Positions 1 to 35,319 of a DNA stretch of 35,319 nucleotides are shown piece after piece. This DNA comes from Halocafeteria seosinensis (lineage: Eukaryota > Sar > Bigyra > Bicosoecida). Below the pieces are notes generated by a model. That model ran no database searches. It was not told where the DNA came from and was given only the letters and a program-made list of their open reading frames with translations. A program made the position numbers and the translations under genes. Every line of letters begins with the position of its first letter. The stretch's first letter is position 1. The stretch covers positions 1-35,319 of the forward strand of contig LVLI01000378.1 in assembly GCA_001687465.1 (NCBI GenBank), given 5' to 3'.

Positions 1-240
1 CAGGAAGGATCTGCGTCGAACACGCTGGAAACGTACGAAAGCCGCCAATCAAAACTAAGCGAGAAGGACAGCACCGGATCTTCAACACACACCTATTCTT
101 GTATTGTCCCTCCAGACACACCATTATGCGGGCGCTTTGACCGGTTAACAGAGAGTACAATCTTTTTGCGCACTTTCAAGGCAGCCAACTTCAACGTCGG
201 TCCTAGAGAAGAGTCTAGACGGTTCGGGCGTATTTATTGA
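1..240 (+). CDS. Possible 3' end of a gene entering from the left edge
   Basis: The first reading frame is open from base 1 to a TGA at 238-240, giving 79 residues with no start in the window. The composition is Ser/Thr-rich and no family is recognised. An alternative cannot be excluded: a second frame is open from about 149 to 262, followed by a GTGTATGT donor at 263 and an AG acceptor at 318, and could continue in phase into the open frame at 319 onward. Only one of these readings can be right. The call rests on an open frame alone. Confidence 0.3.
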   Translation, partial: QEGSASNTLETYESRQSKLSEKDSTGSSTHTYSCIVPPDTPLCGRFDRLTESTIFLRTFKAANFNVGPREESRRFGRIY

Positions 241-1044
241 TTCCCAAGGGAGCATTAAGTCAGTGTATGTACATGTCTACATATATCCTATCATACTGCA
301 TTGTGTTCATTCCTTAAGGAGTATGAAGTTGGTGTGCTTGCACCGTGCGAGATGCGAAGCCATCTCAGTCGAATGCTTGAACAAGTAGAGCGGTTGTATA
401 AACAAAATTTAACAGCCTGTGCAACATTTCCTTTTCACTACCATCACCAGGTGCGCGTAGGGAGATGCAGCTTACGTTTATCGCCCTTCTGTCTCCAGTT
501 TGGCTTGGACGGTGTTCGCGCGCGCCCCCATTTGAATTGTGACGGTCCGCAGTGCTTGTGCTTGCACTGTACCGAGACTTGGGTATATATACCTGTTCGT
601 TACTTGCACAGTAATTTTTGCAGGGTATTCGCTGAACTTCCTGGAATTGCGCAGATAGCACGCAACATCAATGGATTCAAGCGTTTCGCGTTGATATGAG
701 CGCAATAAATTCGTCGCGCTAATTGGAAAGAACTGTTTCTCAGCATAGGGCATTTGCTTACACAAAGGAAACAATTCACCGCGTACATCCGAACGGATGG
801 CGTTAGCGCGGGTCAACAAAGTACAGCCACGCAATGAGCCGACGCAGCGGAACTGAAGCAGAAAATTTCAAATCTGTACTTATATAACTTTTTGATATTT
901 ACGCAATTTATACGATTGTGCATCCTATAGTCCACCAGTTGCGCACGCTTATCTTTCCCAGAGTACGCATCCATAAATTGTTTCATTGCCTTGTTTGTAC
1001 CTCATGTGCATCTCTATACACCGTAACTGTCCATATACGAGACA
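241..1044. other. Intergenic region upstream of the C2CD3-like gene
   Basis: No convincing gene is seen. Open frames at 301-699 (+, TTG start) and 478-834 (-) overlap each other and match nothing recognisable. An AT-rich stretch with TATAA lies near 881-900. This region presumably holds the promoter of the gene starting at 1045. Confidence 0.4.
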
Positions 1045-4000
1045 ATGGAAGCTCTAGCCGAGGTGACATACCAAAATTACCGCTCACATCGAACGACAGT
1101 CATACCTCCAAAAGTTCAAGGTGACATAACCGGTGAAATAGAGATCTCTGTGCCCTCTATAGTGCCTGCAGGCAAGGAACAGAGGGACAAGGGACGTATT
1201 ATACCCCCTTCTGTCTCCCATGTGAGGGCGAGAATATTGTGGTGGGGGGATGAAACCAATGAAAGGAATGACAAACAATGGGTCGATGTTAATGTTCATC
1301 ACGCTGAGAACGTGAACGAGGAGAGAGATCCGTCGTTTACCCAAAACGCGGCGGAACGCTCGCCGTCGAATACGCTGCTGTTTCCAGTAGTGGTATCCTC
1401 CTCTCCACTAAGTCGCTACTTGCGAGATATGGTACGTAATGCTGTTCAAATTTGCTAAACTGTGCTGTCATGCTTGACTGTGAATCTGCTCTCCTGCCAG
1501 AGCTCGCTGGTGATAGAAATTGCAGAGACGGAAACCAAAGGCCGTGATATAGGCTATGCGTCAATTCCTATGGAAAATATGGCTCAGCAGCTGAAGAACT
1601 ATGAGCGATTTGCTCCGTCAGGTTCTAAAGGAAAGTATCTCCGGTCCAAAGTTGCTGCTCCGATTTTTCGGAAGCGGGGTGCATCAAAGAGTGAAGGCAA
1701 TCAGTTGATAGGGTATTTACATACATTTGTTGAGATTCGTTTGGGTCCCGTCAGCTTAATTAAGAAGCATATCGAGATGAGTGGAGAAGAATCAGTCTCC
1801 AATGGTGCCTGTAGCCGGTACACCCATGAAGAGATGGGGACTGCCCACTCACCTCAAGACAGCGTCCGCAGAGAGGAGACTGGTTTGCGGCCCTTCCCCA
1901 CCCAAAGCTACTGGGGTATGGAAGAGAGTGCTCTGCACCAGATGGATTCAGCCAGTCACACCGTGTCTACTGATAGCACGGTAGCGTTGGAGGTATCTAA
2001 ACCCGCAAACATCACTGAAGAAGTGGTGACATTAACTTCTTCCTCTGAGGTAGAGACTAACGTTCGGGAAGCTACGAGTTCCGCCGCTGAAGTCAATGAA
2101 CTCTCTTCAGTCGATATAAGCCACCATGTGGACTCCGTTTCCGATCCACATACCGCATCCTGCGTTGCGGACAGCACCACCGCAACCTACACAACCACCG
2201 TCACGGTAACTGGGACTGAAGCCCTTCCCCAGGACAATATGGAATATCAGAGCGTTCTCTCAACTGTGGAAGAAAATGGCCCAGATGTCGCGGAGCTGTT
2301 GGAAGAAGTCTCATTACTCGATCAAAAGTTTCGCCAAGTGAAGAACTCTTGGTATCCCGCCGAAGGCAACGGCCCTGCTGAAGTACAAAACAATTGCAAG
2401 AATATTAGGGATGTTCACGAATCTACATATTGCGATATACCGTACAAGGCAGAGTACAACCCCCATAGCTTGTTGAACAAGAGAATTTCCGAACGTACCC
2501 CCCGAGGATTCGGAGGTAATGAAGTTCGAGAGTGGGTGGGCTCTAGCCCCCTTCCTCAGGCGCAGTCAGCGTTTGGGCGCTTTGGCATCGGTGGCGGTGC
2601 TGGGACTGTGCAGTCACAGGTCCAACAATCACTGCAGCACGTTGAGGGAAGGACGAAAGCCTCCAATGACTCCCGAAAGGCGCATGATGATGCCATCGTT
2701 GCAATGTTGAAAGAAGATGAAGGCGGGGATGGAGAGGCGCCGTATGACTGGATTGAAAACCTCCAACAGAATTTGGCTGGGGATTCTCAGGTGGAGGACC
2801 TGCTCAAAACTGCCGCGAACTGGTGGAAAGGCACAGAGCAACGAATCAGAATAGGCGACTATATTTCTCCGATGTCATCCATAGTGACATGGGCTAAGTT
2901 ACTGAGGTCTTATTGTTCTCTCATTGAAAGTGTGCATGCAACAGTTGAGAATGTCATTATAACGGTTAGGGAAGGTAGCATCGCTGCGATAAATAGTGAG
3001 AAGAAGCATGACCAAATGAAAGGGGGGGAGGGCGTCCCTAAGCGACTCTCACAACTGGATTCGGTTGCGAGGGGCTACACCAAACGTAATAAGAAACGGA
3101 GAGCGGATGACCTGCCCGCGATTTACAAGGAAACCCTAGGCAGATGGCTAAAGGAACAAAGTTGGAGGCTGGTTGTAGAGTTCCCTCCCTTGTACACTGA
3201 AGAAGATTCCAAGACAAGATTGAGACAGCATCGGGTAGTAGGATCGCTAGCCTCCAAAGTACCTAAACGTGTTGTAAACGCTTTAAAGCGCAAGGAGGAA
3301 GAATATAAGCAGTGGAAGGACAAAGACCTTGTTCTGCTTGGAGGGGAGCTTCATGACGAGCTTATTGGGAGGCTATGTGAAAGAGGAGAAATTCGTGATT
3401 ACCAACAAGCTTTGAACGAATGGTTAAACGGAAAGATACATGTGCACCTACAAAAGTTATCCGTTTCAGGGTCAGGCGAATACTTGACGTGTGCCACTGG
3501 CAGTGTGGTTCTTGGTCCTGCACTACTCAGACTTGCCAGACATGGAGTGGAGAGGGACTGTTCATCCGTACTTGTGGAAGAAAGACTCAGTATCAAGGAC
3601 GACAAGAGCAATATAGTGAGCAGGTGTGATCTCAAGGTTACGTTTGGTGAGAGTGCCCATGGCTTGAACGAGTCAGCTGTGCAGGACCCCTTACCTATTG
3701 AAGAATTAGGAAGCCCGCTTCCAAAGAACAAAACTGATATAGCAGAGCACCAAGGTTCGGCTGACTCAGTTACGTACGTGCAACAAGAAAAAGTTACAAC
3801 TGCAGCAATCGATCGATTTGTATCAAGGATATCCCCTCTGCGACAAATGAGAAATTGTGATAGGTTACTAGTTGAAAATGCTTTTAGTGTTCTTACTCCT
3901 TCAGGATTTACCAGTTTGAAGAATTTCATCCCTGAGAACCATAACAATGAGCTATGTTGTGTCGGTATTAGTATTCGTGGCCTACGGAAGTTATCGCCCC

Positions 4001-6894
4001 GCGGCGCTACATTTGACAATGGCGAGAAAAATAGAGATGGACGCTGTCGCCTTCTAGATGCTACAGTAGAGTTCTCTCTGAGGGGGCCCTCCCCCTATGA
4101 TGGAAATAAGTTTAATGGTGGTCAGAAGATAGCCTGTTTCCCCGCTTCCTGCAGACGGAGTGGCAAGTATTGTGCAGTGGATACACCTGGAAGCATGTCA
4201 ACGGAACGTGGCGCTCTTTCTGAAGTGATTCTCTATTTCCCTAGGGAATGGTTTGAATTGGCAGTTTCTAATCTCGAATATGCTCCACAGTTGCAAGCGT
4301 CGGTGAATGCTACCGTTCAATGCGGGGAGAACGTGTCCCACGACGTTTACCTTGGCTCAGTGGAGCTGCCGCTCAAAGGATTAGTGGATGTTTTACAAAA
4401 GCCTCTGACACATCAAGTACCACAACGTCTTTATAAACCATATTGGTCTCAGCAGTGTCTGCCGATCACCCGCGACGAAGGGCAGACAAATAACGGCACG
4501 TTGTGGGTTGATTCGCTCCTCGGGACGACGTTGATAAGCAGTATTGGGCAAACAGAAATGCCTTGGCTTGCCGAGAGGAGTGCATGTAGAAAAATCCAGC
4601 ACTTGTTTATATCACGAACTTCGAAGCATCGACTACCTCCGTTCTACGGTGAACATGTCTCTTCCCTCTCCAACGTTTCTGTGTCAGTAACCGCTTCCCC
4701 TGCTCTTGCCACCACAGGTAGTGCCAGGTCTGCAACGCCGACATCCGCTGAACCCTCTCAGATCAACGTTGATGTTCCAGCCTCAATCAAGTTAGAAGAG
4801 ACATGCAGGTCGGGAGCATCCCGAAGACGTTTTCTTATGCGCCATCAGTTCCATTTTATGCCGCTGGGAACGAGTTCGTCCATGCTTTCGGTTTCCCATG
4901 AAGACGGTGCGGTATTGCAGTATAGGTTTCCTCCAAACGACGCTAAGACTGTTGTAGAATCGAGCGTAATTGAATCGTGTCGTTGCTTCAGGTCAGAAGA
5001 TAACCTGCATCGACTATGGTGGTCGAGTAGCGATCAGTCATGCAACTCGTCGGCGATTCACACATTGAACCTGATCGTTGAGATGCATCGCCTGGATCCG
5101 GAAGATATTGGAGACGTTGTTCGGGGTGTTTCCCGGGCTGTGGTTGACGCAATTATCTCTAGGAAGTTTGACTGCAGTCTCCCTGTTTCGTGTGTACTTG
5201 CGGATGAAGACGATGAGGAGCGACAGCTATTGTCAGTTTTGCCTCAAACAGTAATCGCAGAAGCAGTGGAAGAGGGGTCTAACTTCCTCGTGCAGTACCC
5301 TGAACTTATAGTGAATGGCTGTATTCAGCAGCAGCCTCAAGAACTGTATTCGGATAATAGGACTGTTTCCACCATCCCAAGAGCAACCGGCGCCACCCGT
5401 GGGTTTAGCTGTCAGTTTGCAATTTCGTACAGAGTAACGATATGCGAAGCTCTGGAGTATCCTGTAAGTGAGTCTACACATAGCTACGCTCTTGAGTCTG
5501 CAGACTTACATTCTGTTGCTTGTCAAACTGAAATCGTCAATGATGGATATTTTACAACTTATCATCCCTCGATCGTGAGGAGCGACAGGGTTTCCACCGA
5601 TGCCGGGGTCGAGCCTAAGGAGGAATCAGATGAAGTCGGTACAAAGTGTGCCAGGTCAGGCTGCTCTTGCACTATGTTCACGACCGCTACTCCGAGTACG
5701 TACACGTCGGTACACTTGCCGGAGTTTTCCTACACTGACCAAGAACTGGCTTTAAGAGAGAGTGAATGCCAGCTTGATAACTTATGTACTGTAGACGGTG
5801 AGCACCCTGTGACGTGGAGCTCTGCAGACGCCATGAGCGGGCACGAAGAGGAGTCGAAGAGTTGTAGGATAGATGTTGAGTTTCAGGAAGACTGCCTAAC
5901 ATATACGTGCCCTACTGGACTGTCTATGCAAATAGCGACTGTCGCATGTCAGGGTGATATGTTATGTAGTGTAGAACGTGAGCACCCTGCTTTATTGCCT
6001 GCAAATTGGAGCTCGGAAGACGTTCCGACCGGGAACGGAGAGGTGTCGAGGAGTTACTCGTTGGACGCTGAGTTACAGGAAGGTAGCCAGACATATGCAT
6101 GCCCTACTGAACCTCCTATGCAAACGGTGACCTTCGCAACACGTGTCATCACATCTGGCTCAGAAGCTAATTCCACAGAAATATCCTCTGCTGGGGCAAG
6201 ATATGCGTCACAGAGCTTCAACGAGCGTGGACCCCTTCCGATGGATAGCTCCAATACGTCTGTGAATTGTTTAGATTTAAGAGAATGCTCATGTATAATG
6301 GAGCTAAATGCATTGAGAACGCGCACTCCGAGAGGCGACAGTTCGCTATCGGATGTGGATTATGTGCGCCTTGAAGTTGTGGTGGCGGGCTCCATGTCCT
6401 CTGGCTTATGGTGGAAGACCGGATGTATAGCAATTGAGGGGCTTGATAATCTTGATTGCTCGAGAAAATGGAGTCCTGTATCAATGAAGCAAGTTTTTGG
6501 TGAAGTCGAAGCTATCTACGTCCATGTAAGGGCATACACAGAGAGCCGAAAAGTGAACACCGAAAACCTAGCCGCTTCCTTTCGTATCTGCCATCAGACG
6601 TACGAAGGCAACCAAAATGTTGTGGACCATTCCAGTTCTATGGTGTTGGAGCTGACCTGTCGACCTTCAGCCAATAATTCCACTCTCCATGAATGTACTC
6701 GGCGTACTTTGGGTACCCATGGAACGTCTTCATTCAAGCCTGCAGCCACCGGTGGCGAGTCATCGTTGTATTCGGAAAGTTGGGCTGCGGCAGCTTTGCC
6801 ACACGGATCATCAGCAACGACCTCTCACCATGCTATATCGTGGCTGCATTCCCATGCCGATAGAATTGCTAGAGTGTTGGCTCAACAACAATAA
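1045..6894 (+). CDS. C2CD3-like centriolar multi-C2-domain protein
   Basis: Two exons, 1045-1431 and 1501-6894, joined in phase across a 69-nt GT-AG intron, give about 1926 residues. An in-frame TAA at 1024 makes the ATG at 1045 the first possible start. The N-terminal region resembles the first C2 domain of C2CD3: a VRARILWWGDE motif near residues 60-70 (human has VRVRWWGE), then SRYLRDM near 123-129 before a hydrophobic strand (human has SYLTDM). The intron falls between these last two elements. A second C2-like region lies near residues 940-1110 and ends in YLGSVELPL. The rest is Ser/Thr-rich and probably disordered, with a 60-residue internal tandem repeat at about residues 1553-1676. C2CD3 promotes centriole elongation and distal appendage assembly in animals. 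Length is close to the family (human about 2350). The gene ends 47 bp from the converging gene at 6942. The identity is motif-based; a different C2 basal-body protein is the main alternative. Confidence 0.72.
5773..6144 (+). repeat. Coding tandem repeat, two units of 180 and 192 nt
   Basis: Two adjacent units (5773-5952 and 5953-6144) encode similar 60- and 64-residue blocks. Shared landmarks in order are LC.V..EHP, WSS.D, a serine-rich stretch, E.QE....TY.CPT and MQ..T.A. Both units keep the frame. The second unit carries an extra four residues after EHP. The DNA has diverged clearly, so the duplication is not recent. Confidence 0.8.
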
Positions 6895-6941
6895 TGTTTT
6901 TACATTGAAATGTTTGTCCTACTATCATGGTACTTATTTCT

Positions 6942-9443
6942 CTACTCTAGTTCCCTTGGAGCAATCTCCCTCCATCTGCGAAGGCGCTCCTGTCGCTCGT
7001 CCGCGGCTATTTTTTCTAAATATTCCCTAGGCAATTGAGCATTGACAATAAACATTTTGGATTCATCTATGGGGATTCCTAATTCCTCCTTCCATTTTAG
7101 CATACTTAATGCCTCTCTTCTATCCGTCTTCTGTTTACTTTCGATCCAAAGTTTCCTTACTTTCTTCGTCAGGATTTTCGTTCCAAGTTTTCTTCTGCTG
7201 TTTTGCCCTTTTAGCAAGTCTTGAAGTGTAAAAAGATTCCAAAGATTTAATATTGACTCAGCACTCCCTGTTGCTCCTTCTTCGTTAGCAATTTCCGGTT
7301 TCACTCTGAGAAGCCGTCTTAAATCCATCTCCGACCGAACGTCAGCGTAACTATGACACACGTTGTTGAGCGTGGGTAGCCGTCCTTCACCTGTGGTCCT
7401 AACAGGTGCTGCAAACAGACTCTTCAAGTTTTCATTGTTTTCGGTAGCGTCTTTCCTAACTTGGGTATCAGGGGATCCTTCCCATTGTTTCTCGTTGACT
7501 GTAGCTGAGAGACTCCTTCTTCGTTCTGGCGATAAATGAATCCTGCTTGACGCTTCTCGTATCTCACCGTTTCTTTGATTCTCCTCAGGGGCATTAGGAT
7601 CAGCAACAAAAGCCAAATGCTCCATACTTGTACGCCTCCTTGCCTTCTCGAACTTGGAATAAGCATCGGGGTTGTCCAGGGGAGGATCGGTCCAATCTTT
7701 ATGCTCGGAACCTAGAAGCTCTTCTTCTTGTTGCTGTTCGGTCAGCACATCAAATTGCCGCATCCCCGCGGCAACAGCCCTTGCTGCTAGCGCATCACCG
7801 CGTCTAACAGCGAGGACCCGTGTCTCGCGGATTAAACTCCTCATCTCGTCTGTATGGGCCGAGTGTACTATCATCGCGCTCGAAGATCGCATTGGGTCAT
7901 TTGAGTTACCACCTTTCTTCGACGAAGAATGGACCATGGTTGCTCCAAATCCGGCTAGGTTGCCATCCTCATTCTTGCCTGCAGTAGCATTTGCTGTTGA
8001 GCACAGGCCGTTCTTTTTCAGCATTTCGCCGAGGATATCACCCAAGACACCAGCTTTCGACTTAATCCGTTTTAACTCGAGTCTGCGGTGCTTCTCATGA
8101 AGCCCCTCTCGGGAGTTGTCTCTGGTAGTAAATTTATTGTATCCAAAGTGTCTAGGTTTGTGGTATGTAGATGCCCATTTGCTTTCCGATACTTGTTCAT
8201 GCCTTTGGCTGCTTCTCTTGCGAAGAAATCGCATCAAACTTCGTTTACCAATTTCCCTGAGGTAGCCTTTCAGGGGAGTATCTGGAACGTCTGGTGTAAC
8301 AGGTCTAGCCATGCATTTTGTTGAGGGGACTGTAAATTTCCGCGCTTTCCGTTCATGCGTAGAACAGGGAACTGTATCAGTATCAGTGTAATCAATATCT
8401 TGACCGAAGAAAACCGATTCCGCCTGCTCTGTCATAATGCCAGGTAGTTCGTTTGTCCGTTCTGAGTCTGATGAACAGGTGCTGACGGCACTATCTCGAC
8501 GCTCATTGTAAGATTTTTTTTGTGCCTTAGAATTATGTGCGGAAATAGCCCCCTGGGTATCCAAATCAAGTCTTTCCAAGAACGTTTTGGGGCCATACTC
8601 AACTAAGGAAGAAGTGTTGCGAGCTGCTTTATCAGTAGCGTCCTTGCCAAGTGTGTTAGAAGATCCCACAAATTTGTTCGATCGGAACTGGTTTTCGTTA
8701 GGCCCGTTGTTCGCTCTCTCTAATTCAACAATTTTACTTTTGGATGCGTTGGTCACTTGCAGCTCGCTTGAGTCGTTCAACGTGTTGTCGAGTGGAGCTG
8801 CTTGGCTTCGTTGATACTCCACGTATTCCTTAAAACTTTGGAAATTAGCATCCTCAGTGTTCCTTGTCCTTGTCCTTGTAGGGTGCCTTGACAAACGCGT
8901 ACTTCCTCGTTCTACAGCACGTATGATGTCATTCACGGGATCAGAGTTATTGCCAAGAACATCTCCCCAATTGACGGAGGAGGTCGACGGTCTCTTGGAT
9001 GAGGACCACTGTGCTTGAGGGGATGATTGTCTAGAGGTGTTCTTTTTATTTTCCGAATTCTGTTTCTTCGTCATATCGAGTTCGATCCCATTGTACGATT
9101 TTATAGGTGTTTTCTGCGCTCTGGCATAGAATTTCTTTGCACAAGTCGGAGTCGACCGGCTTTTCCACTCTGTAGAGCACTTCTCAGACAGTGAATGCGA
9201 AAGATGTAAGTTGTTTGAACTAGTCGGTGCATGGACAATAGTATCATGACAGGAAAATGCTCCGGGTATTTGGGGTAATGAGAAAGAGTAAGCTTGGCTG
9301 TTGTTTCCCGCTTCCATGGGCTTCATTGGTTCTCTTTTCCGTAACGATATGGGGCTCCTTCCACCCAGTGGCTTTTGATCCGATCTCATCGTGCGTACTG
9401 TCTCCCATAGATTAGGTAAGATATGTAATTGCTGTGTTGCCAC
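6942..9443 (-). CDS. Unrecognised 833-residue basic, serine-rich protein
   Basis: A single uninterrupted frame starts at an ATG (9441-9443) and runs 833 codons. Its length, codon use and placement between supported genes make it a real gene. No family is recognised. The N-terminal two thirds are rich in Ser, Lys, Arg and Asn and probably disordered, with a short TRTRTR run from a hexamer microsatellite at 8864-8881. The last 110 residues look more ordered: LWNLFTLQDLL, a Lys/Arg-rich helix (KKVRKLWIESKQK), LKWKEELGIPIDESKMF, and a charged end with ERQERLRRWRE. It converges on the C2CD3-like gene (47 bp between stops) and diverges from the TPR gene across 339 bp. MKS1 also lies close by, so a centriole or cilium role is possible, but this is guilt by association only. 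Confidence 0.82.
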   Translation of the reverse strand: MATQQLHILPNLWETVRTMRSDQKPLGGRSPISLRKREPMKPMEAGNNSQAYSFSLPQIPGAFSCHDTIVHAPTSSNNLHLSHSLSEKCSTEWKSRSTPTCAKKFYARAQKTPIKSYNGIELDMTKKQNSENKKNTSRQSSPQAQWSSSKRPSTSSVNWGDVLGNNSDPVNDIIRAVERGSTRLSRHPTRTRTRNTEDANFQSFKEYVEYQRSQAAPLDNTLNDSSELQVTNASKSKIVELERANNGPNENQFRSNKFVGSSNTLGKDATDKAARNTSSLVEYGPKTFLERLDLDTQGAISAHNSKAQKKSYNERRDSAVSTCSSDSERTNELPGIMTEQAESVFFGQDIDYTDTDTVPCSTHERKARKFTVPSTKCMARPVTPDVPDTPLKGYLREIGKRSLMRFLRKRSSQRHEQVSESKWASTYHKPRHFGYNKFTTRDNSREGLHEKHRRLELKRIKSKAGVLGDILGEMLKKNGLCSTANATAGKNEDGNLAGFGATMVHSSSKKGGNSNDPMRSSSAMIVHSAHTDEMRSLIRETRVLAVRRGDALAARAVAAGMRQFDVLTEQQQEEELLGSEHKDWTDPPLDNPDAYSKFEKARRRTSMEHLAFVADPNAPEENQRNGEIREASSRIHLSPERRRSLSATVNEKQWEGSPDTQVRKDATENNENLKSLFAAPVRTTGEGRLPTLNNVCHSYADVRSEMDLRRLLRVKPEIANEEGATGSAESILNLWNLFTLQDLLKGQNSRRKLGTKILTKKVRKLWIESKQKTDRREALSMLKWKEELGIPIDESKMFIVNAQLPREYLEKIAADERQERLRRWREIAPRELE

Positions 9444-9782
9444 GGGTCACAACCCTTTTGGCGCGACAGCGAAGTGAACTGTCTGTACGGTATAAACTTG
9501 ACTAATGATACTCACCACTGCCAAAAACGTTGTGCAATCGCATTGTCAGTTCAATCTACAGTTTTCCCCAGCAATATGAACCAAACTAAATGGGGTGTGG
9601 ATTAAAACCGCAACGTTAACCTTTTTGATCCTTGACTGAACTTCAACGAAACAATCAATTCTCCTACCATAGATAATAAACTTAAATAAAGTGGCCAAAA
9701 ACAAATTTTCTGTGATAATTATCAGAGACGTAGTGTGTTGGGGATGATATTTATGAAGAGTAATTTAGCATTGTAGCGCAGT
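9444..9782. promoter_or_regulatory. Shared divergent promoter region
   Basis: The 339 bp between the start codons of the 833-residue gene (-) and the TPR gene (+) contain no open frame of interest. The right half is AT-rich. It must hold both promoters. No individual element can be named with confidence. Confidence 0.45.
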
Positions 9783-10587
9783 ATGGCGTCGTCGTCATTG
9801 AAACATAGAGGACCTCCTCAGGGGCATGACGAGTACAAAGCCCTCCTTAGTGAAGGAGTAGCTATCAAGGAGCAGGGAAATGAATGTTTCAAATCAGGCA
9901 AATATCAGGATGCCATAAAGCGGTATAAGAAATCTATACTCGTCACACAGTCACTAAGGGCACGAGGAAGGTCTCTTTCCATGTATCTAAACCAACAAGG
10001 CGTGGAGCCGATCAACGAGGATGTGGAGCATCAGGTGTGTATTTCCATCGTTTGGAAGGAAGGTATACTGAAACTTCTCTACTGTATGGATTACAGCTAC
10101 ATCAACTTACGGTTACGTTGTACTGCAATTTATCGGCGTGCTACATCAAAATGAATGACGGGATAAAAGCCATCCGGTACAGTGACAAGGTGTTGGAACT
10201 GGAGGAAGAGAATACCAAGGCAATGCTGCGCCGAGGACAGGGAGCCCATCTGCTTGGAGATCTGCTTAGGTAGGTGCTATGTTGTCTTCATGATAGAAGG
10301 GCTTTGGATATGTAAACTTGAGAGGATCCATTGAATTTTACAGTGCCGACGCTGTCTTAACAAGGGCGGCGAAACTACACACCAAAGCGGATGCAATCTC
10401 TAGGGCTGTACGAGAAGAACTCAAGGCGGTACGAGCAAAATTGAAGACGAAATCAAAGGGATTCGGAAAGAAGTTTGCAGAAGCATTTGGGCATTCAAAA
10501 TCTTCAAGGCCCGCTCCGATGAAAGCAGCCACAATTGCACCGACAGTAGATCCAATGATGGAGCAGGAATCCGATTCTGATGAATAG
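9783..10587 (+). CDS. Small TPR-domain protein
   Basis: Three exons (9783-10034, 10097-10269, 10344-10587) with introns of 62 and 74 nt join in phase to 222 residues. The first TPR-like helix pair is near residues 20-50 (EGVAIKEQGNECFKSGKYQDAI). A second lies near 89-125 (NLSACYIKMNDGIKAIRYSDKVLEL followed by NTKAMLRRGQGAHLLGD). A Lys-rich C-terminal tail ends in acidic ESDSDE. The layout resembles TTC9- and FKBP-type TPR co-chaperones, which bind Hsp90/Hsp70 or act as scaffolds, but no partner domain is present. The first donor is GTGTGT; using it restores the TPR frame at HQLTVTLYCNLSA. The stop is 18 bp from the MKS1 stop on the other strand. Confidence 0.83.
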
Positions 10588-10605
10588 CATTGTTTGTGGC
10601 ACGTG

Positions 10606-13005
10606 TCAAAGGGGATTAGCTGGTGGTTTTTGCCTCAACTCTCCTCCTTCTTTTGTGGCTCTCCTCAAATCTGCGAGGATGTCTTTTGAAGATTTTCCAG
10701 ACGCTTCGACTCGTTTCATTTGTCCATCATTCATTTGAGGTGGAATACTTTGGCTGATCGAGTAGAAGCGAAGTCCGACCTTTCCGGTAGTTCTTCCACC
10801 TATTCCATATTTGCTCAGTGATCCATCCGCTACGGCTTTGGCATGAATATCTCGAGGGATTCCGCTCAAAGACTCATCAGAGATGAGATTCCCTGCATCG
10901 AGGCCTGCAGAGGCTCCGAGGAACCAATGTCTCAGTTGCTCCCGGATGCTGGTTTGTGGGGACCATGCGTCAAGTTGTGGAGCTTCGCTGCCAACCGCTC
11001 GAGGAAACTTATAGTAGGTGTACCCCACAGGTGTGTAGTGTCCGTCGCTATCAGTTGCAAATACGGTGATATACAGTATTGGCATCGAGGACGAGGCGAT
11101 CATCCCAGGTACTACTTGGGCATCCAGACCACACTCACCCTGCATGGCAATGTCGTCTTGAGAAGGATCCCATATCAGAGAAAATTGTACTGGATAGCAG
11201 TATTGAGCAACTGCCGTAGGCTCTTCTGTATTCGGAGACGAATCAGGGCCGGCAAGTGTTGTACCTTGTTCTGTATAGTCTACCCACCTCCATTTGCGTC
11301 TAACAGTGTTGCAAATCTGCGTATAGCCCTCATTTCCTTGCTCGAGATGCTCTCGCTTCCATCCTCCCCCTGGAGGTGTCCAAAGTTCCCAATGAACGAA
11401 CATGGAGTCACTATCAAAGTCCCACGCTGCCACGATTTCTGCGAAGACCGTAAGCCTGATGGAAGGAATACCGCTTTCTGCATCTATGGTTGGGGGTGGT
11501 GTGAAACTCCAAGCAATCCGATTTCTCTTTTCCTCCACCGCTAAGCGGTCCCTGCAATTTACGTTTCAGAATGATTTGACATATTCTGCTCTTAGGGGCA
11601 GTGGATGCTTACCTCTTCTCTATTCCGCTCATAGCAGACGCTTCCAAGGCCGCACGCGCTGCCGGGTGAGGCAGGGATACAGCTTGAGCAGAATTAAATG
11701 CATTTTGGATCATAAATTGAAATGTCGAACCCTGGAAAAACCATAGAAGGTTAGGGATAAAGTGCACGTGTTTTGATAGGAGTAACGTACTTGGCTTGTT
11801 CGAAAATAGTAAGTAGAGCAGTTATGAGTGAGAGCATCTCCGAACGCTACAAGCACCGGATCCATTCCCGTCGTTTCAGTCTTTTTACTGGATATTCTCG
11901 ATGTATCATAGTCTAACAATGTCCACACTTGTTCCGCTACCTGCTCCCGCTCAAGCGACGTGTGCTTGTTTTGGCTCGACTTAAACTTTTCAACCTCCTC
12001 TGACAGCACGCCCAGAGCAGATGACTGGACTGAGAATCCCGGCACCATTTCCAACAGCTGCTCTTCCGGTTTGGCTCTAAGAAATGCAAGCGGTATATGA
12101 TAGAGTGACTGCTCGATCTTTCCTTCTAGAAGCGCTTGCTTATCGGTGCATACAGCTGCTAAGATATACATCACGGTAGAATCATATTCACGCCTCCTGT
12201 TTGGGTTTGGTGTGGCGTCATATAATTCGCTGGTAGAAATAGCACCTATGCTCTCTGTGTTATCCGTCTTCAACGGATTGAGCTTCTGTTGGAGTAAGCC
12301 TTCATTAATATTGTCGCGATGAGTCATGGAGTATATATGGATCTTAGGCATACGTGACAGCTCCTTGCGTATCACAGAGGGAGATAGTTTTTGGAAAAAC
12401 TGTTCATAGGACCCAGCACTGGCCTGTTTCATTGCATGCTCGGATCCTTTTTCTTCCCCCGGACTCGGAAATGCGTCTTTGGCGTACATCACCACTTCCC
12501 TGTACAAAGACAATTGCATGGGCAAACATGGGCACTAAATACAGTGAACGTGTCAGGAGACTTACTGCGGTCCAAACCTCTTTTGCTGCCATTTAATATC
12601 TATCACTTGCATCATATTCTCGGCATTCTCTCCAAATGCTCCAGACGAGTCGATTCCCGTACCAACATGTGCGGCGTCTTGTATAGCTGTTTTCAGAGAA
12701 TCGATTGCACTCTTGGCTGCCTCTGATTCCTCCTCCGTGTCGCTTCTCTCTGGGGTTGAGCCGGAATGAGTGCTCTCCTGCGAGTCGCTGTCTTCTTCGC
12801 TCTCTTCTTGTCGGCTCCGTTGCTGTTGTCTAGTCTTCCTACGAATTCTACCGGGAGAGGATTCAGTTGTTGGTGTAGAGGGCGATTGCATCTGTGAAAC
12901 ATTCTCTCTCCCCAGTTTTGTCTGTCTAAGAGTCACCCTTAGAACCAAGTCATGAATTGGATCGTGCAGACGATAGTACGCTGGTGAAGCCTGGTCCATG
13001 ATCAA
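10606..13005 (-). CDS. MKS1: MKS1, B9-domain ciliary transition-zone protein
   Basis: Four exons on the minus strand (13005-12566, 12499-11791, 11731-11613, 11551-10606), with introns of 66, 59 and 61 nt, join in phase to 737 residues. The N-terminus YYRLHDPIHDLVLRVTL matches the human MKS1 start (VYRSRDPVRNLRLRVHL). KWQQKRFGPQEV corresponds to GWQEKLFSQFEV, and KIHIYSMTHRD to RIFTYTDSDRY. The B9 domain, a C2-like fold, spans about residues 449-690: VFAEIVAAWDFDSDSMFVHW, GYTQIC, PVGYTYYKFP, LRHWFLGAS, SKYGIGGRTTGKVGLRFY. An acidic low-complexity insert lies at about residues 40-105, which helps explain the length (human 559). In other organisms MKS1 works with B9D1 and B9D2 in the transition-zone gate at the base of the cilium. 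The stop nearly abuts the TPR gene; the 5' end faces L11 across 491 bp. Confidence 0.92.
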
Positions 13006-13496
13006 TCTGGCTCAACGTTGTGCTGATAGAACAGTTTCAAACGACCCTGCACACTGAATCCGTGTCTTCAGCCGACGATAACAAGAGTCTCCCTCTTTTC
13101 TGCATGGAGTACTCTACAAAAAATTTTCTTAAGCATGCGCGAGAGACAATAATAACAATTGCAATTGGAGAATGTTTTTGAATTTGGGAGCTGCCGCTTG
13201 TGAAGAAGCCCAATGGGAGGACAATCTTTCCGTGGAGTTATGGTCACCGTGATCATGATCACCGTTCAGGCTCAGTAATGGGTCGTCGACCGTATTGTTG
13301 ATTGCTTATATTTCTTGGGAAGATAAATGTGTATGCTCATCAACTGTGGTTAAGTTCCGATGGGCATTTTTCCTTTTATGGGAGCTAGAGTAAGTACTTG
13401 ACCACCCGTGCATAAACCCGCTATGTATGCGCGTATTCTTTTTTCTCAGATTTGAGAGACCAGTGGCAAGTGAAGTAAACGCATAATCGAGCAGAT
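13006..13496. promoter_or_regulatory. Divergent promoter region between MKS1 and L11
   Basis: A 491-bp gap between divergent start codons with no supported gene. It contains a perfect 14-bp palindrome at 13249-13262. The minus open frame 13068-13262 has no recognisable content. Confidence 0.45.
13249..13262. promoter_or_regulatory. 14-bp perfect palindrome GTGATCATGATCAC
   Basis: The sequence equals its own reverse complement over 14 bases. It lies 244 bp upstream of the MKS1 start and 235 bp upstream of the L11 start. Such symmetry would suit a dimeric transcription factor. The function is inferred from position and symmetry only. Confidence 0.35.
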
Positions 13497-13931
13497 ATGG
13501 CAGCAGTCAAAGGACATGCAATGCTCCTGGTGAATGCGGGCATTGCCAAACCCTCGCCTAAGGTGGGCCAAGCTTTAGGACCTCTTGGTGTGAACATGAT
13601 GGAATTTTGCAAGCAGTTTAATGATAAGACCTCACACTTTAAGGCGAGTGCAGTAATGAGAGTGAAAGTTACTGCGTATGAAGACAGAACTTTTGATTTT
13701 GAAACGTTCCCACCATCGACAACATGGTTCCTAAAAAGAGTTACAGGTGTTCAGAAGGGCACATCCACCCCGGGGCATGCGAAAGTAGGAACTGTTTCAC
13801 TGAAGGCAGTATACGAGATCGCTAAGGTCAAGCAGGCGCATGATCCACGGTTAAGTATACTACCGTTAGAAAGCATTACCAAGAGTGTTGCATCCTCTGC
13901 CAAGACCCTCGGCTTGGAAGTAACCCACTGA
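13497..13931 (+). CDS. MRPL11: Mitochondrial-type ribosomal protein L11
   Basis: A single-exon frame of 144 residues, the normal length for bacterial/mitochondrial L11. The N-terminal domain carries the conserved run VNAGIAKPSPKVGQALGPLG followed by VNMMEFCKQFN. The C-terminal rRNA-binding part has the Pro-rich FETFPPSTTWFLKR and SLKAVYEIAKVKQ; the latter resembles mitochondrial rather than cytosolic (RPL12) proteins. L11 binds the GTPase-associated region of the large-subunit rRNA. No long cleavable presequence is seen; the start used is the only ATG before the conserved region. A plastid-type L11 is the less likely alternative. Confidence 0.92.
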   Translation: MAAVKGHAMLLVNAGIAKPSPKVGQALGPLGVNMMEFCKQFNDKTSHFKASAVMRVKVTAYEDRTFDFETFPPSTTWFLKRVTGVQKGTSTPGHAKVGTVSLKAVYEIAKVKQAHDPRLSILPLESITKSVASSAKTLGLEVTH

Positions 13932-14325
13932 GGACAGGATCAATGCTCAACCTTATACAACGCGAAATCGAATCGAAGAGGAAGTTCATGAACCGCGTGA
14001 ACATGATTCAAGTCTGTTTTACATGTGGGATATTCGCTTGCTCCCGGAATAAGGTCCCTATTCAGACGACAGACCCAATCAGTCTGTCCGCGCCGCAGAT
14101 CGCCGATTTGCCGAAGGCACGATACAGAGGTTTTCCACCGAAATGGATTGTCAATCTTTTTTGTTTTTTGTTTTTGTATATACAAACTATAGTCCATATG
14201 TCTTTCCATAGGCGAAAAGATAACAATAACTACCTCTGGACTCCCTGTGTGGACTCTGCATGTGCATGTGGTACTCTCTTTAAGTCGATCGAGGTCTCTG
14301 TACAAAGCTTAGGTCTTTAGCGACA
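13932..14325. other. Intergenic region between L11 and the MPPED-like gene
   Basis: A 394-bp gap between two co-directional genes. Overlapping open frames on both strands here have no recognisable content. A T-rich tract near 14157-14177 follows L11. Confidence 0.4.
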
Positions 14326-15450
14326 ATGGCGGCGAGGAGTAAGTTCTTGTATGTCCTACAACAGGGACGAGCTGTTGTCAGCGAGCGAATGTCGAGGCCT
14401 AAAGGAACGTCAATGCGATTCGTAGCCATTTCTGATACGGTATGTGCTTGATATGGGTGTTCGTGTCACTAGATGGCCAAGTTAGGTGTTCTGTTTCTAC
14501 TGCAGCATCGACATGAAAACAGGATGGCCATTCCCGAAGGAGATGTTCTCATTCACACAGGTATGCACTGGAAAAGCCATGGGCTTTTGGTTGTACATCT
14601 TACATAATAAGTGGCTCAGGCAATCTACTTCACAAGGATGCCGCTGGAATGAAGCACCCTCTTACCCCTGGACTAGAAGAGCTACACGAATTCAACGAAT
14701 GGTTGCGCACGCAACAACATAGATACCGCATAGTGCTTGGGGGCAACCACGATCTTACACTTGAGGACATTGGGCAGACCAAGGCGAGCACCATCTTGAA
14801 CTGTGCTACGCTACTGGTAAGTGACCAGCAAGACGTCTCGAAACTCTATATAGTGTTTCTACCTTCTATTTGCAGAATAATAGCCCTACGCTTATTCCTG
14901 AGCTAGATCTCTATATATGGGGTACTTCATTTTCCGCCGCTGCTGAAAAGGGACCTGAGTCCCGCTTGAATGCGTTTCAGTCTAAAGACCTCCAGCGACA
15001 GACGGAATCGGAAGAAGTCTCTGCTGATATCTTACTCTCTCACGGTTCTCCCAAAGGTATTCGCGACGGAAAGAGTGGATCGGAAACACTTCGTACATTG
15101 ACCCAAAGGGTGAATCCCATGTTCCATGTTTTTGGGTAAGTGCGATAGCATCTCCCTCATGATTGTTCTGATGTTACATAGGGGTTTACAGGCACTCAAA
15201 ACTCGAGCACGGAGCAACATTACAAAACGGTACCATTTATGTGAACGCATGCAACACGAACAACGAGTATAAGTTGCAATATCTGCCTATAGTCTTTGAT
15301 GTTGACATGGATCAGCTGCACAGATACAGGGAATGGAAGAGCAACAATAAGCCTGAACAGTGGGACGATAAAACAGTGTGGGAGAATGAACAAGTGAACG
15401 GTGAAATTCCTAGGAAGATCTATCCTGAGTTGTCCAAAACGCAGGAATGA
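14326..15450 (+). CDS. MPPED-type metallophosphoesterase with altered metal site
   Basis: Five exons (14326-14439, 14506-14560, 14620-14816, 14876-15135, 15192-15450) with introns of 56-66 nt join in phase to 294 residues, as in human MPPED1/2 (294 for MPPED2). Family landmarks are MRFVAISDTH near residue 30-39, IPEGDVLIHTG, FNEWL, RIVLGGNHDLT, DILLSHGSPKGIRD and PMFHVFGH. The family hydrolyses phosphodiesters or phosphomonoesters using two metal ions. Two motifs are off: HTGDF reads HTGN, so the usual GD aspartate is Asn, and the GHxH metal motif reads GHSK. The Asn lies at an exon junction, but no alternative AG acceptor nearby keeps the frame. Mammalian MPPED2 also has a weakened site (GH to GG), so low activity or a binding role is plausible. 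Confidence 0.9.
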
Positions 15451-16484
15451 CAACTATGACACTATGTGCTCACGGCCTTCGACAACCACTCCGCCTGCAG
15501 CTACGCTTGCGAACTTGTCGTGGTCAGTTGCGGCCACATGGAAACATGGGAACAATATGTATTGTTTTCCAAAAAACGGCTGCGAGGCATAAACTCACCC
15601 GGGCACTCTCCAGACACTGTCACTCTGTAGAGTTGTACAATACGCTACTCTCTGCCAGTGAGTTCCACTACAATTAATCAATGACAACTTGATGAACTAC
15701 AGCTGTTACTCAGTATTAATTCACGCTGCATCAATGCGACACACCTGAGTATCTTCCGCTGAACTAAAATGGGGCCCTGATTCCCGCATGGAAGTCCTAG
15801 TCTGGAATCCTAGCGTAGAGTCTGACTTCACATTTGCCGCTGTGAAGGTATGTATATCAGCACTGTCCATCCAATCGTTCCATTGGGGGATTGAATAGAC
15901 GATGATTGATTGTATGGAGTTATGATTTCGGTATAGGTAAGTACTGCCGCCATTGTCTTTCCAAAATACCCAATGATGAGCAATGTAAAAGGTCTGACGA
16001 AGCGCTAAGCCTGGGGAGACTTGCCCGAGCCATGCGAATGGTCTGGTCTGAGTTCCATACCGCTTGGTTCGGCACAGTATCCCCAGGTTACCTCGCACAG
16101 GAGAGGAAAGGACTGAGCTTGTGGGTACTGAGGGAAAGTCGTCCTACAATATGCCGGGATACTGAAGTCGCAGGTCCCTCGGTAGTAGGACTTCCCACAA
16201 TAATTCGGGTCGATTTACAAAAGGCTGTTTGGCCAAGCGATGCCAAACTAGTACAAGGCACGGCACCAACATCATCGCACCACCGCCCACAGGCATAAGC
16301 CGTGAGAGAGGATAGTATCGCTCTTCCCAGGCAACACAGTCATATTCTTTCCTCTCCAGAGGTCTTCCATGATCTTAAAAGGCGAAGCTGAGGGTGGTTT
16401 CCAGCGTTTTCAGCCGCCTTCTTTATTAGCTTGATACTCCTTCGACTCCCATGTTCCGTTCTGCAAACGTTGTGATTGCAGACA
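15451..16484. other. Unresolved 1-kb stretch, possible small or broken gene
   Basis: No model is convincing. On the plus strand, a short frame beginning MEVLVWNPSVESDF at 15789 reaches a consensus GTATGT donor at 15847. An AG at 15935 would continue it in phase for 23 residues to a stop, giving about 43 residues in all. On the minus strand, 15721-16098 is open for 125 codons, and about 16150-16310 encodes a hydrophobic run (AMMLVPCLVLVW), but they are in different frames and no clean introns connect them. The right end, 16300-16484, must carry the NTPCR promoter. This may be a decayed gene. Confidence 0.2.
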
Positions 16485-17363
16485 ATGTTCTCGGGACCCG
16501 TGAAGCATGTGTTTTTCACAGGGCCACCTGGGTAAGTTTGAACGGGACTACCCGGTACTACTACAATGTACACTTGTTGCGGCTGATGAACTCAGCATCG
16601 GAAAGAGTACACTCGTTTCTCGTGTTGCTTCCACGCTGAAGGAACGCCTCGGATGTGACAGCGTGAAGGGCTTCGTAACGGAGGAAGGTAAGGTTCAGGA
16701 CGAATGCCAAGTGGACACAGCGACGGAACAGATTGCCCTAGTTTTTGTAGACCGTCTCAGTCCGTCGAGGAGGGACTCGTCAAGGCTTCGACGTCGTTAC
16801 TACTGATTCGAAAAGATTCCCCCTTTCACGAGCGTTTGCAGAAGGAGAAGAAACAACAGGTCCCAAAGTTGGGAAGTAAGTTGCAGCTGCTTCGATTCCT
16901 ACCAAGAAGGCGTAAGGAATCCATTACTAAGGATGCTTCTTAATTTGGTTGGTTTGCAGGTACACAGTTTTCTTGGAGGATTTTAATTGCGCTGTTGATG
17001 AAATTTTCCCCGAAGAAGAAACCAGGGCAACACAAACAGTCTTTGCGCTTGACGAGGTTGGCAAAATGGAACTATTTTCGGACAAGTTTAAAGACAAAGT
17101 ATCAACCTTCCTTGAAACATCAAGGGAAGTGCATGTTATTGGTACGCCACACTCGGCTTTTGCCATGTTTGTCTTTCATTCCACAGTGATGCCGTTCGCT
17201 GCTTCCAGGAACCGTGCCCATGGCGAAAGGAGGCAAGCAAATTCCTTTTGTGGAATCAATTTGCGGCAGAGACGATGTTGCAGTCGTAGAAGTAACCAAG
17301 GATAATAGAAATAGTTTAGTGGAAGAAACTGTCTCGTCTTTGATGTCTCTGATGCAGAAATAA
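16485..17363 (+). CDS. NTPCR: Nucleoside-triphosphatase, cancer-related NTPase / THEP1 family
   Basis: Five exons (16485-16531, 16596-16687, 16761-16875, 16960-17141, 17209-17363) with introns of 64, 73, 84 and 67 nt join in phase to 196 residues (human NTPCR 190). The Walker A motif GPPGIGKST is at residues 13-21 and is split by intron 1. Next come KGFVTEEV, a basic Gly-rich loop and GFDVVT. The Walker B segment is FALDEVGKMELF (Asp-Glu near 116-117). IGTVPMAKGG and the C-terminal VEVTKDNRN complete the family pattern. The enzyme hydrolyses NTPs slowly to NDP and phosphate; its cellular role is poorly known. The start at 16485 gives a short leader before Walker A, as in the family. A TACTAAG branch-point-like site lies in intron 3. 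Confidence 0.95.
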
Positions 17364-17481
17364 ATGTCAACTTCAAGTTTATTACTGGTACATCCACGAA
17401 AGCTACTGGTATTGATTTTAATAGTTGCCCCAGTGTTTTATCCTCCTCGTTGTTGCCGGATCCTCAGCAAGACCCGGTTTC

Positions 17482-19707
17482 ATGCTAATGATCACTGGCA
17501 ACGGGCCACATACCTCCAATCTACGCATGTTAACATGTCTTTTCCTGGGACTCTTCTGTGCTATTTGTCGTGAATCATCTTTTGCAATTGCAGACAGTCG
17601 GAATCCTCTCCAGGAGTATGTGAAATGGTAAGTACATGTTTCTCCTAATCAAAGCACAAATCACAGAGGTTGACAGAGCTGGCCTCGCCTACGTGCAGGC
17701 TGAAATACAATGGAGCAAACCTGAGCGCCCTGAACTTCCATGTGGATGAGGGGGCAGCGAGAATTGTCCTATCAAAGGATATCGACGCGAACGAGACTTT
17801 TTTGGAAATACCTGGGGAATTATGCTTAAGCTCCGTCAGCGCGTTGATGCACCCACTGATGGGAGCAGCACTAGAAAAAGCGTATCGAACGAGCCCCCCT
17901 GTGGAATCGTCCAAAGGGTTAAGCAAGCTCGTTGCAAACGTGCATTATGTAAGGTGCATTTCTTACCGATGTTTAAAAATGTATAGGTATAATTCCTTTC
18001 TTAGTTCAACTCCTCCAGGAAGCCTTTTATTCAAAACAATCAGTATTCGACCCGTGGTTGAGGTTGCTGTCGTACGCTCACTTGTTGCACCCCCTCTTCT
18101 ATAGCGAGAAGGAGAAACACGTCTTCTTATTGAATAGCTCTTATTTCAATCCCGATATATCATCAGCGGCTAACCAAGGTTTGAATGACTCCCTTTGAAA
18201 CTCTTTTTTCAGCTTGTAAGAGATATCTCAATCGCAGGAATTTCTACGTTTTCTTCGACTATCAATGAGAAAATGAAAGTAATTAGCAGGGAAAAGGATG
18301 CCGTCTCCTCCTTTGTCGTGCGTGAAGTAATCATTCCCCTCTCGAAGGAAGAAGGTAAACGAGGAATGACTCTGACTTACGGCAACGTGCGAAACCGCGA
18401 TGTACAAGCGCGGCTACTGCAAGAACTCAAGTGGGCCTATGTGATTACAAAAATGAAGCACCAGATCTTCGAAGTTAGGACGCTAGCGAACAGTGGAATC
18501 ACGCCGTCCTCCGGAAACCAAGCTTTTATGATTCCACTGCTTGATATGTTTGTGTTACCAAAGAGGAAAAGTAGGCGCTCAACGCACTAGGTATTCATGC
18601 AAGTTCGAGTAACGTTCCTCGTTTGCTATTACAGATTTCACACGGCCTCAAATGCGACTGATGCCAGAACGTAACATGAACAAGAGGTGCTTAGAACAGT
18701 TCTCTTGGAATCCGGACAGCAAAGCAAGGTGCGCGTTACAGTACCCTTCTCAGCGCTCTCATTCCAACTTGCAATTCACCCTCGCAAGTAAAATGTAAGG
18801 AGAACAGGAATTTGCTGTTGGAGCTTCTTAAAGGATTTTCTTATTCTACTCACAGCTCCAGAAAGTCGACCACAAACCCAGAGGTGGGCTTCTTCCGCAC
18901 CAATGTTGTGCCTTGTGCCTTAGATTTACTTCTCGAGTAAGGAAACATAGCGGGACGCTACTGGAGTTACCAAGGCTAGCGCAATTTTTCTCTGCAGCTA
19001 TGGGACGGTCAATCCTGTTGGGCTCCACAACTGCGCCTATGTGACACTCAATACTTCATCACTGCTGCTAAGAAGCCCCAAGCATCTCTTTGAGCTCCAA
19101 ACTAAGACATTAGAGGACCTCGTAAGAAAAAAATGGAGATAACCAATGATGAAATTAGTGTTAACACGTTTTGGAATTACAGAAACTCATTCAGCTGGTG
19201 TCCTCAAGGCTGCACGTAACCTTGATCTGGGAGGAACCGCTGGATTCTCGCCTTTTCCGAACGATACGAGTGCTTGTAGCAGAGGAAGAGGAAATAAGGT
19301 ATGCTCAGAGTTCATCGCACACTATCCTTGTCATCAGCACCAACGAAGAATATATAAAATGCAGGGAGGTGACCAGACTAGGCGGAGACTGGGGCTCTCC
19401 TATTTCGCTAATGAACGAGCTGAAGTGCCTCAGATTTCTGCTGGAAGCACTGCAACATGAAAAAGTAAGGGAGTATGAATCCTACCTGGCAGCGAAAAGG
19501 CACTGTCGATCGACTTCGAACGAGATGCAGAACTTGCTCACCTCAGCTAGAATGCGCGTCGCTGAGGAGAGTGGTTGGCAGGACAAAAAGAACATGAATT
19601 TAGTACAGATAGATACGATACATTCTGGTGCAGTGGAAACACTCCAGCGAAGTGTGAGTTGGCTGACCAAGCGTTGGGTAGACTTCCTTTACGCTCCAGG
19701 ACTGTAA
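17482..19707 (+). CDS. SET-domain protein 1 of cluster (Rubisco-LSMT type), degenerate active site
   Basis: Nine exons (17482-17627, 17699-17948, 18019-18178, 18238-18570, 18635-18728, 18856-18936, 18998-19121, 19183-19298, 19365-19707) join in phase to 548 residues; a second ATG at 17527 would give 533. After it comes a strong signal sequence, MLTCLFLGLFCAI. Splice sites were chosen by matching the two paralogues downstream: the HY/EAFY junction, the 81-nt exon and the YG junction are shared. The family motifs have decayed. The SET start GGW is replaced by GAA, SRA after the helix WAY is KMK, the NH pair after PLLDM is VL, and the catalytic Tyr segment reads FFRTN. Methyltransferase activity is therefore unlikely. 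The C-terminal helical part matches the LSMT substrate-binding domain of the neighbours. A sequon NET lies in the DANETFLEIP strand. Its stop is 6 bp from that of SET gene 2. Exon ends near 18570-18856 are the least certain. Confidence 0.78.
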
Positions 19708-19713
19708 TATCCC

Positions 19714-21912
19714 TCAAAATTCGGTGCCGCTCCCCACTCTGAGAAATGACATCCAGTATTCATCGAGTAGTTCGAGACCTTTGGTACATGCCGCAATCAT
19801 ACCCCGTTGGACAATCAGAAGATTATGCCGGGAATATGTCGCTCGCAGTGACTCCTCAGAGAACTGCTGCAAGGCTACACTTATCGATCGTCTCAAGCGT
19901 TGGCGCGTCAAGAGCAAACCATTTTGAAGGTCTACAAGAGCCGAATACTCGTTTCTCATGTTCACTACTTCACTAATGTTAATGTTGTACATTTCACTGA
20001 AAGCAGCAGGACGATCAAAATTAGCACATTAAGGGAGAGGGGGACCAGTTCGATATGATTCTTACCTAAGATCCCGAAACAGGATATGTTTTAAACGGAA
20101 GAGCCTAAGGACATCGGATGATAGCGTCGTATCAGACATGCATATGTTGCCGATACTCCTCAGCTCTTTGTATTCAGTATCGTCGTCAAAAAGAGCCTTC
20201 TTCAATTTGCCCAAAGTAGAACCCGCAAAAGAGATATTGGCATCAACTGGGAAACACACTCTGTCCTGCTCATTCGTCACAAATCCGTAGCTGCAGTGCG
20301 CCAGAGAGGTACAATTATGGATACTGTGCATTGTACGTCACCGCTTTCTTACGTATTCAAGAGGTGGTGATCTTCCCTTTTCTGATCCGTGCCATCGTAC
20401 GAGAGTTCTATTGAATCACCCGCAGAAAGATCTCTGTTGCAGAGCGGTGGAAAATATAAGCCAAGGTGTTTCCAATCAGAAAATCTTGTTCCAGGCGGAC
20501 TTACATGTCAGTTCTGTAAACGTAGGATGTAACTTCTCTGGTGTTCTGTTTCTCGATCGATTTGGTGGTAGTGCGTAGTCCAGGCCGAGCAGAATGATGA
20601 TTCATCAGTTGAGCGATAGGAACGAGGACTCCTGCGCCGGATGAACGCTTGCTGAAGCGATTCCGAATTATTTGATCGTCTGGTTCTTACCTTTGTCACC
20701 TTTAAATCTTGGTCCATGAGCCCGACTTTGTATCATATTTACTGCCCAATGAACCTCCTTTCGAACCCTGGAATGCACATACTTTCAATCTTGTAATATT
20801 CGCTAGTGATTTAAGTGTTAAACTTATCGAGGAGTTTCTCACCTTCGAAACACGTCAGGTGATTCGACGTTTCCATAAATATCCGGTCTGGAGCTCAGAA
20901 GATGCTGAATGAGGATTTTCACGGTTTTATCTGCGTCCATGGCTTTGCCTGATCCATTAATCAGTGCATCATTAGGATGGTACAACATTGCATACCCTTT
21001 AAGGATATCTGTCTAGAGAACACACCCGTAGCTTCGTCCAATAGATCCAGTAACTTTGCGTCGTCTCCTGAATAATAGGAGGGAACAGCAGGGGACTGGG
21101 GCAACGTAGCTATAAATGCCTTCCATGGAGAAGTTAGGAAATTATAAAATGCCTCCTGCATACGTCGTATAAATAGACGAAGTGCATTCAGTCCATGTCG
21201 GGAAGCCATACATACGTAGTGTAGCAAGAGGATCATCCCATTTAAAGCTCCAATCCTAGCAGAGTCAAAATTTTTGATCTTTTGGATCCCCATGCGATAT
21301 AATGGCCCGACGACAGGATGTGTGGTCGCATTGCTTCCGTGTATGCACAAGCGTCGAGGGACTTCGAAGACCACTTGGCCCTTCTTCACTGGTCGGGTAG
21401 ACACTAATTCCCATCCACCGAAAGCGTCCCTCTCCGGCTTTACTGAAGACACATCTGCTCCTAAATTCCTCACTCTGCGGTAGAAGTGAGTAAAAGCACG
21501 ACTGGAGTACCCTTCATATTGCAGTTGCGGATACCTACTCTTCGAATAAGTTCTTAAGCGCATCCTCGGCTGTCATATAACTCCATGGTCCGGTCGATGG
21601 AGGTTCGACAGCTGCAATCCCTGTTGCATGTCGAGCAGAAGGAATTTCATTGCTGCTGTAGACCAACAGAAGCGGAAGTATTGAAGAAGATACGACAATA
21701 TGCAAAGAGGAATCCAAATTGTGTGTGTGTACGTACTGTGTGTTAGTGCTGGAGCTGGTGCGATGGATCGCGGAATCTTGTTGCTGCTCGTGGATCCCCC
21801 GTTGCCTATGGGTAGAACTAGTTTTGTTGATAATTGCCCTTACGAAACACAACTCCGACGAAGCGCTCCATACTATCAACAAGAGGAATGCGTTGACCCG
21901 GTTCTTGTTCAT
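19714..21912 (-). CDS. SET-domain protein 2 of cluster (Rubisco-LSMT type), intact catalytic motifs
   Basis: Nine exons on the minus strand (21912-21539, 21474-21216, 21155-21026, 20948-20843, 20767-20691, 20631-20505, 20433-20353, 20290-20066, 19996-19714) join in phase to 553 residues. The first in-frame ATG gives the hydrophobic leader MNKNRVNAFLLLIVW. SET landmarks in order are AFGGWELVS, FEVPRRL, LLLHY, WAVNMIQSRAHGP, LVPIAQLMNHH (NH near 326-327), GDSIELSY (Tyr near 370) and LLNTYGFV. The LSMT substrate-binding part follows to the C-terminus. The family methylates lysine (or histidine, as SETD3 does) on non-histone proteins. A SNAT sequon lies after the IHG strand. The first 125 residues are long compared with the paralogues, so an unrecognised intron in exon 1 is possible. 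The substrate is unknown; a signal peptide implies entry to the secretory route, or a complex plastid if the organism has one. Confidence 0.86.
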
Positions 21913-22291
21913 GATGCGTTCACAAACTCCAATTTTGATATATAAGGACGAGTACGGCAAACTACATCAATAAATTATAAAGTACAGCATCTCCATACTT
22001 CCTGTTAGACGAGAAACTGACTATTACGTTTGTGGAACTACGTGGGAGGTGTAATCCAAGTTGATTATCAAACACTGATGCTCAACTTCACAAGGAGCTT
22101 CGTGCAATGCATCACATGGGTTATCATTGTTCAAGTTCGTAAACAGTTTAACTTATCGACTACTTTTGTCACTCGTGTCCCATTAAAGGGCCCTTATTCA
22201 CTCATATGATTTCCACGCTGTTGCAGATGAGTGACCAGTGGGGTTCAAAGGCACGGTGCCCCTCCTCCCGCGGTGTGCACATTTCCCGTGA
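21913..22291. other. Gap between SET genes 2 and 3
   Basis: A 379-bp stretch upstream of SET gene 2 and downstream of SET gene 3, both on the minus strand. No gene is seen. It must contain the promoter of gene 2 and the 3' UTR of gene 3. Confidence 0.4.
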
Positions 22292-24365
22292 TTAGCTCTT
22301 CTCATCGCCCAGCAAGGACATCCAGTGTTCCCTGACTACGTTCTGAGCGTTCTGTGCTGCTGATATTATGCTTTTATGTACGGCCAGCATTGTTCTTTGA
22401 GGAGACGAAAGTGCGCTGGATTGCTCACTAAGGAACTCCATCGTTTTGTTTAGCGCTAGTTGTTCGCGATACAATGTAAACTGAGCAACTCGATACACCA
22501 GATTTAGCGCTTTCTGTTCGTTATCAACGCTTATAATTTTGTGATGATCTATGGAGTCCCTAGACCTGTATACATCGATAGAAGACAGTTAAAGGACGAA
22601 TGCTTGGTGGCTATAACTTAGAACTTACTCCAAGTCCGCAACTCCAAGGTTCATCAGTCTAACGACCTCTAGCAGCCGAATCGGAATTCTCGTATCAGAC
22701 AAGCAAAAAGGAAAGTCCTGTTGGTTTGTCTTCATCAAACCTACTTTGTACACTAATTGCGAACGGAATTCTTCTATCATTCCGCTTTTAGAAGTGTCTC
22801 CTAGCCGGATGGTCACAGGGAAGCACTGCCTGTTCTCTTCTCCTGTTATGAAACCGTACCTGGAGTATTTTCAGCAGTGACAATGCAAGCCGGGAGATCT
22901 ACGTTGTACGGGCAGTACTTGAGACGTACGTGTTAAGCATGTGCAAATCTGACTTGGCGCCTTCTCCACTATTGTAGGAGGTGTGAATGAAGTCCCCCTT
23001 CCTCAAGTGCCTGTCATTTGAGGCATGTCGGTGAGCTAAACAAATTGGTGGATACCTCATCTGCATACGTACGCAGAACTGGTATGGGTGTAGGAGAGTA
23101 AAGTGATTGTGCCATCGTCGTTCTGTTTCGCCGTTCCGCCTATGGCTTCCGTATGAGTATGATGGTTCATTAGTATGGCAATTGGGACCAACGCCGCTGA
23201 GAAATGCACACACTTCCGCTACTAGCTTCAATCGCTACCAGTGTGCGACATCAGTGCGTACCTTTGTCTCCTTTGAAACGAGGTCCATGTGCGCGAGTGG
23301 AAGCAACACTGACAGCCCAGGAGACCTCTCTTTTCAGCCTGCGAGAATGTGAGCAAGGGCGTCGCGAGAACGAAATGGCATTGCAATTGTCCCCTTTACC
23401 TTGTAACCACCTCATCGTTCTTTATGTCACCATATATGTCGGGACGCTCGGAGAGGACGTTGTACACTATGGCATCTACTGTCAACTCTGCCAAGCAATA
23501 TGTTTCAGTCTGATTCGAACAGTGGAGGGAGGTATGGAACTTGTTCACGTACTATGCCCCTGGGCACTTTCCCCGTACTTCCCGTTTGATTCATTTAGAA
23601 TGTCCCTAACCACTGCATCGTTTCCTTTGTAGTAGAACGGCGTGGGGAACCTCCGGGGAAGCGTTAGCAGGAATGGCCTCCAGAATGACTTCTTTAAATT
23701 ATAGAACATTTCCTGAGAAACAGTTCAATAAATAGACGGAAACTGTATTACATCCGAACGAATGTGGAGCTCGTATTCTCTTACATAATGAAGAAGTAAG
23801 ATGATTCCGTTCAACGATGATTCTTGATCATCTTCAAAGTTGATAATGAAACTGTATCAGTAGAACAGCTTGTAGTAGAGGTAACTTCCATTGTCCTCTT
23901 TTAGACATACCTTGTGGCATGGGAAAATAGCGATTTCACTACCGGATGGCTTGTGACATTCGTGCCGTGAATTGACAAGGAAACTGGAATCTCCAGTAAA
24001 GTTGTATTGGCTTGTGAATCTTGTTTAGAAATCAGATCCCAACCCCCATATCCGTCTCGGATATATGTTACACCTGAAATCTTTGCGCCGTGTGCCTCAG
24101 CCCTGGATGTAGAAGTGCTACCAAAGTAAGGCTTTACCTCAGGGCGACACACGAGATATAGCGCTCACCACTCGAACAAGTTTTTCATGTTTTCCTCTGA
24201 AGCTGCATCGTCATTAACCCAGCAGGTCTCAGGCTCTGGTGAGTTTGGAGGCTCTGTATGTATCTCTTTTGTGTTAACCGCGACAGCATTTGTAAAGACT
24301 GGTAGTTTTGCGCTGACGACCCAAAGTATGGCAAAGGGCCACCAGAACCGAAAGAGCATTCGCAT
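22292..24365 (-). CDS. SET-domain protein 3 of cluster (Rubisco-LSMT type), intact catalytic motifs
   Basis: Ten exons on the minus strand (24365-24169, 24102-23911, 23851-23785, 23712-23568, 23487-23400, 23338-23262, 23196-23073, 23010-22930, 22859-22629, 22565-22292) join in phase to 491 residues. The ATG at 24365 gives MRMLFRFWWPFAILWVVSA, a strong signal sequence. SET landmarks are GYGGWDLIS, LLEIPVSL, LLLHY, WAVSVASTRAHGPRFKG, LVPIAILMNHH (NH near 266-267), KGDFIHTSY (Tyr near 309) and LNTYGF. The LSMT substrate-binding region ends in REHWMSLLGDE, like EYWMSFL in gene 2. Sequons NTT and NVT lie in the N-terminal SET strands; the second sits where gene 2 has NAT. It has one intron (23852-23910) that gene 2 lacks. 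The donor at 23567 (GTGCCC) is weak, and its choice rests on alignment with gene 2. Confidence 0.84.
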
Positions 24366-24794
24366 GTTATTCAAGTATAGCGCCTTTCCACTTGTCTTGA
24401 AAACGCGTAGTCACACTAGCACGTATTATGCGCACGACGCGTGCATCAATTTCGATTGAATTAAACAATTTTGATGAAACACGATGCGCTCAGACGGCGT
24501 GTCTTCGCAGATATGTCACATGTGGCCAAGCGGCTCGGAGCAAACTTTTCTTTCACATGAGTATTCGACTGTGAGCGCTGCGCAGTACCACCCTGATAGA
24601 GGAGCCATAGGCGCGTATTGGGAAGATTTAATGGTAACATGTTTTATTAGAATGGGTGGAGTTGTGTAACATGGACGTGAAGATCCTAAACGAGAGCAAG
24701 CGGTGACCAAGTCCCAACATTGAAGCTTGACATCCTCAGATTTTTCGGCTAGATACTGCGATATACGTGCATTAATGCAGCCAAAATAGGTAAG
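24366..24794. promoter_or_regulatory. Divergent promoter region between SET gene 3 and MON1
   Basis: A 429-bp gap between divergent start codons. Open frames on both strands here are short and unrecognised. No single element can be named. Confidence 0.4.
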
Positions 24795-27355
24795 ATGGCA
24801 GCTACTGGCAACCACCCTTCATCTCAAGAAGCTCGTGAAGGGAATAAATTGGATAAGGATCTATCGGAGACCGCCAATACCAACCAGCACCAATCTCATG
24901 AACACGAAGAAATTAACCAAGCAGCATCACAGGAGGGTACAGACGCCAAGGAGAAGCGAAACTACATGACAGGTGAGTGAATGCTTACGGCGATGAATGA
25001 AAAATAATGTTAATAGGGGGATAATAACTGCGAACGCAGAATGGCAAGCGCGTCGGAAACACTTTCTGATCCTGTCGGAGCACGGCTTGCCCATTTTTTC
25101 AAGGTATGCCAATTTTCAGTGATACGACGGTATGGCTGCTGATGGATTCCTGTCACTTATACTGAAACCAGATATGAAGATGAAGAAGAGAATCAAGCAA
25201 ACATAGCTGGTTACATCAAAGGCCTCCTATCTAAGACTGAGAGCATTGGCGACGAGTTTCGGTAAGGACGATGGTGGCGATCTCTGCGTCCCAACCTCCA
25301 TTGGTCACTAGAATCGCTATACAGATTCATGGATTGTGGCAATGTCAGATTCGTGATCTTAAGAGAGAATAATTTGATCTTTGCGTGTATCACGAGAACA
25401 GGAGAAACTGTTACTTCGCTCTGTAGACAACTCAAGGCACTGAATGGGGTTATTGTTTGTACAGTATCTGCGGCCGTAAGTAAAATGCTGCTCAAATAGG
25501 ATGGGCTTATCTTTTATCGCAATCGCGACACATAATTGCTCATGCAGCCCTTTCAAGATAGTACATTGTTAGCTGTTGGAGATGATCTGGTGATCGCGGA
25601 GAGACCTTTACGCTATTGCATTCGGGCACTGAACCGAACACCCTCCTTTATGTGTAATTCCGTACCTATTTTGCCGGTTCCAACGACAACAAGGCAACTA
25701 GCCAAAGATTGTCTCAGTCCATGTGAGGGCTCAAAGCAGCTTCTGTAAGTTTTCCGTGTGCATTTTTGGCTACTTCTCGACGATACTGTCTAGGTTAGTT
25801 TTCAGGTGGGGCGCATTAGTGGCAGGGAATGAACTCATATCCTTTCGACGCGGAAATGCCAGGGCCGAGAGCTTAGTGCACGCGTTTGATCTTTTGACAG
25901 TGGTAACCTTTATCCAGTCGCAGTCAACCATTTACGCGGGGAACGCTACTCTTCCGTGCTGGTTTCCGTGCCAGAACCCTTTCGAGTATGTTTTCATGAG
26001 TAGACATTATGTTTCCCCTTTCCAATTTACCATAACTTTTTTCCAGCAATGTTCATGCGTTTGTTGGCTATCTGGGTTCTCTTCCACGGCACGCGGGTCG
26101 CACCAGTGTGCCCACATCGATCCGCAAGCAATCTCAGCAAGGCGATTCTGACGAGGCATCATCTCGAACTACTGGGCAAGAGATGGTTAGTCCGAAAGGG
26201 AATTCGCCTGTTAACGGGGCAGACGGGGGTGACAATGAATCTAGGAGGCGCAATCCCCATCCACACTTGAAATCGATGCGCCCTCATGCTATAAAGAAGC
26301 ACGAAAAGTCTATTAGTTCCGCCACCAACCGGGACGCTCTTCACTGCATAGAGGATGCGGAGAATGAAATTAGCTTAATCGCAAAAAAGAACAATGCGTT
26401 CCCTAACCCTACAGAAGATGGGACATCGTATTACTCAACGGATTCCCAAAGTGCCAATTCTGAAGATAGGGAGAAGATTCAAGCCTTGGATAGCAGGGAA
26501 ACCCCAGCAGCAAACGAATCCGAAGACTTAAGTAAGGATGGCAGATATATGGGCTCTGCGTATAGCCACAAAAGCCTTATGAACAAAAAAAGTCGCACTG
26601 ACGTTCGGTATCACGACAACTTACTAGACGACGTCTTAGTGATTCTAATTACCGAGGGTAACCACGCCGAGGCAATATCCGCTACGGCGAAACTAAAAGA
26701 TAAAATTGAAGATGTAAGTCTCTTCTTCTTTTTTCTTGACAAACGTAAAGACATTGGAAGTTGTTTATGATTATCAGAAAATCTACTCAAGCAAATTGGT
26801 GAATGGTATAGCTTCGTACGTAACCGAGAAAGGACTAGACTGCAGCCGCTACGATATTCCGGGACTGCTTCACTTTGTGTAAGTGTATACACACTGCTTC
26901 TCTTTCCTTAGTATGACTACAGGCTTTTCTTTGTTATAAAAACAGGTTCATGGATTTGAAGACACATCAATTCGTCCAGTCAATGTTCCCAAGGCAGTTC
27001 CGTGCGCATAGATGGAGAAAATGGTATGCTCGTAACCCGTCCGTAGAGTGAAGTGGATTCGATACATTGCTTGTGTTTCGTCTTTCCCAGGTTATTACGT
27101 AGGTATGATAGAGTTTATGAACGTCTCACATCGGAACCGAAGACAGTCCAGTGTGTCGCTGATGACACGAGTGAGCTTCCGCTTATCGTATCAGGTTGCA
27201 CTAGTGACAATTTCCTCGTGCTCGCGTCTTTTTCTTCGGAGAAGATACACAGACAGGACAACATTGGATGCATACCTAGAAAACTGAAGGGTCTGATAAA
27301 GTATTTGCGAGAAGGTAGCCGTAGCTTTTTCCTTAGCGATCAACGTTTTTCATGA
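24795..27355 (+). CDS. MON1: MON1, vacuolar/endosomal fusion factor (Rab7 GEF subunit)
   Basis: Ten exons (24795-24972, 25040-25103, 25172-25261, 25325-25475, 25548-25744, 25794-25985, 26047-26713, 26778-26878, 26946-27023, 27091-27355) join in phase to 660 residues. Introns are 49-72 nt; the 49-nt one (25745-25793) is the shortest seen here. The first longin-type region shows the MON1 signature ARRKHFLILSEHGLPIFSRY, then VRFVILRENNLIFACITRTG and RTPSFM. The middle part has GALVAGNELISFRR and CWFPCQNPFDNVHAFVGYL. The C-terminal part has IPGLLHFVFMDLKTHQFV and a terminal strand-helix ending RSFFLSDQ. A hydrophilic insert of about 190 residues (about 312-505) lies inside exon 7. MON1 with CCZ1 activates Rab7 on late endosomes and vacuoles. 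The last 16 bases of coding sequence overlap the deaminase-like gene on the opposite strand. Confidence 0.92.
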
Positions 27356-29052
27356 CATGCGGATAGCAACCCCATCTCTAGGGATACACAGCCCATTTTT
27401 CTGGAGGGAGTCCGGCTTGAGAGTCTCAGTCCTTCGTGGCAGGAATAATAAATGTTAGCAATCCCTAAACGAATGAGCCCCATGTTGCACATGGCACACG
27501 GAACTGCTTCTTCGTAGCCGACTCCTATGCCATCAAGTTCCACCACCCAGCAGTGGGCTCCCTGCAACGGTACATCAGCAGGGACGGAGCTACTGCGCAG
27601 ATGGCTTGACATGAGCGCTCTCACGGCAGCATGAATTTCACTGTGCATAACATGCTTTTGCGTAGAGGGAGACTGTGCGGTAGAGGTTTTCTGTCGCTTA
27701 GCTGGTTGCTTAAAAGTTGTATCTCTGCGGCTATCATCGCTTTGGCAACACATTGACATAGTCTCACTGTTGGCCGCCCTTTCCTGAGCTTCCTTTAGCT
27801 CAGCATCAGTAACGTGAGTCACATGATTTTGTCCGAAAGAGAAGAGGCGGTTTTTACTCACGTACACTCCGGAACTCTCCGCTTGTAGATCAGCGGGAAA
27901 GTATAGCTCTTGGTGGTCTTTCGGTGGCTCTACTGGGCTCAAGGGCACAACAATTACTGCTCCGTGCTTTGAGCCTTTTTGGTCACCAAGCCTAGCGCAT
28001 TCAGCAGCCCGAAGAAAGCAATATTCCCCTGTTCCTGGTTTGGGGTTTAGAGCACTCTTCACATCTTCCTCATGTAATATCCCCAGCGCTGCTGCTTCTC
28101 TCATCAGTTCCGGCTGACAAATATATACAAGATGCTTGTACAAATCATTGGCATTGTGTAAGTCGTTGTGCACACTCTGGTGCAGTTTCTGTACTGCAGT
28201 CTTTCCTTTATCCACGTGCCTGGACTTAACCGATGACGCAAATAGAAGCAAATAGCTGCGGGCATTCGGCTGATACTCCTTGGGGAAGTCTTCCGAATCA
28301 CAGAACGCATTCCACCTGTCAATGACGGAGTCTATAAAATTGGTCTTCCTGCTGTCACTCAGGTGTCCCGTTGCAGTTTGCTTCGCCACTGCAATGACAT
28401 CTTTCTTAGCGAGCCCTCCGTGCGGACGGTCTCGGATAAACTCTTCAAGGCGGTCGTTACCATAGACTGGTAGTTGTAAACACGAAGATGACGTGAGCGT
28501 TCTCTCCATGTGCTTTTCGCATAGGTCATTAAGGGATAACTGGGCTTCGCCTCTTGTGATAATGTCTTCTTCAGATGATATTTCGGCGTTTCCAGAATCT
28601 GGTGAGCTCTGGTGTAACGCCTCCAGTCCCTTGATGCATGTGAGTACGGGCAATGACGGCAACCACTGATCATTATTCAGTCTGCCACCTATGGATTGTG
28701 CTACATATTGAATGCTCTCGCTGGCTTCCGTAGGAAGCTCAAGTTTCTGGTTCGTCAGACCAGAGACACGCTTACACGCGGATTCCAAATGAGCACAGGT
28801 TATGATGCCGATAGAGGTTTCGTCCATTTTGTAGACTGACTTCAGTATCGCATTTAAGTCGGCGGCGGTCATGGTTTGCTTGTGTAGTGCTCGTCGCGCC
28901 AGCAGGGTCAGGGCAATTTCATGATGAAAACTGTAGGCCAAATGCTGCATTGCTACTGTAAAAGGACGGTGTGGAGCGAAGACACACAAGTTCAGCAGGG
29001 TATCGAGCGCGTTGGCCGACTGTGGTTGAATAAACTTGGGTAGCTTTCCCAT
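27340..29052 (-). CDS. Cytidine-deaminase-fold protein with long unknown N-terminal region
   Basis: A single frame. A longer version from a GTG at 29139 exists, but the first ATG is at 29052, giving 570 residues. The C-terminal 200 residues show the zinc-dependent deaminase pattern: CARLGDQKGSKHGAVIV near 350-370, HSEIHAA near 470 (zinc His and proton-shuttle Glu), and PCAMCNMGLIRLGIANIYYS near 518-537 (two zinc cysteines). This places it with the CMP/dCMP and tRNA-editing (ADAT) deaminases. The substrate cannot be told. The order of motifs and the insert of about 90 residues before HSE are unlike a plain ADAT2 or dCMP deaminase. The N-terminal 350 residues are mostly helical and not recognised. 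A tRNA adenosine deaminase subunit is one possibility. Its stop lies inside the last exon of MON1. Confidence 0.8.
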   Translation of the reverse strand: MGKLPKFIQPQSANALDTLLNLCVFAPHRPFTVAMQHLAYSFHHEIALTLLARRALHKQTMTAADLNAILKSVYKMDETSIGIITCAHLESACKRVSGLTNQKLELPTEASESIQYVAQSIGGRLNNDQWLPSLPVLTCIKGLEALHQSSPDSGNAEISSEEDIITRGEAQLSLNDLCEKHMERTLTSSSCLQLPVYGNDRLEEFIRDRPHGGLAKKDVIAVAKQTATGHLSDSRKTNFIDSVIDRWNAFCDSEDFPKEYQPNARSYLLLFASSVKSRHVDKGKTAVQKLHQSVHNDLHNANDLYKHLVYICQPELMREAAALGILHEEDVKSALNPKPGTGEYCFLRAAECARLGDQKGSKHGAVIVVPLSPVEPPKDHQELYFPADLQAESSGVYVSKNRLFSFGQNHVTHVTDAELKEAQERAANSETMSMCCQSDDSRRDTTFKQPAKRQKTSTAQSPSTQKHVMHSEIHAAVRALMSSHLRSSSVPADVPLQGAHCWVVELDGIGVGYEEAVPCAMCNMGLIRLGIANIYYSCHEGLRLSSRTPSRKMGCVSLEMGLLSACHEKR

Positions 29053-29763
29053 CTCTATCGCACCAAAATCCCCGTGTATACTCCTGTGTGGCTTTGCCAC
29101 AGTGCGTTGCTCCCACGAAATGTTCGGTTCCCCATCCACGCTGCTTCACACAGACGCCGGCATGGACATTGACCGAAGGTATATCTTATTTAATGGACAT
29201 GAAGTGCGTGTATATCGATACGCAGTCTGTGAATGCCTATTAGCAATCCGCGAGTTGTACGAACAAACCAATAGAGGAAGAGCAACTTCGCCCGCCGTGG
29301 GTGGAACATTCTCGTAGTGAGCGTCGAACAAACCAACGCCCCGTTGCGAATTGCCATCACCTACAGACGCTGCACTAGTGGACAAATTGGGTGTATTGTT
29401 CCAATAGAACTATTTTAACGGGAATGAGACTTCATATTTAGCGTGTCATTGGGTTCTTAGAAAACGTGCTAGAGCAAGGCCTTTTTCTGTCGCAAACAGC
29501 GGGCAGATTACGTGTTAAATTCCAATCAACGGAGCTGCGTAGACCACTTTTCTGAGTAGAAAGAAAGAGAAGTCATAGTACAGATAAAGAGTGAACCAAG
29601 CGTTACGCTCAGAAAGCGTAAACTATAATAGATCGAGGTGTGTATGTAGGCTGGCCCAGAGGTTTTCGGGTTGAACTTGATCGTTCCTATCCTTTGCTTG
29701 GAAAATACTGCCGCACAAGGTAACAGTGGGACAAAGTAGGGAAGACAAGAGCAAAAATACAAA
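29053..29763. other. Divergent intergenic region, 711 bp
   Basis: This region lies between the starts of the deaminase-like gene and the 431-residue gene. It contains a short ATG frame at 29162-29317 (51 residues, plus strand) that cannot be assigned. The rest shows no supported gene and should hold both promoters. Confidence 0.4.
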
Positions 29764-31059
29764 ATGGCTGCTGCTAACGTGGGAGGTCATATGCAAACCG
29801 GCGCTCGGAGCGGACAGCAAGGAAACACCATACATGCCCAAAGCGCTGCCTCCACTAGTCAGTTAATCGATCACACCAATGGGCGCTCATCACGTCCAAC
29901 GCCAAGTGGTAGCTCCCATTCTCTTTGTGGACATAAGCGTCCTGCAGACGATGATGATTTGGAGCAAATACATCGGTGTAAACGCTTGCTGAAGAACCTG
30001 AAGCTTTCAAGTAAACCACGGCGAACATTCAAAAGCAGATTTACATCTTCAGGTGGTCTCTCCAGCATGCAATCGTTATCAACAGAGCTAAGCCGTCAAA
30101 AGAGGTCTCGAGAGGAGGACTTGGATGGTTTGCTGTCTGCTGATTCCGAGACATCTCATCCTGCTTCTTCTGCTGCTGCGTCATCTGGGAGCGCTACTGC
30201 CACACTAGGTGGGGGTGACCACTTCTCAAGATTACTTTATGGCGTTCTTTTGCCAAAAAGTAAACAAGCACGGCGGCGGGTGGCGAGAGGGACTTCTTCG
30301 TTACGTCAAGTTAACAATGATGACGGCGAATGTACAACACCTGACACGTCACAGCAAGAACACAATGGTAATACGCCGAGTGAAGAGGAGCCATCCATCT
30401 GGCCACCGCTGCAGAATCCTTCTTGTCCCGAAATTCCCTCCGCTGAGCCTTCTGATCCAGAAAATCACTTATGCGTTGTCCTTCCGCCAAAGTCGTCTAG
30501 AAGCAATTTCAGATCGACTATGGTGCAAGCCCTTCACGAAGCGGCGTCTAACAATGGCGAGGTGTGGCTGCGCATAGGCAAACTGCTAGACGGACAAACT
30601 TTGGTAGTTGATGATACACCGTCATTACGTTATGGCACTCCATGGGAGAACAGCGCTCATCCACAAGAAGCTGTTCCTGCGAGCTCGGGTGATAGTGAAC
30701 TGCCAGAGATGCTAGCGTCAAGCTTGAACGCCTTGTGTGAACGGAATTCTAATCAAGAAGCGATAGTACCTTATAGCAACCGCGCAAAACTGTATTGGGA
30801 GCCGAAAGGATCCTTATGGCTGGATGCTAGAGCATTGTTAGGGGTCTCCTGGGACTACCTGGAAGAAATTTTAGGCATACCGATGACACAACTGAGGGAG
30901 TATATTGTGTACAGAACCCCCGACCTTTATGAGCCCGTTCAATCAGAAGATAGCTCTTTACGGACACAGGACATACAAACACCTCGGATAGAGGTTATAG
31001 ATGAGAATGAGGAGCAAGCACCATTTGACGCGGATGTAGACTTTGAGAATGGCCAATAA
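29764..31059 (+). CDS. Unrecognised 431-residue protein, disordered with ordered C-terminus
   Basis: A single frame with an ATG in a good context (AAAATGGC). The N-terminal 260 residues are Ser-, Gln-, Asn- and Arg-rich, with basic clusters such as HKRPADDDD and KQARRRVARG, and are probably disordered and nuclear. An ordered-looking part begins near residue 245: STMVQALHEAA, EVWLRIGKLLDG, and near 340-380 LYWEPKGSLWLDARALLG followed by YLEEILGIPMTQLREYIVYR. The tail is acidic. No family is recognised. A transcription or chromatin factor would fit the composition, but this is only a guess. It ends 52 bp from the WD40 gene stop on the other strand. Confidence 0.75.
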   Translation: MAAANVGGHMQTGARSGQQGNTIHAQSAASTSQLIDHTNGRSSRPTPSGSSHSLCGHKRPADDDDLEQIHRCKRLLKNLKLSSKPRRTFKSRFTSSGGLSSMQSLSTELSRQKRSREEDLDGLLSADSETSHPASSAAASSGSATATLGGGDHFSRLLYGVLLPKSKQARRRVARGTSSLRQVNNDDGECTTPDTSQQEHNGNTPSEEEPSIWPPLQNPSCPEIPSAEPSDPENHLCVVLPPKSSRSNFRSTMVQALHEAASNNGEVWLRIGKLLDGQTLVVDDTPSLRYGTPWENSAHPQEAVPASSGDSELPEMLASSLNALCERNSNQEAIVPYSNRAKLYWEPKGSLWLDARALLGVSWDYLEEILGIPMTQLREYIVYRTPDLYEPVQSEDSSLRTQDIQTPRIEVIDENEEQAPFDADVDFENGQ

Positions 31060-31111
31060 TACGACTAATGGAGTAAATTTCTTCCAAAGTACGTGTGGGG
31101 AACATCATCTC

Positions 31112-32430
31112 TTAGATGTTTCGCCGAGCCCTGGCTGCGGCAAATCCACTGCCTCCTACCACACCCTCTCCTGTGCCGAACTCGTTATCTTTTGATTCCA
31201 AGAAACCACTCTCCTTGCTGTCTATCCCTGATTCCGCGTAACTAGTGATTCTTTGGACAGGGATGGAGCTCGAAGATCCACCAATAGCCAAAAGAGATGC
31301 CTCGTGCATTGCTGTGGCAAAAATGGGTCCTTCGTGCTTTATTGTACCGACTACTGAGTTTCCGCTTGTTCTGTCGAATACCTTAGCACAGTTTTCCCCA
31401 CTACCTCCTGCGAGAATCAAGCATTGTTGCTCATCTCTAGAAAATGTTGCGGAGTAAATGCTGGTTCCAGGACCGTCAGCAGCCCTTGAAAAACGAATCG
31501 TTTCCAGTTTGGTTCCCTTATGCAAATCCCAAAGTTCCAAGGGGTCATTGGGCCGCCAGCTTCCGGTTAGTAGTTTTCCGTCTTTTGTGACGTCCAAGCT
31601 GTCCCCACAGATATGAGGACCGAAAATAGATCGCACGCTGGAGCCTGTCCTACTATCCCATACTTGGATAGTGTTGTCCCAACCACCGGTAACCAGTAAG
31701 TTCTCGTCGCTAGGAACAAATCGCAGGGAAAACACTCTATTTCCGTGGCCTGCATCTCCAAGGAGTCTATCCTTTCCCATTTCTTGAGACAGCTCCCTCG
31801 TGTGTTCATCATATATTCGTACTACCCTGTCCTTTCCGGCCGTGGCAAACAAGGATGCGTCCTGTTTATAGTCACAACAAAGGACTTGGTTATTCGGTTC
31901 AGTGATCCGGCTTAAGCACTTCTCGCTGGGGACGTGCCAATGCTGGACGCTCCCATCCGCTCCTGGAGATAGAAAGCGTTGAAAGATAACAATGAAAGGA
32001 TGAAATTAATCTATTTCTGAATTTGCTTACCACAAGCCAGCAGCACATTTGTTGTGGTCGAGTCGTTCGTCTCAGGACGAAAGCACAGCCCAGTGATTCC
32101 TAGCGCATCTTTGCTTCCGGTAAACAATTCGTATTTGCGTACCGCAGTAAAGGGATTATGTACCTGCTACGTAGCAGACTCAATTGGTAGGTGTACCACA
32201 GAAGTATACCTCCCGTGGTGTGTACTAACCCGTATGATGCCATCGTCCCCTCCGATTGCGAGCAAGTCCCCAGTCGGATTGAACTCCAATGAGAAAACCT
32301 CATATCCACCCTCGCTGCGCAACACAGGATAAATATAGCATCCAAAAACCCCATTCTAAATGGAAATACCACTTTCATCAGAATGCAAAAGGCCTTACGA
32401 GATCGTTGCCTGGGAGGTAAGGTGCTTCAT
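31112..32430 (-). CDS. WD40-repeat protein, 366 residues
   Basis: Four exons on the minus strand (32430-32399, 32314-32230, 32163-32031, 31962-31112), with introns of 84, 66 and 68 nt, join in phase to 366 residues. WD40 strands are clear: LLAIGGDDGIIR, GADGSVQHWHVP, LFATAGKDRVVRIYDEHT, LLVTGGWDNTIQVWDSRTG, LLTGSWRPNDPLELWDLHKG and a late CLILAGGSGENCAKVFDRTSG. This suits a seven-blade propeller that serves as a binding scaffold. The C-terminal 40 residues are low-complexity. It resembles a simple stand-alone WD40 protein; no specific orthologue can be named. The first coding exon is only 32 nt, so the start is the least certain part. Confidence 0.87.
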
Positions 32431-32733
32431 TTTCCAGGCTCAAACCAAGCAAAGCGACTTGCTGTATTACCAAAAAAAGGCCTGCTTATTCGTTGTACTC
32501 GGCTAGCAGACCAGACCAAAGAGTGCTGCTGTTGATTAGTGCAAATTAATTGGGGAGTAAATTTGGGCAACAAATACCAGTATGTTACATGCAATATTAC
32601 CGGTACTGGTATACCTCTACGGCAGAGAGGCTCTACCTTGGGGAGAGTGACTTTGGGATGCACACTCACTCTTGCTATGCACGAGAAATATTAAAAGTAT
32701 AGGTAGCACGCGCGGCGGATCATTATCCGACAC
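32431..32733. other. Region upstream of the WD40 gene
   Basis: A 303-bp stretch with no recognised gene, lying between the WD40 start and the retroelement remnants. It contains AT-rich runs and presumably the WD40 promoter. Confidence 0.35.
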
Positions 32734-33250
32734 TTAAAGGACTGCGAGCTCAGCTAAGCTATCCCGCGGGACCGATTCCGGGTCTGACGGTCGGTGCTCA
32801 TCTAGCGCCAAGTTCGCTTGGTGATCCGCCTCCTGGTTCCTACTCCTCGGCAAGAATTCCCATGTTATCTCCATATGGGTGCCAGAGCTGATTTCCTCGA
32901 TCCGCCTCCACGTTTCGTGAAGAGAGCGGCTATTAATCCGTTTATTCCCATTGATCTGTCCTCCATATGGGTGCCAGAGCTGATTTCCTCGATCCACCTC
33001 CACTTTTCGTGAAGAGAGCGCTTATTAATCCGTTTATTCCCATTGATGTTGACCATTCTCCGCAACGTAGCTCAGTCCCAGTTGGAGCGCAGCAATGGCC
33101 GCTCCGTATTCCACCTCATTGTTCGTGGCCCGGCCAATGAACTCCTTCTGCGAACCAACATATTCCTCACCAGCTTACTTGATAGCGTAGATAACGACAC
33201 CTGTTGCTGCCGGCCCCGCGATGCGCCATCGAAGTACGCCATGATTTGCC
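32734..33250 (-). pseudogene. Broken RNase HI domain of a retroelement
   Basis: The minus strand carries the RNase HI motifs in the right order but in several frames. MAYFDGASRG (first catalytic Asp) lies near 33219-33246, NNEVEYGAAIAALQLG (catalytic Glu) near 33080-33125, and the C-terminal RSRNQEADHQANLA near 32795-32840. A frame change follows the first motif. An in-frame stop separates it from the second, and another stop follows QLGLSYV. A 92-bp tandem duplication (32869-33046) then repeats part of the domain out of frame. RNase HI domains of this type occur in many LTR and non-LTR elements of protists. It is clearly non-functional. Confidence 0.75.
32869..33046. repeat. 92-bp direct tandem duplication inside the RNase H remnant
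   Basis: Unit 1 begins at 32869 and unit 2 at 32961, both starting CTCCATATGGGTGCCAGAG. The second unit is complete to about 33046. Only a few substitutions separate them (for example CGCCTCCACG versus CACCTCCACT). A period of 92 is not a multiple of three, so it shifts the reading frame. Confidence 0.9.
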
Positions 33251-33419
33251 CAGGTTGTCCATCCTGTCTTTCACGGTTGATCGTTGCTTGTGCCTGTTCC
33301 TGCGAACCGGTAGTGAGACTAAGTGAGGCCCTCACTGTGAGGGTCCAGAGACACACACACACCAGAGGGAGTGGTAGTTGTACCATATTAGCCCCCGAGT
33401 TGACCGCGCGTTTTAACAA

Positions 33420-33834
33420 TTAGACGTATTAGACAATACTAAGTCATTCATATGGAACAATTGATTGACGGACAAGCTGCTGCTTTTATCCTCTCTTGTG
33501 TATTTATTTTCTTTAATGTAATACTCTGGGGGTCACTAAGAAATACTTGGCAACACTGTACGCGATTGTGATTCCTTGGTAATAGTGTGTATTGTATACG
33601 TCCTACCGGAAGAATCTACGAGCAAGATGATACCATTCTACTTACGTTTCAAATTGCGCGGTAGTCACGAAATGCCAGATCATTTTGACGTTCTCTCTCA
33701 TCAAGCACAGGCTTAGCCGAGACATCACCCGACCCGAATGGAAGGATGGACATCGTCGCCGAGGGGCCTCTGGTCGAGCTGTTTATAGAAGTCACCGTGT
33801 CAACCCTTTAACACAAGATAGGATGGGAAGAGCG
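33420..33834. other. Unassigned sequence between retroelement fragments
   Basis: No gene or clear repeat is seen. An ATG frame at 33685 runs into the LINE-like fragment, but its first 50 residues match nothing recognised. It could be non-coding element sequence. Confidence 0.3.
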
Positions 33835-34056
33835 GCCAACACCAGACTATGCGTGGCCATGGAAGCAGAAAACCAGAAACGGACAAAGTATTCCCACTTA
33901 CGCAGACATGATAGGGAGCTTATTCCTTTCGCGATGGAAGCGACTGGAGGCATCGGAGACGATGCGTATCGCTTCCTTAAGCGTCTGGCAAAGAGATTTC
34001 CGGGGACACTGAAAGGAGCGTGGGATCACCGAAACTACAGGAAGCTCGGACTGTGA
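33835..34056 (+). pseudogene. C-terminal fragment of a LINE-type retroelement protein
   Basis: The frame to the stop at 34054-34056 encodes MEAENQKRTKYSHLRRHD, then RELIPFAMEATGGIGDDAYR, FLKRLAKRF and a short tail. The pattern of a Tyr-containing basic stretch, a P-F-x-M/L-E-x-T/S-G-G motif and a helix of hydrophobic/Lys repeats is what I know as the extreme C-terminus of long non-LTR reverse-transcriptase proteins in protists. No catalytic part is attached. Assignment is from pattern memory only. Confidence 0.5.
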
Positions 34057-34126
34057 CGGCATGGGCTTTTCCAATTGTATGGGCATTCTGCATGCCTTCA
34101 GTTCCTTTCCCAGCGCAGACGTGATT

Positions 34127-34191
34127 GAGTTGTGTCTGGCAGTACGGAGGTCAGCTGAACCTTCGGCTCCGCAGCAGAGTGCGTGGTGGAG
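34127..34191. repeat. 65-bp exact direct repeat, copy 1
   Basis: Begins GAGTTGTGTCTGGCAGTACG and ends GTGGTGGAG. It is identical over 65 bases to the copy at 34410-34474; the two starts are 283 bp apart. On the minus strand both encode the LHHALCCG...RTARHNS segment. Exact identity indicates a recent duplication or conversion. Confidence 0.9.
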
Positions 34192-34409
34192 TGGTTCGAT
34201 GAGCCCGGCGGGCCCCTTAATTAGGTTTGTTTGTGGGAGACCCAGGTAGAGTCGTAAAGCCATCGCATATTCGCCATCATCCAGCGCGATGTGCTGGTGT
34301 GGGGCCGCATAGAGCCATGCGGAAGCCCCGTTTGCCGAGGCACAAGTGAGCACGGCCTTCTGGCGGAGACTCAGTCTCTCTTTTGGTGCCGCCCGCTCCA
34401 CCTTGTTGA

Positions 34410-34474
34410 GAGTTGTGTCTGGCAGTACGGAGGTCAGCTGAACCTTCGGCTCCGCAGCAGAGTGCGTGGTGGAG
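34410..34474. repeat. 65-bp exact direct repeat, copy 2
   Basis: The second copy of the repeat at 34127-34191. The flanks differ: copy 1 is followed by TGGTTCGATG, copy 2 by GAGTGGGTAA. Confidence 0.9.
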
Positions 34475-34637
34475 GAGTGGGTAATAGTGGCATACTGTAT
34501 GTCGGCCATGCGTCCTCTCGGCATAGGAACCAAATATCTTAACAACGCTCCCCATTGCCGTGTCTGAGACGCTCCTTCGCCTAGCGGGGAGGGTTGCCTG
34601 TAAACGACTGTCCCCGAACTTCCCAACATGTACTACT

Positions 34638-34709
34638 TCTCTGGTAGTATAGCGGTTAGTATTCCCGCCTGTCGAGCGGGGGACCGGGGTTCGACTCCCC
34701 GCCAGAGAG
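34638..34709 (+). tRNA. tRNA-Asp (anticodon GTC)
   Basis: A complete cloverleaf of 72 nt. The acceptor stem TCTCTGG pairs with CCAGAGA, with G as discriminator. The D arm is GTAT-AGCGGTTA-GTAT, and the anticodon stem CCCGC/GCGGG encloses loop CTGTCGA with anticodon GTC. The T arm is CGGGG-TTCGACT-CCCCG. There is no intron and no encoded CCA. The A- and B-box promoter sequences are intact (B box GGTTCGACTCC). A reverse-transcriptase fragment starts about 30 bp downstream. Confidence 0.96.
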
Positions 34710-34728
34710 CGGTTCGTCTCTTAAACGA

Positions 34729-34733
34729 TTTTT
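34729..34733 (+). terminator. RNA polymerase III terminator of tRNA-Asp
   Basis: A run of five T residues begins 20 nt after the tRNA 3' end, as expected for Pol III termination. Confidence 0.65.
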
Positions 34734-34737
34734 CTCG

Positions 34738-35106
34738 GGTATCCAGTTTGGCGCTGGAGTTAAGGGTGGCCTTGAGGCGGTTATACATTCTTGTCGACAG
34801 GCTTTCAGGGAATGTTGCGGCGTTTTGCAGATCGACTGCAAGAATGCCTTCAATTGCGTCTCTCGACGGCATGTGGCCAATGTTGTCAGTCGCGAATTCC
34901 CTTCGTTGTCTCGTTACTTTGCCTGGGCCTATGGAGGCGATACTCCTCTGCTATATCGGATGGTGGAACTGGACGCGATTTGTAGAATCTTGCAGCGTGC
35001 TCTTCGGGAGCTCAAGATTCCCATTGATGTGGAGCATCCTGTTGAAGGTGGCGTCATGGATATTGTGGCTCACGGGGACACCAGTGATTCGTTGATTAAT
35101 TATTAA
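34738..35106 (+). pseudogene. Truncated reverse-transcriptase fragment (non-LTR type)
   Basis: The frame reads QFGAGVKGGLEAVIHSCRQA, then VLQIDCKNAFNCVSRRHVAN, REFPSLSRYFAWAYG and TPLLY. The D-x-K-x-A-F-x-x-V segment is RT motif A with its metal-binding Asp; the preceding GVKGG-E-A-VI/VH block and the following FP...WAYG block are usual for non-LTR (LINE-type) polymerases. Similarity stops near 34975, before the QGDPLG and Y-A-D-D motifs, so the polymerase core is incomplete. The frame ends in an AT-rich repeat. It begins almost directly after the tRNA-Asp gene. Confidence 0.65.
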
Positions 35107-35118
35107 TTATTAATTATT
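35095..35118. repeat. 7-bp tandem repeat (ATTAATT)3.4
   Basis: Three full units and a partial one, without mismatch. It sits at the end of the RT fragment frame and before the RNase H remnant. It may be a simple tail of a non-LTR element or plain low-complexity DNA. Confidence 0.85.
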
Positions 35119-35132
35119 GTATATTCATGTGG

Positions 35133-35319
35133 TTATACTCCCCTAACAAGTTTAAAGTGAGTTCGGATCCCCCAGAAGTATTCCCCTGTAGAATCATTAC
35201 AAAACATAATGTCTTTCCGATCGATTGCCTCGTTAGCTAGACGGTCAGCCTCCGTGTTTTCCTCCCGAGGAACATGATGCAGCGAGATAGACTTCACCTG
35301 TGGCTGCTCCCGCAAACGC
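35133..35319 (-). pseudogene. RNase HI C-terminal fragment, running off the right edge
   Basis: The minus frame, open to the window edge, encodes SISLHHVPREENTEADRLAN followed by EAIDRKD and a tail ending at the stop 35133-35135. The H-V-P-R-E-x-N-x-x-A-D-x-L-A-N motif is the C-terminal RNase HI signature with the last catalytic Asp. The earlier motifs would lie beyond 35319, so whether it is intact cannot be judged. It differs from the remnant at 32.7-33.2 kb and is a second element copy. Confidence 0.6.

Follow-up and report, generated by a model that had tools for sequence, protein, structure and literature searches.

Three adjoining SETD3/LSMT-class SET genes with predicted secretion-type leaders in the bicosoecid Halocafeteria seosinensis

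SET proteins of the LSMT/SETD3 class are known as cytosolic, nuclear or plastid proteins, and a secretion-type leader on members of this class is unusual. SETD3 is an actin-histidine N-methyltransferase which acts on cytosolic actin and is not known to carry a signal peptide, Rubisco LSMT works in the plastid stroma, and PAP7/pTAC14 is a SET protein associated with the plastid RNA polymerase. The secreted or injected bacterial SET effectors, which are exported through injection systems, offer a likeness in that they are SET proteins leaving the producer cell; however, they are bacterial and are not an LSMT/SETD3-class tandem family. In the open-licence literature, no description of leader-bearing or secreted SET proteins of the present sort was found, the search for secreted SET proteins bringing up two reviews on host chromatin in infection (PMC12914800, PMC12937675), and nothing was found on Halocafeteria together with the SET domain; the term "SET domain" was absent from the main text of the H. 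seosinensis paper PMC5447177. What would be new in the locus presented here is that an old SETD3/LSMT-class family, at least one member of which is probably dead, bears leaders although no plastid genes were detected in the protist. If the reading proposed below is true, proteins would be methylated, or recognised by SET domains, within the secretory lumen, or else the SET fold would have been recruited to a new compartment.

The genome analysed comprised 30,592,128 bases in 605 contigs (a genome of H. seosinensis is available as LVLI00000000; PMC6972860), and the window is the whole 35,319-nucleotide contig (C274) carrying the locus. When both strands of the interval 17482-24365 were read and splicing was modelled, three complete multi-exon paralogous genes were obtained, A on the plus strand and B and C on the minus strand; their coordinates and strands bore out the arrangement described in an earlier note on this DNA, three adjoining SET paralogues with two on one strand and one opposing. 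Gene A (17527-19707, plus strand) encodes 555 aa from the ATG at 17527 in nine exons (17527-17627, 17699-17948, 18019-18178, 18238-18570, 18635-18794, 18856-18936, 18998-19121, 19183-19298 and 19365-19707). Its start had been placed at 17482, and an earlier in-frame ATG does exist there, 15 residues ahead of the leader that starts at 17527. Gene B (21912-19714, minus strand) encodes 530 aa in ten exons (21912-21737, 21655-21539, 21474-21216, 21155-20996, 20930-20843, 20767-20691, 20631-20505, 20433-20353, 20290-20066 and 19996-19714), and gene C (24365-22292, minus strand) encodes 496 aa, also in ten exons (24365-24169, 24102-23911, 23851-23785, 23712-23553, 23487-23400, 23338-23262, 23196-23073, 23010-22930, 22859-22629 and 22565-22292). 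In the final models, all of the 26 introns were GT-AG and 59-81 nt long, and no internal stops were present.

The class of these genes, proposed earlier as Rubisco-LSMT-type from the sequence alone, was supported as LSMT/SETD3-type SET by profile matches. With the profile of B and C, the best solved match was SETD3 (PDB 6v62, 3smt; E 9.9e-10), and pea Rubisco LSMT (PDB 1mlv, 2h21), which has the split SET fold and the substrate-binding domain, was matched with E 1.1e-6. A in turn matched the B+C profile with E 2.5e-9 (probability 96.2) over residues 24-551 of 555, so that homology of the split SET domain to solved LSMT/SETD3-class members was found for B and C through their profile and for A by way of it. 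When earlier models were searched singly, C matched SETD3 with E 9.7e-8 (residues 52-451) and B matched LSMT with E 3.3e-4, while A gave against the PDB only a non-significant match to SETD3 (E 0.39). Pfam alone is weak for the cluster and its cut-off was reached in A only: the SET match in B scored 17.5 bits, under the cut-off of 22.4, and the Rubis-subs-bind match scored 29.0 bits in A (cut-off 21.6) and 19.5 in C, with no match in B. Pairwise identity in the alignment was 35.7% for B-C, 24.6% for A-B and 22.7% for A-C. Two structure predictions had mean pLDDT values of 47.0 and 38.9, too low for use.

A comparison of the gene structures pointed to an old origin of the cluster. A, B and C have introns in common at four alignment columns, namely 98 (phase 2), 185 (phase 0), 405 (phase 2) and 432 (phase 2); a fifth intron, of phase 1, lies at column 241 in B and C and one column earlier, at 240, in A. 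Between B and C, eight of nine introns coincide. One extra intron lies within the 5′ part of B. Some splice sites, mostly those of A, were picked with the paralogs in view and the agreement is thus not fully independent, but these common positions make it probable that the cluster arose by an old triplication from a gene that already had a leader. In each gene the intron at column 98, in the same phase, falls between the SET domain and the 5′ part that bears the leader, and the simplest reading would be that this 5′ part, leader included, predates the duplications.

Each product had been said to begin with a strongly hydrophobic leader, and this was borne out. We scored the leaders with a von Heijne eukaryotic weight matrix (columns sum to 161; usual cut-off 3.5), and took as hydropathy the best 11-residue Kyte-Doolittle mean. 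The leader of A, MLTCLFLGLFCAICRESSFAIA (17527-17592, plus strand), scored 7.98 with a hydropathy of 2.76, and that of B, MNKNRVNAFLLLIVWSASSELCFVRA (21835-21912, minus strand), scored 7.07 with a hydropathy of 2.18. The leader of C, MRMLFRFWWPFAILWVVSA (24309-24365, minus strand), has a clear hydrophobic stretch (hydropathy 1.94), although its score of 2.45 is below the cut-off, so that a cleavable signal in C is only putative. The weight matrix alone is unspecific, since a probably cytosolic relative (P0002) scored 3.77 with a hydropathy of only 1.12. A score of at least 3.5 together with a hydropathy of at least 1.6 was reached by 62 of the 595 first-ATG open reading frames of 35-199 codons and by 1 of the 38 of at least 200 codons, in a null that includes the window and the SET loci.

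Another contig (C141) carries D, a fourth gene of this class with a leader, whose score of 5.11 passes the cut-off; the ATG of D lies one codon after an in-frame stop, although a further exon may lie upstream. The best solved match of D was the plastid protein PAP7/pTAC14 (PDB 8qma; E 3.5e-14), and Rubisco LSMT was matched with E 7.9e-13, whereas D itself has an ER-type leader; PAP7/pTAC14 was not matched by A, B, C or the B+C profile in the PDB profile searches. The relatives retrieved with D (P0001-P0004), when aligned, matched B+C with E 2e-16. Of these, P0001 shows 57% identity to D across 62% of its length and is missing the N-terminal portion. Across the genome, the profile census gave 18 matches to PF00856 and 3 to PF09273, which are lower bounds because both listings omit the intron-split genes of the window. 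Queries with earlier models of B, C and A matched on the window's contig only (12, 13 and 9 rows, respectively), while the query with D gave 4 rows at its own locus and further matches on contigs C6 (5.8e-5), C52 (1.7e-4), C539 (0.006) and C512 (0.028). C539 and C512 were also above a Pfam cut-off, the genes on C6 and C52 were accepted from their match to D and inspection by eye, and C186 was added from the PF09273 census; C382 was dropped as an LSMT-type gene (E 0.204 with D). At least nine LSMT-type genes were thus counted (A, B, C, D, C186, C512, C539, C6 and C52). Eight of them were scored, C512 being left out, and only A, B and D reached 3.5; C had 2.45, and the genes on C186 (-4.84), C539 (-5.37), C6 (-5.77) and C52 (-1.98), each taken from its predicted start, had negative scores.

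RNA evidence was obtained for the leader of B. A protein of EukProt (P0005, record GECG01012006.1), from what we take to be the H. seosinensis transcriptome, starts with this leader, and the first two introns of B were spliced in it exactly as predicted before it was seen. P0005 is identical to the corrected B model over residues 1-237; the final model was corrected with P0005 and homology, and the agreement at intron 3 and the next exon is therefore by construction. The fourth intron of B (65 nt, 20931-20995, minus strand) is retained in P0005 and leads to a stop at residue 248. This sole B transcript seen would thus give a 248-aa product without the second SET half (the Asn-His and Tyr part), which counts against B, though it backs the leader. 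As regards 5′ ends, RNA support is thus limited to B. P0005 was recovered with an exon-sized B query (among 39 candidates), and a whole-protein B query gave no match among 7,996 candidates scored, all at least 0.55 of the length of B, so that intron-split fragments were excluded. No relative was confirmed when viral contigs were scanned with a B exon.

The state of the catalytic motifs differed among the genes. The second Gly of GxG is absent in A, B and C, being replaced by Arg, Glu and Asp: against GFG in SETD3, C has GWD, B has GWE (aligned with LSMT), and A has GAR (aligned with SETD3 in a non-significant alignment, E 0.39), all in alignments with earlier models. B and C retain Asn-His (LMNHH), the Arg of SRA/TRA and the tyrosines in SY and YGF; in A the sequence LLDMFVLP stands where Asn-His would be, and YGF is replaced by YGT; D retains SRAF, LNH, HY and YFGF. 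On the state of these motifs, A is likely a pseudo-enzyme, catalysis by B and C appears uncertain and catalysis by D seems plausible. Their description as lysine methyltransferases is partly supported, by the Asn-His and both tyrosines of B and C, while the losses in A and the GxG damage in all three speak against it; lysine as the target found no support as stated, the nearest solved relative of B and C being a histidine methyltransferase.

Taken together, these data would fit a single leader-bearing SET gene that was triplicated long ago, A coming to oppose B and C, with the leader routing the products to the ER and the secretory pathway; we give this reading about an even chance. Binding to side chains of proteins in the lumen or the endomembranes would be the most likely role of B and C, which may also methylate them, whereas A would have diverged into a probably non-catalytic protein that retains a recognisable substrate-binding domain. 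The reading draws on the leaders of A to D, P0005, the common introns, the SETD3/LSMT matches and the Asn-His and Tyr of B and C, and also on the negative leader scores of four other LSMT-type genes (-1.98 to -5.77), on the lack of detected plastid genes and on the absence of any second strongly hydrophobic segment (no other 19-residue window exceeded 1.3 hydropathy). Entry of the products into the secretory pathway accordingly looks likely from sequence. Against the reading stand the low score of C, the GxG damage, the intron retention in P0005, the absence of a KDEL/HDEL-type C-terminus (the ends are LYAPGL, GSGTEF, LGDEKS and DHVNKA) and low acidity. Proteins exposed to brine are expected to be strongly acidic, an expectation not calibrated on H. 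seosinensis; with the assumed cleavage sites, Asp and Glu make up 10.5-13.9% of the mature proteins, and the net charges of mature A, B, C and D are +11, +4, -9 and -10. This favours an endomembrane role inside the cell over release.

Among the alternatives, the leaders could be uncleaved anchors, the proteins then being ER- or endomembrane-tethered enzymes or scaffolds with the SET domain lumenal or, for A, possibly cytosolic. The low cleavage score of C despite its clear hydrophobic stretch would suit this, as would the short start of A, which has no positive charge ahead of the leader and leaves the orientation ambiguous. The predicted cleavage sites of A, B and D are good, however, and B, C and D carry Lys/Arg before the hydrophobic core, which by the positive-inside rule favours a lumenal C-terminus; we consider anchors unlikely, though worth real weight.

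The cluster could also be largely decayed, with A a pseudo-enzyme, B and C losing or having lost activity and at most binding, and the leader a remnant or an acquisition of moderate effect. While the damaged GxG of A, B and C, the loss of Asn-His in A and the intron retained in P0005 agree with decay, three frames have stayed open across 496-555 codons with ordinary introns, and neutral decay is unlikely to have spared the Asn-His, the SRA/TRA Arg and both tyrosines of B and C. Such a history is, in our judgement, unlikely.

At the other extreme, B, C and D might all be active methyltransferases of this brine-dwelling cell, acting on lysine or histidine residues in exported or endomembrane proteins, while A would hold substrates without catalysis. 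Methylation in the lumen would require import of SAM. The truncation of the one B transcript seen makes full activity slightly less likely, and we regard it as rather doubtful.

That A and C owe their leaders to open frames arisen by chance, the true first exons being different, appears improbable. RNA support was seen for B alone among A to D, and leader-like starts are not rare among short open reading frames, as noted above; yet the splice site that closes the last exon ahead of the SET domain has one and the same position and phase in all three genes, B has its leader in a transcript, and an in-frame stop lies just ahead of D's ATG, although D may have an exon further upstream.

That the leaders are bipartite signals directing the proteins to a cryptic complex plastid is very improbable and was rejected as the main reading, for although B has 13 Ser/Thr in its 40 post-leader residues and the best solved match of D is a plastid protein, light-harvesting (LHC), GcpE and DXR genes were not found in the genome by an exon-by-exon search (which may miss split genes), an HMG-CoA reductase gene was found, the stretches that follow the leader are unlike transit peptides in C (2 basic and 8 acidic residues) and in A (3 Ser/Thr), and bicosoecids are listed as apparently plastid-less in PMC6723347. 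Plastid targeting of the products is thus unlikely. For the proposal that these proteins would be secretory or secreted if the organism lacks a complex plastid, the gene searches suggest that the condition holds; release from the cell is no more than a possibility.

An effector of a plant parasite was dropped from consideration, the organism being a free-living bicosoecid; a literature search on this idea also gave nothing. H. seosinensis has its growth optimum at 15% salt and divides at 30% but not below 7.5% (PMC5447177). Its ectoine synthase was present in the genome as exon-sized pieces on two contigs (C33 and C93); PMC5796728 describes the ectABC genes of H. seosinensis as bearing introns, and reports ectA- and ectC-related sequences in at least six other protists, so that the trait is not peculiar to this species.

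A fourth leader-bearing SET gene of the LSMT type, gene D, was located on contig C141 (278366-280493, corresponding to 2367-4494 of the excerpted locus L036), where it is unlinked to the window and its cluster of genes A, B and C. Gene D comprises four exons and encodes 645 aa; its database relative P0001, from an ENA contig, was found to be 57% identical to it, and the P0001 frame runs through an intron at the same position as in D.

For gene B, the sole transcript protein seen (P0005) retained intron 4 (window 20931-20995, minus strand), and its frame was truncated as a result. The retention may be a case of splicing regulation, or the transcript may have been immature.

Elsewhere in the genome, contigs C328 (L039), C182 (L043) and C422 (L046) carry several further SET genes, which are long and consist of a single exon. 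By eye, they display TPR-like and MYND-like (SMYD-type) features, and they perhaps represent a lineage expansion.

Among the other protein genes in the window, a B9-C2 ciliary basal-body protein is encoded at 10609-11565 (minus strand, 73 bits), indicating that the organism has or had cilia. A long frame at 27346-29145 (minus strand) gave a weak deaminase match in its C-terminal part (17.5 bits, cut-off 25), and by eye it resembled an ADAT3-type tRNA deaminase. At 34638-35103 (plus strand), tRNA-Asp is directly followed by an open frame which looked reverse-transcriptase-like by eye and gave no Pfam match at E 0.01. A tandem repeat (92-bp unit, 1.9 copies, 95% alike) occupies 32869-33047. Beyond the window, this eukaryotic genome carries two ectoine synthase genes, both intron-split (C33:55312-55779 and C93:18298-18788).
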